Assembly: GCA_016234445.1 (NCBI GenBank) | Contig: JACRBT010000001.1 | Location: 62,001 to 126,000 of the forward strand | Length of the DNA stretch: 64,000 bases | Direction: 5' to 3' | From: Chloroflexota bacterium | GTDB lineage: Bacteria; Chloroflexota; Dehalococcoidia; Tepidiformales; Tepidiformaceae | In this document: positions 1-64,000 of the stretch, piece by piece | Numbering within the stretch: position 1 is the stretch's first letter | How the letters are laid out: each line of letters begins with the position of its first letter | The notes under the pieces: generated by a model | Told to the model about the DNA's origin: nothing | The model's database searches: none | What the model saw: the letters and a program-made list of their open reading frames with translations, nothing else | Translations under genes and position numbers: made by a program

Positions 1-315
1 GACCCTGAGAACTGGATCCTCGGCCTCTACGAGACCGGCGGCTCCATCAACAAGCAGAGCTGCTCGATGAAGGCCATCGACGACCTCATCGCCAAGGCGA
101 AGTACAACACCAACGACGAGCAGCGCCGCCAGCAGTACCGCGACGTCGAAAAGCTCGTCGTGGAGAACATCTGCGGCCAGGGCCCCATGTGGCAGGTCGG
201 CTTCCACGCAGTCGTGAAGCCCCACATCAAGGGGATGATCGAAAACAAGAAGCCCGACGACAAGCAGATCCCGGGCGACCTGTACGTCGAGCTCTGGACC
301 ACGAGCAAGAAGTAG
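1..315 (+). CDS. Peptide/nickel-type ABC transporter substrate-binding protein, C-terminal part
   Basis: Only the last 104 codons are in the window; the frame is open from base 1. The fragment has the C-terminal lobe signature of SBP_bac_5 (family 5) solute-binding proteins: a stretch with DPENW near the start, a basic helix of the YRDVEKLV type, and a conserved ending with LYVELW. It would bind an oligopeptide, or another family 5 ligand such as an oligosaccharide, outside the membrane. Two DppB/DppC-type permease genes follow on the same strand, which supports the assignment. The gap to the permeases holds two strong hairpins that may set unequal expression. The ligand cannot be told from this fragment. 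Confidence 0.85.
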   Translation, partial: DPENWILGLYETGGSINKQSCSMKAIDDLIAKAKYNTNDEQRRQQYRDVEKLVVENICGQGPMWQVGFHAVVKPHIKGMIENKKPDDKQIPGDLYVELWTTSKK

Positions 316-325
316 TTTCAAGGCT

Positions 326-351
326 GGCCGGGGGCACCTGTGCCCTCGGCC
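326..351 (+). promoter_or_regulatory. GC-rich hairpin after binding-protein gene
   Basis: An 11-bp stem (326-336 with 341-351, one G-U pair) closes a 4-nt loop, starting 10 nt after the binding-protein stop. No T-run follows, so it is more likely a 3' mRNA stabiliser or partial attenuator than a full terminator. The permease genes downstream have no obvious promoter of their own. Confidence 0.5.
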
Positions 352-377
352 GGCCCGCCACTTCAACGACGACTAGC

Positions 378-418
378 GCGGACCGGAGCCTTGCCTCAAC
401 GACGAGGCTCCGGTCCGC
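378..418 (+). promoter_or_regulatory. 14-bp perfect inverted repeat between binding protein and permease
   Basis: Bases 378-391 and 405-418 are perfect reverse complements over 14 bp, with a 13-nt loop. The repeat lies 20 nt before the permease start. In many ABC importer operons, intercistronic hairpins keep the binding-protein mRNA abundant and reduce read-through into the permeases. That role is inferred here from position and stem strength. Confidence 0.6.
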
Positions 419-438
419 ATCCTCACAGGACGGCCGCC

Positions 439-1356
439 ATGCTCGCCTATGCCATTCGACGTGTCCTGCTCATCATCCCGCTGATCTGGGCGGTCGCGAC
501 CATCACCTTTTTCCTCATGCACGGCATCGAAGGTGGACCCTTCGACTCGGACAAGCCGCTTTCGGAGACCGCCCGGGCGAGGCTTAACGAGCGGTACGAT
601 CTCGACGGCTCGCTACCGAGCCAGTACGGGAACTACCTCTGGAACCTGGCCCATGGGGACCTCGGGATTTCTGTTTCCAACGACCGCGATATCACCGACA
701 TCATCCGAGAGCGGCTGCCGATCTCGGCGCAACTCGGCATCTGCGCTTTCCTGTTTGCCTGCACCTTCGGTCTGACCCTCGGCGCAGTGGCCGCGATCAA
801 CCAGAACGGGGTGGGCGACTACATCGGGGTGTTCCTCGCGACAGCAGGAGCGGCCTTACCGAGTTTTGTGTTGGCGCCGCTGCTCGTGATTACCTTCGCG
901 CTCAAGCTGAACTGGTTCGACGTACTTGGCTGGGAGCTGTGGAACTACCACAAGATGGTGCTCCCAACGATCTCGCTGGGGCTCCTGCCGGCGGCCTTCA
1001 TCGCCCGTATTTCACGGGCTTCGATGCTGGACATCCTCCGCCAGGACTACATCCGCACCGCCCGGTCGAAGGGGCTTACGGAAGTTGGGGTGGTGGTTCG
1101 GCACGCGGTCAAGAACGCGCTGATCCCCGTGCTTACGGTCCTGGGCCCGATCTTCGCCGGACTGGTCACGGGGTCGTTCATCGTGGAGCGTGCTTTCGCA
1201 ATCCCCGGCCTTGGAACCACGTTCGTCAACTCCGTGCTTATCCGCGACTATGGGCTGATCATGGGCGTCACGCTCTTCTTCGCCATCCTCATCGCCGTCA
1301 TGAATCTCATCGTGGACCTGCTTTACGCCGTGGCCGATCCGCGAATCCGCCTCTAG
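439..1356 (+). CDS. dppB: ABC transporter permease, DppB type
   Basis: 305 residues, one of the two membrane subunits of a peptide-type importer. It opens with a first TM helix of the RRVLLIIPLIWAVATITFFL type, followed by an external loop containing RYDLDGSL, a usual DppB landmark. Five further hydrophobic segments follow. The EAA loop for contact with the ATPase is near residues 205-225 (ARSKGLTEVGVVVRHAVKNAL). The C-terminus ends in DPRIRL, as in the family. The ATG at 439 was chosen over an upstream in-frame start because it begins the first TM helix directly and has AGGA 8 nt before it. The dppC-like partner starts 10 nt after the stop. No ATPase genes follow, so they lie upstream of the window or elsewhere. 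Confidence 0.92.
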   Translation: MLAYAIRRVLLIIPLIWAVATITFFLMHGIEGGPFDSDKPLSETARARLNERYDLDGSLPSQYGNYLWNLAHGDLGISVSNDRDITDIIRERLPISAQLGICAFLFACTFGLTLGAVAAINQNGVGDYIGVFLATAGAALPSFVLAPLLVITFALKLNWFDVLGWELWNYHKMVLPTISLGLLPAAFIARISRASMLDILRQDYIRTARSKGLTEVGVVVRHAVKNALIPVLTVLGPIFAGLVTGSFIVERAFAIPGLGTTFVNSVLIRDYGLIMGVTLFFAILIAVMNLIVDLLYAVADPRIRL

Positions 1357-1366
1357 GGGAACAAGA

Positions 1367-2335
1367 ATGGCCTCCGAAAGCACGATCCGTCAGCCTTTCG
1401 ACTTCGCGGCGGAGCAGCTGTCCACCGAGCAGCGAGGGCTTTGGGAACAGGCCTTCCGGCGGCTGATCCGCAACCGGCTGGCGTTCGCCGCCGGTCTGCT
1501 GCTGGGCGTCCTTGTGATCCTCTCGCTCGGAGCTGAGTTCCTGCCGGCGATCCAGCGCCACGACCCGATCATCCAGGACTACGGGATCACCAACCAGGGC
1601 CCGAGCATGACTCACTGGCTCGGAACGGACATCCTGGGGCGGGACATGTGGGCGCGGCTCCTCCAGGGGACGCTCTTTTCGCTCAAGATCGGGCTCGGGA
1701 CGCAGGTGATCATCCTGCTCATCGGGATCTCGGTTGGGATGTCGGCGGCGCTGGCTGGGCACAAGAGCGACAGCATCCTCATGTGGCTCACCGATCTCGC
1801 CTACGCCTTTCCGGACCTGCTGGCCATCATCATGATGCGGCAGATGTTGTTTGGCCGGGACTGGCCGATCATCGGCAAGGGTGACCCGCAGATCCCGGGG
1901 CTCCCGTCGGCGCTGTTAGCAACGATCCTGGCCATTTCGTTCGTGAGCTGGGTGACCGTCGCCCGGCTCGTCCGCGGCCAAATGTTGTCGATCAAGGAAC
2001 AGGATTATGTCCTCGCGGCGCGCTCCATCGGCGCGTCGCCGTGGCGCGTCGTGCGGGTCCACATGCTGCCGAACACGCTCAGCACCGTCATCGTGGCCGT
2101 AACCTTCGGGATCCCGCTGGCGATCTTCGCGGAGGCGGCGCTGAGCTTCATCGGCCTCGGGGTGCCACCGCCAGATGCCAGCCTGGGTTCCTTGATCAGC
2201 GACGGCTACGACAACCTCTACTCGAACAACCTGCTGGTGGTCTGGCCCGCCATAATGGTGGCGGTGCTGATGCTCAGCTTCACGTTCCTGGGCGATGGAC
2301 TCCGGGACGCGCTCGACCCGCGGACGCGGAAATAG
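1367..2335 (+). CDS. dppC: ABC transporter permease, DppC type
   Basis: 322 residues, second membrane subunit. The cytoplasmic N-terminus is about 40 residues long. The first TM segment (NRLAFAAGLLLGVLVILSLGA) is followed by the periplasmic DppC hallmark HWLGTDILGRDMWARLL near residues 83-99. The EAA loop (ARSIGASPWRVVRVHMLPN) lies near residue 218, and the family ending GDGLRDALDPR is present. It pairs with the preceding permease, 10 nt away. A short inverted repeat (2340-2353) follows the stop and may weakly terminate the operon before the tRNA promoter. Confidence 0.93.
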   Translation: MASESTIRQPFDFAAEQLSTEQRGLWEQAFRRLIRNRLAFAAGLLLGVLVILSLGAEFLPAIQRHDPIIQDYGITNQGPSMTHWLGTDILGRDMWARLLQGTLFSLKIGLGTQVIILLIGISVGMSAALAGHKSDSILMWLTDLAYAFPDLLAIIMMRQMLFGRDWPIIGKGDPQIPGLPSALLATILAISFVSWVTVARLVRGQMLSIKEQDYVLAARSIGASPWRVVRVHMLPNTLSTVIVAVTFGIPLAIFAEAALSFIGLGVPPPDASLGSLISDGYDNLYSNNLLVVWPAIMVAVLMLSFTFLGDGLRDALDPRTRK

Positions 2336-2380
2336 GCGGTCCCGGCAGCGGGAATTGGGGGCTTCAGGGCTTGGCGGCGT

Positions 2381-2410
2381 TTGCCGCTGATGGGCTGGCG
2401 CTGGTACGAT
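2381..2410 (+). promoter_or_regulatory. Promoter of tRNA-Ala
   Basis: TTGCCG at 2381-2386 and TACGAT at 2405-2410 are separated by 18 bp, and the mature tRNA starts 13 nt after the -10 box. This spacing and position fit a primary-sigma promoter for a single tRNA unit. Confidence 0.55.
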
Positions 2411-2423
2411 CAGTGGGTTCCGC

Positions 2424-2499
2424 GGGGCTGTAGCTCAATCGGGAGAGCGCAACACTGGCAGTGTTGAGGTAGAGGGTTCGAATCCCTCCAGCTCCACCA
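2424..2499 (+). tRNA. tRNA-Ala(GGC), CCA encoded
   Basis: A 76-nt cloverleaf: 7-bp acceptor stem, D-arm GCTC/GAGC, anticodon stem CAACA/TGTTG around loop CTGGCAG, and T-arm GAGGG/CCCTC with loop TTCGAAT. The anticodon is GGC, reading GCC and GCT. The G3-T70 wobble in the acceptor, the classic alanine identity element, confirms the amino acid. Discriminator A and CCA are genomically encoded. Confidence 0.97.
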
Positions 2500-2526
2500 G
2501 TCAACTGATCCTGGACGTGACAACGC

Positions 2527-2553
2527 GAGACCCCCTGCGACGGGGGTCTCTTT
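2527..2553 (+). terminator. Rho-independent terminator after tRNA-Ala
   Basis: A 9-bp perfect stem (2527-2535 with 2542-2550) encloses a 6-nt loop and is followed by TTT. It sits 27 nt after the tRNA and ends that transcript. Confidence 0.75.
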
Positions 2554-2581
2554 GCGCCCGCCATGTGCCGTTCGTGGCAAG

Positions 2582-2587
2582 TATGAT
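2582..2587 (+). promoter_or_regulatory. -10 box TATGAT, apparent leaderless start
   Basis: TATGAT ends 6 nt before an ATG at 2594, so transcription would begin at or next to that start codon. The same geometry recurs at several other genes in the window. No good -35 box is visible. Confidence 0.5.
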
Positions 2588-2593
2588 CGCGCG

Positions 2594-2635
2594 ATGGCGA
2601 ACCGGGTGAAGGTGGCGACAGGACCAGCAAGATGA
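2594..2635 (+). CDS. Possible 13-codon leader peptide coupled to methyltransferase
   Basis: The ATG at 2594 opens a 13-codon frame (MANRVKVATGPAR) whose TGA overlaps the methyltransferase ATG in the arrangement ATGA. It begins 6 nt after a TATGAT box, where a leaderless mRNA would start. The methyltransferase has only a weak ribosome site, so it may be translated by re-initiation after this short frame. It could equally be a chance frame; no homology was judged. Confidence 0.35.
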   Translation: MANRVKVATGPAR

Positions 2636-3228
2636 GCGACTCAGCGAACCGTTGGCTGCAAACCCGGAGCGTCTCGGGCGACGACTACGACCTCGCCTAC
2701 GAACGGCGCGCGGAAGCCGGTGAGGACGTCCACGGCGAGGCTGACTTCGTCCAGCGGTTCGCTCCCGCGTCCGTGCTCGACGCCGGCTGCGGCACCGGTC
2801 GCGTCGGGCGAGAACTGGCCCGCCGGGGCGTTGACGTAGCAGGGGTCGACATCGACCCGGGGATGTTGGCGACGGCCCGGCGAAAGGCTCCCGGCGTGGA
2901 GTGGCGCCTGGCGGACCTCGCGACGGTCGACCTCGGCCGGGGCTTCGACGCGATTGTGATGGCAGGCAACGTGATGATCTTCCTGGCCCCCGCGAAGGAG
3001 GGTGCCGTCGTGGCGAACATGGCGCGCCACCTGAACCCGGGGGGCGTGCTGATCGCCGGCTTCCAGGTCAGCCCGAACCGGCTGAGCGTCGAACGGTACG
3101 ACGAGTTCGCCACCAGCGCGGGGCTGGCGCTGGCAGAGCGCTGGGCGACCTGGGACCGCGAGCCATGGGACGCAGCGAAGGGTTACGCGGTCTCCGTTCA
3201 CCGCAAGGCCGGTCCGAGACCAGAGTAA
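2632..3228 (+). CDS. Class I SAM-dependent methyltransferase
   Basis: 198 residues with a Rossmann methyltransferase fold. Motif I, VLDAGCGTGRVG, lies near residues 49-60 and binds SAM. The acidic end of beta2 (VAGVDIDPGML) is near residue 72, and motif IV is FDAIVMAGNVMIFL near residue 105. The substrate is not evident; the family includes small-molecule and tellurite/thiopurine-type methyltransferases. The start at 2632 overlaps the stop of a possible leader peptide. The N-terminal region (WLQTRSVSGDDYDLAYERR) is common to small-molecule methyltransferases. It is a stand-alone gene convergent with the hydrolase at 3252. Confidence 0.88.
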   Translation: MSDSANRWLQTRSVSGDDYDLAYERRAEAGEDVHGEADFVQRFAPASVLDAGCGTGRVGRELARRGVDVAGVDIDPGMLATARRKAPGVEWRLADLATVDLGRGFDAIVMAGNVMIFLAPAKEGAVVANMARHLNPGGVLIAGFQVSPNRLSVERYDEFATSAGLALAERWATWDREPWDAAKGYAVSVHRKAGPRPE

Positions 3229-3251
3229 ACTCGTCAGCTCCGGCGAGGCCC

Positions 3252-4145
3252 TCAGCCGACGGCGGCCCCGAGGTGGGCGTCGAACCATTCGATGGCCAGG
3301 CGGGCCGACTCTTCGGCCTTCTCGCCGTAGATGGCGTAATGGGAGATCCCCGGGACGACGACGTACCGCACGGAGGCTTTCCCCGCGGCGATCATCCGGT
3401 TGGACAGCGCCTCCGAGTGCTGGTGGCGGTCGAAGAGCTCTTCGTGTTCGGCGTCGATAAGGAGGACCGGAACGGCGATCTGTTCCGCGAACTCGATCGG
3501 CGCGAAGTACTGCATCTTGGCCAGGTGAGGCGTCCCGCGGAGACCTGGTGCGCCCTCAACGTCCTGCGGGACCGGTTCCGCTTCGCCCCGCGCCTGCCGG
3601 GTCGCGAGCGCGCGCATCGCCTCGCGGGCGGCGGCGCCGGCCTGCGTTTGCCCGAGCGCGCGCGAGTCCTGGGGCGCGACCTGGCTGACCACGCACCTCA
3701 CGCGCTCGTCGTGGGCGGCCATCCAGACCACAAGCCCACCGCCGTAGCTGGACCCCCAGAGGCCGATGCGCGCCGGATCGACCCCCGGTTCCCCCTGGAT
3801 GAAGTCGATCGCGTGGCGAATGTCCCAGGCTTCGTCGAAGGGGTCGACCACTTCGCGGATGACCCGGACACGGGCGCTTGTCTCGGTTCGCTCTTTGGGC
3901 AGCGGGTCGAGGACGACCACCTTGCTTTCGCTGTCTCCCCAACCCCGGTAGTCGAAGGCGAGGACAACGTAGCCGGCGGCGGCAAGCCGCTGCGGGAGCC
4001 CCGTGGCCGCGAGGTGGGCCTTGGTCCCGCCCCAGCCGTGGCAGAGCACGACCGCGGGGCGCCTATCGCCGGGGTCAAGGTCCGGCGGGGAGTAGAGGTC
4101 GCCTGCGAGGCGGGTGCCCTCGCTCCAAAACGTCACCGATTTCAC
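3252..4145 (-). CDS. Alpha/beta hydrolase (dienelactone hydrolase/acyl-peptidase-like)
   Basis: 297 residues. The oxyanion region HGWGGTK is near residue 36. The nucleophile elbow GLWGSSYGGG places Ser near residue 132. An acidic residue follows in VLLIDAEHEELFD, and a histidine in GISHYAIYG near residue 270 completes the triad. It resembles the hydrolase_4/DLH-type cytosolic hydrolases that act on small esters or amides; no signal peptide is present. The start codon is GTG, with a GGAGGC ribosome site and a TAGAGT -10-like box upstream on the minus strand. It probably forms its own transcript, upstream of nothing recognisable. The substrate is unknown. Confidence 0.85.
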   Translation of the reverse strand: MKSVTFWSEGTRLAGDLYSPPDLDPGDRRPAVVLCHGWGGTKAHLAATGLPQRLAAAGYVVLAFDYRGWGDSESKVVVLDPLPKERTETSARVRVIREVVDPFDEAWDIRHAIDFIQGEPGVDPARIGLWGSSYGGGLVVWMAAHDERVRCVVSQVAPQDSRALGQTQAGAAAREAMRALATRQARGEAEPVPQDVEGAPGLRGTPHLAKMQYFAPIEFAEQIAVPVLLIDAEHEELFDRHQHSEALSNRMIAAGKASVRYVVVPGISHYAIYGEKAEESARLAIEWFDAHLGAAVG

Positions 4146-4238
4146 GACGCGCCTCCGTTGTTTCTCGCGGCCAACTCTACCCTTCGGGGTGGGCGCCGTC
4201 GCGAGCCCTGCCGGGGTTGTCTCGCCACCGGCGCGAGC

Positions 4239-5408
4239 TCAGGACGCCGCGCCTGGCGAAGCGACTGGCTCCCCGGGCACCGGCGCAGGCGACTCCGGGA
4301 GATCGAACTTGTCGAGGACCTTCTCGGTCGCGGCGTCGAAGATGTGGACGCGGTCCACGTCCACGAGCAGGCTCACGTCCTGGCCCGCCCGGGCACGGGT
4401 GCGGGCATCGACACGGGCGAGCAACTCCTGTTCGTGGACGAGGAGGTGCAGAAACCGTTCGTTGCCCATCATTTCGGTGACTTCCACCCGGCCCTGGATG
4501 ACCTGGCCCCGGACTTCGGCGCGGACGAAGGCCCGGTCGTGCATGTCTTCCGGCCGTATCCCGCAGATGACGTCCCTCCCCGCGAACGAGGCGACCCGCT
4601 TCGACCGCTCGGCCGGGAGGGAAAGCTCGAAGCCCTTCAGCTCGATCCGCATCTCTTCGGGGGTTCCCGTCAGTTTGCCCGGCAGCAGGTTCATCGACGG
4701 GCTGCCGATGAAGCCGGCGACGAAGACGTTGTCCGGCCGGAAGTAGACCTCCTCGGGTGTGCCGACCTGGTGGAGCACTCCATCCTTCATGACCGCGAGG
4801 CGGGTGGCCATGGTCATGGCTTCCACCTGGTCGTGCGTGACGTAGATGAAGGTCGTTCCCAGGCGATCGTGGAGCTTGCTCAGTTCTGCGCGGGTCTGGA
4901 CGCGGAGCTTCGCGTCCAGGTTGGAAAGCGGCTCGTCGAACAGGAAGACCTTTGGTTCGCGGACGATGGCCCGGCCCAGGGCCACCCGCTGACGCTGGCC
5001 GCCAGAGAGCTGCGCCGGCTTCCGCTTGAGAAGCTCGTGGATGCCGAGCGTTTCGGCGGCCGCCGTCACCCGGCGCTTGATCTCGTCCTTGTGGACCCCG
5101 TGCATCTTGAGCCCGAAGGCCATGTTGTCGAAGACGGACATGTGCGGGTAGAGGGCATACGACTGGAACACCATCGCGATGTCGCGGTCGCGGGCGGGGA
5201 GGTCGTTGACGAGCACGTCGTCGAGGTACACCTCGCCCGCGGTCAGCTTCTCGAGGCCGGCCAAGACCCGGATCACCGTGGACTTGCCGCAGCCTGACGG
5301 CCCGATGAGGACGAGGAACTCCTTGTCGAAGACTTCGAGGGTGAGGTCTTCGACGGCCACCGTATCGCCGAAATGCTTCGTCACGTGGCTGTAGAGGACT
5401 CTCGCCAT
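4239..5408 (-). CDS. ugpC: Carbohydrate ABC transporter ATP-binding protein (UgpC/MsmK type)
   Basis: 389 residues. Walker A is GPSGCGKST near residues 37-45, the Q-loop follows at VFQSYALYPHM, the signature motif LSGGQRQRVALGRA lies near 134, and Walker B KVFLFDEPLSNLD near 157. The switch histidine is in YVTHDQVEA. A C-terminal TOBE/MalK regulatory domain covers about residues 235-389. The start was placed at MARVLYSHVTKHFG, which begins the domain, rather than 22 codons upstream. It follows two permeases and a lipoprotein on the same strand (8.5 to 4.2 kb), making a complete sugar importer. ATPases of this type can also serve more than one importer. Confidence 0.93.
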   Translation of the reverse strand: MARVLYSHVTKHFGDTVAVEDLTLEVFDKEFLVLIGPSGCGKSTVIRVLAGLEKLTAGEVYLDDVLVNDLPARDRDIAMVFQSYALYPHMSVFDNMAFGLKMHGVHKDEIKRRVTAAAETLGIHELLKRKPAQLSGGQRQRVALGRAIVREPKVFLFDEPLSNLDAKLRVQTRAELSKLHDRLGTTFIYVTHDQVEAMTMATRLAVMKDGVLHQVGTPEEVYFRPDNVFVAGFIGSPSMNLLPGKLTGTPEEMRIELKGFELSLPAERSKRVASFAGRDVICGIRPEDMHDRAFVRAEVRGQVIQGRVEVTEMMGNERFLHLLVHEQELLARVDARTRARAGQDVSLLVDVDRVHIFDAATEKVLDKFDLPESPAPVPGEPVASPGAAS

Positions 5409-5418
5409 GCTTCCCCCG

Positions 5419-6240
5419 CTACCCGCGCAGCGCGCCGGCCATGAGGCCGCGGACGAAGAAGCGGCCGAGGACAATGTAGACGATCAGCGTCGGCAGCGCC
5501 GCGATAAGCGCGCCGGCCATCTGGACGTTCCACTCCACGATGAAGCTCCCGGCCATGTTGTTGAGGGCCACCGTCGCCGGCTGGATGCCGGGGTTGCTCG
5601 TGACGGTGACGGCGAACAGGAAGTCGTTCCAGATCGAGGTGAACTGCCAGATGGCGACGACGACGAAGCCCGGGAGAGACAGCGGAAAGATGATTTTCGT
5701 GTAGATCTTGAAGATCGAAGCGCCGTCAATCTTTGCAGCCTCCACGAGCTCCGTCGGGATGTTCGCGTAGTAGTTGCGGAAGATCAGCGTAGTAATTGGA
5801 ATGCCATAGATGACGTGCGTGATCACCAACCCCCACAGGCTCCCGTACACATGAAGCTGCTGGAGCGTCTTGACGAGCGGGATCAGGATGCTCTGATAGG
5901 GGATGAACATGCCAAACAGCAGCAAGAAGAAGATGAGGTCGGAGCCGGGGAAGCGCCACTTCGTCAGGATATAGCCATTGATTGACCCGAGCATGCAGGA
6001 TGCAATCGTCGCCGGGACCACCATCTTGAAGCTGTTCGCCAGGTTGGAGTCGAGCGAGTTGTAGGCTTCGCGGAACGAGTCGAAGCGCAATGCCGATGGC
6101 AGGTCCCACATCTGCTCGAGCCGAACCTCCTGGAAGCTCTTCAGCCCGGTCACGAGCAACACGTAGATCGGCATCAGGTAGACGAGAGCGAAGAGGACCA
6201 GCACGGTGTAGATGGCCACCCGGGACCAGGGAAGCGTCAT
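5419..6240 (-). CDS. Carbohydrate ABC transporter permease (MalG type)
   Basis: 273 residues with about six TM segments. It starts with a helix containing YTVLVLFALVYLMPIYVLL and carries the MalG-family EAA loop YYANIPTELVEAAKIDGAS near residue 155. The C-terminus FVRGLMAGALRG is characteristic of the family. Its start overlaps the stop of the upstream MalF-type gene by 4 bp, and its stop lies 10 nt before the ATPase gene, so it is tightly coupled. The upstream gene supplies the partner permease and the lipoprotein the ligand. Confidence 0.94.
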   Translation of the reverse strand: MTLPWSRVAIYTVLVLFALVYLMPIYVLLVTGLKSFQEVRLEQMWDLPSALRFDSFREAYNSLDSNLANSFKMVVPATIASCMLGSINGYILTKWRFPGSDLIFFLLLFGMFIPYQSILIPLVKTLQQLHVYGSLWGLVITHVIYGIPITTLIFRNYYANIPTELVEAAKIDGASIFKIYTKIIFPLSLPGFVVVAIWQFTSIWNDFLFAVTVTSNPGIQPATVALNNMAGSFIVEWNVQMAGALIAALPTLIVYIVLGRFFVRGLMAGALRG

Positions 6241-7232
6241 AGCCGCGCCTCACGCCGGAGGCTCCAGAAGAGGTAGGGGATGACCAGCACGCTGACGGCG
6301 AGGAGCATCAGGATCGAGACCGCCGCCCCATGGGAGAAGTGGTTGCCCTGGAAGGTGGTTTCGTACATGAAAAGCCCGGGGACGTCGGTGGCAAAGCCGG
6401 GGCCCCGTCGCGTCATCGAGATCACGAGGTCGAAGATCTTGAGGGACTGGTGGCCGAGGATGATCATCGCGCTCAACGTCACGGGACGGAGCAGCGGGAC
6501 TGAGATGTGGCGCAGGATCTGGGCTTCGCTGGCGCCGTCGACGCGGGCTGCGTCTCGCAGTTCGTCGGGTATCGCCCGCAGGCCGGCCAGGTACATCACC
6601 ATGACGAAGCCCGACATCTGCCACGTCGCCGCGATCACGACGGAGGTGATCGCCAGCGGCACGCCGTAGTTTGGGTTCGCGAGAAACCCGAGGCCGACGC
6701 TGTGGAGTGCCTCGCCGAGGCGGGTGTCCGCGTGGACGTAGAGGACGGTCGGGTCCGTGTACCAGCCGTAGTCGATTGAGCCCGCGCCCACCTTCTCCGG
6801 GAGGATGTTGACCCCCGCCCGGGGCGCCAGCAGCCAGCGCCAGACCACGCCTGTGACGATGAAGGAAACGGCCATGGGGAAGAGGTAGATACTGCGGAAA
6901 AGCCCCTCACCCCGAACGTGCCTGTCGAGCAGCGAGGCCAGCGCGAACCCGATCCCGAGGCATGCTCCAACGAAGAGCACCGTAAAGACCACGGTGTTGC
7001 GGATGTCAATCTGGAAGCGGAAGTTGTTGAAGAGGTCCCGGAAGTTGTCGAGGCCGACGTAGGTGTAGTCCGGCCGCACGGTGTCCCATTCACTCACGGA
7101 GACCACGGCGCTCCAGGCGATGAAGCCATAGACGAAGACCGCAACGGCGACCGCGGACGGGACGATGAGGGCGATGGCCACCGCTCGTTCACTGGTGAGC
7201 CGGCGAGCGAGACGGTGGCCACTGCTGTTCAC
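6237..7232 (-). CDS. Carbohydrate ABC transporter permease (MalF type)
   Basis: 331 residues. The first TM helix (ALIVPSAVAVAVFVYGFIAW) is followed by a large external region and further helices. The EAA loop AGLRAIPDELRDAARVDGAS lies near residue 220. It overlaps the MalG-type gene by 4 bp and begins 26 nt after the lipoprotein gene. An insertion of roughly 45 residues between TM helices (around residues 135-180) is longer than in minimal homologues and probably faces outward. Confidence 0.93.
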   Translation of the reverse strand: MNSSGHRLARRLTSERAVAIALIVPSAVAVAVFVYGFIAWSAVVSVSEWDTVRPDYTYVGLDNFRDLFNNFRFQIDIRNTVVFTVLFVGACLGIGFALASLLDRHVRGEGLFRSIYLFPMAVSFIVTGVVWRWLLAPRAGVNILPEKVGAGSIDYGWYTDPTVLYVHADTRLGEALHSVGLGFLANPNYGVPLAITSVVIAATWQMSGFVMVMYLAGLRAIPDELRDAARVDGASEAQILRHISVPLLRPVTLSAMIILGHQSLKIFDLVISMTRRGPGFATDVPGLFMYETTFQGNHFSHGAAVSILMLLAVSVLVIPYLFWSLRREARL

Positions 7233-7258
7233 TTGCGCGAACCCTCTCTGAATCCGAA

Positions 7259-8548
7259 CTACTTGCAGACGCCCGCGGTCTTGCAGGCCGCCGCGAGGCG
7301 ATTCTGCAAGGTGGCGGCATCTTTGTTGGCGACGAATGCCGTCACGGCATCGCTGATCTCAGTCAGCCAGCCTGGCTTCACCGCGGCGCCGTGGGCGAGG
7401 CTGGGGACGATGGTGTTCGCTTTCCAGTCGGTCATCGCCGACTGGAGGTAGGCGTCGAAGAGGCTCGGGTTGCAGTCGGTGCGGGCGCAGATTGAACCCT
7501 TGAGCGGGTTGAACGCCTCCTGGCCGGCCTTCGAGCCAACCACCTTCAGCCAGCAAAGGACAGCAGCCTTGTTAGGAGCGTTCTTGGGAAGGCCGAAGGT
7601 GTCGGACAGGGCATCGTAGACCCCTTCCGTTCCCGGCGACGGGAGCCAGCCGTAGTTGGTGAAGTTCTTGGCCTTCATGTCACCTTCCAGCCAGTCGCCC
7701 ATGATGGTCATGGCGGCCTTGCCGGAGATGACGAGGTCATTGGCCTGGTCCCACGAGAGCGAGCTGTGGTCGCTGTTCACGTAGTCCAATGTCTTCTTGA
7801 ACGCGTTGAGCGCGTCGGTGACGTTCGCGGCCTTCCAGTCGGTCGCCCCGGTCCAGAGCCCGTTGTAGGCCGTGGCCCCAAGCTTCCCGAGGAGCACCGT
7901 TTCCATCAGCTGGATTGAGGCGAACGAGTCGACGTCGCCCAGTGCAAGCGGGGTGATCCCTTTCGCCTTGAGTGCGTCGGCGACCTTGAAGAAGTCATCG
8001 AGCGTCTTTGGCGGCTGGAGCCCGTTGGCGGTGAAGACCGCCTTGTTGTACCAGAGGACATTCGCCCGGTGAATGTTCACGGGAACCGCGTAGGGCTTGC
8101 CCTGGTACGAAACGATGTCGAGCACGCCCTTCGGGAAGACGTCGTTCCAGCCCTGCTCCTTGAAGAGTGAGTCCAACGGTTCCATGTAGTTGGTGGTCAC
8201 CCAGCTGTCGATGAGCTCGTGGCCCATGTGTACCTGGAACGACCCGGGAGGATCATTGCCCAACATTCGGGTCGTCAGCACCTGGCGCGCCTGCGCGCCA
8301 CCGCCCCCGGCGACCGTTGAGTTGACGATGTTTACGGTTCCACCGCACTGATTCGGGTAGAGTTCGTAGAGCTTCTGAAGCCCTGCCGCCTCGCCGCCGG
8401 TGGTCCACCAGCTGAAGATCTCCAGCTTTCCGGATAACCCACCCGACGGCGTCTTGTCTTCGTCGTCGTCATCCCCGCATGCGATCGCGACAAACATCGC
8501 GGCAAACAGGGCGACCAACACGATTAGCCACCTGGCATGCCTGGACAT
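7259..8548 (-). CDS. Sugar ABC transporter substrate-binding lipoprotein
   Basis: 429 residues, family 1 (MalE-like) solute-binding protein. The N-terminus MSRHARWLIVLVALF leads to a lipobox VAIAC with the lipidated Cys at residue 24, followed by a short Asp-rich linker. The mature part contains the usual motifs (SWWTTGGEAAGLQKLYELYP, then PVNIHRANVLWYNKAVF). The start was taken at 8548 because AGGAAGG lies 7 nt before it; the ATG two codons upstream would be only 1 nt from that site. It leads an operon with two permeases and an ATPase. A GH172-like enzyme is transcribed divergently 229 nt away, suggesting an oligosaccharide ligand. Confidence 0.93.
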   Translation of the reverse strand: MSRHARWLIVLVALFAAMFVAIACGDDDDEDKTPSGGLSGKLEIFSWWTTGGEAAGLQKLYELYPNQCGGTVNIVNSTVAGGGGAQARQVLTTRMLGNDPPGSFQVHMGHELIDSWVTTNYMEPLDSLFKEQGWNDVFPKGVLDIVSYQGKPYAVPVNIHRANVLWYNKAVFTANGLQPPKTLDDFFKVADALKAKGITPLALGDVDSFASIQLMETVLLGKLGATAYNGLWTGATDWKAANVTDALNAFKKTLDYVNSDHSSLSWDQANDLVISGKAAMTIMGDWLEGDMKAKNFTNYGWLPSPGTEGVYDALSDTFGLPKNAPNKAAVLCWLKVVGSKAGQEAFNPLKGSICARTDCNPSLFDAYLQSAMTDWKANTIVPSLAHGAAVKPGWLTEISDAVTAFVANKDAATLQNRLAAACKTAGVCK

Positions 8549-8777
8549 ACCCATCCCTTCCTGACCCGGATTCAGAGGTCGAACCATCATCCGCGCGCTC
8601 CGCCCCACAATGTGAGGGCCATTGGTTCTGCTTCCCCGGCCCCTTCGGTCCAATATCCGATCCTGTATAGCGCCGAGCTGTCATCTGTGGTGCGTTTGAC
8701 CCAGGTGCCCGCTGGTTCGATTGTCCCGGCGGCCCGGCGTTCTGCTACGCTGCCGCGCGACGCACCGGGAGGCATCC

Positions 8778-10010
8778 ATGGCACCTGGCACCGCTAGCCC
8801 ACTCGACGGCCACCCCCTCCGGACGCTGTTCACGAACACCAGTGCCCGCAGCCGGCGCGCTTCGTCGTGGGACCGGACCGGCGGCAACCGCGACTTCCTG
8901 ACCATCGGCCCGGGCGAGACGGTGACCCTCCTCGAACAGGAGGGGCCGGGATGCATCACCCACTTCTACTGCGCGCTCGCCTTCTACGAGCTCACCGACT
9001 ACCGCGACGCCATCCTGCGCTGCTACTGGGACGGGGAGGCCGAGCCCTCGGTGGAGGTCCCGCTCGGCGACTTCTTCGCCATTACGCACGCCCGCGTCCG
9101 GCTGATCCAGAGCCAGATGGTGACCGTGAACCCCGGTGGCGGCTCCTCGCACGGGCTGAACGCCTACTTCCCGATGCCGTTCGGCGAAGGGGCGCGGATC
9201 ACGCTGGAGAACCGCGGCGACCGCCGCCTGGGCGGGATGCTCCCCGCATTCTGGTACCACATCGACTATGAGACCTACGACGAGCCGCTCCCGGCCGAGA
9301 CGCTCCGCTTCCACGCCCAGTGGCGACAGGAGCGCCCGACGGTCGCCATCGGCCCGCCGAACGTCCAGCTTCACGGCGGAATCAACCTCGACGGCGCCGA
9401 GAACTACGTCGCCCTCGAAGCCGTCGGCACCGGACAGATGGTCGGCCTCGTCCTCGAGGTGAACAACGTCGCCGGCGGCTGGTACGGCGAGGGCGACGAC
9501 ATGGTGTTCATCGACGGTGAGCCCTGGCCGCCGGCCATCCACGGCACGGGCTCCGAGGAGATCTTCGGCGGCGGCGCCTGCCCGTCGGTTGAGTACGCCG
9601 GCCCCTACAGCGGGTTCCACCTGATCGAGTCGCCGGACTACGCGGGGCTCGTCGGCATGTACCGCTGGTACCTTCACGACCCCATCCGCTTCCGGCGTTC
9701 GATCCGCTGGACGATTGAGCACGGCCACGCCAACAACTTCGCGAACGAGTACAGCTCGGTGGCGTACTGGTACCAGGCTGAGCCCCACGCCCCGTTTCCC
9801 GCGCTCCCGGGCCGCGACGCGCTCCGGCCGCCGCTCGGGGGGCGCTACGAAGAGGCGCGGGAGACGCTGTTCGGCGCCATGAGGGCGGCGATGGGACGCC
9901 TCCAGGCTGAGCCGGATGCGTTCTTCCGGGTGGCCGCGGCGGGAGAAGGGTTCTACCGGGGCGACTTCGCCGGCGTCATCGCCCGGCTGCGCGCCGAAGG
10001 CCTGGCCTAA
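8778..10010 (+). CDS. DUF2961 / GH172-family glycoside hydrolase
   Basis: 410 residues covering the whole DUF2961 domain, now classed as glycoside hydrolase family 172, which includes difructose dianhydride I hydrolase and exo-D-arabinofuranosidases. The family core HGTGSEEIFGGG near residue 255 corresponds to the GTGxED/E-F segment that supplies active-site acids. Also visible are AFWYHIDYE near 155 and GGWYGEGDDMVFIDGE near 233. No signal peptide is seen, so it acts in the cytosol. The start at 8778 has GGGAGG 5 nt before it; an in-frame start 19 codons upstream lacks one. It is divergent from the sugar importer, so it probably cleaves the imported oligosaccharide. The exact sugar is unknown. 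Confidence 0.88.
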   Translation: MAPGTASPLDGHPLRTLFTNTSARSRRASSWDRTGGNRDFLTIGPGETVTLLEQEGPGCITHFYCALAFYELTDYRDAILRCYWDGEAEPSVEVPLGDFFAITHARVRLIQSQMVTVNPGGGSSHGLNAYFPMPFGEGARITLENRGDRRLGGMLPAFWYHIDYETYDEPLPAETLRFHAQWRQERPTVAIGPPNVQLHGGINLDGAENYVALEAVGTGQMVGLVLEVNNVAGGWYGEGDDMVFIDGEPWPPAIHGTGSEEIFGGGACPSVEYAGPYSGFHLIESPDYAGLVGMYRWYLHDPIRFRRSIRWTIEHGHANNFANEYSSVAYWYQAEPHAPFPALPGRDALRPPLGGRYEEARETLFGAMRAAMGRLQAEPDAFFRVAAAGEGFYRGDFAGVIARLRAEGLA

Positions 10011-10079
10011 CGCGGCTGCCCCGCTCGACCCAGCGAGAGCTTTCTTCTACGCTCCGCGAAACCGTGGGGGAGGTGGACT

Positions 10080-10520
10080 GTGATTCGCCGAATCGACCAC
10101 ATCGGACTCGTGTCGCCGTCGTGGCAGGAAGCCCGCGACGTGTTGCTGGTGAAGATGGGCTTCCCGGTGGCGGATTGGAAGGGTGCGGGCGAGAAAGGCG
10201 TCTACTTCGCCCCGGAGCGGACCGTGAACTACTTCCTCCAGGTCGGCGAGGGCGAGACGGTCATCGAAGTCATCGTGCCCCAGGACGACACCAGTGGCGC
10301 CGCGCGGTTCCTGGCAAAACGCGGCCCCGGGCTGCACCACATCGGCTATGCCGTCGACAACGTGGAGGGCGAAGCAGCGCGGCTGAGCGGCGAGGGTCTC
10401 CGCCGGGTGGACCTCGGTCCGGGGGCCACGGCGGCGTTCTTCTACCCGAAGGAAGTGCACGGCGTACTGACGGAGCTGGTGCCGTTCGAGACCCCGGGAG
10501 TCCGGCTGCACTCGCGGTAG
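10080..10520 (+). CDS. VOC-superfamily protein, methylmalonyl-CoA epimerase-like
   Basis: 146 residues, the usual length for the epimerase. Two VOC repeats each supply metal ligands: His in IDHIGLV, Glu in VIEVIVP, His in GLHHIGYAV and Glu in LTELVPF. The spacing and the GLHHI sequence match methylmalonyl-CoA epimerases, which interconvert the 2S and 2R forms. A mutase large subunit is encoded 23 kb away, consistent with a propionate-type pathway, though the two are not in one operon. The start is GTG at 10080 behind GGGGGAGG. Other VOC activities (dioxygenase, lactoylglutathione lyase) cannot be excluded. Confidence 0.75.
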   Translation: MIRRIDHIGLVSPSWQEARDVLLVKMGFPVADWKGAGEKGVYFAPERTVNYFLQVGEGETVIEVIVPQDDTSGAARFLAKRGPGLHHIGYAVDNVEGEAARLSGEGLRRVDLGPGATAAFFYPKEVHGVLTELVPFETPGVRLHSR

Positions 10521-10537
10521 GCGGCGTCGATGAGGCG

Positions 10538-11689
10538 TCAGCCGGTGGCGAGGCCCTTGTTCGGGGCGATCAGGTACTTCTCGCCCGTAGCCTGCTTCCC
10601 GTAGACCGCTACCTGCTCGATCTGGAGCGCCTCGGCGAGCGAGATCTCCTTCGCGTAGGTGCTGGCGAAGGTCGTCTTGATCTCCGCCGCGACCCGCTCT
10701 CGCAGCTTCTGTGCTGCTTCGGGCCCGATCTTCTGGAGGAAGGGCATGAGCAGCCACCCGCCGATACCCCATGCGAGCCCGAAGGCGCGCGTGAACTCCG
10801 TTGGCCCCCGGTCCAGCCCTCCGTAGATGTAGACCTGCTTGTGGACGCTCGAACCGTAGCGGCTGTACTCCCGCGCGTTCCGGTTTGCGGCGACTTCTAT
10901 CGCCGTCAGGATCTGGCCGGCGATCCGGCCCCCGCCAATGGCGTCGAAGGCGAGCGTGGCGCCGGTCGTGGCGACCGCTTCGATGAGGTCGGCCATGAAT
11001 GTGGGCGAACTGGAATTGCAGACGAAGGCAGCCCCCTGCCGCCTCAGGAGTTCCTCTTGTTCCGGCTTCCGGACGATGTTCACCAGGGGGATGCCGTCCT
11101 CAATGCAGAGCCGGTTGAGCATTTGCCCGAGGTTCGACGCGGCCGCCGTGTGGACGAGCGCCTTGTGCCCTTCCATCCGCATTGTCCCCACCATCCCCAG
11201 GACGGTGAGTGGGTTCACGAAACAGGAGGCGCCTTCGGCCGCGGTGGTCCCGGGAGGCAGCGCCAGGCAGTCGGCGGCCTTGAGGCAGCGGTACTGGGCG
11301 TACATGGCGCCCCCGAAGGCGGCAACTGTCTTGCCGAGCAGCGCCTGCGCCGCGGGCGAGTCACCGGCTTCGATGACCGTGCCGGCGCCTTCGTTGCCAA
11401 CCGGGAGCGATTGGCCGACGCGAGGGGCCATCGCAGCCATCACCGCGGGGGAGAGCCGGGCAGTCAGGGTAGGGCTGGTGCTAGTCCCGCCCGCCACGGC
11501 GGTGCTCATGTCGGCGGCGGCGAACAGCAGCCCCATATCCGAGGGATTGAGGGGCGCCGCTTCCACCCGGACAATCACCTCGTCGGCGCCCGGCGGTGGG
11601 ACCGGGACGTTTGCGAGCGACAGTTCGAGGAAGCCGTCTTGCCTCACTGTCGAGCGAATCTGGAGCCCTGTACCGTTCGAAGCAGCCAT
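10538..11689 (-). CDS. MDR-family zinc-type/quinone oxidoreductase
   Basis: 383 residues. An N-terminal GroES-like catalytic domain (about 1-150, with the segment VRVEAAPLNPSDMGLL) is followed by a Rossmann domain (about 150-300, nucleotide loop near HTAAASNLGQM). GNEGAGTVIEAG near residue 105 matches the MDR signature. Cysteine zinc ligands are not apparent, so it is closer to quinone oxidoreductase/enoyl reductase types that reduce activated double bonds with NADPH. The start at 11689 has GGGAGGG 8 nt upstream and fits better than one 10 codons earlier. It is divergent from the aldo/keto reductase. Confidence 0.85.
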   Translation of the reverse strand: MAASNGTGLQIRSTVRQDGFLELSLANVPVPPPGADEVIVRVEAAPLNPSDMGLLFAAADMSTAVAGGTSTSPTLTARLSPAVMAAMAPRVGQSLPVGNEGAGTVIEAGDSPAAQALLGKTVAAFGGAMYAQYRCLKAADCLALPPGTTAAEGASCFVNPLTVLGMVGTMRMEGHKALVHTAAASNLGQMLNRLCIEDGIPLVNIVRKPEQEELLRRQGAAFVCNSSSPTFMADLIEAVATTGATLAFDAIGGGRIAGQILTAIEVAANRNAREYSRYGSSVHKQVYIYGGLDRGPTEFTRAFGLAWGIGGWLLMPFLQKIGPEAAQKLRERVAAEIKTTFASTYAKEISLAEALQIEQVAVYGKQATGEKYLIAPNKGLATG

Positions 11690-11849
11690 GGTGTGTTCCC
11701 TCCCGGAAAGCCCCCGCATCGCCGTGGGAGCGGCGGGGATGTAAGCAGTCGTAGAAGATCAACCATACCGGCAGCGGAAGAATTCAGACAGCGGCAGCGG
11801 CCCGGGCGGCGTATCCTGAGGTGCCAACCGCGCAGAGGAGAGCACCGCC

Positions 11850-12710
11850 ATGGCAATCGCCACCCAACCGTTCGGCCGGACCGGCCACGACAGCACGCGG
11901 GTCATCTTCGGCGCCGCCGCCCTGGGGCGTTCGAACCCCGAAGAAGCGGCGGAGACACTTCAGCTGCTGCTTCGCTACGGCATCAACCACATCGACACGG
12001 CCGCGAGCTATGGCCGTTCCGAACGCCTCGTGGGCGGCTGGATGCCGGAACACCGCGACCGCTTCTTCCTCGCGACCAAGACGGGCGAGCGTACCTACGA
12101 AGCGGCGCGGGCCCAGATCCGGCACTCGCTCGAGCGGCTGCAAACCGACCACCTGGACCACATCCAGCTGCACAACCTGGTCGACCCGGCGGAGTGGGCG
12201 ACGGCGATGGGACCCGGCGGAGCGCTGGACGCGGCCATCGAGGCGCGCGAGGAAGGGCTGGTTCGCTTCATCGGCGTGACCGGGCACGGGGTGACGGTGC
12301 CGGCGATGCATTTGCGCAGCCTCGAACGCTTCCCCTTCGACTCGGTGCTGCTGCCCTACAACTACACGATGATGGCGAACCCGGCCTACGCGGCGGGTTT
12401 CGACGAGCTGGCGCGGGTGTGCGCGGCGCGGCAGGTCGCGTTGCAGACGATTAAGGGGATCACGCTCGGCCCGTGGGGCGAGAAGGAGCACACCCACACC
12501 ACCTGGTACGAACCGCTGAACCGCCGCGAAGACATCGCGCTTGCGGTGAACTGGGTGCTCGGCCGGGCGGGGACGTTCCTGAACACGGTCGGGGACGTGT
12601 CGCTCCTGCCCGCGGTCTTTGAAGCCGCGGCGAACCCCGGCCCGCGACCGCCGGACGCGGCGATGGAGTCGCTGGTCCGCGATCGGGGGATGGCGCCACT
12701 GTTCGTGTGA
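11850..12710 (+). CDS. Aldo/keto reductase
   Basis: 286 residues, a TIM-barrel NAD(P)H oxidoreductase. The catalytic tetrad is visible: Asp and Tyr in [12 protein letters not shown] near residues 47-58, Lys in LATKTGER near 76, and His in IQLHNLVDP near 107. The family start [19 protein letters not shown] is present. The C-terminal half is closest to the short bacterial aldo/keto reductases that act on small aldehydes. A TATCCT box lies at 11812-11817 upstream. The substrate is not predictable from context. Confidence 0.9.
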
Positions 12711-12729
12711 CGGCAGACTGGCCAGCGCG

Positions 12730-13674
12730 TTAGACGTGCTGTCGGAACCAGGCGAGCGTCTTCGCCCAGGCGTCGGCGGCCGCCGCGGCGTTGTAGTTGG
12801 CGCCCGTGTCGTTGAAGAAGGCGTGGTTGGCGCCGGCGTAGACCTGGACATCGTACGGACGTCCGGTCCTGGCGAGTTCGGTTCGCACCCGGTCCGCCTG
12901 CGAAGTGACCCTGCTATCGAGAGCACCGTAGATCGCGAGCACGGCCGCCTTCGTCGTGGAGAGCTGATCGATCAGGCGGCAGATGCCGTAGTAGGGTACG
13001 GCCGCCTTCACGCCGGGCCCGGCGATGGCCGATTCGAAGGCATAGCCGCCGCCGAAACAGAACCCGGTGACCCCGATTCCCCCGGCCTTCACTCCCTCGA
13101 CTTTCGGGAGATAGGCGGCGTAGGCCTTCATGTCCTCGACGAGGTCGTCGATCTTCGCGCTGCCGAGGGCGCCGGTGTTCGCGGCGGCGTCGGCCTTCGA
13201 ACCCCCGCCGCGGGACACAAGGTCGACGGCCAGCGCGACGAAACCTTCCGCCGCATAGCGCCGGGCGACGTCCTTCGTGTGCTCGTTGAGGCCCCGGTTT
13301 TCGTGGATGACCAGAATCCCCGGGTAGGTCCCGGCGGCAGCCGGCTTCGCCAGGTAGCCGAGGAGCTGGGACCCGGGACCGGCGAAGCTGACGTCCGAGG
13401 CAGTGATGCCCGCGGCCGGTGCGGTGGTCGCCGCCGATGCGGTCGCCGCAACGGTCGTGGTAGCGCCGGTCGCCGGCGAGGGGGTGGCGGATGCGTCGGC
13501 GATCGTCGCCGCGTCGTCGTCGCCGCCACAACCGACGGCGGCAAGGGCGGCGAGGCCGGCGGGGACGCTCCCCATGATCAGGAAGGCGCGGCGGAGGAGG
13601 TCACGGCGGCTCATCCGGCGTTCGTTGTACTCGTCGGCGAATTCTTCGATGAGATAGCGCTGGTACTCGTTCAT
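12730..13674 (-). CDS. Tat-exported lipoprotein dienelactone hydrolase
   Basis: 314 residues. An N-terminal extension MNEYQRYLIEEFADEY precedes the twin-arginine motif SRRDLLRR near residues 22-29, a hydrophobic stretch, and a Cys in AAVGCGG. The protein is therefore probably exported folded and lipid-anchored, with a low-complexity Ala/Thr linker to about residue 90. The DLH domain has nucleophile Cys in TGFCFGGGYAF near 200, Asp in YGALDSRVT and His in GANHAFFND, the Cys-Asp-His triad of dienelactone hydrolases. It would hydrolyse lactones or esters outside the membrane. Divergent from the enoyl-CoA hydratase; the preceding aldo/keto reductase converges on it with 19 nt between stops. Confidence 0.9.
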   Translation of the reverse strand: MNEYQRYLIEEFADEYNERRMSRRDLLRRAFLIMGSVPAGLAALAAVGCGGDDDAATIADASATPSPATGATTTVAATASAATTAPAAGITASDVSFAGPGSQLLGYLAKPAAAGTYPGILVIHENRGLNEHTKDVARRYAAEGFVALAVDLVSRGGGSKADAAANTGALGSAKIDDLVEDMKAYAAYLPKVEGVKAGGIGVTGFCFGGGYAFESAIAGPGVKAAVPYYGICRLIDQLSTTKAAVLAIYGALDSRVTSQADRVRTELARTGRPYDVQVYAGANHAFFNDTGANYNAAAAADAWAKTLAWFRQHV

Positions 13675-13830
13675 CCGTGGCTCCGGGCTGGAGAGGTGGG
13701 GTTCCGGCAGCGGGCGGCTGGCCGCCGTCGGAGGAACGTACCAGAGTGGGCCCGGGCGCGGTATCCTGCGCAGACCGCGGGGGCGGGCGCACCGCAAGGT
13801 TGCGACGTCCTCGCGCCCAGGAGGAAGACG

Positions 13831-14610
13831 GTGCGTAGCGATTTCCAGACGCTGTTGTTCTCGGTCGAAGGAGGGATTGCCCGCCTCACGCTCAATCGCC
13901 CGGAGCGTCTCAACGGCATCACCAACCAGATGATGCGGGAGCTGTACGAAGTCCTCGCCGAACTGCCGGCGATCGCGGCCGCGCGCGTGGTGGTGCTCAC
14001 GGGCGCCGGAAAGGGGTTCTGCCCGGGGGCAGACCTCGGCCACTACAGCTCGGGTGCCGCCGAGGAACCGCTGGCGCAGGAACACTTCCAGCTCACGGCG
14101 ATGCTCCACGAGTTGCCGCAGGTGACCGTGGCGGCCGTGAACGGCGCCTGCGCCGGGGCAGGGATGGGCTGGGCGGCGGCCTGCGACCTGCGCTACGCGG
14201 CCCGCAGCGCGAACTTCAACTCCGCCTTCCTCGGCGTGGGGATCTCGGGCGACATGGCGGGGCCATGGCTGCTACCGCGAATCGTCGGGGCCTCGCGGGC
14301 ACGGGAGCTCTTCTTGATGCCAGGCAAGTTTGCCGCCGAAGAAGCGGAACGTATCGGCCTTGTCTCGAAGGTGTTCGACGACGACGTCTTCCGGGCCGAA
14401 GTCGACACGATCGCGGAACGGCTGGCAGCCTCGGCGCCCCTGGCGATCCGGGCGATGAAGCAGAACTTCATCGCGGCGGAGAACATGAGCCTCCGCGAGT
14501 ACATCCGCGTCGAGACCGAACGCCACCAGCGGACGGGGGCGTCGGAGGATTCGCGAGCCGCGTTCCGGGCGTTCGTCGAAAAGCGCCCGGCAGTGTTCCA
14601 GGGCCGGTAG
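13831..14610 (+). CDS. Enoyl-CoA hydratase/isomerase
   Basis: 259 residues, a crotonase-fold trimer subunit acting on acyl-CoA. The typical start FSVEGGIARLTLNRPERLN is followed by the oxyanion-hole segment GAGKGFCPGADLG near residue 65 and NGACAGAGMGWAAACDLRYA near 110, where family catalytic residues lie. The C-terminal part AIRAMKQNF is also typical. The GTG at 13831 follows AGGAGG by about 6 nt. A VOC protein starts 10 nt after the stop, so the two are co-transcribed. The active-site acids of true hydratases are not both obvious, so an isomerase or hydrolase role is possible. Confidence 0.9.
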   Translation: MRSDFQTLLFSVEGGIARLTLNRPERLNGITNQMMRELYEVLAELPAIAAARVVVLTGAGKGFCPGADLGHYSSGAAEEPLAQEHFQLTAMLHELPQVTVAAVNGACAGAGMGWAAACDLRYAARSANFNSAFLGVGISGDMAGPWLLPRIVGASRARELFLMPGKFAAEEAERIGLVSKVFDDDVFRAEVDTIAERLAASAPLAIRAMKQNFIAAENMSLREYIRVETERHQRTGASEDSRAAFRAFVEKRPAVFQGR

Positions 14611-14620
14611 GAGAAAGACG

Positions 14621-15391
14621 ATGTGGCTTCGATTGCGCCAGATAGCGTTGATTGTGAAGGACGCGGACGCCGTGGCGGCGGACCTCGCGGCGGTGTTCGG
14701 CCTGGAGGTCGCGTTCATCGACGAGCACCTGCCCGGCGCCTACGGGCTCCAGAACCGGCTCCTCCCCGTGGGGACGCAGTTTCTCGAACTGTGCGCGCCA
14801 ATCCGGGAGAACACCGCCGGTGGCCGCTACCTCGACCGGCGCGGGGGCGATGGCGGCTACATGGTGATCTGCCAGTGCGACGACCACGCCCCCCGCAAGT
14901 CGCGGGTGAAGGAACTTGGCATCCGGGTCGTGGCGGCGCAGGACCGCGACACCTCCTGCCTGATGCAGCTCCACCCCCAGGACACCGGCGGCTCCTTCCT
15001 CGAAATCGACTGGCACGCGGGCCCGGACGAGTCGCCGCCGCTGTGGACGCACGCCATCCGGGGCGAATGGTGGAAGAAGGCGCACACCAACCGCGTGCGG
15101 GCGATCGTCGCCGCCGAACTGCAGGACCCGGAGCCGGCGAAGCTCGCGCAACGCTGGAGCGAGATCATCCAGGAGCCGCTGTCGAAGGATGCCGCGGGCA
15201 ACCCCGTGATCAAGCTCGACAACGCGGCGTTGCGGTTCGTCCCCTGTACCGACGGCCGGCCCACGGGGCTGGGCGGGCTCGACCTCGCTGCCGTGGATGC
15301 CGCCGCGGTGCGGGCAGCCGCGGCCCAACGCGGCCTGCTTCGTGACGACGGCGTGATCCTCGCGGGGGGCATGCGCTTCCGGCTGGTGTAG
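14621..15391 (+). CDS. VOC-fold protein with glyoxalase-like domains
   Basis: 256 residues. The N-terminal half (MWLRLRQIALIVKDADAVAA) is a glyoxalase-like repeat with a predicted beta-strand pattern, and LPVGTQFLELCAP near residue 49 matches the VOC second half. The C-terminal half looks like a diverged second module. Metal ligands are not clearly conserved, so it may bind a substrate without the usual catalysis. It starts 10 nt after the enoyl-CoA hydratase, with GTAGGAGAA as ribosome site, implying a joint role in degrading an acyl-CoA or aromatic-derived compound. Function unassigned. Confidence 0.7.
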   Translation: MWLRLRQIALIVKDADAVAADLAAVFGLEVAFIDEHLPGAYGLQNRLLPVGTQFLELCAPIRENTAGGRYLDRRGGDGGYMVICQCDDHAPRKSRVKELGIRVVAAQDRDTSCLMQLHPQDTGGSFLEIDWHAGPDESPPLWTHAIRGEWWKKAHTNRVRAIVAAELQDPEPAKLAQRWSEIIQEPLSKDAAGNPVIKLDNAALRFVPCTDGRPTGLGGLDLAAVDAAAVRAAAAQRGLLRDDGVILAGGMRFRLV

Positions 15392-15535
15392 CCGGGGGCA
15401 GCCAGGCGCCGGGACGGGCCACCGGCCATGACCCTGATCGTCCCCCGGAAGGGAACTCGCCCTTGCCGGGCGGGCCGCGGCTGTGTCACCCTCGCCCGGC
15501 GGGGCCGGGAAGCGTCCTGCGCGAGGGGAATGGCG

Positions 15536-16063
15536 ATGCTGAAGACGAAGAGAATCTCCCACCCGGCCTTTTCGGGCTCCCGCCGCGACGAAACGATCGC
15601 CTTCTACCGCGACCTCCTGGGGATGGAGGTCGTCCTGCTCCAGGGAAACCTGGACGTGCCCGAAGAGGACCACTTCTTCTTCCACGTGGGCGAAGACAAC
15701 TTCATCGCCTACTTCCTCCCGAAGCCCGGAGTGGACACGAAGCTGCCACCGGCGCGCTCCGGTTCGGGCTGGATGGACCACCTCGCGCTCGACGTCGAGC
15801 CGGGGGCGATCGAGGCGTGGTGCGCGCGGCTCGGGGACGCGGGCGTGGAGTTCGAAGGACCGATCGATCGTGGCTACGAACGCTCCGTTTACTTCAAGGA
15901 CCCGAACGGGGTGACGATCGAGCTGTTGTCGTGGCTGACGCCGCTCCCGGAGGGGCTCCCGCAGGCGGTGGTGATCCGGGCGGCGCAGGTGTTCCGTGAG
16001 CTGCGCGGGGCGGACTACATCGAAGACCGGGACGTCCAGGACGCGGTGCGCGGGCTTCGCTAA
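15536..16063 (+). CDS. VOC-family glyoxalase/dioxygenase-like protein
   Basis: 175 residues. It shows the first repeat RISHPAFSGSRRDETIAFYRDLLGM and a second with WMDHLALDVEPG and YFKDPNGVTIELL. Ligand-type residues are His in the first strand (SHPAF), His in MDHLAL and Glu in IELL, the pattern of single-chain VOC metalloenzymes. The start at 15536 was chosen because AGGGG lies 7 nt upstream; an ATG two codons earlier is too close to that site. It follows the previous VOC gene by 144 nt and may be a separate transcript. Substrate unknown. Confidence 0.8.
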   Translation: MLKTKRISHPAFSGSRRDETIAFYRDLLGMEVVLLQGNLDVPEEDHFFFHVGEDNFIAYFLPKPGVDTKLPPARSGSGWMDHLALDVEPGAIEAWCARLGDAGVEFEGPIDRGYERSVYFKDPNGVTIELLSWLTPLPEGLPQAVVIRAAQVFRELRGADYIEDRDVQDAVRGLR

Positions 16064-16095
16064 GGCTGGCCGGTCAAGCCGCTGGGGACCCGGGG

Positions 16096-16147
16096 TGATG
16101 CAATCTGATGCACATCATGTTTCATACGGGTTTCATTCACGTTTGAA
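16096..16147 (+). promoter_or_regulatory. Helically phased direct repeats upstream of SipW/TasA operon
   Basis: TGATGCA occurs at 16096-16102 and 16106-16112, 10 bp apart. GTTTCAT occurs at 16119-16125 and 16130-16136, followed by GTTTGAA at 16141-16147, with an 11-bp period. Direct heptamers on one face of the helix are typical sites of OmpR/PhoB-type or SARP-type activators. The tract is conspicuously AT-rich for this genome and lies 37 bp before a TACATT -10-like box at 16184-16189. Confidence 0.5.
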
Positions 16148-16183
16148 GGGCCGAACTTGTGGACGGGGGGCGGGGCTTTCCCC

Positions 16184-16259
16184 TACATTGGCCGAGCCGT
16201 TCACGCGTTATCCACGATGCTGGACCCGAAAAAGGCCTGCGGTGGCCGATGGGTGAACG
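16184..16259 (+). promoter_or_regulatory. -10 box and structured leader of fibre operon
   Basis: TACATT at 16184-16189 could serve as -10, without a good -35, as expected for an activator-dependent promoter. In the leader, CGTTCAC (198-204 of 16,000s) pairs with GTGAACG (253-259), enclosing an inner hairpin GGCC-TGCGGT-GGCC (16234-16247). The leader runs to the GTG at 16286. It does not carry conserved motifs of a riboswitch I recognise. Confidence 0.35.
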
Positions 16260-16285
16260 AGCCCAAGACGGGGGAGAACCCTCCA

Positions 16286-16924
16286 GTGAAAAAGAGCATC
16301 CTCTTCAGCCTGATGGTCATCGGCGCCGTGGCGGCGATGATCACCGCCGCCACGACCGCGGAGTTCTCGGACACAGCCACATCGACCGGGAACGTCTTTA
16401 GCACGGGCACGTTGGACCTGACCGTGGACGGGGACGAATCCACCAGCGCGGTGTTCGGGGAGACCGGCCTTGTCCCCGACGGCGCGGGGGACCCCGGGAA
16501 CGCTGCCTCCACCGGTCGCGCCTCGATGGCGATCGCGAACACCGGTTCGATTGACGGGTCGGTGGACATCTCGGGGATTAGCGTGGACGACGTGGAACTC
16601 GGCGCCTGCCTTGGCGCTGAAGCCGCAGTGCCCGACTCCACCTGCACCGACGGCGCCGCTGGCGAACTCAGCCAACAGCTTGAGGTCACCCTCTGCTTCG
16701 CCGATGCCGCGACTGATGACTGTGGCGACCCCGGCACCGTCGCCATCTACAGCGGCGTTCTTGGTTCCATCTCCGCCTCCTACGACAACGACTACGCCCT
16801 TGCCGCGGGGACGACGAGGTACATCGTCGTGGAGTGGCACCTGCCCAACAGCGCCACGAACCTGGTCCAGAGCGACGAGTCGACGCTCGACTTCACCGTT
16901 GAACTGGATCAGTTCGACGACTAA
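16286..16924 (+). CDS. SipW-dependent TasA/camelysin-like secreted protein 1
   Basis: 212 residues. The N-terminus VKKSILFSLMVIGAVAAMIT is a short basic and hydrophobic signal, followed by TTAEFSDTATSTGNVFSTGT. The signature FSDTxTSxGNxFxxGTLDL just after the cleavage site is what marks SipW-processed TasA/CalY proteins, which build extracellular amyloid-like fibres. The mature part is an acidic beta-rich domain with an early Cys and a conserved Cys-containing segment near residues 110-150. The GTG at 16286 has GGGGAGA about 8 nt before it. Two related genes and a signal peptidase follow on the same strand, giving a complete fibre-export module. Confidence 0.85.
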   Translation: MKKSILFSLMVIGAVAAMITAATTAEFSDTATSTGNVFSTGTLDLTVDGDESTSAVFGETGLVPDGAGDPGNAASTGRASMAIANTGSIDGSVDISGISVDDVELGACLGAEAAVPDSTCTDGAAGELSQQLEVTLCFADAATDDCGDPGTVAIYSGVLGSISASYDNDYALAAGTTRYIVVEWHLPNSATNLVQSDESTLDFTVELDQFDD

Positions 16925-16945
16925 TCGTTGCTGAGGATGCTCAAT

Positions 16946-16973
16946 CCGGGGGCGGGCTGACGCCCGCCCCCGG
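16946..16973 (+). terminator. GC-rich hairpin after first fibre gene
   Basis: A perfect 12-bp stem (16946-16957 with 16962-16973) around loop TGAC lies 21 nt after the stop. No T-run follows, so it may only attenuate, giving more transcript of the first fibre gene than of those downstream. Confidence 0.5.
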
Positions 16974-17053
16974 GCGATCCTCCCTGGCCACGCCAACCAC
17001 ACGTCCACTCCGCAGATCACGCCGTCACACGACGACGCAGGATTCGCTGAACG

Positions 17054-17641
17054 ATGAAGACCTCGATACTGGCAAGCGTTGCGCTCATAGCGCTGGTCCT
17101 GGCTGCCATGATGGTCGGCGTCACTTCGGCCAGCCTCACGGACACAGCCACGAGTAGTTCCAACGCCTTCAGCAGCGGCTCGCTCGATCTGAAGGTCAAT
17201 TCAACCGACAACCCGGCCGGCTTCATCAGCTTCACGTCGCCGAAGATGCATCCCGGGGATGCGGTCGTCGCCGCCGTGACCGTGAGCAATCCGGGGACGC
17301 TCCAACTGCGTTACGCCCTGGCGAGCGTCACCACCGAAAACGTCCTTTCGGGAGCGCTGCAACTGACCGTCAAGTCTGGCGTCACCACCTGCACGCTAGC
17401 CGGATTTAGTTCGAGCGGGACGGTGATTTACGGGCCCGGCGTGCTCGGCACGACCACCGGGACCGCGGTCTTCGGCAATCCCGCCGTCGGCGCCCAGGCG
17501 GGCGACCGGACCCTCAACGGCGGGGCCAGCGAAACCCTCTGCTTCCAGGTCCAGCTTCCATCCAACGCCGCCAACAGCACCCAGAACCTCACCACCTCCG
17601 CCACCTTCACGTTTTCTGCCGAGCAGACGACGAACAACTGA
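17054..17641 (+). CDS. SipW-dependent TasA/camelysin-like secreted protein 2
   Basis: 195 residues. The signal MKTSILASVALIALVLAAMM is followed by TSASLTDTATSSSNAFSSGS, the SipW-type processing signature, and a beta-rich mature domain with DLKVNSTDNP. It is a paralogue of the preceding gene with the same order of signature and early acidic region, but lacks the longer central insert. An ATG at 17054 starts the signal directly; the ribosome site is weak. It probably forms fibre or matrix subunits together with its neighbours, as inferred from the family. Confidence 0.82.
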   Translation: MKTSILASVALIALVLAAMMVGVTSASLTDTATSSSNAFSSGSLDLKVNSTDNPAGFISFTSPKMHPGDAVVAAVTVSNPGTLQLRYALASVTTENVLSGALQLTVKSGVTTCTLAGFSSSGTVIYGPGVLGTTTGTAVFGNPAVGAQAGDRTLNGGASETLCFQVQLPSNAANSTQNLTTSATFTFSAEQTTNN

Positions 17642-17662
17642 ATCTGAAGAGATAGAGACACC

Positions 17663-18916
17663 GTGAAGAAGTTCGTTGTCGCCATGATAGTGCTCGCCGC
17701 GATGTTGACCGTCATCGCCGGCCCGGGCACCGGCGCGCTCTTCACGGACGCCTCGACAGGCTCCGGCAACGCGTTCTCAACTGACACGCTGGCGCCGCCC
17801 ACCGCTCCCTCGGCCACCCTGGGAAGCGACGGCGAAACGGTGACGTTGACCTGGACGGCGACCGCTTCAACCTGGGCCACCAGCTACGACCTGTACTACG
17901 GGACGACTTCCGGGAGCTACCCGACTTTCGTCAAGAACATCGCCGGCAGGACCACGGTCACCACGACCGACGTGCCGGCGAGCGGCTCCGCAGCGCACTA
18001 CGCGCTCCAGGCCCGCTTCCAGAACTGGGCAAGCCTCTTCTCGACCCCCGACGTCACCGTCAAGCCGCTCGACCACTTCATCGTGAAAGCCAGCGACGGG
18101 ACCAGCAACATCGCCAACCAGACGGCCGGGACCTCCTTCACCGTCAAAGCGACGGCCCAGGCGGCCGACAATTCCACGGTGACAGTGTTCACGGGCAACG
18201 TGACTCTGGCTTCGAACCTGGGTGCGATCACCTGTTCCCCGAGCTGCACCCAGGCCGCGGTCGCGGGGGTGGCAACGTTCAACGTGACCTACGCCGCCGC
18301 CGTAACGGCTACGTCGCTGACGGCAACGGGCGGCTCGCCGAACGCGAAGACCGGGACGAGCAACACGTTCGACGTCGCGAGCGCATCTGTGCCCTCGCTG
18401 TACTTCAGCGACAGCACCACAATGGAGACGCTTCCCGACACCGGCAGCTTCACGATCACGCCGGCCGCGAGTGCAACGCTTATGTCGTCGCCCGCTGCGA
18501 CCACCGCCACTTCCGTCAAGACGGTTCAAAGCGGTACCACCGGCTGGACCCTGAACCTCGTCCTCAAGAACAACACGCCGAACGCGGCCAACGCCAAGGC
18601 AAACGTCACGATCTGGTGGCAGAACGGCTCCTGCACGCCTGGGGCAATCCCGGCGACCCAGATCCTGGCCCAAGCGACCGGGACCGGCGCGATCGCCATC
18701 GCAAAACCGGGAAGCAACGACAAGTACGGCGAGACGTTCACCATTCCCAGCGTCGGCTCGGTTTCGCGGACCATGGTCAGCGGCGACGTCGTCTGCCTGA
18801 ACATCGAGGTCCTTTCCAACAGCCAGGACGCCGTCACCATCTACACGAACACGGCCTCCCTCACCGGGGTCACGGGCCTGATCTCCGGCATCATCGGCCC
18901 GATGACGTTCAACTAG
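17663..18916 (+). CDS. SipW-dependent secreted protein with Fn3- and Ig-like domains
   Basis: 417 residues. The signal VKKFVVAMIVLAAMLTVIAG is followed by TGALFTDASTGSGNAFSTDT, a SipW signature related to its two neighbours. The remainder is modular: a fibronectin type III-like domain (about 50-135, with LTWTATASTWATSYDLYYG), an Ig-like/invasin-like domain (about 140-250, with two Cys in ITCSPSC), and a C-terminal beta domain. This looks like an adhesive or accessory fibre component. The start is GTG at 17663, 21 nt after the preceding stop. The next recognisable gene is the signal peptidase. Confidence 0.8.
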   Translation: MKKFVVAMIVLAAMLTVIAGPGTGALFTDASTGSGNAFSTDTLAPPTAPSATLGSDGETVTLTWTATASTWATSYDLYYGTTSGSYPTFVKNIAGRTTVTTTDVPASGSAAHYALQARFQNWASLFSTPDVTVKPLDHFIVKASDGTSNIANQTAGTSFTVKATAQAADNSTVTVFTGNVTLASNLGAITCSPSCTQAAVAGVATFNVTYAAAVTATSLTATGGSPNAKTGTSNTFDVASASVPSLYFSDSTTMETLPDTGSFTITPAASATLMSSPAATTATSVKTVQSGTTGWTLNLVLKNNTPNAANAKANVTIWWQNGSCTPGAIPATQILAQATGTGAIAIAKPGSNDKYGETFTIPSVGSVSRTMVSGDVVCLNIEVLSNSQDAVTIYTNTASLTGVTGLISGIIGPMTFN

Positions 18917-18918
18917 CC

Positions 18919-19005
18919 ATGAAGACGAACATGAAGACACGCCGACGCTCCCGCCGCTTCACCGCCTTCGCCGCCGATCGTCGCCGTGCCGGGGGTCGAT
19001 CATGA
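18919..19005 (+). CDS. Possible 28-residue basic peptide before signal peptidase
   Basis: A short frame beginning MKTNMKTRRRSRRF starts 2 nt after the preceding stop, and its TGA overlaps the ATG of the signal peptidase gene (ATGA). It is very rich in Arg. It might couple translation of the peptidase to the fibre genes, or be a chance frame. No homology could be judged. Confidence 0.3.
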   Translation: MKTNMKTRRRSRRFTAFAADRRRAGGRS

Positions 19006-19604
19006 TGGCGGCCGAGCTTCGCGGAACGGTTGCGGGGCGATGGCGCCGGCGGCCGGTGGCCCCCGCATGGCTGCGCGAGGCGCTCTCCTGGCTCGGGATA
19101 GCGCTCGTCGGGGTCGCCGTCGCGGGGTTGGTGACTGTGGCAATGGCGCCACGGCTCTTTGGCTGGCAGTTCGTCGTCGTCCAGGGCGGGAGCATGGAAC
19201 CGACCATCGGCTTCGGGAGCGTCGCCGTGATGACGCGGCCAGACCGCGAACACCTCCACACAGGCGACATCGTGATGTTCAGCCGCGGCGGCCAGGTGGT
19301 CACGCACCGGATCGTCGCCATCTCCGCGGACGGCCGGCAACTGACGATGAAGGGTGACGCGAACGACGCCCCGGACCAGGGGACGATCTCCCCGGCGAGC
19401 GTCCGCGGTGAATTCGCCTTCGCTGTCCCAAAGGTGGGCTACTTCGTCCACTGGATGGGGACACAGCAGGGCTACATGGCGCTCATCCTGATCCCCGGTC
19501 TGGCGATCATCGCCATCGAGCTGGCCTCGATCGGCCGGAGTCTCCGCGCCGCCAGCCGCCGGCCCGACCCGGGCGACCTCGCCGCCGGCGGTGATCCACA
19601 ATGA
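19002..19604 (+). CDS. sipW: Signal peptidase I, SipW/ER type (Ser-His)
   Basis: 200 residues, a membrane signal peptidase with TM segments near residues 30-50 and 160-185. The catalytic Ser lies in VQGGSMEPTI near residue 64. The general base is His in VVTHRIVAI near 102, replacing the Lys of ordinary bacterial LepB, and an Asp motif KGDANDAPD follows near 119. Ser-His enzymes of this archaeal/eukaryotic type (SipW) process TasA-like precursors. Location directly downstream of three such precursors supports that substrate. Adjacent ATGs at 19002 and 19005 are both possible. It overlaps the next gene by 4 bp (ATGA). Confidence 0.92.
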   Translation: MMAAELRGTVAGRWRRRPVAPAWLREALSWLGIALVGVAVAGLVTVAMAPRLFGWQFVVVQGGSMEPTIGFGSVAVMTRPDREHLHTGDIVMFSRGGQVVTHRIVAISADGRQLTMKGDANDAPDQGTISPASVRGEFAFAVPKVGYFVHWMGTQQGYMALILIPGLAIIAIELASIGRSLRAASRRPDPGDLAAGGDPQ

Positions 19605-21853
19605 GTGCGGCGACGATGGGCATGCCGCGGGGGAAGCGCCATCTCTTCGGGCTGGCGGCGCGGCTCGCCGTGGTCCTTGGCGTGCTGGTGTTTGGCGCGG
19701 TCCTCGTCCACAACCGCGAACCGTTCGCCCCTTCCGTCTCGGCTGCCGCCGGCGACCCTCACATCGAGCTCGCCCCGGCCGGCACGCAATCGTTCGGCGC
19801 GACGATCGGTCCCATCTGGTCCATTGCCGACGGCGCCCCCGGCGTGGCGGTCACGGGCGGCATCCAGGTCCGCGTGACGAATCTCCCGCCCGACGCGACG
19901 GCCGCGCTGAGCGTCCGCGCCGACTATACGGCCAGCGCCGGCAACTCCGCGATGGCCGAGGCTGTCGTTGTCACGGCGATGACGCTCGACGGAGACGACC
20001 TGCTCCCCGCCTGGAGCGGCTGTACGTCGAGCCTCGGCCTCACGCTCGCGGACCTGAAGAACTGTTCCGCGCCGCCCTCGCTGCCGGTTCCCCCGGCCGT
20101 CGGCGCCCGGTTCGAGATGACCCTCACCATTGCCCGGGAGGCCAGCAACACCCTCCAGGGGATCTCGGCCGGGCCGTTCACGGTCATCTTCGGGCTCGCG
20201 GGCGACGCGCCGGAACCGACTCCTACGCCGACTTCGACGCCGACCCAAACCCCGACCGTCACGCCAACTTCAACGCCCACGCAGACAGCGACGGCGACGC
20301 CTGCACCCACGCAAACGCCGACGCCCGTGCCCCTAACACCGACGCCCGCGCCCATCCCGCAGCCGCCGCCGACCGGGAACCCACCGCAACCGGAGGTCAT
20401 CGCGCCAACAGCGAAGATCGTGCTGCGCTACAGCGTCCCCGTTGACGTCAGTCCATCGCTCTTCACGCTGACCGTCGGCGGCGAGGGCGGGGTCACGGGA
20501 CCCGGTCCGAGCCAGGCAACGGGCCCCGTGGGCGTCGCGAGCGGTCGGCCCATCACCTACACGGCGCCCGACAGCATCACCACCAGCAACAGCAAGATCA
20601 CGCTGGCGCTCGACGAAATCGTCTGCGTTTCGGACGTGCGGTCGCGGATTGCTGTTTCGAGCGTGCCCTCGTTCCAGCTGAGCTTCCTCGTGGACGGGGA
20701 GGTCGTCACCTGCACGGCGTACTACACCGCCGTCGCCGGTGCCATCACATCGGCGCCGGTACCAACGCCCAGCCCTGAGCCGCCCGCGGCCGAAGAACCG
20801 AAAGTGGCGCCTCGACCGCAGACCGATCGGCCGAGCATCATCCGCAACGTCCCCTCCTTCGGCGACTTCCTCAACAGCAGCCCGAAGGCTGCGAGTTCGA
20901 ACCTGGCACTGACGCTGGGCGTGGTCCTGCTCTTGCTCATCAGCTCGGGCCTGTTCAACCAGACGGTCGAAGAGAATCGCGACGACATCGAGGGCTTCTT
21001 CGAACGCTTCGCCGCTCCGCTTGTCGCGGTGGTCGCGTTCCTGGGTCGGACGTGGAAGCGGGTCGGAAGCGGGTCATCGCGGTTTAGGCGCATCGCCGTC
21101 CCGATTGGCGTCCTCATGCTCACCGGTCTCATCTACGGCAACCTTGAGCCGGGCTTCGGGTTCAACAGTAAGAGCGTCGTGGTGTTCACGAGCCTGGTGG
21201 TCAGCGGCGGCGTGGTGACCTACCTCTACGAAGGCGGCGAAGCCTGGCTCACCCGCCGGCGGTTGGGCCTCCAGGCGGGAGTCCGGCTCTACCCCGCGTC
21301 GATCATGATCGCGGTGGTGTCCGTGGCCCTCTGCCGCGCGGTCGGCTTCCAGCCGGGCATCGTCTTCGGGTTCATCGCCTCGAGCGTCCTCCTTGTGCCG
21401 GCGAATGTTACGAAGAAGGACTCCGGCTCGGTGCTCATCTGGCCCGCCTTGAGCCTGCTGGCCGTGAGCCTCGGAGCCTGGATGCTCGTTGGCCCCCTGC
21501 GCGACCTCGGCGAAGGGCACGATGGGATCCTGGCGGCATTGCCGGAGTCGATCGCCGTGGCGGTCTTCATCGTGGGCATGGAGGGTCTCTTCTGCACGAT
21601 GGTCCCGCTCAAGTTCATGGACGGAAAGCGGCTCTGGGACTGGAACAAGTGGGTCTGGCTGGCTGTCTACGTGAGCGTTGCCTACCTGTTCTTCCACATC
21701 CTCTTCTACCAGGAGGAGGCCTACTTCGACGCCCTCCGGAACACGAAGGTCATCGGCGCCGGAGCGATCTTCGGCGCCTACCTGCTGGTGACCTTCGGCA
21801 CCTGGGGATTCTTCCTCGTGAGGAACCGGGGCGAGGGCGGACACCCGGCCTAG
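19601..21853 (+). CDS. Large ecto/multi-TM protein of the fibre operon, unknown function
   Basis: 750 residues. An N-terminal signal or anchor (LFGLAARLAVVLGVLVFGAV) is followed by a beta-rich ectodomain to about residue 205. A Pro/Thr-rich repeat linker (about 207-267) made of TPTPT-like units comes next, then a second ectodomain (about 270-385). From about 425 the protein has some nine hydrophobic helices, with a distinctive GFQPGIVFGFIASSVLLV segment near 585. The gene overlaps the SipW gene by 4 bp (ATGA), so the two are translationally coupled. A role in anchoring, exporting or sensing the fibres is plausible but not supported by a recognised domain. Confidence 0.75.
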   Translation: MSAATMGMPRGKRHLFGLAARLAVVLGVLVFGAVLVHNREPFAPSVSAAAGDPHIELAPAGTQSFGATIGPIWSIADGAPGVAVTGGIQVRVTNLPPDATAALSVRADYTASAGNSAMAEAVVVTAMTLDGDDLLPAWSGCTSSLGLTLADLKNCSAPPSLPVPPAVGARFEMTLTIAREASNTLQGISAGPFTVIFGLAGDAPEPTPTPTSTPTQTPTVTPTSTPTQTATATPAPTQTPTPVPLTPTPAPIPQPPPTGNPPQPEVIAPTAKIVLRYSVPVDVSPSLFTLTVGGEGGVTGPGPSQATGPVGVASGRPITYTAPDSITTSNSKITLALDEIVCVSDVRSRIAVSSVPSFQLSFLVDGEVVTCTAYYTAVAGAITSAPVPTPSPEPPAAEEPKVAPRPQTDRPSIIRNVPSFGDFLNSSPKAASSNLALTLGVVLLLLISSGLFNQTVEENRDDIEGFFERFAAPLVAVVAFLGRTWKRVGSGSSRFRRIAVPIGVLMLTGLIYGNLEPGFGFNSKSVVVFTSLVVSGGVVTYLYEGGEAWLTRRRLGLQAGVRLYPASIMIAVVSVALCRAVGFQPGIVFGFIASSVLLVPANVTKKDSGSVLIWPALSLLAVSLGAWMLVGPLRDLGEGHDGILAALPESIAVAVFIVGMEGLFCTMVPLKFMDGKRLWDWNKWVWLAVYVSVAYLFFHILFYQEEAYFDALRNTKVIGAGAIFGAYLLVTFGTWGFFLVRNRGEGGHPA

Positions 21854-21995
21854 GGATTGGAACGGCGCTCGAGGCATCGGGGGAGGCACGAACCCGGTAC
21901 GATTCGCCCGGACGGCCCGACTGGATGGCTCTCCCGGCGTGAGCAACACCAGCGAGCGGGGAAGACTGCGGCGCCCTGGTCGGAGATGCCCGCGG

Positions 21996-23843
21996 TCAGG
22001 CGTCGAGGCGCCAGTTCAGCTCGTAGACCCGCATCGGTTCTTCGAAGCCGCGCAGGGGAAACTCGCCCCTGTCCGCGAAGAGGAAGCCCTTGCCCGCGAC
22101 AAGCTCGCGGACGACGTTCGCCACGAAGATCTCGCCACCAGCGGCCTTCGACGCGATCCGGGCGGCGAGGATGACGGCCGTCCCGAAAAGGTCTTCATCT
22201 TCGGCGATAGGCTCGCCGGCGTTGATGCCGACGCGGATGGTGAGGGTCTCGTCGCCCTTCGCGCTGTAGTCGGCCAGGGCGGTCTGGAGCGAGATGGCGC
22301 ACCGGAGCGCCCGTTGGGCTGACGTGAAGGAGGCGAGGAACCCATCGCCCATCGTCTTCACTTCGCTGCCGCCGAACTCGCGGAGAGCTTCGCGGGTCAT
22401 GCGCTCATGGTCGCGGAGAAGCTTGCGGCCCTTTTCGTCGCCGAGGCGCTGCATCATCGCCGTGTGGCTTTCAAGGTCGGTGAAGAGGAGCGTTCGGAGG
22501 GACTCGTTGCCGTCGCCGCTGGACTGCTCGTCGCGGACCGCGGACCCGTCCTTTGCCGCGGCGCCCATCTTCAGGTTCTGCTCGACCTGGCGTTCGGCGA
22601 GTTCGTCGTTTCGATAGGCCAGGGTCACGCGGCGCTCGTCCGCGGTCGCGACATCGTCACGGCTAAGCCAGAAGTCGCGGCGGCGGGGGGCATCGACCTT
22701 GAAGAAGCTGCCACTCGACGAGACTTCGCGGACCCTGCCAATCTGCTTGCTGTCGCGGGTGAAGATCGGGGCGCCAAGTGTGAGGGGAATGGCGACCGGC
22801 GCTTCGGCCGGCGAGGCGGCACCGGAAACGCGCCCAAGTTCGGCATGGAAGGCAGCGGCGCTGGCGGGACGGTCTTCGGGCCTGGGCGAGATCAGCGATC
22901 GGAGCAAAGACTCCAGCTGGAGCGTGATGCTCCCGTTCAGGCGGCGGATAGAGCCGGTGCCCCAGTTGGCGTACTCCTTCTCTGCCGTGTCGGGGGCAGT
23001 GTAGGGCGGACGGCCGGTGAGCATTTCGAAGAGCACACAGCCCATCGAGAAAACGTCGCTTCGCGGGTCGAGGTGTTCCCCTCGAAACTCCTCCGGCGGC
23101 GAGTACGGTGAAAGGTAGGCGGCGTCCGCCTCGTTTCGGTCGAGGCCGACGGTAAGGCCGAAGTCGCCGAGATGAGGGCGGCCCGCCGCGGTAAACCAGA
23201 TATTGCCGGGCTTGATGTCGCGGTGGGTGACGCCCTTGGTGTGGGCGAATTCCAGCGCTTCCACGAGAGCCGTCGCGATCTGAAGAGCCCGGTGGACGCC
23301 AATGCCGCGGGCGCCGGATTCTGCCATCAGGTCGGCGAGAGAGCCCCCGGACATGAACTGGGCGACGATGTAGGGAGTGCCGTTGTCGTCGCCGACGTCG
23401 TAGGTGGTGACGATGTAGGGGTGCTCGCCGAGACGGGCGATGGCGCGAATGTCGTGCCAGAGGCGGGTGGTGGCTTCCGCGTCCAATCCCACGGTGTCGA
23501 TGGTGGTGAAGGCAACGTCCCGTTCGACAATCTTGTCATGGGCCAGGTAGACCGCCTTCCGGCCGAGGCGGCCAAGCGTCTGGCGGACGACGTACCGGCC
23601 GGAGAGGAAGCCTTCCCCGCGTTCGTGGGCCGCGGAGGCGGGACCGGAGGACTCGCCCGGCCCCTCGCGCTCCATCCGCCGGCGGGCCGCCGCGAGGAAT
23701 GAAGCGGCGTCGGCATCGTCGGGGTCGAGGTCCAGCACCTCCTGCGCAAGGTCACGTACACCGGACCAGGAGGCCGCGGCGACGGCGGCTTCGATCTCTT
23801 CGAAAAGGGCGTCGATTCGCTTTTGGACACGTGGGGTGGGCAT
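21996..23843 (-). CDS. Degenerate Ser/Thr kinase-PRC-class III cyclase fusion
   Basis: 615 residues. A short N-terminal helical region is followed by a kinase-like domain (about 83-345): HRDIKPGN (His207, Arg208, Asp209) and DFG (227-229) are intact. The VAIK lysine position reads VAFT (Thr113), and the expected helix-C Glu region has no clear equivalent. A PRC-barrel/DUF2171-like segment (about 385-430, GAPIFTRDSKQIG) links to a class III nucleotide cyclase domain. That domain has metal Asp residues in LFTDLESHT and KTMGDGFLASF, while the Asn of VNxAAR reads VILAARI. It resembles kinase/cyclase fusion regulators. A TATTAT box lies 10 nt upstream of the start. Ligand unknown. Confidence 0.85.
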   Translation of the reverse strand: MPTPRVQKRIDALFEEIEAAVAAASWSGVRDLAQEVLDLDPDDADAASFLAAARRRMEREGPGESSGPASAAHERGEGFLSGRYVVRQTLGRLGRKAVYLAHDKIVERDVAFTTIDTVGLDAEATTRLWHDIRAIARLGEHPYIVTTYDVGDDNGTPYIVAQFMSGGSLADLMAESGARGIGVHRALQIATALVEALEFAHTKGVTHRDIKPGNIWFTAAGRPHLGDFGLTVGLDRNEADAAYLSPYSPPEEFRGEHLDPRSDVFSMGCVLFEMLTGRPPYTAPDTAEKEYANWGTGSIRRLNGSITLQLESLLRSLISPRPEDRPASAAAFHAELGRVSGAASPAEAPVAIPLTLGAPIFTRDSKQIGRVREVSSSGSFFKVDAPRRRDFWLSRDDVATADERRVTLAYRNDELAERQVEQNLKMGAAAKDGSAVRDEQSSGDGNESLRTLLFTDLESHTAMMQRLGDEKGRKLLRDHERMTREALREFGGSEVKTMGDGFLASFTSAQRALRCAISLQTALADYSAKGDETLTIRVGINAGEPIAEDEDLFGTAVILAARIASKAAGGEIFVANVVRELVAGKGFLFADRGEFPLRGFEEPMRVYELNWRLDA

Positions 23844-23955
23844 CTCATCGGGATAATACACCGAAGGTTCACGGTCCGGGAGGCCCCTTTGCCGAACCTT
23901 CGCCCCTTGCCCGGCAGGCCCGTGGCGGCAACTTCCCGTTTCGGGGACCCGGGCG

Positions 23956-23961
23956 TATGGT
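23956..23961 (+). promoter_or_regulatory. -10 box TATGGT, apparent leaderless start
   Basis: TATGGT ends 7 nt before the ATG at 23969, so the transcript would start about at the initiation codon. This geometry supports the shorter start of the LLM oxidoreductase and recurs at other genes here. Confidence 0.45.
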
Positions 23962-23968
23962 CGGCAGC

Positions 23969-24928
23969 ATGAAGTTTGGCGTCCTGCAGTTCTTCTCATG
24001 GTCCCGGCGGGTGCCGCTGGAGACCGTGTACGCGCGCGCCTTCGAACGGATCGCGATCATGGACGAGGGCGGCTACGACGCAGTCTGGCTGGCGGAACAC
24101 CACTTCAACACCTACAGCGTGTGCCCTTCGCCGCTCATGATGGCGACCCATGTGGCGGCCCGGACGAAGAACCTGCGGATTGGGACCGCCGTCACACTGG
24201 CGGCGTTCTACCACCCGCTGCGGCTGGCCGAAGACGTGGCGCTGCTCGACATCCTCTCCGGAGGGCGGGTGAACTGGGGCGCCGGCCGCGGGTTTGACCC
24301 GGTCGAGTTCCGGGCCTTCGAGGTCCCGGTCGAAGACAGCGCCGACCGCTACATGGAGGCGGTCGACGTCGTCCTCGCCGCCTGGCGGGACGCGACGGTA
24401 ACCCACCACGGGAAGTACTGGGACATCGACGAAGTAGAAGTGCTGCCGCGGCCGATGCAGCAGCCGCATCCGCCGGTCTGGCTGGCGGCGACTTCGCCCG
24501 ACTCCATCCGGAAGGCGGCGGAACGTGGCTTCACCATCCTGATGGACCCCCACGCCAGCCACGTGGAGATCGCGCAGAAACGAGGGCTGTATCAGCAGAC
24601 CCTGGAGGCAGCCGGTCACTCTATGGCTGGCCGGACCATCCCGATGGCCCGCCTCCTGGCGATCGCCCCCACTGCCCGGGAGGCCGAGGAGGTCGCTCGC
24701 GCAGGCGCCCGGTGGACGATCGGCTCTTATGCAAAGGGCTTGAACCCCGCCGAGGACCCGGTCGGCCGTTATGTGAACGACGTGATCATCCACGGGACCC
24801 CGGAGATGGTGGTCGACCGCATCCAGCAGCTCCGCGACGAACTGCCCCTGGACTACCTGATGTGCTCGCCCCTGAGCCACGAGTCGTTCGTGCTGTTCAC
24901 GGAAAAGGTGCTCCCTCGCCTGGCCTGA
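23969..24928 (+). CDS. LLM class flavin-dependent oxidoreductase
   Basis: 319 residues, a TIM-barrel bacterial luciferase-like protein using FMN or F420. It starts MKFGVLQFFSW and carries WLAEHHFNTYSVCPSPL near residue 37, the histidine-rich active-site region of the family, then LRIGTAVTLAAFYHPLRLAEDVA and GRVNWGAGRGFDP. An earlier in-frame ATG 4 codons upstream has no better ribosome site, and the -10 box geometry favours 23969. Substrates in this family range from alkanes to F420-dependent compounds; none is indicated here. The next gene begins 39 nt downstream but has its own -10-like box. Confidence 0.9.
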   Translation: MKFGVLQFFSWSRRVPLETVYARAFERIAIMDEGGYDAVWLAEHHFNTYSVCPSPLMMATHVAARTKNLRIGTAVTLAAFYHPLRLAEDVALLDILSGGRVNWGAGRGFDPVEFRAFEVPVEDSADRYMEAVDVVLAAWRDATVTHHGKYWDIDEVEVLPRPMQQPHPPVWLAATSPDSIRKAAERGFTILMDPHASHVEIAQKRGLYQQTLEAAGHSMAGRTIPMARLLAIAPTAREAEEVARAGARWTIGSYAKGLNPAEDPVGRYVNDVIIHGTPEMVVDRIQQLRDELPLDYLMCSPLSHESFVLFTEKVLPRLA

Positions 24929-24955
24929 CGGCTCGGGCAGCCCCCCGCCGGCCTG

Positions 24956-24961
24956 TATGAT
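24956..24961 (+). promoter_or_regulatory. -10 box TATGAT, apparent leaderless start
   Basis: TATGAT ends exactly 6 nt before the ATG at 24968, with GGGCCG between. There is no room for a ribosome site if transcription begins the usual 6-7 nt after the box. No -35 box is evident. Confidence 0.55.
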
Positions 24962-24967
24962 GGGCCG

Positions 24968-26149
24968 ATGAACTTCCGGAAACTGTGGACGCTCGACCCG
25001 GGCGTTGCCTATCTCAACCACGGCTCCTTCGGGGCCTGCCCGCGGGCGGTGCTCGACGCCCAGGCCGCGCTCCGGGAGCGGATGGAACGCGAGCCCGTCC
25101 AGTTCCTTTCGCGGGACCTCGATGGGCTGTTGGACGCAGCGCGCGAAGTGGTCGCGGACTTCGTGGGCGCGGACGCGGGCAACATCGCCTTCGTTACGAA
25201 CGCCACCGCCGGCGTGAACACGGTCCTCCGGTCCCTCCGGTTCGCACCCGGCGACGAGCTGCTGGTGACGGACCACGCCTACAACGCCTGTCGGAACGCG
25301 CTCGAATACGCCGCCGGGCGGGATGGGGCGAAGGTGGTGGTGGCGGCCGTGCCCTTCCCCGTCGCCGGCGACGACGAGGTGGTGGCGGCGGTACTCGACG
25401 CCGTGACCCCACGGACACGCCTTGCGCTCATCGACCATGTGACCAGCCCGACAGCGCTGGTCTTCCCGATCGAACGGCTGGTGGGCGAACTGCGGGCGCG
25501 GGGCGTGGAGACGCTGGCGGATGGCGCCCACGCACCGGGGATGGTGCCCCTGTCCCTGGAGCGGCTGGGCGCGGCCTACTACACCGGCAACGGGCACAAG
25601 TGGCCCTGCGCCCCCAAGGGCGCTGCCTTCCTCTACGTGCGGCCCGACCGCCAGGAGGAGATTCGGCCGCTGGTGATCAGCCACGGCGCGAACCGGCCGC
25701 TGCGAGGGCGCACCCGCTTCCAGACCGAGTTCGCATGGACGGGCACCAGCGACCCTACGCCAGCCCTGGGCTTCGCCGTGGCCATCCGCTTCATGGCCAC
25801 GCTTCTGCCCGGCGGCTGGGACGAACTCCGTGCCCGGAACCGGGGCCTTGCGCTCGCCGCCCGGGAGATGCTCGCCGCCCGCCTGGGCCTCGGGCTGCCC
25901 TGCCCGGACGAGATGGTGGGCAGCATCGCCAACCTGGTCCTGCCGGACGCGAAGGACGACGAGCGCGAGTTCATCTTCGACCCTGACCCACTCCAGGCGG
26001 CGTTGCGCGAACGCCATCGAGTGGAAGTGCCCGTGTTCGCCTGGCCCGCGCCCCCGAAGCGGCTCCTGCGGCTCTCCGCCCAGCTCTACAACGAGCCCGC
26101 CGACTACGAGCGGCTGGCAGACGGACTGGCTGCGTTGTTGCCCGTGTGA
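24968..26149 (+). CDS. Class V aminotransferase (isopenicillin-N-epimerase-like)
   Basis: 393 residues, a PLP fold type I enzyme. The N-terminal segment YLNHGSFGACPRAVLDAQ is typical of the IPN-epimerase/cysteine-desulfurase-like branch. The PLP-binding Lys lies in TGNGHKWPCAPKGA near residue 205, preceded by the Asp/His region LADGAHAPGMV near 183. Enzymes of this branch act as transaminases, lyases or epimerases on small amino acids, so the reaction is uncertain. It appears to be transcribed leaderless from TATGAT 6 nt upstream. The start codon matches the family start. Confidence 0.9.
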   Translation: MNFRKLWTLDPGVAYLNHGSFGACPRAVLDAQAALRERMEREPVQFLSRDLDGLLDAAREVVADFVGADAGNIAFVTNATAGVNTVLRSLRFAPGDELLVTDHAYNACRNALEYAAGRDGAKVVVAAVPFPVAGDDEVVAAVLDAVTPRTRLALIDHVTSPTALVFPIERLVGELRARGVETLADGAHAPGMVPLSLERLGAAYYTGNGHKWPCAPKGAAFLYVRPDRQEEIRPLVISHGANRPLRGRTRFQTEFAWTGTSDPTPALGFAVAIRFMATLLPGGWDELRARNRGLALAAREMLAARLGLGLPCPDEMVGSIANLVLPDAKDDEREFIFDPDPLQAALRERHRVEVPVFAWPAPPKRLLRLSAQLYNEPADYERLADGLAALLPV

Positions 26150-26224
26150 GGGACTTCGCTTGACGCCGGTGGACAACCTGTCCACGCTGTCGGCCACCCA
26201 CCCACCAGCGAGGAACGGACCCGC

Positions 26225-27493
26225 ATGACGGCCACTGAATCATCCCCTGCGACCGGCATTTTTCCGGACTACCCGACGCTCCTGAGGAAGCCGCTTTCGG
26301 AGCGCGAGGCGAGGTTGCTGGAGCGCGCCCGCACGCATGCGGCGGACTTCGCCACCCGCGCCGACCAGCACGACCGCGAGAACAGCTTCCCCTTCGAGAA
26401 CTACGCGGCGATGAAGGAGAGCGGCTATTCGACGATGACCCTGGACCCGAAGTACGGCGGCGAGGGGGTGAACCTGCTGGAACTCTGCGCCTGCCAGGAG
26501 CAACTGGCTCAGGGCTGCGCGGGCACGGCGATCGCGGTGAACATGCACATCTTCGTGCTCGGTTCGATGCAGTACGACCTCCAGGCGAGCTCGGTGCTGG
26601 ACCCGATGCGGGAGATGTTCCTGCATATGGCGGGGCAGCAGAAGGTGATCATGAGCGGCTCGTTCAGCGAGACGGGCGCGGCCGGGGCCTACCTGTTGCC
26701 GCAGACCAAGGCGCGAAAGACCGAGGGCGGATGGCTCGTGAACGGCCGGAAGTCGTATAACTCGAACCTGCCCCAGGCGGAACTCCTGGGCGCGCTGGTC
26801 CACCTCGAAGACCACCCGGATGGCGACCACCTGGTCGCGATGGTGGCGATGCCCAAGGAAACGCCGGGCCTGACGACCCCGGGGGCCGAAAGCTGGGACG
26901 TCATGGGCGTGCGCGCGAGCGGCAGTTGGGACGCGGTCTGGGACAACGTCTTCGTGCCGGACGCGATGATGCCGGCGCCCCAGGACGCGACGAGGACGTT
27001 CACCAACATGGCATCGTTCGGGGCCTGGTTCAGCCTGACGTTGTCGGCGGTCTACCTCGGCGTAGCACAGGCAGCAGTCGATTGGGTGACCAATTACGTC
27101 AAGTCACGGACGCCGATGAGCGAGCAACGGCCGCTGAGCCACATGCCCGGGATCCAGTACCAGCTGGGCGAGATGATCGCCCTGAACGAAGCATCGCGGG
27201 CAGTAATCCGGAGCGCGGCAGAGGACTGGATGGCGCGGCCGTGGTCGCCAGAGGATGGTGGATCGAAGGCGGGGGTCTGCAAATACATCGTGACCAACAA
27301 CAACGTCCGCGTCCTTAACCTGGCAATGGACATCGCCGGGGGGCCGGGACTCTACCGGAAATTCGGGCTTGAGCGGCTCTACCGCGACGTGCGCGCGGGC
27401 AAGGCGCACCCGCCCTCGGACGTCAACGCGCTGGAGATGATCGGCAAGCGCCAACTCGGGATCGCCGGGGACTTCCGGCCGCGCTGGGGCTAG
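26225..27493 (+). CDS. Acyl-CoA dehydrogenase-family flavoprotein
   Basis: 422 residues with N-terminal helical, central beta and C-terminal helical domains. Recognisable segments are YSTMTLDPKYGGEGVNLLEL (N-terminal), IMSGSFSETGAAGAYL (beta domain near residue 145), WDVMGVRASGSWD near 225, and the C-terminal VRVLNLAMDIAGGPGLYRKF with a GGPG FAD contact near 378. The catalytic base was not located with confidence. It fits acyl-CoA or related dehydrogenases and reductases and may feed electrons to ETF. It is 75 nt downstream of the aminotransferase and overlaps by 4 bp with the convergent nei gene at its 3' end. Confidence 0.9.
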   Translation: MTATESSPATGIFPDYPTLLRKPLSEREARLLERARTHAADFATRADQHDRENSFPFENYAAMKESGYSTMTLDPKYGGEGVNLLELCACQEQLAQGCAGTAIAVNMHIFVLGSMQYDLQASSVLDPMREMFLHMAGQQKVIMSGSFSETGAAGAYLLPQTKARKTEGGWLVNGRKSYNSNLPQAELLGALVHLEDHPDGDHLVAMVAMPKETPGLTTPGAESWDVMGVRASGSWDAVWDNVFVPDAMMPAPQDATRTFTNMASFGAWFSLTLSAVYLGVAQAAVDWVTNYVKSRTPMSEQRPLSHMPGIQYQLGEMIALNEASRAVIRSAAEDWMARPWSPEDGGSKAGVCKYIVTNNNVRVLNLAMDIAGGPGLYRKFGLERLYRDVRAGKAHPPSDVNALEMIGKRQLGIAGDFRPRWG

Positions 27494-28341
27494 CCGCCCG
27501 CATCACGGCGCCGCGACGACCGGCTCGGGGGCGGTTCGAGTTGCCCGGGGCGGACGGGCTGGCACTTCGGGCACCACGCGGTGCTCCGGATGTCGATGCC
27601 CTGGGGGGCGCTGCGGATGCGGGTGAAACACCGCCGGCAGGGCTGCCCGGCGCGCATGTAGACGAACATCGACGGCCGGGGCACCTTCCTCCCGTCCACG
27701 GGTTTGCCCACGCTGGCGCAGAGGAGGCCCCGGGCGGTGCGGATCATGCCAAGGAGCGCCTCGTCGTCCAGGTCGGCGACGCGGAGCCAGGGGTTGAGGC
27801 CGCAGCGATAGAGCGTCTCGTGCTTCCAGATGTTCCCAACTCCGGCCATCGCCTTCTGGTCCATGATCGCGTCGCCGAGGGTGAGGGCGGCGCGGGCGGG
27901 TTCGCGGAAACGGCGGAGGGCCTCGGCTTCGTCGAAGGCGTCGTCGAGGAGGTCGGGGCCGAGGCCGCCGATGGGGGCGTAGTGTTCGAGGGCGCGCTCT
28001 TCGATGAGCTCGATGACCGGCGCCGAGAAGTTCACGACCACCGCGCCGGCGACTTCGAGGACGAGGCGGGCCTGCGACTCGGGCCGCTGCCAGGGTTCGC
28101 CGGGCGCATAGACGTGCCAGGTGCCGTACATCCGCAGGTGCCCGCGGAGCGCGAGGCCGTTGTCGAAACTGATGATGATGTTCTTGCCGGTGGAGCGGAC
28201 CTCCGTGCAGGTGGCGCCGACGATGCGCGCGACCTGCGGTACCGGGCCGGGGCCGTGGCTGCGCGCGGCGGTGACAGTCTTCCCGACGAGCGCCGGCCGC
28301 AGCTTCGCCGCAAAGCGAAAGAGCGAGTCACCTTCCGGCAT
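27490..28341 (-). CDS. nei: Fpg/Nei-family DNA glycosylase/AP lyase
   Basis: 283 residues. The mature protein would begin PEGDSLFRFA, and MPEGD identifies the Nei/Fpg start with catalytic Pro2 and Glu3. A H2TH domain occupies the middle (KAMAGVGNIWKHETLYRCGLNPW near residue 165). A C-terminal zinc finger with CRRCFTRIR and WCPKC near 245-275 binds DNA. It removes oxidised bases and nicks the strand. The start overlaps the 3' end of lhr by 14 bp, so the two are co-transcribed; the same lhr-nei neighbourhood is known in mycobacteria. The start at 28341 is chosen because the family requires this N-terminus. Confidence 0.95.
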   Translation of the reverse strand: MPEGDSLFRFAAKLRPALVGKTVTAARSHGPGPVPQVARIVGATCTEVRSTGKNIIISFDNGLALRGHLRMYGTWHVYAPGEPWQRPESQARLVLEVAGAVVVNFSAPVIELIEERALEHYAPIGGLGPDLLDDAFDEAEALRRFREPARAALTLGDAIMDQKAMAGVGNIWKHETLYRCGLNPWLRVADLDDEALLGMIRTARGLLCASVGKPVDGRKVPRPSMFVYMRAGQPCRRCFTRIRSAPQGIDIRSTAWCPKCQPVRPGQLEPPPSRSSRRRDAGG

Positions 28342-31300
28342 GGGGTAACCGCGCCGGTTGGGGGCGGAACGTGAGACCGCGGTAGCCGTCGACAAAGCCG
28401 GCGGCGCGGAAGGCCTGGGCATGGGGCGACTCTGACGCGGACACGCCGTTGATCCGCTCCAGCACGAGGGGCCGGCTGGCCTCGCCGGTCACCTCGTCCG
28501 TCAGCGCGCCAATCGCGACCGCGGCCGTCCGTTCTGCCGCGAAGGCGGGGAGTGTCACCACCGCGCGGCCGCTGCGTTCGACGTAGAGCGCGGGGGCGCC
28601 GTCGACGAGGACGACGCGGGCACCGGCGGCCCGGGCGAGCACCCTCCGATCTCCCTCATCGCGCGGCCACGGGAGCGCCGCACCGTAGGGGTTCGCGGGG
28701 TCGGTGGCGGCGAGCACGACCGCCTGGGGTTCGTCCGGCGGGTCGCGGTGGGCGCGGAGGCGGTCGACCGCGCCCGGGAGGGCGAACTGGGTGGCGCCGA
28801 GCCCTTCGACGAAGTAGCCGCGGCGGATGCGGCCGCCTTCCTCCATTGCCTTGAAGACGGGATAAAGCGCTGCGAACCCGCCCGGGACGCCCTCGGCGTT
28901 GACGGCTTCGCGAGTGACCACGCCGTGGCGTTCGAGCATCGCCGTCGCCAAGGCGTGGGCACGTGCCGTCGGTGAAGCGCCGCCGTCGCCGCGGCCGAGG
29001 GGCGTGATAGACCAGCGCCCGGCGGCTTCCGGGGGCACCAGCGAACCCCGCCCGCGGGGGTTACCCGTGGCGGCCCGCCGGGGCCAGGCCAGCGCGCGGA
29101 CGGGGGCGAACGTGTCGTTGGTCACGAGCCCCGCCCAGGCAAGTTCCCAGAGCGCCTCGAGGGTCTCCTTCGGCGCCGGGGCCGTGGAGACCGCCGCGAT
29201 CTCGGCGAAGAAGAGGGCGCCGCGCGACCGGAGCGCTTCGAGGATCGCGGAATGGACCGGGCCTTCGGGTGATTCCGGCGGTTGCAGCGGGCCAAGCGTG
29301 GCCAGGTGCTCACGGCGGTGAAGGGACAGCCGGCCGTCGTCGCGGCCGATGGCGCCCCGGCCGAGCCATGCGACTTCGCCCGAGGCGCCGAGTTCGTCGA
29401 GGAGGCGGGGCTGGTAGCCGGCAACGCGGCTGGCGAGGATGTCGCGCTCGACGACGGAAGCCGGCAGGGCGAGGCCCTCCAGCTGAGCTATCACTTCGCG
29501 GAGGCGATCGAGGCCGCCTGCGCTGCCGCCGACACCCTGCCACTGGACCAGGAAGCGGGCAAAGGCGGCGCCGTCGACGGCTTCGACTTCCCGGCGGAGG
29601 CGGGCGAGCGAGCGGCGGCGAAGGATCCGAAGGACTTCGGGGTCGCACCACTCACGCTCCTGGCCGCCGGGACGGAACTCGCCCTGGATGACGGCTCCGC
29701 GCGATTCGAGGGCGCGGAGGGCGTCGCGGACGAGCCCTTCGGGGATGGCCCAGCGGGCCGCCGGCGCCGACGGGACGAAGGGGGCATGCGTCCTCGCCCA
29801 GCGCGCCACGAGCCCTTCGAGGGCGCCGTCGGTCGGCTTGAGGAAGACCTCGGGCACCCCCAGGGGCGGGGAAACGCCGAGCGCGTCCCGGTAGCGCCCG
29901 GCGTCCTCGATCGGGATCCAGCGCTCCTCCCCGGCGACCCGGACGCGGCAAGCGCGGCGGCCGGCTTCGAGTTCGGCGAGCCACGCGGGCGCCCACGCCG
30001 GGGGATCGACGCGCAGGGAGACTTCGTGGAGCGAGAGGTCGCCGGCGCGCCGGAGGAGGTCGTGGAGATGGTCGGCGTCGCGCGCCTTGCGGCCCTCGGC
30101 GAGTCCCTGGAGTTCGAGTTCGGTCTGGAGGAGGGCTTCGGGGTCGAGGAGCTCGCGGAGTTCGTCGTCGCCGAGGAGGTCGCGGAGGAGCTTGCGGTCG
30201 ATGGTGAGGGCGTGGGCGCGACGCTCCGCGAGGGGGGCGTCGCCTTCGTACATGTAGGCGGCGACGTAGTCGAAGAGGAGGGAGCGGGCGAACGGCGATG
30301 CCTCTTGCGTTTCGACCAGGACCACCCGGATTTCGCGGCTGCGGACGGCGGTGAGGACCTCGACGAGGCCGGGGAGGTCGAAGACGTCGCGGAGGCATTC
30401 GCGGTAGGTCTCGAGGATGATGGGGAACGAGCCGTAGCGGCTGGCGACGGCCAGCAGGTTCTCGGAGCGGCGGCGCTGGAGCCAGAGCGGCGAACGGGCG
30501 CCCGGGCGGCGCTTCGGTAGGAGGAGGGCGCGGCCGGCGTTTTCGCGGAAGTGGGAAGCGAAAAGGGCCGTCCCCGCGAGGCGGTTCACGACAAGGTCCT
30601 CCACCTCCTCCGGCGCCGGGAAGAGCAGGGCCTCCGCGGGAAGCTCGTCGCTGCCGGCGAAGCGCAGGGCGATGCCGTCGTCGCTCCAGATGGTCTGGAC
30701 GTCGAAGCCGCTGCGTTCGGCGAGCACGGCTTCGAGCGCCTGCGCCCAGGGGGCATGGACCCGGCCGCCAAACGGCGTGAGCATGACGATGCGCCAGTCG
30801 CCAAGCTCGTCCCGGAAGCGTTCGACGACGATCGTGCGGTCGGTGGGCAGCGCCCCGGTGGCGGCCTTCTCCTCCGCGAGGTAGGCGAGCAGGTTCCTGG
30901 CGGCGAGGTCGTCGAGGTCGTGGCGCGAGGTGAGCCGGGCGATGGCCTTCGATTCGTCGCGGATACCGTCGACTTCGCGGGTGAAGGCCCCGATGGCGCG
31001 GCCGAACTCCAGCGGGCGGCCGAGGCCGTCACCCTTCCAGAACGGCATCTTGCCGGGCTCCCCGGGGGCCGGCGAGACGATGACCCGGTCCCGGAGGATC
31101 TGCTCGATCCGCCAGGTGGTCGCGCCGAGGACGAAGGTCTCGCCGGCGCGGCTTTCGTAGACCATCTCCTCGTCGAGTTCACCCACGCGCGGCCCGCCTT
31201 CGCCGAGGAAGGCGCCGTAGAGCCCACGGTCGGGGATGGTCCCGGCGTTGATGATCGCGATGGTCTTCGCATCGCGGCGGCCGGAGAGGACGTTGCTCTC

Positions 31301-32815
31301 GCGGTCCCAGGTGATCCGCGGGCGAAGGTCGGCGAACTCGTCGGAGGGGTACTGCCCCGCGAGCATTCCAAGCACGCTTTCGAGCGCTTCGCGGCTGAGG
31401 TCGGCGAAGTTGTAGCTGCGGTGGACGAGGTCCTCCAGGCCGGCGACCGTCCAGTCGTCGACGGCGCAGATTGCCACGATCTGCTGGGCGAGGACGTCGA
31501 GCGGGTTGCGGGGGACGTCGGTCTTCTCGATGAGTCCCTTGTGCATGCGCTCGGTGAGGACCGCGCATTCGAGGAGGTCGCCCCGGAACTTGGGGAAGAT
31601 GCGTCCCGTGCTTGCCGCGTCGACCTGGTGACCGGCACGGCCGACGCGCTGGAGGCCCCGCGCCACGGACTTGGGCGACTCGACCTGGATCACGAGGTCG
31701 ACGGCGCCCATGTCGATGCCGAGTTCCATCGAGCTGGTGCAGACGAGGCCGGGAAGGAGGCCTGCCTTGAGGCGCTCTTCGATTTCGAGGCGCTGTTCGC
31801 GGCTGACGGACCCGTGGTGGGCGCGGAGGAGCTCTTCCCCGGCGAGTTCGTTCAGGCGGGCGGCAATGCGCTCCGAGAGGCGCCGGTTGTTGACGAAAAT
31901 CAGCGTGGAACGGTGGCTCCGCACCAGTTCGAGCAGCTTCGGGTAGACGGCCGGCCAGACGGAGGTGCGGGATTCGATGTCGCGGCCGTCGGGCGTGGGG
32001 CCGTGGACGGGGAGGTTGTCGCCGGGGCGGGACATGTCCTCGATCGGGACAATGACCTGGAGGTCGAGCTCCTTGGTGGCGCCCGCGTCGACGACGCGGA
32101 CCGGGCGGGCGCCGGCGAGGTAGCGCGCGATCTCGTCGAGCGGGCGCTGCGTGGCGGAGAGGCCGATGCGTTGCGGCGGCTTCTCCGCCAGCACTTCGAG
32201 GCGTTCGAGGGAGAGGGATAAGTGGGCGCCGCGCTTCGTCCCCGCCATTGTGTGGACCTCGTCAATGATGACCGTCTCGACCGACCGCAGGGCCTCGCGG
32301 CTGCGGGAGGTGAGCATCAGGTAGAGGGATTCGGGCGTCGTGATGAGGATGTCGGGCGGGTCGCGGCGGATGTCCTCGCGCTCGCGGGTGGAGGTGTCGC
32401 CGGTGCGGGTGGCGATGGTGATCTCCGGCAGGGGGAGCCCCTCGCGGGCGGCGGCGATACGAAGGCCGGCCAGGGGTGCGCGGAGGTTGCGTTCGACGTC
32501 GTAGGAGAGGGCCTTGAGCGGCGAGACGTAGAGGACCCGGACGCCGGCAGGGGACGCGCCAGCCCCGGGTTCGCGCCGGGCGTTTCGGGCGCGCGGTGCC
32601 CGGGGGGCGTTCGCGAGGCGGTCCAGGCACCAGAGGAAGGCGGCCAGCGTCTTGCCGGAGCCGGTCGGGGCGAGGAGGAGCGTGTGCGCGCCCGAAGCGA
32701 TGGCGTCCCACCCGAGCTCCTGGGCGCGGGTGGGCGCGGCGAAGGTGTCGCCGAACCACGCCCGGGCGACGGGGCTGAAGCGATCGAGGATGGCAGCGGG
32801 CGCTTGGGCCGTCAT
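28328..32815 (-). CDS. lhr: Lhr-type large DNA helicase
   Basis: 1495 residues. The N-terminal SF2 helicase core has Walker A APTGSGKTLAAF near residue 48 and DEVH in IDEVHTMAGTKRGAHL near 190. Other motifs include SATQRP and the helicase C-terminal block HHGSVSREQR near 355. A winged-helix and C-terminal Lhr domain follow. It translocates 3'-5' and unwinds RNA:DNA and DNA duplexes in repair. The start at 32815 (MTAQAP) follows a CACAAT box by 7 nt; an ATG three codons upstream is an alternative. Its length is typical of actinobacterial full-length Lhr. The nei gene follows with an overlap. Confidence 0.95.
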   Translation of the reverse strand: MTAQAPAAILDRFSPVARAWFGDTFAAPTRAQELGWDAIASGAHTLLLAPTGSGKTLAAFLWCLDRLANAPRAPRARNARREPGAGASPAGVRVLYVSPLKALSYDVERNLRAPLAGLRIAAAREGLPLPEITIATRTGDTSTREREDIRRDPPDILITTPESLYLMLTSRSREALRSVETVIIDEVHTMAGTKRGAHLSLSLERLEVLAEKPPQRIGLSATQRPLDEIARYLAGARPVRVVDAGATKELDLQVIVPIEDMSRPGDNLPVHGPTPDGRDIESRTSVWPAVYPKLLELVRSHRSTLIFVNNRRLSERIAARLNELAGEELLRAHHGSVSREQRLEIEERLKAGLLPGLVCTSSMELGIDMGAVDLVIQVESPKSVARGLQRVGRAGHQVDAASTGRIFPKFRGDLLECAVLTERMHKGLIEKTDVPRNPLDVLAQQIVAICAVDDWTVAGLEDLVHRSYNFADLSREALESVLGMLAGQYPSDEFADLRPRITWDRESNVLSGRRDAKTIAIINAGTIPDRGLYGAFLGEGGPRVGELDEEMVYESRAGETFVLGATTWRIEQILRDRVIVSPAPGEPGKMPFWKGDGLGRPLEFGRAIGAFTREVDGIRDESKAIARLTSRHDLDDLAARNLLAYLAEEKAATGALPTDRTIVVERFRDELGDWRIVMLTPFGGRVHAPWAQALEAVLAERSGFDVQTIWSDDGIALRFAGSDELPAEALLFPAPEEVEDLVVNRLAGTALFASHFRENAGRALLLPKRRPGARSPLWLQRRRSENLLAVASRYGSFPIILETYRECLRDVFDLPGLVEVLTAVRSREIRVVLVETQEASPFARSLLFDYVAAYMYEGDAPLAERRAHALTIDRKLLRDLLGDDELRELLDPEALLQTELELQGLAEGRKARDADHLHDLLRRAGDLSLHEVSLRVDPPAWAPAWLAELEAGRRACRVRVAGEERWIPIEDAGRYRDALGVSPPLGVPEVFLKPTDGALEGLVARWARTHAPFVPSAPAARWAIPEGLVRDALRALESRGAVIQGEFRPGGQEREWCDPEVLRILRRRSLARLRREVEAVDGAAFARFLVQWQGVGGSAGGLDRLREVIAQLEGLALPASVVERDILASRVAGYQPRLLDELGASGEVAWLGRGAIGRDDGRLSLHRREHLATLGPLQPPESPEGPVHSAILEALRSRGALFFAEIAAVSTAPAPKETLEALWELAWAGLVTNDTFAPVRALAWPRRAATGNPRGRGSLVPPEAAGRWSITPLGRGDGGASPTARAHALATAMLERHGVVTREAVNAEGVPGGFAALYPVFKAMEEGGRIRRGYFVEGLGATQFALPGAVDRLRAHRDPPDEPQAVVLAATDPANPYGAALPWPRDEGDRRVLARAAGARVVLVDGAPALYVERSGRAVVTLPAFAAERTAAVAIGALTDEVTGEASRPLVLERINGVSASESPHAQAFRAAGFVDGYRGLTFRPQPARLPHAGR

Positions 32816-32936
32816 GCCGGACATTGTGCCAGATCAGGCGCGCCTTAGCACACTTGTTCGGATGCGCGACGGGGACGACAAAGCCGCCCGGCCCGGTGGG
32901 GGCCGCGCGGCTGTCGAGTGCGCTGAAGCGCGGTGG

Positions 32937-33233
32937 TTAGGCCTTGGTACCCGTGAAGGTGCCGCTGCCGAACGCGCCGAAGGCGACGGTGCCGGACATC
33001 GAGTCGCCGTCGAGGGTGCCGGCAAACTTCAGTTCCATCTGGCCCATGGGGCCCTGGACGGTCGCGGCGAAGGCGACGGCGTTCCCGTCGATCGTCCCGG
33101 CGACGGGAGCGGCGCCCTGGGCGCCGGTGAAGTTGCCGCCGATGGCGCCGCCGCTCGAGGTGAATTCCGCGGTAACAGGGCGAGGGCCCATCGGGGACTG
33201 CATGGTCAGGTTCCAGTTGCCATCAATTGCCAA
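32937..33233 (-). CDS. Small beta-rich hypothetical protein
   Basis: 98 residues, LAIDGNWNLTMQSPMGP at the start, then alternating hydrophobic strands (AEFTSSGGAIGGNFTG, VAGTIDGNAVAF, ELKFAGTLDGDSMSG, GSGTFTG), a repeated pattern that looks like an open beta barrel or meander. No signal peptide. TTG is taken as start because a perfect GGAGGT lies 9 nt upstream; an in-frame TTG 9 codons earlier has none. The repeated xGTxDGxxxxF strand-turn pattern suggests a small lipocalin-like or ligand-binding domain. No family was recognised. It stands alone between lhr and the mutase gene. Confidence 0.6.
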   Translation of the reverse strand: MAIDGNWNLTMQSPMGPRPVTAEFTSSGGAIGGNFTGAQGAAPVAGTIDGNAVAFAATVQGPMGQMELKFAGTLDGDSMSGTVAFGAFGSGTFTGTKA

Positions 33234-33347
33234 GTAAGACGTACCTCCAAGGGATTGCAACGGAGTATGCCAGATCCGAACGGTATTCGCTTACAGGCAC
33301 GCTGGAGAGCGAGCCGCGTGCCTCGCGCCGCCTATTGAGGGCTCCGC

Positions 33348-33353
33348 TACAAT
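33348..33353 (+). promoter_or_regulatory. -10 box TACAAT upstream of mutase gene
   Basis: TACAAT lies 22 nt before the ATG, with a GGAGG ribosome site between. A canonical -35 is not seen. Confidence 0.45.
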
Positions 33354-33375
33354 CGGAGCTACCCTGGAGGCCGCC

Positions 33376-35076
33376 ATGTCCAAACCGAACCAACCATCGC
33401 TGTTTTCCCAGGAGGCGCTGGCGAGGCTTTCGCGGGCCGTGCACGGCTGGGAGGAAGGCCCGCTGGCGAAAACCCTCAGCCGCCAGCCGGAGCGCGAGGG
33501 TGAGTTCGCCACCAGCAGCCTGCCGGTCGAGCGGCTCTACACGCCGCTGGACATCGCGGACCTCGACTACGAGCGCGACCTTGGCTTCCCGGGCGAGTTC
33601 CCGTTCACCCGCGGCGTGCAGCCGACGATGTACCGTGGCCGCCACTGGACCATGCGCCAGTATGCGGGCTTCGGGACGGCGGAAGAGTCGAACCAGAAGT
33701 TCCGCTACCTGCTGGGCCAGGGACAGACAGGCATCTCCGTGGCCTTCGACCTCCCGAGCCAGCTGGGGTACGACTCCGACGACCCGATGGCGATCGCCGA
33801 AGTCGGCCAGGTCGGCGTCGCGATCGACTCGCTCTACGACATGGAGACGCTGTTCGAAGGCATCCCGATGGACCGGGTCTCGACCTCAATGACGATCAAC
33901 GCGCCGGCGGCGGTGATGCTGGCGATGTACGTGGCGGCGGCGGAGAAGCAGGGCGTTCCGGCGGACAAACTCAACGGGACAGTTCAGAACGACGTCCTCA
34001 AGGAGTACGTGGCGCGCGGGACGTACATCTTCCCCCCCGGGCCGAGCGTCCGGCTGGCGGCCGACATCATGGAGTACTGCGCCAGGAACGTGCCCCAGTG
34101 GAACACGATCAGCGTCAGCGGCTACCACATGCGGGACGCGGGTTCGACGGCGGCGCAGGAGATCGGGTTTACCTTCGCGAACGCCTGCGCCTACATCGAC
34201 GAGGCCCTTTCGCGGGGGCTGGCGATCGACGACTTCGCGCCCCGGATCAGCTGGATCTTCAACACCCACAACAACTTCTTCGAAGAGATTGCCAAGTACC
34301 GGACGCTGCGGCGGCTCTGGGCGCGGCTCCTCGTCGAGAAGTACGGGTCGAAGGACCCCCGTTCGCAGATGCTGCGGACCCACACCCAAACTGGCGGGAG
34401 CACGCTCGTGGCGCAGCAGCCCGAGAACAACATCGTCCGGGCGGCGGTGCAGTCGCTGGCGGCGGTGATCGGCGGCGTCCAGAGCATCGCCCTCAGCTGC
34501 TTCGACGAGGCGCTGGCGCTGCCCACGGACGACGCCCAGCGGATCGCCCTTCGCACGCAGCAGATCATCGCCCACGAAACGGGCGTCGCTGACACCGTCG
34601 ACCCGATGGCCGGGAGCTACTTCGTCGAGCATCTGACGAACGAACTCGAACGCCAGGCACGCGACTACATGCGCCAGATCGACGAGGTGGGCGGCGCCGT
34701 CAAGGCGATCGAAACCGGCTGGGTCCAGTCCCAGATCGCCGAGGCGAGCTGGCGCTACCAGCAGGACGTGGACGAAAAGCGCGAAGTCGTCGTCGGGGTC
34801 AACGAATACCGCGAAGGCGGCGAGCAACCGCCCGTCATCTTCACGGTGGACCGGCGCCTGGTGGACCACCAGCTGAAGCGGCTGGATCACCACCGCCGGG
34901 AGCGGGACCAGGCGGCGGTCGCGGCGTCGCTGGCGGCGCTGAAGACGGCCTGTGGCGGGAGCGCGAATCTCCTCCCGCCGATCCTCGACGCTGTCCGTGC
35001 CTACGCCACGCTCGGCGAGATCTGCGGCGCCATGCGGGAAGTCTTCGGCGAATACCAGCCCGTCACGGTGATCTAG
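33376..35076 (+). CDS. Methylmalonyl-CoA mutase large (catalytic) subunit
   Basis: 566 residues, the catalytic TIM-barrel domain alone, without the C-terminal cobalamin-binding domain, so a separate small subunit must exist outside the window. The substrate-determining residues of true methylmalonyl-CoA mutase appear retained: Tyr in WTMRQYAGFGT and Arg in EYVARGTYIFPP, where isobutyryl-CoA mutases have Phe and Gln. The catalytic His is in SGYHMRDAG. It rearranges methylmalonyl-CoA and succinyl-CoA using adenosylcobalamin. An epimerase-like gene is at 10 kb. GGAGG lies 6 nt before the ATG. No cobalamin riboswitch was seen upstream. Confidence 0.88.
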   Translation: MSKPNQPSLFSQEALARLSRAVHGWEEGPLAKTLSRQPEREGEFATSSLPVERLYTPLDIADLDYERDLGFPGEFPFTRGVQPTMYRGRHWTMRQYAGFGTAEESNQKFRYLLGQGQTGISVAFDLPSQLGYDSDDPMAIAEVGQVGVAIDSLYDMETLFEGIPMDRVSTSMTINAPAAVMLAMYVAAAEKQGVPADKLNGTVQNDVLKEYVARGTYIFPPGPSVRLAADIMEYCARNVPQWNTISVSGYHMRDAGSTAAQEIGFTFANACAYIDEALSRGLAIDDFAPRISWIFNTHNNFFEEIAKYRTLRRLWARLLVEKYGSKDPRSQMLRTHTQTGGSTLVAQQPENNIVRAAVQSLAAVIGGVQSIALSCFDEALALPTDDAQRIALRTQQIIAHETGVADTVDPMAGSYFVEHLTNELERQARDYMRQIDEVGGAVKAIETGWVQSQIAEASWRYQQDVDEKREVVVGVNEYREGGEQPPVIFTVDRRLVDHQLKRLDHHRRERDQAAVAASLAALKTACGGSANLLPPILDAVRAYATLGEICGAMREVFGEYQPVTVI

Positions 35077-35104
35077 CCGCCGCAATGGGGCCGCGGCAAC
35101 CCGG

Positions 35105-35314
35105 TCAATCCCTGGTGCGGCGCCGGGCAACTCGCCACAGGTGAGCCGGGGCAAGGTGCAGCCCGGCGGCTGCGGCAACAATCAGGCCGATGGCCATCCC
35201 GCTGAGCCATTGCTGGGCCGATACGACGGCGGCAATGCCAAGCGCGACGTGTGCCGCGGCGATAAGCACCCCGGCGACGACGGCGACGATTCCCCTGTGT
35301 CGTGAAGCAAACAT
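35105..35314 (-). CDS. Small two-TM membrane protein
   Basis: 69 residues with two hydrophobic segments (about 8-32 and 38-58) and a basic C-terminus ending in WRVARRRTRD. Both the ATG and GGAGGAT 6 nt upstream on the minus strand support it as a real gene. It has no recognised family. It lies between the mutase gene and the TetR operon on the same strand as the latter and may be part of the same read-through, but its 3' end is independent. Confidence 0.6.
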   Translation of the reverse strand: MFASRHRGIVAVVAGVLIAAAHVALGIAAVVSAQQWLSGMAIGLIVAAAAGLHLAPAHLWRVARRRTRD

Positions 35315-35361
35315 AGTATCCTCCAGTCCGCGGTTTCTCGGCGGACTGTGGGCGCCGCCGC

Positions 35362-35997
35362 TTACCCCCGGCCGGAAGTAAGCGTGCGGGCGATGAACGA
35401 AATTTCCGCGGTGGGCACGGCGGCCTCACCGGGCGTACCTCGAAGGCAGTGCTGGAACGCGTGATCGTGGCATACGCCCAGGATGATCGCTGCGGCCACC
35501 TGGCAGTCGGCGCCGGGACGAATCCGGCCGAGGGCCTGTTCCGCGAGCAGGTATTGGAACAGGGTCTCCCCACCGCGTGAAGCGGGATCGTCGGCAGCGA
35601 ACTCCTCGCGCAGCGAGCGGAGCAGTTCGGCATCGGAGAAGGTCGCGGCGAAGAGCGGGACGAGTTCGCCGAGGATCTCCATCGTCAGCGCGCCGAAGCG
35701 GAGGAGGTTGCCTTCAACGGTGCCCTCACCCGCGCGCGATGGCAAGTCGGCAAGCGGCGCGGCACGGGTGTGGGCGTGGCGGACGATGGACTGGGCGAGG
35801 AGCTGAACACGGTTGTCGAAGTAGTTGTAGATCGTGCCGGCGCCGACACCGGCCTCCTCCGCAACGGCGCGGGTAGAGGTTGCGGCCAGCCCGGCGTGGG
35901 AGACTACGCGTTGAGCCGCAGCGAGGATGTGATTTCGAACGGCCTCGAACCCGCCGCCGGTAGCGGCGCGAAGGTGGGCACTCAGCGGTCTAGACAT
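35362..35997 (-). CDS. TetR-family transcriptional regulator
   Basis: 211 residues. An N-terminal helix-turn-helix (about 20-65) contains ILAAAQRVVSHAGLAATSTRAV, EEAGVGAGTIYNYFDN, the TetR HTH signature. The rest is an all-helical ligand-binding dimerisation domain. The start at 35997 overlaps the stop of the ABC permease by 8 bp, so it is the last gene of a three-gene operon. A 42-bp palindrome overlapping the operon promoter is the probable operator, making the circuit autoregulatory. The inducing ligand is likely an exporter substrate. Confidence 0.93.
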   Translation of the reverse strand: MSRPLSAHLRAATGGGFEAVRNHILAAAQRVVSHAGLAATSTRAVAEEAGVGAGTIYNYFDNRVQLLAQSIVRHAHTRAAPLADLPSRAGEGTVEGNLLRFGALTMEILGELVPLFAATFSDAELLRSLREEFAADDPASRGGETLFQYLLAEQALGRIRPGADCQVAAAIILGVCHDHAFQHCLRGTPGEAAVPTAEISFIARTLTSGRG

Positions 35998-36730
35998 CGC
36001 GATAACGTTCCACAAGGAGGGCGCCCGCGACGATCGCCGCGCCATAGAGCGCAAGTACGACGGCCGCGGAAGGTTGGGTGAGCAAGTCGGCGTTGGGGTC
36101 GCGGACGAGGGCACGCCCGGCGGCTCCGGGGAGCCACTTGCCAAGCGCCGGAGCGAGTTGGAAGACAATCTGTTCGGCGACGAAGAGCCAGGCGAGGGCT
36201 CCGACGATCGCGCCGACCTGGTTGCGGAGAAGGCTGCCCAGGGCCGTTCCGAGAACGCCGAAGAGGATGGCATAGAGCACCGCGCCCCCGAGGATCGACC
36301 ACGCCATGGCCGAGTCGAGCGAGAAGGAGTAGCCCTTGAGTCCGTAGGTGTGACTGGCGACGGCGACGGCGACGCCGACGGAAAGGCCACCGAAGAGGAC
36401 GCCGGTGAGGGCGCCGGTGGCGAGCTTCGTGGCTATGACCCGCCATCGGGCCGGCGTGGTCAGGAAGGTGTCGATCGCCGTGCCCTGGCGGTGCTCCCCG
36501 GCTGAGATGATGATGCCGAGGATCAGGACGAAGATGGCCCCGCTGGCCGAGACGTGGAGGACAGTTCGGACCCCGCGTGCGGATTCGAGGTCCATGTTCG
36601 TATTGTCAGAAGCCACAATGACAGCGGCGGCGACCGCAACGGCGGTGATGACAAGGGTCGCGCCGAGAAGTGCCCAGGCTGTGCTGGTGGTCCTGAGTTT
36701 GAGGAATTCGGCCGCCAGGAGGCTTCTCAT
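35990..36730 (-). CDS. ABC-2-type transporter permease
   Basis: 246 residues with about six TM helices. It starts MRSLLAAEFLKLRTTSTAWALLG, the usual ABC-2 permease opening. IIISAGEHRQGTAIDTFLTTP near residue 85 is a characteristic cytoplasmic turn, and RRDQ-like elements are absent. It works with the ATPase encoded upstream, which it overlaps by 4 bp, and with the TetR gene downstream, which it overlaps by 8 bp. It may export a drug, lipid or peptide, or supply resistance. The substrate is unknown. Confidence 0.9.
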   Translation of the reverse strand: MRSLLAAEFLKLRTTSTAWALLGATLVITAVAVAAAVIVASDNTNMDLESARGVRTVLHVSASGAIFVLILGIIISAGEHRQGTAIDTFLTTPARWRVIATKLATGALTGVLFGGLSVGVAVAVASHTYGLKGYSFSLDSAMAWSILGGAVLYAILFGVLGTALGSLLRNQVGAIVGALAWLFVAEQIVFQLAPALGKWLPGAAGRALVRDPNADLLTQPSAAVVLALYGAAIVAGALLVERYRDV

Positions 36731-37620
36731 CGCGCTGCCCCAGCGGCTGTGAGTTCGAGAAACATTCCCTCGAGCTGCCCGGCGGGTGCCTGCGCGGATA
36801 GCTCCGAGAGGACGAGCCCCGCCCGCGCAGCCGCCTGCCCTACTTCAATGGACGATGCGCCGTGGATGACGAGGCGATCGCCCCGGGAGGGTTCCACGCG
36901 CCAGCCCTGCTGCCTGGCGAGCTCGGTCAGCCGGACCGCTTCGGGCGTGGCCACCGTGACGCCTGTGCCCTGGCCACGCAGCTCGGCCGCCGTCTCTTCC
37001 CGGACCACGCGGCCGCGGTTGATGATGACGAAGCGGTCGGCGACGAGTTCAACCTCGGCCAGGACATGGCTCGAAAACAAAACGGTCCGGCCCTGTGCGG
37101 CCCAGCCCGTGAGGAGCTGGCGGAGCCACGCCATGCCAACCGGATCCAGCCCGTTGGCAGGCTCGTCAAGGACGAGGACGCCGGGGTCGCCGAGCAGTGC
37201 GCCAGCCAGCCTCAGTCGCTGCTTCATACCCTGCGAGTAGCCGCCAGCCTTACGGTCCGCCGCCGCCGTCAGATCAACCAGCTCCAGCATTTCGTCGACG
37301 CGGCGCTCCGGGAGCCCGGCGGCGCGAGCGATCACGTTGAGATGGTTCCGGCCGGACCGGCCGGGATGGATGCCGATGGCATCGAGAACGGCGCCGATTG
37401 CCTGGCGAGGCGACGGGAGTTCGCCGTAGCTGACGCCGTTGATGAGCGCGCTGCCGCTGTCTGGCCGGGCGAGTCCGAGGAGTACACGGAGGGTGGTTGT
37501 CTTGCCCGCTCCATTTGGCCCGAGGAAGCCGGTGACCGCGCCCGGTGGAGCGGAGAAGCTTACGTCGTCGACTGCCCGGGTTGGCCCGTAGGTCTTGGTG
37601 AGGTTCCGAAATTCGATCAT
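36727..37620 (-). CDS. ABC-2 transporter ATP-binding protein
   Basis: 297 residues. Walker A is GPNGAGKTTT near residue 37. The signature motif SQGMKQRLRLAGALLGDP near 128 and Walker B VLVLDEPANGLD near 148 are intact. The switch His lies in FSSHVLAEVE near 182. A C-terminal regulatory part of about 80 residues follows. It powers the ABC-2 permease encoded next, with a 4-bp overlap. Transcription starts from a TTGACA promoter inside a palindromic operator immediately upstream. Confidence 0.93.
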   Translation of the reverse strand: MIEFRNLTKTYGPTRAVDDVSFSAPPGAVTGFLGPNGAGKTTTLRVLLGLARPDSGSALINGVSYGELPSPRQAIGAVLDAIGIHPGRSGRNHLNVIARAAGLPERRVDEMLELVDLTAAADRKAGGYSQGMKQRLRLAGALLGDPGVLVLDEPANGLDPVGMAWLRQLLTGWAAQGRTVLFSSHVLAEVELVADRFVIINRGRVVREETAAELRGQGTGVTVATPEAVRLTELARQQGWRVEPSRGDRLVIHGASSIEVGQAAARAGLVLSELSAQAPAGQLEGMFLELTAAGAAR

Positions 37621-37636
37621 CGCGCGGTTCCTGATA

Positions 37637-37678
37637 TGAGCGGATGCTCAGAATGAACTCATTCTGAACGCGCGCTCA
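37637..37678 (-). promoter_or_regulatory. Palindromic operator of TetR-ABC operon
   Basis: A perfect 9-2-9 inverted repeat (37648-37667, TCAGAATGA and TCATTCTGA) is nested in an outer pair TGAGCG (37637-37642) and CGCTCA (37673-37678) with the same centre, so the full palindrome spans 42 bp. It covers the -10 region of the operon promoter and lies 17 bp before the ATPase start codon. That position suits binding of the TetR protein encoded in the operon, possibly as two dimers. Confidence 0.7.
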
Positions 37679-37689
37679 CATCCTGTCAA
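37661..37689 (-). promoter_or_regulatory. Promoter of TetR-ABC operon
   Basis: On the minus strand TTGACA (37684-37689) and CAGAAT (37661-37666) are separated by exactly 17 bp. The -35 is consensus. The -10 lies inside the palindromic operator, which would block polymerase when the repressor is bound. Confidence 0.65.
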
Positions 37690-37888
37690 GCCCTCGGCTT
37701 TAGGCACTCCACGGCTGCCGCCTTGCTCCCGCGCACCCGGGGGGCGCCCGGGATGTCGGGGCCCTATCCGCGCCGCCCGGCTTCGGGAGATCTGGTTGGT
37801 TCCGTATGCACCAAGCGCGCAGGGCGGGTATAGTCCGCCGGGCGGGGAGGCGGCGAGGACCGTCACCGCAGCTCTGGGAGGACTGCTC

Positions 37889-38512
37889 GTGGCCAAGAAA
37901 GTTGTTGCCATCTCACGCGCCATGGGGGCGAGCGGCGAAGAAGTCGCGCAGGCTGTGGCGAAGGACCTCGGCTACCGCTACGTCGACGACGAGATCATCT
38001 CGCGGGCCGCGCAGGCTGCCGGGGTCGCGCCGGACGTGGTCGGCGAAGTGGAGCACACCCGGCCGCTGATGGCCCGCATCCTGGAGTCGATGGCGGTCTC
38101 TTCGGCGGGAGTCGGGGGGATGGGCGAGTACGCGGTCATGTCGGCGACACCGCCGAGCAAGGGTTTCGAACAGCTTATCCAGCAGGTGATCCGCCAGGTC
38201 GCCGAAGAGGGCAACGTTGTCCTCGTGGCCCACGGGGCGAGCATCCCCCTCGCCGGGATGAACGGGCTCCTCCGGGTGCTGGTCACTGCCTCCCCTGACG
38301 TTCGGGCGGGCCGCCTGGACGGATCGACGCAGATGGGCGAGTCGAAGGCGAAGAAGGCCATCGACGACTCGGACAAGCAGCGCGCCGACTTCCTGAAGCG
38401 CTTCTACAACGTGAAGCAGGAACTCCCCACCCACTACGACCTCGTCCTGAACATGGACACAGTCTCGGTCGGCGACGCGGTCAAGACAGTGGTGGCCCTG
38501 GCGAAGGGGTAG
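37889..38512 (+). CDS. Cytidylate kinase-like family protein
   Basis: 207 residues. The start VAKKVVAISRAMGASGEEVA and the adjacent LGYRYVDDEIISRAA match cytidylate kinase-like (Cytidylate_kin2) proteins. The normal kinase P-loop GxxxxGK(S/T) is replaced by MGASGEEVA, so a canonical Walker A is absent, as is usual for this branch. These proteins are of uncertain reaction. The GTG start at 37889 has GGGAGG 7 nt before it; TATAGT at 37830-37835 could serve as a distant -10. Function beyond nucleotide binding is unknown. Confidence 0.75.
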   Translation: MAKKVVAISRAMGASGEEVAQAVAKDLGYRYVDDEIISRAAQAAGVAPDVVGEVEHTRPLMARILESMAVSSAGVGGMGEYAVMSATPPSKGFEQLIQQVIRQVAEEGNVVLVAHGASIPLAGMNGLLRVLVTASPDVRAGRLDGSTQMGESKAKKAIDDSDKQRADFLKRFYNVKQELPTHYDLVLNMDTVSVGDAVKTVVALAKG

Positions 38513-38542
38513 ACCCGAAGCCCCCCGCCGGCAGAGAGGCCG

Positions 38543-38548
38543 TAGGAT
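38543..38548 (+). promoter_or_regulatory. -10 box TAGGAT, apparent leaderless start
   Basis: TAGGAT ends exactly 6 nt before the GTG at 38555, with GCGCCG between and no ribosome site. The same geometry is seen at 24956, 51697 and 62523. Confidence 0.5.
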
Positions 38549-38554
38549 GCGCCG

Positions 38555-39316
38555 GTGAAGATCCTCGTCCTCGGAAACAGCGACACCGCGGGCAGCCATG
38601 TGAGCGGGACCCCGTGGCCGCACGTCGCCGCGAGCCTTCTCGCCCAGCGGGGCGTGACGGTGACCGGTATCGACGATGTCGGATTCTCCGCGGTGGGCGC
38701 GCGGGCCGCGGCGTTCGCCGAACGCAAGGTCCGGGAGTTGGAACCCGATCTCGTCATCCTTCCCGTCGGCACGTTCGCCTACACGGTCGGGTTCGTCTGG
38801 GTGCAGGTCCGGCACCGATTTGGAGTACGGGCCGCGTCGCTCTACCAAAAGCTGGAACGCGGATTCGAACGGCGCACGGGCGCCGCGGGCGGCGGCTCAC
38901 GGAGCAAAGCTAGGCTCTCGGTCAATCGCGCCGGGCGAAAGCTCGTTCGCACCGTGGTCGGTTCCCGCCCGCTCACGACGCAGGCGGAGCTGACCGAGAG
39001 TTACCGGCAGATCCTTGGCGCCATCGCGCGGGTCGAGGCGGTCGATGTCCTCATTGTCGACTACCCGGCCGAAACCGGGCCCCTGGCCAAGAAGAAGCTC
39101 GCGACCCCGGCCCGGCGGGCGCAGTTCCTGGCAGACATCCACGAGGCGGCCGCGTCGCACCGCTACCGGATGCTTGTCGCCGATGACGTGTTCGGGCGGT
39201 TTCCGGAAGGCAGCCTGAGCACCCCGGATGGTTTCCATCTCAACGACGCAGGACACCAGGTGCTCGGTGAGGCTGTGGCCGCCGTGATAATGCAGGGCGG
39301 GCCGGAAGCGCACTGA
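38555..39316 (+). CDS. SGNH/GDSL-family hydrolase
   Basis: 253 residues. The block I Ser lies in LVLGNSDTAG near residue 9, a variant of the GDSL motif. The C-terminal block V DGFHLNDAGHQVLG near 227 supplies Asp and His of the triad. The central region includes a possible helical insert (about 95-130) rich in Arg and Lys. There is no signal peptide, so the ester or acyl substrate is intracellular or the protein is exported otherwise. Its start is GTG, apparently leaderless. It converges with the epimerase gene at 39392. Confidence 0.8.
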   Translation: MKILVLGNSDTAGSHVSGTPWPHVAASLLAQRGVTVTGIDDVGFSAVGARAAAFAERKVRELEPDLVILPVGTFAYTVGFVWVQVRHRFGVRAASLYQKLERGFERRTGAAGGGSRSKARLSVNRAGRKLVRTVVGSRPLTTQAELTESYRQILGAIARVEAVDVLIVDYPAETGPLAKKKLATPARRAQFLADIHEAAASHRYRMLVADDVFGRFPEGSLSTPDGFHLNDAGHQVLGEAVAAVIMQGGPEAH

Positions 39317-39391
39317 CCGGCCGCGTCGACTCAAGCGCCGCGCCGACCGGTGGCTCTCACATCTTCGGCGGCGCCCCACAGCATCCCGGAG

Positions 39392-40369
39392 TTACCCCTC
39401 GCGAAGCTTCGCGAGGACCTCGTCGTCCTGCGTGTAGTCGATCCTGTACCAGTCCCGCCCTTCTTCCTGGAACCACTGGTAGGAGATGGCCAGTCCCTCC
39501 CGGAGCCCGATGATCGGCTCCCAGCCCAGTTCGCGCCTCGCCTTGTCGACGGAGAACACGGCCCCGCCGCGATACCATTCGGCCCAGTGCAGGATCGGTG
39601 GGCGAAGCGTCCGTGCGTAGTCCCGGGGCACGAACACGGGCTGCGGCTCCACGCCGACGGCTTCCCCCATGAGCGCCAGGTACCCCCCGATGCTGGCGAA
39701 GTCGCGCCCGGCGACGTTGTAGATCTCGCCCGCCGACCGGTCCGTCTCGATGACCGCGCACATCGCGCGGGCGACGTCGTCGACGTGGACGAGGTGGACG
39801 AACGGCATGCCGTCGCCGGGTATGAGGACGGGGCGCCGGGCTTCCAACCGGGCGAAAAGGCCGTGCTCTCGCGGCAGTGGGCTGTGAGGGCCGAGCGTGT
39901 GCCCGACGCGAAGGCTGGTGGCCGGGAAGCCGTTGGTCTCGAACTCCCGGAGAAGAAGGCGTTCGCACTTCACCTTCCCGGCCCCGTAGGCCCGCGACGG
40001 GTTCACCGCTTCATCGGCGGAAACCGGCGAGTCTTCCCGCACCGGTTGGAGGTGCGACCAGAGGTAGACCGCGGTGGAACTGGTGAACACGAAGTGCCTG
40101 ACGCGCCCGCGGAACAGCTCGACGAGCGGTTCCACATCCGTGGTCTGGTAGGAGGTGTTGTCGAAGACGGCGTCGAACCCGTCGCGCAACGGGCCGAGGG
40201 TTGCTTCGATCACGCCGGGCTGGCGGCGGTCGCCGTCGAGCCGGCGCACCCCGGCGGGGAGTTCGGTCGGGTGACTGTTGAACACGGTGACGTTATGTCC
40301 GAGCCGTGCCAGTTCGGCCACCAGGTGACGGCCGATGTAGCGGTTACCTCCGAGGACAAGGACGCGCAT
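39392..40369 (-). CDS. NAD-dependent epimerase/dehydratase (SDR-extended)
   Basis: 325 residues. The N-terminal nucleotide-binding loop is GGNRYIG near residues 8-14. The active-site YxxxK is in RAYGAGKVKCE near residue 131, and DGFDAVFDNTSYQTTDVEPL near 66 is a typical substrate-side segment. It resembles the UDP-sugar epimerase/dehydratase and CSP41-like proteins. GGAGGGAACA lies directly before the ATG. The substrate is likely a nucleotide sugar, but some of this branch have non-enzymatic, RNA-binding roles. Its neighbours give no pathway clue. Confidence 0.85.
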   Translation of the reverse strand: MRVLVLGGNRYIGRHLVAELARLGHNVTVFNSHPTELPAGVRRLDGDRRQPGVIEATLGPLRDGFDAVFDNTSYQTTDVEPLVELFRGRVRHFVFTSSTAVYLWSHLQPVREDSPVSADEAVNPSRAYGAGKVKCERLLLREFETNGFPATSLRVGHTLGPHSPLPREHGLFARLEARRPVLIPGDGMPFVHLVHVDDVARAMCAVIETDRSAGEIYNVAGRDFASIGGYLALMGEAVGVEPQPVFVPRDYARTLRPPILHWAEWYRGGAVFSVDKARRELGWEPIIGLREGLAISYQWFQEEGRDWYRIDYTQDDEVLAKLREG

Positions 40370-40406
40370 TGTTCCCTCCGTGACGCCCGGCGGCGGGCGT
40401 GGTAGC

Positions 40407-41993
40407 TCAGAGCGGGTGATATTCGAGCGTCAGGTGGTAGGCGACCTCCGGCTTGAGCAGGGTGCGGACGTAGCAGCCGCGTTCGGCCGGCACAAGCAGC
40501 GCCCGCACTTCCGCTTCCGTTGCCTCGCTCCAGACTTCGAGCGTCACGAAGATCTCCTTGATCTGGCCGCGTTCGTTCGCCGCGGCCCTCGCATCCACCC
40601 GGCCGAGTGGGACCTTCCGCCGCCGCCCGGCTGCCTTGAACGAGATGGTGAGGCAACTCACCAGCCCGGCGAGGAAGGCGTCGACCGGGGTTGGGCCGAA
40701 GTCGGCTCCTCCATCCGCCGGGGGCTCGTCGAGGTCGAAGACGTGCCCGCCGGCTGCCTGGACGCGGGTGTGGTAGCCCGTCCCGGGGGCGGAACTCGTC
40801 ACCTCGCGCGGCCGCAACGGCGGGGCAATCGACGGCTCGGAAACATCCGCCTCGCGGGGGGCGAGCGCCTCGATCGCCTCCTTGAGGTCGCGCGTGAAGC
40901 CCGCCGCCTGGACGCCGTCGGCGACCCGGTGGTCATAGGCGACGCTGAGCCCGAGGGTGGGCCGCGCGACGACGCTGCCATTCCGCACCACCGCCCGCTC
41001 CTCAACGGAGCCGACGAAGACAAGCACCGCCTCGCCGAGGTTGATGACCGGGGTGCCGGTCCGAATGCCGTACATGCCGAGGTTGGAGACCGTCAGGCTC
41101 GCCTGCCCCATCTCGTCGGGCTTCAGCCCGCCGCCCTCCGCCGCCTGGACAAGCCGCCGCGTTTCCTCTGCCATGCGGTCGATCGCAAGGGAGCTGGCAC
41201 CGCGAATGACCGGGACAAGCAGCCCGGCCGGGGTGCTCACCGCAAAGCCAACGTCGACGCGGTCGCGGAGCACCAGCGAGTCGCCGTCGATGAAAGCGTT
41301 GAGCTCCGGGTGGGCTGTCATCACCCCGGCCACGAGGTGGAGGAGGATGTCGTTGAGCGTCGCCTCCACGTTTCGCGCCTTGAGCCGGTCGCGTTCGGCG
41401 AGGAGCCCGGTCGCATCCACGTCCACCATCTGGACGATGTGGGGGATGGTCTGCCATGCCTCCTGGGTCCGCCGCGCCATGGTCCGCCTGATCCCGGAGA
41501 GTTTGCGTCGCTCCCTGACGGTGCGCAGGCCCGTGCCCGCGCGTTCCACGTCCTCGACCGAAACGACGCCGTCTTCGGAGCTGGCCCGGACCGTCGCGAG
41601 GTCGATGCCCCGTTCCGCCGCGAGCCGCCGGGCCTTCGGGGACGCGAGGGGGCGGGAGCCGGCTGGCACCGGAGCCGATCCGGGGGAGACTTCGGCTGTT
41701 GTGGTGGCTGGCGCCGGCTTGCGCGGCGCCGACACGGCCGCCGCGGCGTCCCCGATCGCGGCTATCGCCGTCTCGACAGCGGCCTCTTCGCCCTGGGCTA
41801 CCAGGATGTGCAGCGCCCCCGTGGCCGGCGATTCGAGTTCGAAGGTGGCCTTGTCCGTCTCGACCGTGACGATGACCTCGCCCTCTTCGACGTGGCCGCC
41901 TTCGTCCACATGCCAGCGGACGATCGTCGCCGCCTCCATGGACTGCCCCAGCTTCGGGAGGAACATGACGCCGCCCGAGCGATCAGCCGACAA
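40407..41993 (-). CDS. pdhC: 2-Oxoacid dehydrogenase E2 (lipoyl acyltransferase) fused to OsmC domain
   Basis: 528 residues. A lipoyl domain (about 10-85) has lipoyl Lys48 in VETDKATFE. A subunit-binding region (about 112-150, ASPKARRLAAERGID) and an acyltransferase domain (about 160-385) follow, with the active-site signature DHRVADG. Residues from about 390 to 528 are an OsmC/Ohr-like domain: GTGYHTRVQAAGGHVF, PTPVDAFLAGLVSCLTISF with one Cys, and ERGCYVRTL with the second. Both cysteines of the peroxidase pair are kept. The gene overlaps E1beta by 11 bp and closes the E1alpha-E1beta-E2 operon. No E3 gene is in the window. The fusion is unusual for an E2. Confidence 0.92.
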   Translation of the reverse strand: MSADRSGGVMFLPKLGQSMEAATIVRWHVDEGGHVEEGEVIVTVETDKATFELESPATGALHILVAQGEEAAVETAIAAIGDAAAAVSAPRKPAPATTTAEVSPGSAPVPAGSRPLASPKARRLAAERGIDLATVRASSEDGVVSVEDVERAGTGLRTVRERRKLSGIRRTMARRTQEAWQTIPHIVQMVDVDATGLLAERDRLKARNVEATLNDILLHLVAGVMTAHPELNAFIDGDSLVLRDRVDVGFAVSTPAGLLVPVIRGASSLAIDRMAEETRRLVQAAEGGGLKPDEMGQASLTVSNLGMYGIRTGTPVINLGEAVLVFVGSVEERAVVRNGSVVARPTLGLSVAYDHRVADGVQAAGFTRDLKEAIEALAPREADVSEPSIAPPLRPREVTSSAPGTGYHTRVQAAGGHVFDLDEPPADGGADFGPTPVDAFLAGLVSCLTISFKAAGRRRKVPLGRVDARAAANERGQIKEIFVTLEVWSEATEAEVRALLVPAERGCYVRTLLKPEVAYHLTLEYHPL

Positions 41994-42948
41994 GCGCCTT
42001 CACCTCTCGATAGATCTCGTCTTCCGTGGGCACGATCCGGTCGACGAAGTGGCGGGCGGTGGCGATGGGGACGTCGGGGATCGCGAGCCGCCGCATCGGC
42101 TTGTCGAGGTACGGGAAGGCGTGCTCCATCAGCGTCGCCGCGATCTCGGCGCCAACGCCGAGGGTCCGGTAGCCCTCTTCGACGACGACGCAGGCGCCGG
42201 TCTTCTTGACCGACTCGATGATCGTCTCGCGGTCGAAGGGATTCAGGGTACGCGGGTCGATGACCTCGGCTTCGATGCCGTCAGCGGCGAGGCGGTCGGC
42301 GGCCGCGAGGACGCGCCGGAGCATGTTCTGCCATGCGACGATGGTGACGGCATCCCCCTCGCGACGCACGACGGCCTTGCCGAAGGGGACGACGTACTCC
42401 CCATCGGGGACCTCGCCGCGGGTGCCGTAGAGTGACTTGTGTTCGAAGAAGATCACGGGGTTGTCGAGCCGGATCGCCTGCTTGAGGAGGCCCTTGGCAT
42501 CGGCGGGAGTGGAGGGAACGGCGCAGAGCAAACCGGGCGAGTGCATGATGTAGGCTTCGGGGCAGGCCGAATGCTCGGGGCCGAAGCCCGCGCCCCCGGA
42601 TGGCGCCCTGACCACGAGCGGCAAGGTGTAGGCGCCGCCGTGCATGAAGCGCCACATGCCGGCCTTGAGGAAAACCTCATCGCCGGCCGTGAAGATGAAG
42701 TCCGCGAACTGGAGTTCGGCCACCGGCCGGAGGCCCATCATCGCGGCGCCGACGGCCGAACCGACGATGAGCGGCTCACTGATCGGGGTGTTGAAGACGC
42801 GGTCGCCTCCGTAGCGCTCGCGGAGGCCGCCGGTGGCGCCGAAGATGCCGATGGCCACGTCCTCGCCGTAGAGGATGACGCGGTCGTCGCGCTCCATCTC
42901 CTCGACGAGGGCCTGGTTGATGGCCTGTGAGTAGGTGATTACCGCCAC
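41983..42948 (-). CDS. pdhB: 2-Oxoacid dehydrogenase E1 beta subunit
   Basis: 321 residues, the transketolase-like beta subunit that with E1alpha forms the thiamine-dependent E1. It begins VITYSQAINQALVEEMERDDRV and carries GEDVAIGIFGATGGL near residue 26, the region near TPP. The C-terminal transketolase domain includes VVEEGYRTLGVGAEIA near 253. It resembles pyruvate, acetoin and branched-chain E1beta; the sequence alone does not fix the acid. It follows E1alpha by 25 nt and overlaps the E2 gene by 11 bp. Confidence 0.93.
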   Translation of the reverse strand: MAVITYSQAINQALVEEMERDDRVILYGEDVAIGIFGATGGLRERYGGDRVFNTPISEPLIVGSAVGAAMMGLRPVAELQFADFIFTAGDEVFLKAGMWRFMHGGAYTLPLVVRAPSGGAGFGPEHSACPEAYIMHSPGLLCAVPSTPADAKGLLKQAIRLDNPVIFFEHKSLYGTRGEVPDGEYVVPFGKAVVRREGDAVTIVAWQNMLRRVLAAADRLAADGIEAEVIDPRTLNPFDRETIIESVKKTGACVVVEEGYRTLGVGAEIAATLMEHAFPYLDKPMRRLAIPDVPIATARHFVDRIVPTEDEIYREVKALVG

Positions 42949-42973
42949 GGTGAGGCGCTCCCTTCTGGCGAGG

Positions 42974-43918
42974 TCAGGCGTAGAGGTCCTGGAGGGCGAG
43001 GGCGGGGTCGAGCAGCGGCGCCGCTGCCACGACGGCGACAGCGCGTTCGACTTCCGCCTGGGCTTCGGCGTCGATCGTCTCCAGGTCGGCCCTTTCCAGG
43101 ATGCCGGCTTCGATCAGCGCCTCGGCGAAGCCCGGCAATGGGTCCTTCTGGGCCGCGAGGTCCCGATCGGGCCGGTAGAGCTGAGGGTCGCCGATGTAGT
43201 GTCCGGCCAGCCGCACGACCTTCGCTTCGATGAGGGTCGGGCCGTCCCCGTTCCGGGCGCGGGCGACCGCCGTGGTCATGGCGTCGAAGACGGCGAAAGC
43301 GTCGTTGCCGTCCACCACCACCCCCGGGATGCCGTAGCCGTGGGCCCGCGAAGCGATGTCCGGGACCGACGTCGACTCCGATGTGGGCACCGACACCGCC
43401 CAGCCGTTGTTTTCGCAGAAGAAGATGGCGGGCAGCCGTTGGACGGCGGAGAAGTTGAGGGACTCATGGAAGGTGCCGCGGTTCGAGCCGCCGTCGCCGA
43501 AGAAGTGGGCGACGACCTGGCCCTTGCCGAAGCGCTTCAGGGCCATCGCCACCCCGGCGCAGACCACCAGCCCGCCGCCGAGGGTGCCGCTTTCGCCGAG
43601 GACGCCGTGGGGGACGTCGACGACGTGCATGACGCCGCCCTTCCCCCGGTTCGTCCCGCCTTCCTTGTTGGCGATGTCGGCGAGGATGGCGGTGAGGGGA
43701 GTGCCGCGGGCGATCATGTAGGCGACGCCGCGGTGGCTGTAGAGCACCTTGTCGTCGGGCCCGAGGGCGGCGAGCGCGGCCGTCTGGCAGACTTCGTGCC
43801 CGGCGCCGGGATGAAGCGTTGGCGGGATTTCGCCGGCCATGCCCATGTGGATGATGCGGTCTTCGAACTTGCGCGACAGGACCGCATAGCGATAGGCATC
43901 CCGCAGCAGCTGAGTCAT
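42974..43918 (-). CDS. pdhA: 2-Oxoacid (acetoin/pyruvate) dehydrogenase E1 alpha subunit
   Basis: 314 residues. The TPP-binding motif is visible as GDGGSNRGTFHESLNFSAV near residues 146-164, with the closing N of the motif in CENNGWAVS near 175. The segment VLYSHRGVAYMIARG near 60 and GTNRGKGGVMHVV near 90 are typical of the short acetoin-dehydrogenase-like E1alpha proteins. It decarboxylates a 2-oxoacid or acetoin and passes the acyl group to the lipoyl of E2. It is the first gene of the operon. The substrate (pyruvate, acetoin or branched) is uncertain. Confidence 0.92.
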   Translation of the reverse strand: MTQLLRDAYRYAVLSRKFEDRIIHMGMAGEIPPTLHPGAGHEVCQTAALAALGPDDKVLYSHRGVAYMIARGTPLTAILADIANKEGGTNRGKGGVMHVVDVPHGVLGESGTLGGGLVVCAGVAMALKRFGKGQVVAHFFGDGGSNRGTFHESLNFSAVQRLPAIFFCENNGWAVSVPTSESTSVPDIASRAHGYGIPGVVVDGNDAFAVFDAMTTAVARARNGDGPTLIEAKVVRLAGHYIGDPQLYRPDRDLAAQKDPLPGFAEALIEAGILERADLETIDAEAQAEVERAVAVVAAAPLLDPALALQDLYA

Positions 43919-43970
43919 AATCCCTCCTTCACCAAGAACCGTGGCGCTGACCCGGCCTCCAGTTCGCGCG

Positions 43971-44046
43971 GTTCGGGAAGCGCCGTTGGAGGTCGGGAAG
44001 GCCTTCGCGCGAAGCGGGCGTCGTGCGCCCGCCGGGATTCGAACCC
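43971..44046. repeat. Direct repeat copy A (degenerate tRNA 3' end plus flank)
   Basis: 76 bp matching 45230-45305 at 62 of 76 positions without gaps. The identity runs through the end of the tRNA T-arm into the tRNA's 3' flank and stops abruptly at 44046, inside the T-arm. This is the layout left when a tRNA 3' end is duplicated by integration, or by a local duplication. Confidence 0.7.
44021..44046 (-). pseudogene. Degenerate tRNA-Ile2 3' end
   Basis: On the minus strand this reads the T-loop TTCGAAT and T-stem followed by an acceptor half CGGGCGC, discriminator A and CGA instead of CCA. The 5' three quarters of a tRNA are absent: no complementary acceptor strand, D-arm or anticodon arm can be drawn upstream. 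It corresponds to the last 26 nt of the intact tRNA at 45280-45355. Confidence 0.65.
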
Positions 44047-44105
44047 GCCGCAGTTTAGCACCGATGGCCCGGGGGACGGGACGCGATGCTCGGCGACGGG
44101 CTGCA

Positions 44106-45086
44106 CTACAACGACTCGGGCGTCGAGGCGGTGTTCACAGACATCTGCGACACGTACACGGAAGACCTGACCAGCGTGAGGCGGAACGGCGGAGATGCTC
44201 TACCGTCCTCGTGGTTCCCCCAGCAGGCCGCGGTGCCGTTCGTCCTGACCCCGCAGGTGTGCTCGTCGCCCGCGCTCACGCTGATGAACTGGCCTAACGG
44301 CGGCGTCGCCTGACCGTCGTCGTTGTTCCCCCAACAGACGACGGTGCCGTCTGTCTTCACGCCGCAGGTGTGGGCGTCGCCCGCACTCACGCTGGTGAAC
44401 TCGCCCGCTGGCGGCCAAGTAATGTGGTGGTAGGGCCCCCAGCAGGAAACGCCGCCGTCCGCGCGCACGCCGCAAGAGTGATACCCGCCCGCGCTCACGT
44501 CGGTGAACTGACCCGGAGGGGGCGACGCCCGGCCGTCCACGTTGTACCCCCAGCAAGCGAGGGTGCCGTCCGTCTTCACCGCGCAGGCGTGAAGCCAGCC
44601 TGCGCTCACAGAGGTGAACAGCCCCGCTGGCGGCGACGCCTGCGCGTGCTGGTTTTCGCCCCAACAAGCGAGGTGTCCGTCAGTCCTCACGGCACAGGCG
44701 TAGCCCTCGCTCGCGCTCACACTCATGAACTCGCCTGCAGGCGCCCGAGTACCCAAGTTCTGCCCCCAGCAGGCCAGGGCCCCGTCACCTCTCACCCCGC
44801 AGGTGTACCCCACGTCACTATCCCACTCCGCGCCTCGCTTCGCTGCGCTCACGCTGATGAACTGGCCTTCAGGCGGCGTTGCCTGGCCCGAGTGGTTGTT
44901 CCCCCAGCAGGCCACCGTGCCGTCTGTTCTTAACCCGCAGCTGTGACTGAAACCCGCACTCACCGAAGTCATCCGCGTGGTCCTGCCGGAACCGCAGTTG
45001 ATGGAAACCACCACTACGAAGGCGGCGATGATTAGAGCGAAACCGGCTCGAGTTGTGCGGTGGTGGTGACGAGGCAGCGGATTCAC
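44106..45086 (-). CDS. RCC1-repeat beta-propeller protein, secreted/anchored
   Basis: 326 residues. A basic N-terminus and hydrophobic helix (AGFALIIAAFVVVVSINCGSG) give an anchor or signal; Cys after SIN is an imperfect lipobox. Seven tandem repeats of about 37-43 residues follow, each with the pattern SVSAG-HSCGV-TDGTVACWGNN-G-A-PP-GQF, so a seven-bladed RCC1-like propeller is likely. Each blade has one CxxCW-type Cys pair. The GTG at 45086 was chosen for GGAGG directly upstream; in-frame codons extend further without a ribosome site. It lies between two direct repeats derived from a tRNA end and has no functional neighbours, suggesting acquisition. Role unknown. Confidence 0.8.
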   Translation of the reverse strand: MNPLPRHHHRTTRAGFALIIAAFVVVVSINCGSGRTTRMTSVSAGFSHSCGLRTDGTVACWGNNHSGQATPPEGQFISVSAAKRGAEWDSDVGYTCGVRGDGALACWGQNLGTRAPAGEFMSVSASEGYACAVRTDGHLACWGENQHAQASPPAGLFTSVSAGWLHACAVKTDGTLACWGYNVDGRASPPPGQFTDVSAGGYHSCGVRADGGVSCWGPYHHITWPPAGEFTSVSAGDAHTCGVKTDGTVVCWGNNDDGQATPPLGQFISVSAGDEHTCGVRTNGTAACWGNHEDGRASPPFRLTLVRSSVYVSQMSVNTASTPESL

Positions 45087-45229
45087 GACGCCTCCGGCTG
45101 CGTGATGTATGTCATCACGGTCGCGGTTGGGGCAGGGCCGTCCAAGGGCCGGAAGGCGCAAGTTCGTTGGCCCTAAGACCCGTTGCAGCGACGGGAACCA
45201 ACCGCTGCGCACGAGCCGGTGTGGCTGCA

Positions 45230-45305
45230 ATTCGGCAGCGGCCGGTCGAGGTCGAGAGGGCCTTCGAGCGAAGCTGGAGTGGTGGGCCCGCCGGGATTCG
45301 AACCC
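45230..45305. repeat. Direct repeat copy B (tRNA-Ile2 3' end plus flank)
   Basis: The intact-side copy of the 76-bp repeat. Bases 45280-45305 are the 3' end of the tRNA gene and 45230-45279 its downstream flank. The partner copy is at 43971-44046, so 1,183 bp lie between the copies, essentially the RCC1 gene. Confidence 0.7.
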
Positions 45306-45355
45306 AGGACCAACCGGTTATGAGCCGGCCGCTCTCACCGCTGAGCTACGGGCCC
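45280..45355 (-). tRNA. tRNA-Ile2(CAT), CCA encoded
   Basis: 76 nt with perfect 7-bp acceptor GGGCCCG/CGGGCCC, D-arm GCTC/GAGC, anticodon loop CTCATAA (anticodon CAT), and T-arm CTGGG/CCCGG with TTCGAAT. The absence of the initiator C1-A72 mismatch excludes fMet. Similarity of the D and anticodon arms to the ileX type (AGCGG..AGAGC..CTCATAA..TTGGTC) favours the isoleucine tRNA that is modified at C34 to read ATA, although elongator Met remains possible. CCA is encoded. Confidence 0.93.
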
Positions 45356-45367
45356 CCGCGGGAGGCC

Positions 45368-45373
45368 AGTATA
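45368..45373 (-). promoter_or_regulatory. -10 box TATACT of tRNA-Ile2
   Basis: TATACT on the minus strand ends 12 nt before the tRNA 5' end. No good -35 is seen 17 bp upstream. Confidence 0.5.
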
Positions 45374-45380
45374 ACCAAAC

Positions 45381-45400
45381 GGCCGGGATTGCTCCCGGCC
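45381..45400 (-). terminator. Hairpin between zinc-ribbon gene and tRNA
   Basis: A perfect 7-bp stem GGCCGGG/CCCGGCC around a 6-nt loop, followed on the minus strand by GTTTGGTTAT. It could end transcripts of the zinc-ribbon gene before the tRNA promoter. Confidence 0.45.
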
Positions 45401-45510
45401 ATTTGCGTTTGAACTGTGGGCGGTTCTCAGGCCACCCGGGGGGATGACACCACCGGCGCCGCTCCCACGCGGTCGCGGTACGGATGGTGCGTGCCCTTGC
45501 CCTTCGAGAG

Positions 45511-45978
45511 CTACCAGCTGCGACCGCCGCGATCGCCGCGGTCACGGCCACCGCCGCCGCCGTAGCCACCGCGGTCACCGCCACGGCCGCCACCGCCGCC
45601 GCCATAGCCACCGCCGCCACGGCCGCCGCCGCCACCACCACCGTAGCCACCGCCGCCACCGCCGCCGTAGCCGCCACCACCACCGACAGAGCGGGGCTGG
45701 GGCTGGAAGCAGTCGCTGCAGTAGACGGGGCGGTCACCGCGGGGCTCGAAGGGCACCTTGGCGTCCTTGCCGCACGAAGCGCAGGTCACGCTGAAAAGCT
45801 CGCGCTGGGGCCGGCCAGCTCCGCCGCCACCGTCGGTCTTGCGGGCCCGGCGGCAGTTGGGGCACCGACGAGGTTCGTTCGTGAACCCCTTCGATGCATG
45901 GAATTCCTGCTCGCCCGCGGTGAACGTGAACGCCGCGCCGCAGTCCGAGCAAGTGATGGTTTTGTCGGTGAAAGGCAC
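45511..45978 (-). CDS. CxxC zinc-ribbon protein with Gly-rich tail
   Basis: 155 residues. Two zinc-ribbon-like units occupy the first 90 residues: TITCSDCGAAFTFTAGEQEF with RRCPNCRRAR, then VTCASCGKDAKVPF with VYCSDC. This is the layout of the CxxC-x17-KCxxC-type small proteins. The remainder is Gly-rich with GGYGGGG and RGG-type repeats, suggesting RNA or nucleic-acid binding. The GTG at 45978 has GGAGGT 6 nt upstream; an ATG 14 codons earlier is weaker. It is monocistronic between the tRNA and the aconitase region. Its function is not established. Confidence 0.8.
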   Translation of the reverse strand: MPFTDKTITCSDCGAAFTFTAGEQEFHASKGFTNEPRRCPNCRRARKTDGGGGAGRPQRELFSVTCASCGKDAKVPFEPRGDRPVYCSDCFQPQPRSVGGGGGYGGGGGGGYGGGGGGGRGGGGYGGGGGGRGGDRGGYGGGGGRDRGDRGGRSW

Positions 45979-46020
45979 CCGACGACCTCCAAACAGATTT
46001 TCCGGATTCCCTACGGTCAT

Positions 46021-46394
46021 CGAGCGCCAGGTGAAAGAAGCCTCTCCGTGAGGCCGATGGTTCGCGGGTACCATAAACACAATACCACCTTTTTCATGGC
46101 GCTGACCACCACAAATTCCGGCCCGGCTGCTATACTGACGCTGGTTCGTCCCACGAAACGCCTGCCCCGGGCCCAACGGTCCCCTCCCTCGGGGAAGTCG
46201 CGGGAGCACGGTTGAGACGAGTCCCGCCCGGCGAATGATCGCCCGGGAAAGGGCCCAAGTACCGCCACGGAATGTGGAAGGAGGCTTGGGAAGTGGGAAC
46301 CAGTCCGCCCTTCACCCCTGCATGACCCGCCCGTAGCGCCGCGGTGCGCCCGCGCGCGGCGCGTGGACCCTCCAGCGAAAGGATGGACCCCCTC
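46021..46394 (+). promoter_or_regulatory. Structured leader/promoter region before aconitase
   Basis: 374 bp without a credible gene. TATACT at 46131-46136 fits a -10. The 3' part can fold into successive helices: 46145-46157, 46180-46195, 46200-46227, a hairpin at 46230-46243, and CCCAAG (46254-46259) with CTTGGG (46285-46290) enclosing CCAC-GGAAT-GTGG (46265-46277). No cobalamin, SAM, TPP, glycine, RNase P or SRP core sequence was recognised. High GC makes such stems common by chance. Confidence 0.4.
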
Positions 46395-49076
46395 ATGCAT
46401 CCTGATACCTTCAAGAGCCGCTCGAACCTGACGGCCGCCGGGAAGACCTTCACCTACCATCGCCTCCGGGCGCTCACCGACCGCGGCGTCGGGCACGTCG
46501 ACCGGCTCCCGTTCTCCCTGAAAGTGCTGCTCGAAAACCTCCTCCGTTACGAAGACGGCCGGGCGGTGACCCGCGAGGACATCGCCGCGCTTGCCAGCTG
46601 GAAGCCCAACTCCGGCGAAGACCGCGAAATCGCCTTCACGCCCGCCCGCGTCCTCCTCCAGGACTTCACCGGCGTGCCCGTCGTCGTGGACCTCGCCTCG
46701 ATGCGCGAGGCGATCAAGGCGCTCGGCGGCGACCCCAACCAGATCAACCCCCTCCAGCCCGTGGACCTCGTCATCGACCACTCCGTCCAGGTCGACTATG
46801 CCGGGTCCGGCGATGCCTTCGCGCGCAACGTCGAAGTCGAATTCGAACGGAACAAGGAGCGCTATGCCTTCCTCCGCTGGGGACAGCAAGCGTTCGCGAA
46901 CTTCCGGGTGGTGCCGCCCGGGACGGGGATCGTCCACCAGGTGAACCTCGAGTACCTCGCCAGCGTCGTCTTCCGCAAGGACGAAGGCGGGGCGACGATC
47001 GCCTACCCCGACACCCTCGTCGGGACCGACTCCCACACGACGATGATCAACGGGCTTGGCGTGCTCGGTTGGGGTGTGGGCGGGATCGAAGCCGAGGCGG
47101 CGATGCTCGGGCAGCCGGTCTCGATGCTGATACCCGAAGTCGTCGGCTTCAAGCTCACGGGGAAGCTCCCCGAAGGCGCCACCGGCACGGACCTCGTGTT
47201 GCGCGTCACCCAGATGCTGCGGGCGAAGGGCGTGGTCGGGAAGTTCGTGGAGTTCTTCGGCACGGGCCTCTCGTCGCTGCCGCTGGCATCCCGGGCGACG
47301 ATCGCGAACATGGCGCCCGAATACGGTGCGACCATGGGCTACTTCCCGATCGACGACGAAACGCTCGCCTACATGCGGTTTACCGGGCGCGACGAAGACC
47401 TCGTCCAGCTTGTCGAGGCCTACAGCAAGGCCCAGGGTCTCTTCCGGACCGACTCGACGCCGGACCCGGTGTTCTCAGACGTGCTGGAACTCGACCTCTC
47501 CCAGGTGGAGCCGGCCATCGCGGGGCCGAAGCGCCCGCAGGACCGGATCAGCGTCAAGGACGCCAAAGCCGACTTCGCGAAGAACCTCGCGACGATGGTC
47601 GAGCCCGCGAAGCTTGGGGACACGGTGCCGGTAACGCTCGGCGGCGAGCAGGTCGCCCTCCACCACGGCTCGGTGGTGATCACCGCGATCACGAGCTGCA
47701 CCAACACCTCCAACCCGGAAGTGATGCTCGGCGCCGGGCTGCTGGCGAAGAAGGCCGTGGAAAAGGGCCTCAAGACGCCGCCCTGGGTGAAGGCGAGCCT
47801 GGCGCCGGGTTCACAGGTGGTGACCGAGTACCTCGACGCGGCCGGCGTGACCCCCTTCCTGGACGCGCTCGGCTTCAACCTCGTCGGCTACGGCTGCACG
47901 ACCTGCATCGGGAACTCGGGGCCTCTGGCGAGCGAGGTTACCGACGCGATCCACACGGGCGACCTGGTGGCGGCGGCCGTGCTTTCGGGCAACCGCAACT
48001 TCGAAGGCCGCGTGAACCCCGACACCCGGGCGAACTACCTCGCATCGCCGCCGTTGGTCGTCGCCTACGCGCTGGCCGGGCGGATGGACTGGGACCCCGC
48101 GAACGAACCCATCGGCCAGGGCAGCGCCGGCCCGGTCTACCTGCGCGACATCTGGCCATCGCAGACCGAGGTGGAGAACGCGGTCCGGACGAGCGTGCGG
48201 TCGGAGATGTTCCGGCGGCGCTACGCGGATGTGTTCAAGGGCACGGAAGCGTGGCGCCAGCTCGAGACGCCGCTGGGCGAACTCTACGAATGGGACACCT
48301 GGTCGGCGTACATCAAGAACCCGCCCTACTTCGACAACCTCCAGCCGGTGCCGCCACCCCTGCGTGACATCGCCAACGCACGGGTGCTCGGCGTCCTCGG
48401 CGACTCAATCACGACCGACCACATTTCCCCGGCCGGGAACATCAGCGCGAAGAGCTCGGCGGGAGTCTACCTGCGGGAGATCGGGGTCGCGCCCGAGGAC
48501 TTCAACCAGTACGGCGCGCGCCGCGGCCACGACGAGATCATGGCGCGGGGCACGTTCGCCAACATCCGGCTCCGGAACCTGCTCGTGCCGGGATCCGAAG
48601 GGAGCGTCTCGGTCCACCTCCCGGACGAAGACGAAGGGTCGTTCTACTACGTCGCCCAGCGCTACCGGGCCGACAGGGTGCCGGTGATCATCCTCGCAGG
48701 CAAGGAGTACGGCTCCGGTTCGTCGCGCGACTGGGCGGCGAAGGGGCCATACCTCCTGGGCGTCCGAGCCGTCATCGCCGAAAGCTACGAACGGATCCAC
48801 CGTTCGAACCTTGTCGGCATGGGCGTCCTCCCGTTGCAGTACGTCGCCGGCCAGGACCGGGAGTCGCTGGGCCTGACCGGCCGCGAGACCTACACGATCA
48901 CGGGAATCGCGACCGGCCTCGCCCCGAAGAAGACGCTGACCGTCACGGCGACCGACGACCAGGGCAAGCAAACGACGTTCGAAGCCGTCTGCCGGATCGA
49001 CACGCCGGTCGAGCTCGACTACTACAAGCACGGGGGGATTCTCCAATACGTCCTTCGCCAACTCGTGGCGAAGTAA
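46395..49076 (+). CDS. acnA: Aconitate hydratase, AcnA type
   Basis: 893 residues, the usual AcnA length. The three 4Fe-4S cysteines are visible: [16 protein letters not shown] near residue 435 and [14 protein letters not shown] near 500. SDHTTM-like and [13 protein letters not shown] segments ([15 protein letters not shown] near 675) and [12 protein letters not shown]-like [13 protein letters not shown] near 775 bind substrate. It isomerises citrate and isocitrate in the TCA cycle. The start at 46395 was chosen over 46344 (GTG) and 46383 because of AAAGGATGG at a normal distance. The isocitrate dehydrogenase gene follows on the same strand. Confidence 0.97.
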
Positions 49077-49090
49077 CCAATAACAGCCTC

Positions 49091-49107
49091 GCCCCCAAAC
49101 CGGGGGC
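49091..49107 (+). terminator. Hairpin after aconitase gene
   Basis: A 6-bp stem GCCCCC/GGGGGC with a 5-nt loop lies 14 nt after the stop. No T-run follows. It may partly terminate, leaving icd co-transcribed at a lower level. Confidence 0.35.
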
Positions 49108-49175
49108 CGGGCGACCAAAGACCACCAAACGGGGCGCCGCCGGATCGGGCGCAGAGAAAGGCACAGGCGAATCAG

Positions 49176-50390
49176 ATGGCAAAGATCAAAGTCGCGAACC
49201 CGGTCGTCGAGATGGACGGCGACGAGATGACCCGGATCATCTGGCAGTTCATCAAGGACAAGCTCATCCTCCCGTACCTCGACGTCCAGCTCGAGTACTA
49301 CGACCTCGGCATCGAAAACCGGGACGCGACCAACGACCAGGTGACGGTGGACTCCGCTCTCGCCACGAAGAAGCATGGCGTGGCCGTGAAGTGCGCCACC
49401 ATCACCCCGGACGAAGAGCGGGTGAAGGAATTCAACCTGAAGGAGATGTGGAAGTCCCCGAACGGGACCATCCGCAACATCCTCGGCGGCGTCGTCTTCC
49501 GCGAGCCCATCGTCTGCCGCAACATCCCCCGGCTCGTGCCCGGATGGACGAAGCCGATCGTCATCGGCCGCCACGCCCACGGCGACCAGTACCGTGCGAC
49601 CGACTTCCGCGTGCCCGGCGCCGGCACCGTGACGATCACGTTCACCCCCGCCGACGGGGGCGCCCCGGTCGTGCGGGAAGTCGCGAAGTTCAGCGGCGGC
49701 GGCATCGCCATGGGCATGTACAACTTCGACGACTCGATCCGCGACTTCGCCCGGGCGTCGATGACCTTTGCCCTCGACCGGGGCTGGCCGCTCTATCTCT
49801 CGACGAAAAACACGATCCTGAAGGCCTACGACGGGCGTTTCAAGGACATCTTCCAGGAGACCTTCGAGGCCGAATACGCGAAGGACTTCGCGGCGAAGGG
49901 CATCACCTACGAACACCGGCTGATCGACGACATGGTGGCGCAGGTGCTCAAGTGGGAGGGCGGCGTCGTCTGGGCCTGCAAGAACTACGACGGCGACGTG
50001 CAGTCCGACGTGGTCGCCCAGGGCTTCGGCTCGCTCGGCCTGATGAGCTCGGTGCTGCTCACCCCCGACGGCAAGACCATGGAGGCGGAGGCGGCGCACG
50101 GCACGGTCACCCGCCACTACCGCGCCCATCAGCGCGGCGAAAAGACCTCGACGAACCCGATCGCCTCAATCTTCGCCTGGACCCGGGGCCTCTCCCACCG
50201 GGCGAAGCTCGACAACAACGCCGAGCTGGCGCGCTTCGCAACCACCCTCGAACAGGTCTGCGTGGAAGCCGTCGAAGGCGGCGAGATGACGAAGGACCTC
50301 GCGATCCTGATCGCAAAGGACGCTCCCTGGCTGACGACAGAGGACTTCCTGGCCGCGCTCGACCGCCGCCTGCAGGCGAAGATGGGGTAG
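49176..50390 (+). CDS. icd: NADP-dependent isocitrate dehydrogenase (eukaryotic-type, homodimeric)
   Basis: 404 residues. It starts [20 protein letters not shown] and contains the substrate-binding [12 protein letters not shown] near residue 94, with Ser/Asn and Arg residues that bind isocitrate. NADP-binding DFRVPG and KSSGGFVWA-like counterparts are visible as [13 protein letters not shown] near 260 with metal Asp residues, and [13 protein letters not shown] near 308. The absence of an E. coli-like insert and the general layout match the type II, eukaryote-like enzyme rather than the E. coli Icd type. It follows aconitase, so two successive TCA steps are adjacent. Confidence 0.95.
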
Positions 50391-50423
50391 GGCGCCCGCG
50401 GGCGCATGGTCTGGATCATGGAG

Positions 50424-50466
50424 GGAGCGCCCGGGCGGACATCCGGGCGCTCCGTTCGTGGTTTTT
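50424..50466 (+). terminator. Rho-independent terminator after icd
   Basis: An 11-bp perfect stem (50424-50434 with 50443-50453) and an 8-nt loop is followed by a short spacer and TTTTT. It separates icd from the convergent nitronate monooxygenase gene. Confidence 0.75.
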
Positions 50467-50485
50467 CGGCTACGAACCTCCCGCC

Positions 50486-51595
<1,110 letters not shown>

Positions 51596-51696
51596 TCACG
51601 ATACTCCCGGCGCCCGAATCCGCGCGACCTCCGCGCCGCGCGGGTCGTAAGCGATCCCTGGCCCGGCGACACCCCCGGCCGGCGATGATGACGTGG

Positions 51697-51702
51697 TATG
51701 AT
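51697..51702 (+). promoter_or_regulatory. -10 box TATGAT, apparent leaderless start of antitoxin
   Basis: TATGAT ends 6 nt before the ATG at 51709, with GACGCC between and no ribosome site. It supports that start codon for the antitoxin. Confidence 0.5.
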
Positions 51703-51708
51703 GACGCC

Positions 51709-51963
51709 ATGAGGACGATCGTTGAACTGCGGGACGACCAGTTAGCCGCGCTGGACCAGATCAGCGCCGAAGAGCAGGTGTCGCGCGCCGAGGCCGTCCG
51801 CCGGGCCGTTGACGTCTACCTGCGCGAACGCAAGCGCGACGTGCTCCGAAGGACGTTCGGCGCTTGGGGGCACAAGAAGCTGGACGGCCTGGAGTACACT
51901 CGCGCGATTCGCGAAGAATGGGATGAGCGTGAACGCGGTCTTCGACAGCGACGTCCTGATTGA
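51709..51963 (+). CDS. Ribbon-helix-helix antitoxin of VapBC
   Basis: 84 residues. The N-terminal RHH DNA-binding unit MRTIVELRDDQLAALDQISA, EEQVSRAEAVRRAVDVYL is followed by a charged C-terminal tail that would neutralise the toxin. The toxin gene overlaps by 41 bp. The start at 51709 lies 6 nt after TATGAT, implying a leaderless transcript; a longer in-frame start upstream has no ribosome site. It would repress its own promoter by family analogy. Confidence 0.82.
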   Translation: MRTIVELRDDQLAALDQISAEEQVSRAEAVRRAVDVYLRERKRDVLRRTFGAWGHKKLDGLEYTRAIREEWDERERGLRQRRPD

Positions 51964-52300
51964 CTATCTCAGCGGGCTTGAAGCCGCTCGCGAGACGCCG
52001 GAAATCTACGAGCGCTGGTTCATCTCCATCGTGTCGTTCATCGAAGTCTTAACCGGTGCCGATACGCCGGAGGAGGAATCGACGGCCCGAGATGTCCTCA
52101 ACGGCTTCGAGATTGTCCCCATCTCGTTGGAGATCGCCGAACGCGCCATCGCGCTGCGCCGGTCTCACCGCCGTCTGAAAACACCAGACGCAATTGTCTG
52201 GGCAACCGCACAGCAGGCTCAGAACTGCGTCCTCGTCACCCGGAACACCAAGGACTTTCCGGCGGACGGCCCGGGCATCCGCGTCCCCTACCGGCTGTAG
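51923..52300 (+). CDS. vapC: VapC-type PIN-domain toxin
   Basis: 125 residues. The PIN active-site acids are in order: Asp in VFDSDVLIDYL near residue 8, Glu in SFIEVLTG near 39, Asp in KTPDAIVWATA near 92, and the last acidic or Asn position in LVTRNTKDF near 110. It is a ribonuclease active on tRNA or rRNA in the family. The ATG at 51923 overlaps the antitoxin by 41 bp, the usual coupled layout. The pair may stabilise the region or act in stress. Confidence 0.9.
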   Translation: MSVNAVFDSDVLIDYLSGLEAARETPEIYERWFISIVSFIEVLTGADTPEEESTARDVLNGFEIVPISLEIAERAIALRRSHRRLKTPDAIVWATAQQAQNCVLVTRNTKDFPADGPGIRVPYRL

Positions 52301-52332
52301 ATGGCGGCAGCTCCGCAGAGCAAGACCGGCAC

Positions 52333-52686
52333 TCAGCGAAAGCGCCGTTCGAACCAGATGCCCCCCGCGGGGCCCGGGCCGTGGAGGGGGCGGAGGCCCA
52401 TGCGGCTCCAGAAGTAGGCGGCGAGGCCGAGGTTGGGCGGGGCAGATGCGCGGATCGCGGGGTAGCGGGCGGCCGCGGCATCGACGATCAGGGCGGCGGC
52501 CTCGGACCCGCAGCCGTAACCGCGATGCCTGTCGTCGATGCAAAGGGCTTCGACCACGAGGCTCCCGCCCACCTCTGACAACTTCGCCAAACCGACCGTC
52601 AGACCATCGGCCAGCCGCACGACGGTGAGGCCGTCCGGTGACGCTTCGAGGCGCACGCGGGCGCCGGTGAGCGGCAGCGGGAGCAT
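52333..52686 (-). CDS. GNAT-family N-acetyltransferase
   Basis: 117 residues. The acetyl-CoA loop is DDRHRGYGCGSEAAALIVDAA near residue 50, the Q/RxxGxG/A signature. The N-terminal strand MLPLPLTGARVRLEA and the C-terminal GLAAYFWSRMGLRPL are typical of short GNAT proteins. The gene begins 5 nt after dinG's stop; an in-frame GTG at 52695 overlaps that stop as GTGA and is an alternative coupled start. It is probably co-transcribed with dinG. The acceptor is unknown. Confidence 0.8.
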   Translation of the reverse strand: MLPLPLTGARVRLEASPDGLTVVRLADGLTVGLAKLSEVGGSLVVEALCIDDRHRGYGCGSEAAALIVDAAAARYPAIRASAPPNLGLAAYFWSRMGLRPLHGPGPAGGIWFERRFR

Positions 52687-52691
52687 TGTGC

Positions 52692-55439
52692 TCACCGTTC
52701 GAGCCACTCGGCGGCGCGGGCGGCAACCGTCTCGGCATCGGCGCGGACCATCGTGCAGCGCGGGAGGGCGGCGACGAACTGGGCGCCATAGCGCTTTTCG
52801 TAAATGCGGCGGTCGAGCACGGCGACGACGCCACGGTCCTCGCGGTCGCGGATGAGCCGGCCGAACCCCTGGCGGAAGCGAAGGATCGCGGCGGGCAGCG
52901 AGTACTGGCCGAAGGGGTCGTCGTACTGCTCGGAGCGAGCGCGGTGGACGGGGTCGGTGGGCGGCGAAAACGGCAGGCGGGCGATGATCAGCATCGAGAG
53001 GGCGTCGCCGCGAATGTCGACCCCCTCCCAGAAGCTCTGCGTGCCAAAGACGGCAGTGCGCGGGTTGGCGATGAGGTTCTCCGTCAGCTGGCGGGGGGAG
53101 CCGTCGGTCTTCTGGGCGAGGACGACGATGCCGCCGTCTTCGAGCGGCCCGCGGCAGCGCTGGACCACCTGCTGGAGGGCCGAATGCGAGGTGAAGAGCA
53201 CGAGAGCGCGCCCATCGGAGGCCTGGACGAGGCGAGTCACGGCCGACGCCACCGCGTCGAGATACCCGGGATCGTTCGGTTCTGGGACGTCGGTGAAAGC
53301 GGCGAGGAGCGTGGAGGATTCGTAGTCGAAGGGGGACCCGAGCTGGAGCATCCGGGGGCCTTCGAGTCCAAGGCGGCGGGCGGCGAACTCCATGCTCCCG
53401 GCGGTGGCAAGCGTGGCGCTGGTGGCAACGACAGTCCGGCGCTTCGAAAACAGCTCCTCCCAGAGGGTGGGGCCCACGTCGAGCGGCGCGGAGTTGAGCG
53501 AGGCGGTGCGGTCGCTTTCGCGGGCGGCCCAGACGACCTGTTCCTCGCCCGTCCGGGAGAGGAGCTCGGCCATGAGCGAGCGGAATTCGTCGACGCGGCG
53601 GGCGGCGGACTCGATCTCGCCGGCGAGGATGTCCGGCTCCTCTATGGGCGCCGAGTCGAGCACGGTTTTGGCCGCGTTCGCGCCGGCGGAGAGGGTCTGC
53701 TGGAGGGCCTTGTCGAGCGCGCCCCAGGCGGTGTCGACGGCGAGCCATTCCGGGCGGGCGCGGACCGACTTGCCGATGAGGAGGGCGTCGTCTTCGCCAG
53801 CGCCAGGGAGGTGGCCGGCGAGTGCTTCGAAGAAGGGGGCGATGAGCGGGACCGCGGCGGCGACGCCATTCTCCAGGGCGACGCCGGCGGCATGGGCGGC
53901 GCCCTCGGGGAGCGCCCGGAGGAGGGTCGCGACGCCGCCTTCGCGCCCTTCGCGGCCACGGGGGCGATGGAGGCCGTCGAGCGCTTCGAGGAGAAGCCGG
54001 CGGCTGACCGTGCCCCCGAACTGCTTTGTCGCCTGGTCTTCGAGGTTGTGGGCCTCGTCGACGATGAGGTGGTCGTAGGCGGGGATGGCGCTCCCGTGGG
54101 AAGCGATGTCGGCGAGGAGGAGGGCGTGGTTCACGATGATGATGTGGGCGGCTTCGGCTGCCTTGCGGGCGCGCTGGAGGAAGCAGCTGCCGTTGCGCAC
54201 CCACTGCGACTGGCGGGTGAGGCAATCGGTGTCCTGGGCGGAGAAGCGCGGCCAGGCCTGCCACTCGGCCGAGTCGAGGCTGAGCTCGGAGCGGTCGCCG
54301 GTCTCGGTCTCCGGGAGCCAGAGGAGCATCGCGGCCCCGAGGCGGGCAAAGTCGGGGTCGCCCATGCCCTGGCCGTAGCCCGCGACCCAGCGGCGGAAGC
54401 AGAGGTAGTTGGAACGGCCCTTGAGGACCGTCGCCCGGAGCTCGGTGTCGTCCTTGATCGCGCCCATACCGCGGAGGATCGAGCGAAGGGCGGGGATGTC
54501 CTTGCGGAGGAGCTGTTCCTGGAGGTTGATGGTGTTGGTGGAGATGACGACGCGCTCGCCGTTGCGGAGGGCGTGGAGGGCAGCGGGGACAAGGTAGGCG
54601 AGCGACTTCCCGACGCCGGTCCCGGCCTCGATGAGCCAGTGGCCGCCGTCAGCCATCGCGTCGCAGACCGCCGCGGCCATCTCGCGCTGCTCGGAGCGGT
54701 GTTCGAAGCGCTCCAGCGCCCCGGCGGCGACGTCAAAGGCCCGCCCTACTTCGCTTGCCAGCACCGGGACCCGGGGTTCGCGCTTCACCAGGGCGGGGAA
54801 CTCGGGGGCGGGTCGCACCGACGGGATCTGGCGTTCGGTGATGGGGAGCGACCGCCAGTCCTCCCCGGCGATGGCCTCCGCGAGGGGAAGGTCGTTGAGA
54901 CCGACGAGGCGGGCGAGCTGGCCCCGAAGCTCCGGCGCCAGCGTCTCGGCGTGACGGCGGAGGGCGACGAAGATGGCGGCGGCCGTCCGCGCGTCCGGCA
55001 GGGCGCGATGGTGTTCGCCCGCCTCCACCCCAAGCCCGGCGGCCAGGTCGACAAGGTTCCGCGGCTGACGGTGGGGAAGAAGGAGGCGCGACATCTGGAC
55101 CGTGTCGATCCCGGGGACGCCGAGGTCCACGCGTTCGCGGCGAAGGCAACCGAGGTCGAAGCGGACGTTCTGGCCGACGACGATGCTGCCGTCCACGAAA
55201 CGGGTCAGTTCGGGGACGATCTCGGCGAGCGGGGGCGCACCGGCGACGTCAGCCTCGGTGATGCCGGTGAGCTGCTGGATGAAGAGCGGGATCGGTCGGC
55301 CCGGGTTCACGAGCCGCTCGAAGGTGTCGACGACGGTGCCATCTTCGGCGAAGCGGACGGCGCCAACCTCCGTGATCCGGTCACGGTCGGGGTCGAGGCC
55401 CGTGGTCTCGAGGTCGAGGGCAACGTAGGTGCGTGTCAT
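52692..55439 (-). CDS. dinG: DinG-type helicase with N-terminal DnaQ-like exonuclease
   Basis: 915 residues. The N-terminal DEDDh exonuclease (about 1-170) has ALDLETTGLDP and HHRALPDARTAA. The helicase core has Walker A EAGTGVGKSLAYL near residue 265 and DEAH in LIVDEAHNLEDQ near 455. Fe-S ligand cysteines are visible as CFRRW, CLTRQS and SCFLQRARK in the region about 345-425, with VNHALLLAD. The C-terminal ATP-binding motif is QGFGRLIRDREDRG near 860. This DnaQ-DinG fusion is known from Firmicutes and relatives. The start at 55439 was chosen for the exonuclease fold. It is divergent from the EF-G gene. Confidence 0.95.
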   Translation of the reverse strand: MTRTYVALDLETTGLDPDRDRITEVGAVRFAEDGTVVDTFERLVNPGRPIPLFIQQLTGITEADVAGAPPLAEIVPELTRFVDGSIVVGQNVRFDLGCLRRERVDLGVPGIDTVQMSRLLLPHRQPRNLVDLAAGLGVEAGEHHRALPDARTAAAIFVALRRHAETLAPELRGQLARLVGLNDLPLAEAIAGEDWRSLPITERQIPSVRPAPEFPALVKREPRVPVLASEVGRAFDVAAGALERFEHRSEQREMAAAVCDAMADGGHWLIEAGTGVGKSLAYLVPAALHALRNGERVVISTNTINLQEQLLRKDIPALRSILRGMGAIKDDTELRATVLKGRSNYLCFRRWVAGYGQGMGDPDFARLGAAMLLWLPETETGDRSELSLDSAEWQAWPRFSAQDTDCLTRQSQWVRNGSCFLQRARKAAEAAHIIIVNHALLLADIASHGSAIPAYDHLIVDEAHNLEDQATKQFGGTVSRRLLLEALDGLHRPRGREGREGGVATLLRALPEGAAHAAGVALENGVAAAVPLIAPFFEALAGHLPGAGEDDALLIGKSVRARPEWLAVDTAWGALDKALQQTLSAGANAAKTVLDSAPIEEPDILAGEIESAARRVDEFRSLMAELLSRTGEEQVVWAARESDRTASLNSAPLDVGPTLWEELFSKRRTVVATSATLATAGSMEFAARRLGLEGPRMLQLGSPFDYESSTLLAAFTDVPEPNDPGYLDAVASAVTRLVQASDGRALVLFTSHSALQQVVQRCRGPLEDGGIVVLAQKTDGSPRQLTENLIANPRTAVFGTQSFWEGVDIRGDALSMLIIARLPFSPPTDPVHRARSEQYDDPFGQYSLPAAILRFRQGFGRLIRDREDRGVVAVLDRRIYEKRYGAQFVAALPRCTMVRADAETVAARAAEWLER

Positions 55440-55579
55440 CGTGCGAACATCCGTGCGAAGTCTATCGCGGCTTGCGCGTGCGGGCACGGCCTGAGAGTGG
55501 GGGATGGGCGCGACGGCTGCTGTCGCGGCGACGTGATGATCGTCGCAGCCCCGCCGGTAAGGGCGTGGGAGGGTCATCC

Positions 55580-55609
55580 TTGAGAGGCTTGTTCCGGCGC
55601 GCGTAGAAT
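55580..55609 (+). promoter_or_regulatory. Promoter of EF-G-2 gene
   Basis: TTGAGA at 55580-55585 and TAGAAT at 55604-55609 are 18 bp apart. The start codon lies 41 nt after the -10 with a GGAG ribosome site between. Confidence 0.6.
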
Positions 55610-55650
55610 CGCATCCACCGGCATCCCAATGAACGGAGAACCCCCGCCTA

Positions 55651-57714
55651 ATGAACGTCTATAACACCGCCGACATCCGCAACGTGGTGATCATGGGCCA
55701 CGGCAGCGTCGGCAAGACGACCTTGAGCGAAGCGGCCCTGTTCGTCAGCGGGGGGACGACCCGCATGGGCAGCATCGAAGAACAGAACACCGTCAGCGAC
55801 TACGACGAGGACGAGCACAAGCGGAAGTTCAGCCTCAACCTCTCGCTGGTGCCGGTCGAATGGGAGGGGCGGAAGGTCAACCTCATCGACACCCCGGGCT
55901 ACGCGGACTTCGTCTCCGAAGTGATCTGCGGGGCCGCCGCCGCCGACATGGCCCTGATCGTGGTCGACGCCGTCTCCGGGCCCGAAGTCGGCACCGACCG
56001 CGCCTGGAACATCGCCGACCGGACAAAGCTGCCGCGGATGATCTTCGTGAACCGGATGGACCGGGAGAACGCGAACTTCGAAGCCGTCCTCGAGACCATG
56101 CGGGCGAAGTGGGGGCCGAAAGTGGCGCCCCTCCAGATCCCGATCGGTTCGCACGACAGCTTCAAGGGCGTGGTCGACCTCCTCCACATGAAGGCCTACG
56201 TGGGCGACAAGGGCGAGGAAGTGCCCGTGCCCGACGACCTCGCCGAAGAGGCCGAGTCGCTCCGGGCGAAGCTCATCGAGGCGATCGTCGAGACGGACGA
56301 GGACCTGATGACCAAGTACTTCGCCGACGAAGAGCTGTCCGAGGACGAACTTCGGCAGGTGCTCCACGGCGGCCTCGACCACGGGCTCATCGTGCCGGTG
56401 GCCTGCGGCGCCGCTGCCCGCCAGATCGGCGTCCGCCAGCTGCTCCACAACATCGCCTTCAGCGGACCCTCCCCCGCCGACCGGGACCCCTTCGAAGCGG
56501 ACGGCCGCGAACTCACCGCGGACCCGGCCGCGCCGCCGGCGGTGATGGTCTTCAAGACCGCCGCCGACCCCTACGTCGGCCGGCTGACCTACCTTCGCGT
56601 GATCAGCGGGAGCGTCGGCGCCGACAACCATCTCTGGAACGCCAACAAGGCGGCCGACGAGCGCCTGGGCACGCTGTATGTCCAGCGCGGCAAGGAGCAG
56701 ATCGCGGTGCCAAAGCTGGCCGCAGGCGACATCGGCGTCGTCGCGAAGCTGGCCCACACGTCGACGGGCGACACGCTCGGCACGAAGGAAAAGCCCTGCA
56801 TGCTGCCGCCGATCAGCTTCCCCAACCCGGTCTACAGCATGGCCGTGAAGCCTGCCTCCAAGGCGTCGGTCGACAAGCTCGGCCCGAGCCTCCAGCGGCT
56901 GCTGGAAGAGGACCCCGGCCTCCGGCTCACGCGTGACGCCTCCTCGGCGGAGACGATCCTCGCCGGGCTCGGCGACGCCCACCTGGACGTCACGATCGAG
57001 CGCCTCAAGCGGAAGTTCAACGTCGACGTGGAGCTCGCGCTGCCGCGGGTGCCCTACCGGGAAACCATCGCAAAGAAGGGCACGGCGGACTACACCCACA
57101 AGAAGCAGACCGGCGGCCACGGCCAGTACGCCCGCGTGGCGATGGAAGTGAACCCCCTGCCGCGCGGTTCCGGCCTCCAGTTCACGGAGAAGGTCGTCGG
57201 CGGTTCCGTCCCGAAGGAGTTCATCCCGGCAGTGGAGAAGGGCGTGATGGAGACCGCGCGCGACGGCGTCTTCGCGGGCTACGAACTCACCGACTGCCAG
57301 GTGGTGCTCGTGGATGGAAAGCACCATCCCGTAGACTCAAGCGAAATGGCGTTCAAGCTGGCGGCCTCTCAGGCCCTGAAAGAGGCCGTCCAGGGCGCCT
57401 CGGCGACGCTCCTGGAGCCGGTGATGACGATCAAGGTCCAGGCGCCGGAGTCCTATGCGGGCGACATCGTGAGCGACCTGAACACGAAGCGCGCCAAGAT
57501 CCACGGGATCAACCCGGACGGCGGGACCAGCGTCATCGAGGCCGAGGTTCCGCTCGCGGAGGTGCAGCGCTACGCCTCCGACCTGCGTTCCATCACGCAG
57601 GGCCGGGGCGGTTTCGAACTCGACTTCGACCACTACGGCGAGGTGCCGGGGACCATCGCCCAGAAGGTGATGGCCGACCACAAGAAGGCGGTGGACGAGG
57701 CCCACGGCCACTGA
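55651..57714 (+). CDS. EF-G-2-type elongation factor G paralogue
   Basis: 687 residues. G1 is MGHGSVGKTTLSEAAL near residue 17, G3 LIDTPGYADF near 77, and G4 FVNRMDRE near 132. Switch I lacks the usual RGITI and reads FSLNLSL, as in Thermus-type EF-G-2. Domain IV carries QTGGHGQYARV near 485 and VDSSEMAFKLAASQA near 565. It is a ribosome-dependent GTPase related to EF-G but not the main translocase (the canonical copy is expected elsewhere in the genome). Its role is uncertain. It converges on the DUF6391 gene with a 6-bp gap. Confidence 0.88.
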   Translation: MNVYNTADIRNVVIMGHGSVGKTTLSEAALFVSGGTTRMGSIEEQNTVSDYDEDEHKRKFSLNLSLVPVEWEGRKVNLIDTPGYADFVSEVICGAAAADMALIVVDAVSGPEVGTDRAWNIADRTKLPRMIFVNRMDRENANFEAVLETMRAKWGPKVAPLQIPIGSHDSFKGVVDLLHMKAYVGDKGEEVPVPDDLAEEAESLRAKLIEAIVETDEDLMTKYFADEELSEDELRQVLHGGLDHGLIVPVACGAAARQIGVRQLLHNIAFSGPSPADRDPFEADGRELTADPAAPPAVMVFKTAADPYVGRLTYLRVISGSVGADNHLWNANKAADERLGTLYVQRGKEQIAVPKLAAGDIGVVAKLAHTSTGDTLGTKEKPCMLPPISFPNPVYSMAVKPASKASVDKLGPSLQRLLEEDPGLRLTRDASSAETILAGLGDAHLDVTIERLKRKFNVDVELALPRVPYRETIAKKGTADYTHKKQTGGHGQYARVAMEVNPLPRGSGLQFTEKVVGGSVPKEFIPAVEKGVMETARDGVFAGYELTDCQVVLVDGKHHPVDSSEMAFKLAASQALKEAVQGASATLLEPVMTIKVQAPESYAGDIVSDLNTKRAKIHGINPDGGTSVIEAEVPLAEVQRYASDLRSITQGRGGFELDFDHYGEVPGTIAQKVMADHKKAVDEAHGH

Positions 57715-57720
57715 TCAGCG

Positions 57721-58206
57721 CTACCCGGCCGCGGTGATGTTCACGCGGACGCGCCTTCGGGCGGGCGTGCCTCCGAGCTCGGCGACCTTCCCGATGGCCA
57801 GCCCTTCGACGCTGGCGTCGGTCGTGACGGTGCGCTGGAGCCAGCGGCCGGCAGCGGGGGCAAGAGCCACGCCGGCGACGGCGAAGGTGATCGCCCGGGG
57901 CAGGTTCGCGACTCGCTTGTTCCCGGCGCCGGCAAGGGCGCCGACGGCGGCGAGCGCGGCCGTCGTCACGAGGGTTGTGCCGCAGAGGTCCGTGACGGCG
58001 AGATTGGACTGCCCCGACTGGAGCCGGGCGATCGCTTCCGCGGCGGCCGACTGCACGTCTTCGGCGGCGAATGGGCCCGCGAGCGTGAAACCGCCGAAGT
58101 CGCTGAGCCCGAAGACCTTGCACCGGCCACGGCGCTCGAAGAGGACGGCCACGGTGGCGTGCTCGATCGCGTGGTGCTGGCGGAGACGGCGGATGAGACG
58201 GTTCAC
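57721..58206 (-). CDS. DUF6391-like membrane protein
   Basis: 161 residues. The N-terminal segment LRQHHAIEHATVAVLFERRG, a HAIEHATV motif of the DUF6391-type proteins, is followed by two hydrophobic stretches (about 75-105 and 108-130). I am moderately sure of the family name and not of the role. The GTG at 58206 overlaps the preceding gene's TGA (GTGA), so it is the last gene of a four-gene operon that also encodes two propeller proteins and a secreted lysozyme-fold protein. Confidence 0.6.
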   Translation of the reverse strand: MNRLIRRLRQHHAIEHATVAVLFERRGRCKVFGLSDFGGFTLAGPFAAEDVQSAAAEAIARLQSGQSNLAVTDLCGTTLVTTAALAAVGALAGAGNKRVANLPRAITFAVAGVALAPAAGRWLQRTVTTDASVEGLAIGKVAELGGTPARRRVRVNITAAG

Positions 58207-59972
58207 TCGGCGGCCAGGCCGGGGGCGTGGACACGGTACTTCAGCGGCTCGGGGGTGCCGGCCTTCACCGCCTCGACCACCATCTCGAAGACAGGCCCGC
58301 TCCCGTAGAGGGGTTCGACCCAGATCCGGGCCGTCGCGCCGCCGGGGGGGACCAGCGACGAAACCAGGGTGACCACCAGCTGGCTCTGGTACCCGGGCTG
58401 GGTCTTCGCCGGTTTCAGCCACATGACCGGCGTGCCGAAGGTGTGTGAAAGGGCGGTGGTCCCGTCCTGGCCACGGAGGACCGCGACCTGCGTCAGGCTC
58501 GGGACGGCCGTCACGAGGACGTGCTCGTCGTCGATGACGAAGGTGTCGCCGGGGTCCATGCTGGCGCTGCTGTTGACGGTGATGATGGTCGCCTGGGCGG
58601 TGAGAATCGGTTCGTCCTTCACGTAGATGTTGAGGCTGACCTTCTTCGCGCTTTCGAGGACAACCTTCGTTTCGGCGCCAATCGCGACGCCGCCGTCGAT
58701 GCTGACGGTCGTTGCGTCACCGGGATGCCGGGCGACCAGCCACGGCACCGACGACCGCACGCGGAAGGGGGCTATCCACTTGCCGGTGTTGCGGACGGTG
58801 ATGGAAGTGGAGCTGGCCGTGCCGTCGGCGTAGGCGTTCAGGGTGGCAGCGGTGGGACCGACGACGCTCAGAACCGGCGCGCCCAGGTACGTTGAAGCCC
58901 ATTTGGGGTCGGGCGGGGCCGTGGTGTCGGCGTGGGTCCGGGTGGAGTCGTCGACCTTTGTCGCGGGGTCGTCGGGGAGGGCGGTGGGGAAGTCCATGGC
59001 GCGGCAGGCTGTCGCAGTCCCGGAGAAGCCGGCTTCCTGGCAGTCGAGGAAGTTCTTGGGATTGAAGGCAGCGGAGACCGGCTCCCGCGTGAGGGCCGGC
59101 ATGAGGAACGCCTGCGCGGCCCACATCGGCCTGGCGTCGCGGGCCGGCGGGTAGCGCATGCAGCCGTAGACGCGCTCGGGATAGGTGTAGCTGCTGTAGA
59201 AGAACATGCCGTAGCCGGGGGCCGTTTCGTTCTCGCAGTGGTAGACATCGCCGCGGAGGGGGTCGCGGTCGGGGTTCAGGGGGTGGTTGGAGAAGGCGAA
59301 GCCGTTGTAGCTCCAGATGGCGAAATACCAGTCTTCCAACGCGGCCGGGTCGCCGGTGCCGGCGATGGGTCGATAGCGCGGGGCCGAGTTCCACTTGTCG
59401 GCCAGGATGCGGACACCCTCGGCGATGTTGAAGAGGAAGTGGGTGCCGATTGTGGCCTGGCGGGCAGAGGGGACGCCGGGGGCGAGGGCCGGCGGCGCGT
59501 AGGTGTGGGACATGCCGGACGTGACCTGGCCGAGGCCGTAGCCGCAGTCGTACGACTGGATGACAGGCCCGACCCCGCCATAGGGCACCGACCCCGCGGC
59601 GTTGTTCCAGGCGGCTTCGATCCAGGCGATGGACTTGTAGACCGTCGGCGGGATCGAGAGCGCCGGGTCGGGCGCGGCCGTCCGGTCAGCGCGGGGGCCG
59701 GCCAGGAGCCCCTGGTAGCGGACGTCGACGGGCTCACCGGTGGCCAGCTGGTAGGAGAACGCGACTGCCTTGCCCGCGACCGCAAGCTCGATCGCGCGGC
59801 CGTAGTCCAGGACGGAGTGTTCCAGTTCGAGGGTGTCGAAGTCGAAGCCGCGGTTGGGCGCGTGGCACTCGCCATGGTCGGCCGCCGCGCCCCCGGGGTG
59901 GGAGAACGCGTAGGCAAAGGCCACGGCCGCGGCGGCGCCAGCAACGGCGGCGCGGGTTAGCGTGCCACCCAT
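58203..59972 (-). CDS. Secreted lysozyme-fold (transglycosylase-like) protein with beta-rich C-terminus
   Basis: 589 residues. The signal MGGTLTRAAVAGAAAAVAFA is followed by a mature part whose N-terminal half has IAWIEAAWNNAAGS near residue 120, with Glu as the expected catalytic residue. GYGLGQVTSGMS near 150 is the GxGxxQ motif of lytic transglycosylases/lysozymes. The C-terminal part (about 385-589) is beta-rich. It may cleave peptidoglycan or another chitin-like wall glycan, but the match is partial. It overlaps the next gene by 4 bp and the upstream propeller gene by 16 bp. GGAG precedes the start by 8 nt. Confidence 0.65.
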   Translation of the reverse strand: MGGTLTRAAVAGAAAAVAFAYAFSHPGGAAADHGECHAPNRGFDFDTLELEHSVLDYGRAIELAVAGKAVAFSYQLATGEPVDVRYQGLLAGPRADRTAAPDPALSIPPTVYKSIAWIEAAWNNAAGSVPYGGVGPVIQSYDCGYGLGQVTSGMSHTYAPPALAPGVPSARQATIGTHFLFNIAEGVRILADKWNSAPRYRPIAGTGDPAALEDWYFAIWSYNGFAFSNHPLNPDRDPLRGDVYHCENETAPGYGMFFYSSYTYPERVYGCMRYPPARDARPMWAAQAFLMPALTREPVSAAFNPKNFLDCQEAGFSGTATACRAMDFPTALPDDPATKVDDSTRTHADTTAPPDPKWASTYLGAPVLSVVGPTAATLNAYADGTASSTSITVRNTGKWIAPFRVRSSVPWLVARHPGDATTVSIDGGVAIGAETKVVLESAKKVSLNIYVKDEPILTAQATIITVNSSASMDPGDTFVIDDEHVLVTAVPSLTQVAVLRGQDGTTALSHTFGTPVMWLKPAKTQPGYQSQLVVTLVSSLVPPGGATARIWVEPLYGSGPVFEMVVEAVKAGTPEPLKYRVHAPGLAAE

Positions 59973-61087
59973 CCGTAGAACTCCGTGTAGCCGTCAACGC
60001 GCTGCCGGGAACCGTCGACCAGGACCTCGATGGTCATCTTCCCGGGTGCGGAGAAGCTGGATCCGGTCCAGTGCTCGACGGCGAAGGCGCGGCCGTTGGC
60101 GGTGTAGGCAAGCGGGATGTCGAAGCCGCCTTCGCCGCCCTGGGCGGAGACGCCGCCGCCGGGCTCGGCGCCGAAGGCGGGAATGCCGGCGGGCGCCCAG
60201 GCGACGCCGAGCTGCTGTCCGGTGCTGGCTACAAGCTGGCCGGTGGCATCGGCGGAGCCGTCGAGGTTCGCGACCCGGGCGGTGTAGTGGAGCCCGCCGG
60301 ACGTGTTCGTCTCGATGAAGGCGATTCGGGAGCCGTCCGGGCTGAGTTGCCAGTCGCGGGTGATGAAGGAGCTGATCCGGGTGACCATCGCGCCGTCGCG
60401 GAGGACCACGGAGCCGGTCGCGTCGATGACCACGGCGACGAACCGGCCATTGCTGTCGAAGGCGACGGGGAAGGCCCCGGCGACCCCGTCAGCGCCGGCG
60501 AGGGGGGTGAGCGAGCCATCGAGGTAGGCGCGGACGAAGGTGAAGGATCCGGCGCTTCCATCGGGCGCTGTGGTCACGACCACGGAATCGCTCCCGGGAG
60601 CCCACAGGGGGCGCTGGAGGTAGTCGAGCCCGCCGAGGAGCCGGGTGAGGGCGCCGGTCTCGAGGTCGACGATGACGAGGGAGGCGACCGGCTGCGACCG
60701 GCTGCCCCCGTCGGCAACGATCAGGGCGAGGCGGGTGCCGTCCGGGGAGGCGGCGCCGGTGGACGGGAAGCCCGGGAGATGGGGGACCCGCGCGACTTCG
60801 ATCAGGGGCAGGGAGCCGCCGGCGGGGGCAGCCACGATCACGTCCTCGGTGTCTTCCGCCCGGCCGAGGATCAGGTAGTCGCCGGCGGGGGCGCTCGCGA
60901 AGGCAGTCTTGCCGCGGCTCACCGAACTGACCCCTCCGAAGATCGCGGCGGCAATCGGGAGCACGGCCAGCGTGCCCGCGAGCACGGTCAGCAAGATGAC
61001 GACGTAAGAAAGGTGGCCCCGCCTTGGGGCGTACCGTGCGGTAACAGCCAAACTCGACCTCCGCGCCCGTCCGGCGCTATTCAGCAT
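59957..61087 (-). CDS. Membrane-anchored propeller-like protein 1
   Basis: 376 residues. An N-terminal TM helix (SYVVILLTVLAGTLAVLPIA) anchors an outward beta-rich domain with repeated strand patterns of the TolB/WD40-like type: SPDGTRLALIV, VIVDLETGALTRL and RDWQLSPDGSRIAFI. The pattern (LSPDGSRIAFIE) recurs at intervals of 40-60 residues. It is paralogous to the next protein: both share a RDW-LSPxGxRxA-IE block and a QLGVAW block near the C-terminus. It overlaps its neighbours by 16 and 11 bp. Ligand unknown. Confidence 0.65.
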   Translation of the reverse strand: MLNSAGRARRSSLAVTARYAPRRGHLSYVVILLTVLAGTLAVLPIAAAIFGGVSSVSRGKTAFASAPAGDYLILGRAEDTEDVIVAAPAGGSLPLIEVARVPHLPGFPSTGAASPDGTRLALIVADGGSRSQPVASLVIVDLETGALTRLLGGLDYLQRPLWAPGSDSVVVTTAPDGSAGSFTFVRAYLDGSLTPLAGADGVAGAFPVAFDSNGRFVAVVIDATGSVVLRDGAMVTRISSFITRDWQLSPDGSRIAFIETNTSGGLHYTARVANLDGSADATGQLVASTGQQLGVAWAPAGIPAFGAEPGGGVSAQGGEGGFDIPLAYTANGRAFAVEHWTGSSFSAPGKMTIEVLVDGSRQRVDGYTEFYGWVAR

Positions 61088-62237
61088 TGAGGACCCAGCC
61101 GGCGAAGCCTATCCCGGCTTCATCGGCGATGCGGAGCCTGCGCTCCGCGGTTGCGACTTCGATGGTCTGGACGCAGCTGGCCGTGGCCTCCGCGGGGCGG
61201 TTGCAGACGGCGGCTACGAGTGAGGTGCCGTCGGGCGACCACGCGAGGGGAACGACGTAGGATTCCGTGGCCGACGGCGAGGAGAGCTGGAGCGTTCCGC
61301 CGGGCCCGCCGAACTGCGCAACACCGGTGCGCGGGTCCCAGGCGACGCCGAGCTGGGCGCCGGCAATCCCGGAGCTGGTAATGGCGCCCGTGGCGGTCAG
61401 CACGACTTTGCCAGAACTTCCCCCCTCGCCGTTCCCAAGGACCTCAATGTAGGCCATGCGCGCGCCACCGGGGCTGAGCGTCCAGTCGCGCGTGCGGCCG
61501 GGGCTGAGCAGGGCGACCTTCTCCAGCTTCCCGGCGCGAGCAGCCCAGAGCGTCGACCCCGATGAGTCGATGACGGCGACGAACAGGCGCTGGCCGTCGG
61601 CCGCGTAGCCCACCGGGGCGACGACGAAGACGTCGTCGAAGCGAGCGATGGGCGTCCCGGCGCCGCTGGCTGCCGCGATTTCGAACACCGTGGCCGCGGT
61701 GCGGCCGGTCCCGTCGGCCGGTTTCGAGCGCACCACGGCGATACGGGAGCCGTCCCCGGACCAGGCGATCTCGGACGTGTAGTCGTAGAGCCCGGCGGCT
61801 TCGCGGAGTTCTCCGGAGACGGCGTCAACGACCGAGAGCCGGGCGGCCGCCGTCGAAAGGTCGGCGATGGAGAGGACGGCGAGGCGGTCACCGGTGGGCG
61901 CTGCCCGGCCGCGTGCGTGGAAGTTGAGGGCATAGGGGAAGGAGGCGATGCGGCGGGGCTGGTCGCCCGGCTGGTCTTTGCGGACGAAGAGGCCGTCGAC
62001 GGTCGCTTCGGGAAGGGTATAGGCGATGGAGTGGACGCGAGCGAGGCTGGCGCCGCTGGCCGTGGGCAGGGTTTCGTTGGGGATCCGCCGGACCGAGAGC
62101 GCGGCCCAGGCCACGACGGTCAGGACGACCGCGAGGATTGCGAGCAAGACGGAAGGAAACTTCCGGGGCACGTGATACCGCTGGTGCTGCACGCCGGGCA
62201 CAAACACAGTGTCCACCTCGCGCTCGACGTTCCGCAT
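61077..62237 (-). CDS. Membrane-anchored propeller-like protein 2
   Basis: 386 residues, paralogue of the adjacent gene. An N-terminal TM helix (SVLLAILAVVLTVVAWAAL) is followed by a beta-rich ectodomain with RLSVVDAVSGELREA, SGDGSRIAVVRS, RDWTLSPGGARMAYIE and AWSPDGTSLVAAV, a TolB/WD40-like pattern. It is the first gene of the operon, read from a promoter about 190 nt upstream. It overlaps the next gene by 11 bp. Its pairing with a paralogue suggests a hetero-oligomer in the envelope. A role in wall or cell-surface maintenance is possible given the lysozyme-fold partner. Confidence 0.65.
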   Translation of the reverse strand: MRNVEREVDTVFVPGVQHQRYHVPRKFPSVLLAILAVVLTVVAWAALSVRRIPNETLPTASGASLARVHSIAYTLPEATVDGLFVRKDQPGDQPRRIASFPYALNFHARGRAAPTGDRLAVLSIADLSTAAARLSVVDAVSGELREAAGLYDYTSEIAWSGDGSRIAVVRSKPADGTGRTAATVFEIAAASGAGTPIARFDDVFVVAPVGYAADGQRLFVAVIDSSGSTLWAARAGKLEKVALLSPGRTRDWTLSPGGARMAYIEVLGNGEGGSSGKVVLTATGAITSSGIAGAQLGVAWDPRTGVAQFGGPGGTLQLSSPSATESYVVPLAWSPDGTSLVAAVCNRPAEATASCVQTIEVATAERRLRIADEAGIGFAGWVLNAE

Positions 62238-62431
62238 CGCCCCCTGGAGGGCGCTGCGGCGTTGCTGACCCGGCCCCGAAGGAGAGCCTTCGGCGGACCA
62301 GCCGCATCGAATTGCCGGTGGTACCCCCGCCGTACCGCCTACGCCACGAGGCCCGACACCTCGCGGCAGTGCTGGGGAGACCCGGCCCGGGACGGTCCCT
62401 ATGGGCGCGGGGCAGCCTTCGCACTACGGCG

Positions 62432-62460
62432 AAAGTACCAGCGGGGATGGCGGGCGTCAA
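62432..62460 (-). promoter_or_regulatory. Promoter of propeller/transglycosylase operon
   Basis: On the minus strand TTGACG (62455-62460) and TACTTT (62432-62437) are separated by exactly 17 bp. The operon start codon is about 190 nt downstream, leaving a long leader with no clear structure. Confidence 0.6.
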
Positions 62461-62522
62461 TGCAATCTTTCCGCGTTGTCATGCCCGCCACTCGTGAACC
62501 GGGCCGGAACCGGCCGCCGTGG

Positions 62523-62528
62523 TAGCAT
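62523..62528 (+). promoter_or_regulatory. -10 box TAGCAT, apparent leaderless start
   Basis: TAGCAT ends 6 nt before the ATG at 62535, with CGGGCG between and no ribosome site. Confidence 0.5.
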
Positions 62529-62534
62529 CGGGCG

Positions 62535-63227
62535 ATGGTCTGGTACCTCAGCGAACTTCGCGACCACCCGCAGGCATTCTTCGTCTATTTCGCCGCGACG
62601 ATTGTCGCGATCCTCACTGGCTTGGTCTTCCACGAGTTCACCCACGCGTGGACGGCGAACGAACTCGGGGACGACACCGCCCGCCGGCGGGGACGGATGA
62701 CCCTCAACCCGCTCGTCCACCTCGATCCCGTCTGGACGGCAGCGATCTTCCTGTTCGGCTTCGGGATGGCGAAGCCGACGCCGGTGCAACCCTACCGGCT
62801 GAAGTACGGCCCGCTGCGGGGAAACGCGATCGTCGCCTTCGCGGGGCCGCTCTCGAACTTCGTCTTCGCGGGGCTGGCGGCCATCCCGATCCAGATGGGG
62901 CTGGTCGAATCCCGGTTCGCCACCAACGTGGAGGCCGTCATCCGCTTCGGCACCGGCGAGGAGTACGTCTTCCTCTTCCTCTACTTCGTCATCTGGCTCA
63001 ACGTCCTCCTGGGGCTCTTCAACCTCATCCCGATCCCGCCGCTGGACGGGTTCAAGGTGGTGGTCGGGTTCCTCCCGGCGGGCATAGCCCGGGAGCTCAT
63101 CCGGCTGGAGCCCTACGGCTTCGGGATCTTGATGACGATGTTCGTGGTCGGCTTCTTCACCGGGTTCAACCCGATCTGGTTCCTGATCGGGGGCCTGGCC
63201 GACTCGCTCTTCACGCTGCTCGTCTGA
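62535..63227 (+). CDS. Site-2-type (M50) membrane metalloprotease
   Basis: 230 residues with about six TM helices. The zinc motif HEFTH (HExxH) is in GLVFHEFTHAWTANELGDD near residue 35. The third ligand is in NLIPIPPLDG near 165, where the conserved Asp of the NPDG-like motif coordinates zinc. It cleaves within the membrane. The start at 62535 lies 6 nt after TAGCAT and looks leaderless. An HD-domain gene overlaps its stop (TGATG), so the two are coupled. The substrate is unknown; some relatives are called RseP-like or peptidase of general proteostasis. Confidence 0.9.
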   Translation: MVWYLSELRDHPQAFFVYFAATIVAILTGLVFHEFTHAWTANELGDDTARRRGRMTLNPLVHLDPVWTAAIFLFGFGMAKPTPVQPYRLKYGPLRGNAIVAFAGPLSNFVFAGLAAIPIQMGLVESRFATNVEAVIRFGTGEEYVFLFLYFVIWLNVLLGLFNLIPIPPLDGFKVVVGFLPAGIARELIRLEPYGFGILMTMFVVGFFTGFNPIWFLIGGLADSLFTLLV

Positions 63228-63709
63228 TGTGGCACCGCGCGCGCCAGTTCTTCGAAGCCGGGAAGCAGCCGGCGGAAGCGGACATCCAGCTCGCGCGGGA
63301 ACGGCTCGCGCCGGACCTCCTCCAGATCTTCCTCGGCCAGCACCCGCGCGATGTCGTCCACTCCGCCGGCACCGCCCGGTGGCTGCTCGAACGCGGCCAC
63401 GACGACCCCGACCTGATCCGCGCGGCGCTCCTCCACGACGTCGCCAAGGGCCATCAGCGCCGGGCAGACCGGGTGGCCTACGTCCTCGCGGCCGCGATCA
63501 ACACCGAGCGGGGGCTCGCCGCCGAAGGTTCGCGGTTCGAAGTGCGCCGGGCAGCCGCGAGGTCCCTGGTCCATTCGGAGGCCGGTGCTCTCTTGCTCCG
63601 AGACCTCGGGGCGCCCCCACGGGTGGTCGACCTTACCCTCCGGCATCACGCTCCGCCGCGGGGGGATGCTATGCTTGTCTTGCTGCAAGAAGCGGATTCC
63701 GCGAACTAG
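63227..63709 (+). CDS. HD-domain protein
   Basis: 160 residues. The HD motif LLHDVAKG near residue 70, preceded by a conserved HPRDVVHSAGTARWL, fits the HD/PDEase superfamily with metal-dependent phosphohydrolase activity. A second His block VDLTLRHHAPPRGD near 140 may complete the metal site. The ATG at 63227 overlaps the stop of the M50 gene (TGATG), so the two are translated together. The substrate is not evident; a nucleotide or phosphoester is likely. Confidence 0.85.
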   Translation: MWHRARQFFEAGKQPAEADIQLARERLAPDLLQIFLGQHPRDVVHSAGTARWLLERGHDDPDLIRAALLHDVAKGHQRRADRVAYVLAAAINTERGLAAEGSRFEVRRAAARSLVHSEAGALLLRDLGAPPRVVDLTLRHHAPPRGDAMLVLLQEADSAN

Positions 63710-63739
63710 CGCGGCGCGGCAGCCTACAACGGGGTATCC

Positions 63740-64000
63740 ATGGCACAGTCCCAGGTCGCCATCATTGGCACCGGTCTCATCGGCACTTCCATCGGCTTGA
63801 ATCTCATGGCGCGGAAGGACCGCAGCTACACCGTGGTCGGCGCCGACCGTGACCGCGGGGCCGCTCGCACCGCGAAGAAGTTCGGCGCCCTGGACAGGGA
63901 AGTCGGCTCCATCGAAGAAGCCGTCGAGGGCGCCGGCCTGGTCATCCTGGCTGTGCCGGTCATGGGCGCGCGGCGGATCCTCCAGGACGCCGCGCGGTAC
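63740..64000 (+). CDS. tyrA: Prephenate dehydrogenase, N-terminal part
   Basis: 87 codons, running off the end of the window. The N-terminal Rossmann fold starts with QVAIIGTGLIGTSIGLNLMA, the GxGxxG NAD(P)-binding motif of the TyrA family, and continues with VVGADRD and LVILAVPVMGA, where cosubstrate contacts lie. It would convert prephenate to 4-hydroxyphenylpyruvate in tyrosine synthesis. The start at 63740 follows a GGGG ribosome site. Other NAD(P)-dependent Rossmann enzymes cannot be excluded from the fragment alone. Confidence 0.75.
   Translation, partial: MAQSQVAIIGTGLIGTSIGLNLMARKDRSYTVVGADRDRGAARTAKKFGALDREVGSIEEAVEGAGLVILAVPVMGARRILQDAARY

Follow-up and report, generated by a model that had tools for sequence, protein, structure and literature searches.

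A clade of bacterial Hanks-type kinases with a WNK-like lysine exchange and its eroded member fused to a class III cyclase

A gene from a Chloroflexota bacterium raises the question of how a protein kinase domain may work without the lysine of its VAIK motif. The gene lies on a stretch of 64,000 nucleotides (contig JACRBT010000001.1, positions 62,001 to 126,000; here called the window) and encodes a kinase-cyclase fusion, P0001. A first-pass annotation, made from the letters of the DNA, had offered two readings of this protein: a pseudokinase sensor regulating a divergent cyclase, or a kinase that uses a displaced lysine. The features of the gene are listed below in window coordinates, with residue numbers of P0001.

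21996..23843, minus strand: kinase-cyclase fusion gene, protein P0001 (translation from 23843 gives 615 amino acids plus stop; Pfam)
23619..23843, minus strand: N-terminal helical region, residues 1-75, common to the N-termini of family members
22824..23600, minus strand: protein kinase domain, about residues 82-340 (Pfam, AlphaFold2 model, best matches PknA, PknB and Stk1)
23550..23576, minus strand: glycine loop LGRLGRKAV, residues 90-98, with Leu93 at Gly52 in PKA numbering (alignment)
23556..23558, minus strand: codon of Lys96, the displaced lysine at the third glycine, PKA position 55 and WNK1 Lys233 (alignment)
23505..23507, minus strand: codon of Thr113 at the VAIK lysine position, PKA position 72 and WNK1 Cys250 (alignment, including to PknB)
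23451..23453, minus strand: codon of Asp131 at the helix-C Glu position (the other 62 family sequences keep Glu)
23202..23225, minus strand: catalytic loop HRDIKPGN, residues 207-214, intact
23157..23165, minus strand: intact DFG, residues 227-229; the activation segment after it is shortened
22524..22796, minus strand: linker, about residues 350-440, PRC/DUF2171-like strands and then a long helix (weak evidence)
22008..22505, minus strand: class III cyclase domain, about residues 447-612 (Pfam and alignment)
22170..22172, minus strand: codon of Ile558 at the Asn of VNxAAR (alignment)

Pfam assigned Pkinase (PF00069) to residues 85-333 (E 1.5e-36, 126.6 bits against a cut-off of 31.7) and Guanylate_cyc (PF00211) to residues 451-609 (E 3.8e-17, 62.9 bits against a cut-off of 21.9). 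Residues 1-75 gave a weak TPR_14 match only (E 0.13, below the cut-off) and short matches elsewhere in the same genome. The linker matched DUF2171 at E 0.043, also below the cut-off, and the same linker in a relative (L012) matched PRC at E 0.0076; a single-sequence model of the P0001 linker reached a pLDDT of 66.7. An AlphaFold2 model of the window kinase (residues 70-350, with 23 viral-contig kinases; pLDDT 87.3, pTM 0.87) found its best structural matches in PknB, PknA (Z 30.7) and Stk1. Such bacterial Hanks kinases, the best matches of P0001 by sequence as well as by model, resemble it in fold and overall sequence, but unlike P0001 they keep the VAIK lysine. The domain combines the fold, the profile match, the HRD Asp (Asp209), the catalytic-loop Asn (Asn214) and the DFG Asp (Asp227) of a Hanks-type (ePK-like) kinase with the loss of the VAIK lysine. 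By their NCBI name, TOMM system kinase/cyclase fusions (TIGR03903) are one-chain fusions as well. P0001 scored 85.5 bits against the cut-off of 705.75 for this family and is ruled out as a member, and its own genome contains no TIGR03903 match over the cut-off.

Alignment with PknB put Thr113 at the VAIK lysine position, as the annotation had proposed, and bore out its statement that HRDIKPGN and DFG are kept. The annotation had also noted the lack of a clear helix-C Glu. The Glu is indeed absent, but Asp131 at this position is a conservative substitution. The same alignment revealed a feature that the annotation had missed, namely Lys96 at the third glycine of the glycine loop. This is position 55, where the lysine of WNK kinases stands in for VAIK Lys72 (PMC1821047).

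To place this residue in context, we compared 148 distinct kinase domains, 146 of which are readable at both columns 55 and 72 (row L011 is unreadable). Lys55 is combined with a residue other than Lys at position 72 in 63 of these domains, and Lys72 with a residue other than Lys at position 55 in the other 83, which were top matches or chosen by eye rather than drawn at random. None of the 146 carries both lysines or neither. The exchange corresponds to a Fisher p of 6.7e-43, a value that does not represent independent evidence since the rows are related. Residue 72 in the 63 sequences, referred to as the Lys55 family, is Ala (47), Ser (14), Thr (1) or Cys (1). The conservation of Thr113 among relatives, a check that the annotation had suggested, thus amounts to a small residue at the VAIK position in 63 of 63 sequences. 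The 83 ordinary kinases carry Ala, Gly or Ser at position 55 and keep Lys72. More telling than this p value is the pattern inside the family: Lys55 is invariant (63/63), while its neighbors 54 and 56 vary, as does the beta-3 lysine at 75, and the helix-C Glu is kept in 62 of the 63 sequences, the HRD Asp, Lys168, N171 and the DFG Asp in all 62 that cover these sites. Two Thr columns of the activation segment are conserved in 61 of 62. DFG is found in 61 of 62 members; the remaining one, L097 (G017), contains DLG as WNK does. Among the 60 places listed from the class search, G490:C83 and G399:C107 were left out, and L125 is without a glycine loop. The 9.2-Mb genome of L011 (G656) yielded 105 kinase matches at E 1e-40. 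Since the start of P0001 agrees with the N-terminus of family members ('..RIQRRIDALLDEAE') and the lysine-column exchange is common to 62 other sequences, the Thr113/Lys96 state appears not to stem from a reading error.

The comparison with WNK was based on the WNK1 kinase domain sequence (identical to PDB 5W7T). Two separate profiles, one of the Lys55 family and one of ordinary bacterial kinases, both aligned WNK1 Lys233 with Lys96 and Cys250 with Thr113. With this alignment and the invariance of Lys55, the displaced lysine is the better supported of the annotation's two readings as far as the family is concerned. As in WNK1 and WNK3 (PDB 5O21), the VAIK lysine is replaced by a small residue, a lysine occupies the third loop glycine, and the helix-C Glu, the HRD motif and the metal Asp are kept. 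The bacterial family differs from WNK in having mostly Ala or Ser instead of Cys at position 72, and DFG instead of DLG, the chloride-site motif. In WNK kinases, DLG plays a role in chloride binding. The likeness does not extend to descent: the family is nested among bacterial kinases next to a sister with Lys72, and WNK1 scores higher with the ordinary bacterial profile (148.8 bits) than with the Lys55-family profile (125.9 bits). The placement of WNK1 in the IQ-TREE tree is unreliable (branch 5.85). WNK3 5O21 ranked 33rd among the structural matches of the window kinase (Z 27.3), and because it lies there amid other kinases, this match shows a shared fold only.

A FastTree tree of 144 domains recovered the Lys55 family as one clade. 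An IQ-TREE tree of 54 rows, calculated with both trait columns removed, supported this clade at 98/96 and joined it to its sister, L122, at 100/98. L122 keeps Gly55 and Lys72: it reads GEGGKGIVF ... VAIKVIK, compared to GEGGKKRVY ... VAFALIK in a typical family member. Since the sister keeps the ordinary lysine, we conclude that the swap arose inside bacterial kinases, independently of WNK. Since all 63 sequences form one clade, it counts as one event and not as repeated covariation. The annotation would have taken orthologues with a normal VAIK lysine as a sign of lineage-specific decay; none exists inside the clade, and only the sister L122 has this residue. With a whole clade lacking the VAIK lysine, lineage-specific decay is ruled out as the origin of Thr113.

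Relatives were searched in 301 genomes of the window's phylum, 393 of its class and 235 of the phylum of a Myxococcales genome. The scores of Lys55 relatives were well set apart from those of ordinary kinases. Matches occurred in 34 of the 393 class genomes (E 1e-85) and in 5 of the 235 genomes from the phylum of the Myxococcales genome (E 1e-80); we infer that the two phyla differ. One of these five, L140, adjoins a sequence from the window's class in the tree and lies on a 5.7-kb contig, and may for these reasons be contamination. The other four form a branch of their own, and one of them sits on a 124-kb contig. A scan of genome contigs with P0001 returned a single match, one partial Myxococcales kinase. 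Plasmid searches gave no record at 60% identity or above, and the Rubrobacter sequence L129, from the plasmid matches listed, is an ordinary kinase. A scan of viral contigs with the family alignment gave no relative. Kinases from these contigs nevertheless bear on the meaning of Lys55: eight of 49 readable rows (duplicates kept) carry Lys at both position 55 and the VAIK position, which means that Lys55 alone is no proof of replacement. These eight (L210, L211, L213, L223, L225, L231, L233 and L243) are mostly of the type GGQKxVF ... VVLKL and possibly represent an intermediate state of the lysine move. Three of the 49 rows have neither lysine (two with Arg72, one doubtful). The viral-contig kinase L206 has Lys55 and an ambiguous VAIK region (GMGSEKLVI ... 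RVLNIRL); it may be a second Lys55 case or an alignment shift to Arg72.

The genome of P0001 also encodes a paralogue of 1477 residues that consists of a kinase, AAA_16, TPR and a class III cyclase. Of 20 further stretches, 11 (L252-L257, L259, L262, L263, L265 and L270) contain a relative of this paralogue type with a C-terminal cyclase over at least part of its length. L264 contains one more, cut through by the contig end, L258, L260, L261 and L271 have long ORFs with no cyclase detected, and L266-L269 are shorter kinases without a cyclase, L266 being the sister. Most of the long relatives compared join their kinase to a STAND-type ATPase, TPRs and a class III cyclase. P0001 has kept the family N-terminus and the kinase, and carries the PRC/DUF2171-like linker in place of the ATPase and TPRs. 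No full-length orthologue of P0001 was seen among 60 relatives. Genome G001 encodes a linker and cyclase without a kinase (L012 1249-2274, plus strand, 55% identity). The fusion gene in the window neighbors a gene for a 750-residue protein without a Pfam match (19601-21853, plus strand). A gene that is similar by eye (L012 2384-3760, plus strand) stands beside the kinase-less linker-cyclase of G001; the two neighbors are arranged in tandem in G001 and tail to tail in the window.

As the overall best explanation of these observations, we consider it likely that P0001 belongs to a bacterial clade with a relocated lysine, and that the window copy is a derived member that regulates an active cyclase. 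No other member of the Lys55 family is as eroded as the window copy, which departs from the consensus at 21 of 63 near-invariant family sites, compared to 7 of 62 in the next most divergent member and a median of 1. P0001 has lost the second loop glycine and the activation-segment Thr residues in addition to the Glu to Asp change in helix C. Its activation segment comprises 25 residues, as opposed to 29 in 55 of 61 scored family members (five longer lengths result from the search expression running past the segment end). The protein retains Lys96, Asp209, Lys211, Asn214 and Asp227, but the chance that all five catalytic sites escape under the loss rate of P0001 is about 0.12, which makes their retention weak support for function. 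With this chance and 21 sites changed, the window copy could be a dead pseudokinase. The pseudokinase sensor of the annotation, although not favored for the family, is therefore possible for this one protein. A related scenario, which we regard as possible if somewhat doubtful, is that decay is confined to the window copy: a recent fusion or relic in which the kinase half drifts and the cyclase alone is under selection. This would account for the changed sites, the short activation segment, the lack of a full-length orthologue among the 60 relatives and the kinase-less linker-cyclase of G001. It is harder to reconcile with a frame that is intact across 615 codons and, as a weak point given the chance above, with the five retained residues.

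We find it unlikely that the entire Lys55 family consists of pseudokinases, in which the loss of the VAIK lysine ended transfer, Lys55 merely binds nucleotide, and the domain either senses ATP or acts as a scaffold for the ATPase and cyclase. Families whose VAIK lysine is replaced are described in a 2025 review of bacterial pseudokinases (PMC12599244). The three-residue motif rule in this review would label the Lys55 family as pseudokinases, and basic residues in the active site are thought to aid ATP binding without the VAIK lysine (PMC12599244). However, the joint conservation of the HRD Asp, Lys168, N171, the DFG Asp, the helix-C Glu and the two Thr columns is expected of an active enzyme, and WNK kinases with the same lysine layout are active (PMC1821047, PMC4718504). 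The Lys55 family shares the replaced VAIK lysine with the families ActPs1-3, GLW, CP1, DYD, DLHK of the review, and differs from DYD (Arg at the VAIK position, no helix-C Glu), DLHK (degraded DFG, beta-2 arginines) and ActPs2 (Arg at the VAIK position, HRD Asp lost). By the descriptions in those parts of the review on which we draw, none of its families joins an intact HRD, DFG and helix-C Glu with Lys55 (PMC12599244). A further parallel is CAK-chloro, a subfamily of the choline/aminoglycoside-kinase-type CAK kinases, which has lost Lys72 and has a basic residue at position 55, proposed as a WNK-like charge shift (Kannan et al. 2007, PMC1821047). Unlike the Lys55 family, CAK-chloro combines Arg55 with Met72, has Phe in place of the helix-C Glu and is not Hanks-type (PMC1821047). 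In 2007, the same paper singled out WNK as the one functional ePK family that lacks the VAIK lysine. Our literature search, which included TOMM kinase/cyclase fusions and the domain architecture, found no bacterial ePK described as having such a lysine exchange.

The cyclase half of P0001 is probably a working adenylyl cyclase, as predicted from its catalytic residues. It keeps the metal-binding Asp456 and Asp500, in agreement with the annotation, as well as the substrate pair Lys496/Asp551 and the transition-state Arg562. Lys496 and Asp551 align with the adenine-type Lys/Asp pair of Ma1120. The closest relatives are alpha/beta-hydrolase-cyclase proteins with 60-71% identity (one of them, L014, was Pfam-scanned). 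The annotation had correctly noted Ile (Ile558) for the Asn of VNxAAR and on this basis called the cyclase divergent. The comparison with other cyclases does not support this label. Of 33 distinct cyclase domains from the loci, 32 are readable at the Asn column, with Ile in 16 (including that of P0001), Asn in 7, Val in 5 and Gln in 4. Ile occupies this column in all 12 rows with at least 65% identity; at 60-62% identity one fragment has Gln and one row Val. Asn, which the annotation had considered for orthologues, does appear in the comparison, but only in more distant cyclases. The column holds Ala in Ma1120 and His in Rv1900c/LipJ. Rv1900c is an active cyclase. P0001 shares with both proteins the metal Asp pair, the Arg and a residue other than Asn at this position; unlike either, it has Ile and is fused to a kinase and a PRC-like linker. 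We therefore reject the idea, very improbable in our estimate, that Ile558 renders the cyclase catalytically dead. Most class III cyclases do conserve the transition-state Asn (PMC4215837), but the close relatives of P0001 have Ile, and wild-type Ma1120 is active with Ala and becomes less active upon exchange of this Ala for Asn (PMC4215837).

Hardly credible is the replacement of the VAIK lysine by a different lysine, either at beta-3 +3 (position 75) or at loop position 54: Lys occurs at 75 in 47 of 63 members and Lys or Arg at 54 in 49 of 63, but P0001 itself has Asp116 at the former and Arg95 at the latter. In other members, position 75 can be Asn, Arg, Asp or Ala, and position 54 can be Gln, Met, Thr or Val; the Lys72-bearing sister L122 also has Lys at both positions. 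We rejected both candidates since 55 alone is invariant in the family.

According to the relocated-lysine explanation, the lysine that contacts the ATP phosphates would have shifted, in a bacterial Hanks-type clade, from beta-3 (VAIK) to the third loop glycine, as in WNK. In most members, Lys55 would probably reach the phosphates, since the former site of the lysine is occupied by a small residue, and pair with the helix-C Glu in the geometry that we infer; the HRD Asp, N171 and the DFG Asp would then act as usual. Because most of the long relatives compared combine the kinase with a STAND-type ATPase, TPRs and a cyclase, the state of the kinase is probably coupled to cAMP output. The window protein would be a derived copy, in which the PRC-like linker connects the kinase with a cyclase like those of alpha/beta-hydrolase-cyclase proteins. 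Its kinase would most likely still bind ATP and regulate an active adenylyl cyclase, and would itself be weakly active at best. From sequence, we predict that the Lys55 family is probably an active, independently evolved WNK-type kinase, and that the window copy, which may be weak or regulatory, probably binds ATP and regulates a working adenylyl cyclase. We lean slightly toward the broader proposal that an active Hanks clade in at least two phyla evolved WNK-type catalysis independently, from an L122-like ancestor (GGKG ... VAIK), and is wired to a STAND ATPase and a class III cyclase. We also speculate that the emptied, always-small lysine site might hold a regulatory ligand, as it holds chloride in WNK.

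The Lys55 clade, a sister in the ancestral state and kinases with both lysines would together make the path by which a catalytic residue relocates testable. If the family is active, motif rules would miscall a kinase family as dead. In these proteins, a serine/threonine-type kinase is linked to cAMP synthesis in one chain.

Follow-up and report, generated by a model that had tools for sequence, protein, structure and literature searches.

In a Dehalococcoidia genome, the interval that separates an intact tRNA gene from a displaced copy of its 3' end is probably the eroded remnant of an element that was inserted by site-specific recombination at the 3' end of tRNA-Ile2 and later lost its integrase. 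The window, which is the whole stretch of 64,000 nucleotides analysed here (contig C10, positions 62001-126000), belongs to a genome of 3.54 Mb in 20 contigs (G000). ARAGORN places the intact tRNA, with anticodon CAU and an encoded CCA end, at 45280..45355 on the minus strand. Judged from its sequence the gene most likely encodes tRNA-Ile2 and not tRNA-Met, as it has the C4-G69 and C5-G68 pairs and the UUGGUC variable loop of E. coli Ile2. It is 100% identical in four relatives (G001, G015, G017 and G023).

The original prediction described a 76-bp direct repeat, and realignment returned exactly that. The tRNA-side, attL-like copy (45230..45305, minus strand) and the displaced, attR-like copy (43971..44046, minus strand), located by alignment and BLAST, have the same orientation and are identical at 62 of 76 positions with no gaps. 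As had also been claimed, the repeat is made up of the final 26 nt of the tRNA, 24 of which are identical in the two copies, and a 50-nt flank (38 of 50 identical). The displaced copy holds a 3' tRNA fragment that lies downstream of the tRNA on the same strand and begins at the T arm. The two copies do not differ in the initial 20 nt of the repeat, which cover the T arm and the beginning of the acceptor strand, and all 14 mismatches fall after nt 20 (P = 0.008 under random placement); this clean core is explained in part by the constraint on the intact tRNA. The likeness between the copies ends sharply on both sides. Upstream of the displaced copy nothing resembles the first 50 nt of the tRNA (69% of shuffles score equally high), and past the flank of 50 nt the copies show no likeness to each other either (68% of shuffles as high). 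The repeat is real, exact and beyond chance. BLAST against the whole genome finds two copies only, the displaced one with E = 1.5e-15, and a 27-nt pattern from the flank, allowing up to 3 mismatches, finds the same two sites in the genome while the reversed control finds 0. The repeat was not found in viral contigs, and a search across 393 genomes of the class gave two weak partial matches only. The common dispersed element against which the original prediction had warned was thus not encountered.

A single intact ORF with seven RCC1_2 domain matches, on the strand of the tRNA (44106..45086, minus strand), lies in the 1,183 bp that separate the copies. A GTG at 45086 is the most likely start, and an earlier start is possible. 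The product has a hydrophobic N-terminal stretch that is a putative secretion signal, so that the lone propeller gene with its own signal is present as predicted. Only a short stretch (44047..44105) separates the displaced copy from the RCC1 stop codon. The GC content of the gene, 0.667, is like that of its surroundings. Relatives of the protein occur in 9 of the 41 genomes examined and are also widespread in other bacteria, and the best named relative is from a Dehalococcoidia genome. Matches were found in 47 plasmids at up to 38.5%. A viral origin of the gene as cargo was rejected, as the pattern search of viral contigs gave nothing and only seven phages had matches, of 25-28%. It had been proposed that RCC1 genes be sought inside tRNA-inserted elements elsewhere. 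Such an association did not appear: in 12 places where the neighbourhoods of RCC1 relatives were inspected, a tRNA gene lies within 6 kb in one only (tRNA-Pro, about 4.7 kb away), so the RCC1 gene does not habitually travel with tRNA elements. Paralogues of the gene that are 58-68% identical lie on contig C20 of the same genome (108681-110901), one match having an internal stop codon. A possible SGNH/GDSL hydrolase fragment on the plus strand at 44059-44172 (DGLHYNDSG) had no Pfam match and weak matches only, and is regarded as chance.

The tRNA was used as a query in all 38 genomes of the family. The relatives compared belong to other genera, as a single draft genome stands for the own genus. 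On the 5' side of the tRNA, a zinc-finger (zf_Tbcl) protein gene, located in the window at 45511..46209 (minus strand), and aconitase are conserved across the family. On the 3' side the neighbouring genes vary from genus to genus. In G013 and in G017 and G023, which together represent two genera, 77-373 nt separate the tRNA from a methylmalonyl-CoA mutase gene downstream, and the two genes that come after the mutase in G017 and G023 also come after it in the window. In the window, gene-order comparison places the mutase (33376..35076, plus strand) 10.2 kb from the tRNA, past the RCC1 gene and nine more genes. These nine occupy 35077..43970, a further insert relative to G013, G017 and G023, and encode TetR, ABC permease, ABC ATPase, cytidylate-kinase-like, GDSL hydrolase, epimerase, E2, E1 beta and E1 alpha proteins. 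The dehydrogenase E1 alpha gene (42974..43918, minus strand; domain and homologue search) is the first past the displaced copy, at a distance of about 53 nt. The best E1 alpha homologue among 26 relatives is about 41-42% identical and homologues of the epimerase, located elsewhere, are up to 76% identical, which suggests that the added DNA is of mixed origin. The E2 acyltransferase (40407-41993) has lipoyl, E3-binding and catalytic domains fused to a C-terminal OsmC domain. The conserved upstream side, the variable downstream side and the displacement of the mutase by 10.2 kb mark the site as a place of accretion, of which the RCC1 interval seems to be the innermost, eroded piece. No third copy of the tRNA end was found near the mutase or on the far side of the added DNA.

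For 26 relatives the sequence downstream of the tRNA extends over 1.7 kb or more, and among these a displaced tRNA fragment comparable to that of the window was found in G006 and G041 only; G053 was treated as a special case, and matches in G012, G044 and G046 were discounted as they correspond to a tRNA-Pro gene. Relatives that do not have the RCC1 gene at the site have one tRNA and no second copy, and in these other genera the two repeats never occur together without the RCC1 gene. The original prediction had suggested that the junction in such genomes would close to one tRNA and one flank. The first half of this expectation held, in that a single tRNA is present. As to the second, the 50-nt flank downstream of the tRNA is unrecognisable in every relative examined, all of which are from other genera. 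The empty site is for this reason seen as the absence of the second copy and not base by base, and since the flank is conserved in no relative the native and incoming flanks are indistinguishable.

The tRNA-Ile2 gene is a recurrent insertion point of integrative elements in this Dehalococcoidia family. In G006 the 3' end of the tRNA from position 29 plus 2 nt, 50 nt in all, is repeated exactly 8.2 kb downstream (L071, C27 5470-13730), and in G041 an exact 49-nt duplication of the tRNA-Ile2 3' end lies 7.1 kb downstream (L108, C124 3171-10355). In both elements a tyrosine integrase lies close to the distal copy, on its inner side, and the two integrases are 88% identical to each other. One gene in these 7-8 kb elements is weakly similar to phage tail proteins; relatives of the G006 integrase were not found in viral contigs. 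The contig of a third genome (G042) breaks off inside the same tRNA fragment. In G005 a different tyrosine integrase gene lies 57 nt downstream of tRNA-Ile2, and a displaced tRNA fragment was not detected within 16.9 kb. G053 has downstream copies of the terminal 7-8 nt of tRNA-Ile2 together with as much as about 95 nt of flank (L126, C37 2559-2639, 10813-10893 and 14068-14148). Their identity varies with the stretch compared (62-94%), and they are perhaps another trace of repeated events at this tRNA. The G006 and G041 elements resemble the window in the tRNA gene, the side and the duplicated 3' end. They differ from it in having an intact tyrosine integrase, a length of 7-8 kb, exact repeats of 49-50 nt starting in the anticodon stem and no RCC1 gene. 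The shared block in the window consists of 26 nt of tRNA and 50 nt of diverged flank, whereas in G006 and G041 it consists of 48 nt of tRNA and 1-2 nt. As the window repeat starts in the T arm and the sister repeats in the anticodon stem, a different integrase would have acted in the window.

The absence of an integrase noted earlier was borne out: no PF00589 match is present in the interval or anywhere on contig C10, and no serine recombinase was found among the genes scanned at 33-46 kb. The genome has seven PF00589 matches, on C2, C8, C9, C14, C16 and C20. Two are tyrosine integrase genes about 150 nt upstream of tRNA-SeC (C16:107787, L143) and tRNA-Ser (C20:306898, L144). These two integrase sites served as internal controls, and no displaced tRNA fragment was found in stretches of 11-20 kb on either side of them. 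On C9 (142130-142625, L146 and L147) an integrase match is split over two adjoining pieces and appears to be a decayed gene.

The T arm is one of the usual crossover regions in tRNA-targeted integration. An element would have entered the 3' end of tRNA-Ile2 by site-specific recombination, with a crossover within the T arm and acceptor region that may correspond to the identical 20-nt core. A fresh 3' end brought by the incoming DNA would have kept the tRNA gene whole, and the old 3' end with its flank would have come to lie 1.26 kb away on the downstream side. Loss of the integrase and of the other parts of the element would have followed, or the piece may never have had an integrase and may have been mobilised in trans, and the RCC1 gene would remain as cargo. 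We infer the recombinase, the order of events and the loss of the integrase from this arrangement. Insertion is favoured by a unique repeat, by a 3' fragment that is downstream, on the same strand and begins at the T arm, by the integrase-bearing elements that occupy the same tRNA in sister species, by the absence of the second copy from relatives, and by the gene order at the site, which is conserved upstream of the tRNA and variable downstream, with the mutase 10.2 kb away here and adjacent in G013, G017 and G023. It is weakened by the missing integrase between the copies and on C10, an interval far below the usual island size, a shared block unlike that of the sister elements, the scarcity of tRNA genes near RCC1 relatives elsewhere and a GC content that matches the surroundings. 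The claim of integrase-mediated insertion is partly supported, by the anatomy, orientation and side of the repeat and by the sister elements, and this support does not extend to the responsible enzyme or an ancestral closed junction. The event had been called old on the basis of the 18% divergence. This dating was not upheld, as attP and attB may have differed initially and the divergence provides no clock; it may reflect age or such an initial difference. It is quite unlikely that the piece, about 1.26 kb long, is a cassette with no integrase and a single gene, for a secreted RCC1 propeller flanked by att-like repeats, and that tRNA-Ile2 integrases mobilise it in trans.

A possible but doubtful alternative is that illegitimate recombination not involving an integrase, for example break repair near the tRNA, copied the tRNA 3' end and flank as the RCC1 gene was moved or inserted. 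A repeat that runs 50 nt past the tRNA and is 18% diverged, the lack of a remaining integrase and the rearranged downstream side of the tRNA in most genera would all suit such an event. However, the break falls at the T arm, the copy is on the right side and in the right orientation, and the integrase-bearing elements of the sister species use the same tRNA. There is little likelihood that the whole tRNA-Ile2 gene was once duplicated in tandem and that the second copy afterwards lost its 5' half or had it replaced; the copy does retain, in unchanged orientation, the 3' end of the tRNA with its flank, but upstream of it there is no trace of a tRNA 5' half, and two adjacent tRNA-Ile2 genes occur in no relative. 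Least probable is a dispersed or mobile repeat with a tRNA-like end that is present twice here by chance. The G053 copies do show that repeats of similar shape exist in the family, but the counts in this genome, in viral contigs and in the 393 genomes of the class all but rule this reading out.

Insertion by site-specific recombination can be compared with known systems. In the Islander collection (PMC4383910) the fragment starts in the T-stem region in 1836 of 3919 islands and in the anticodon region in 2083, so the two classes are about equally common. Like Islander tRNA/tmRNA islands, the window has an intact tRNA and a fragment of the same tRNA on one replicon, and the fragment is a downstream 3' fragment in the same orientation that starts in the T-stem region and reaches the CCA end of the tRNA with 24 of 26 nt identical. 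It differs in that no integrase lies within or overlaps the interval (PF00589 matches are on other contigs), the 1,183 bp between the copies fall short of the 2-200 kb length range and the fragment is damaged in its acceptor part. The feature is also absent from relatives, which are of other genera and have an uninterrupted tRNA and no fragment. Because it departs from the strict Islander definition in integrase and length, the feature is filed as a remnant with the anatomy of a tRNA-targeted island and not as a full member. In Dehalococcoides, islands are arranged in tandem at the 3' end of the ssrA RNA gene with a 20-bp direct repeat, and some of them have no integration genes of their own; it has been proposed that these are cis-mobilizable or fixed remnants (PMC3146451). 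Within the class to which this genome belongs, such islands set a precedent for accretion next to the 3' end of an RNA gene by pieces that have no integrase. However, their target is tmRNA and the recombinase is of the serine type, while the feature described here has a tRNA-Ile2 target and no recombinase left near it.

The type of event is well known and the understanding of tRNA-targeted integration is unchanged. For this Dehalococcoidia family, tRNA-Ile2 is added to the insertion points that are used. The accretion region at tRNA-Ile2 displays stages from an integrase-bearing element to a scar, and the PDH-like operon and the RCC1 gene of this genome are thereby placed in a variable region.
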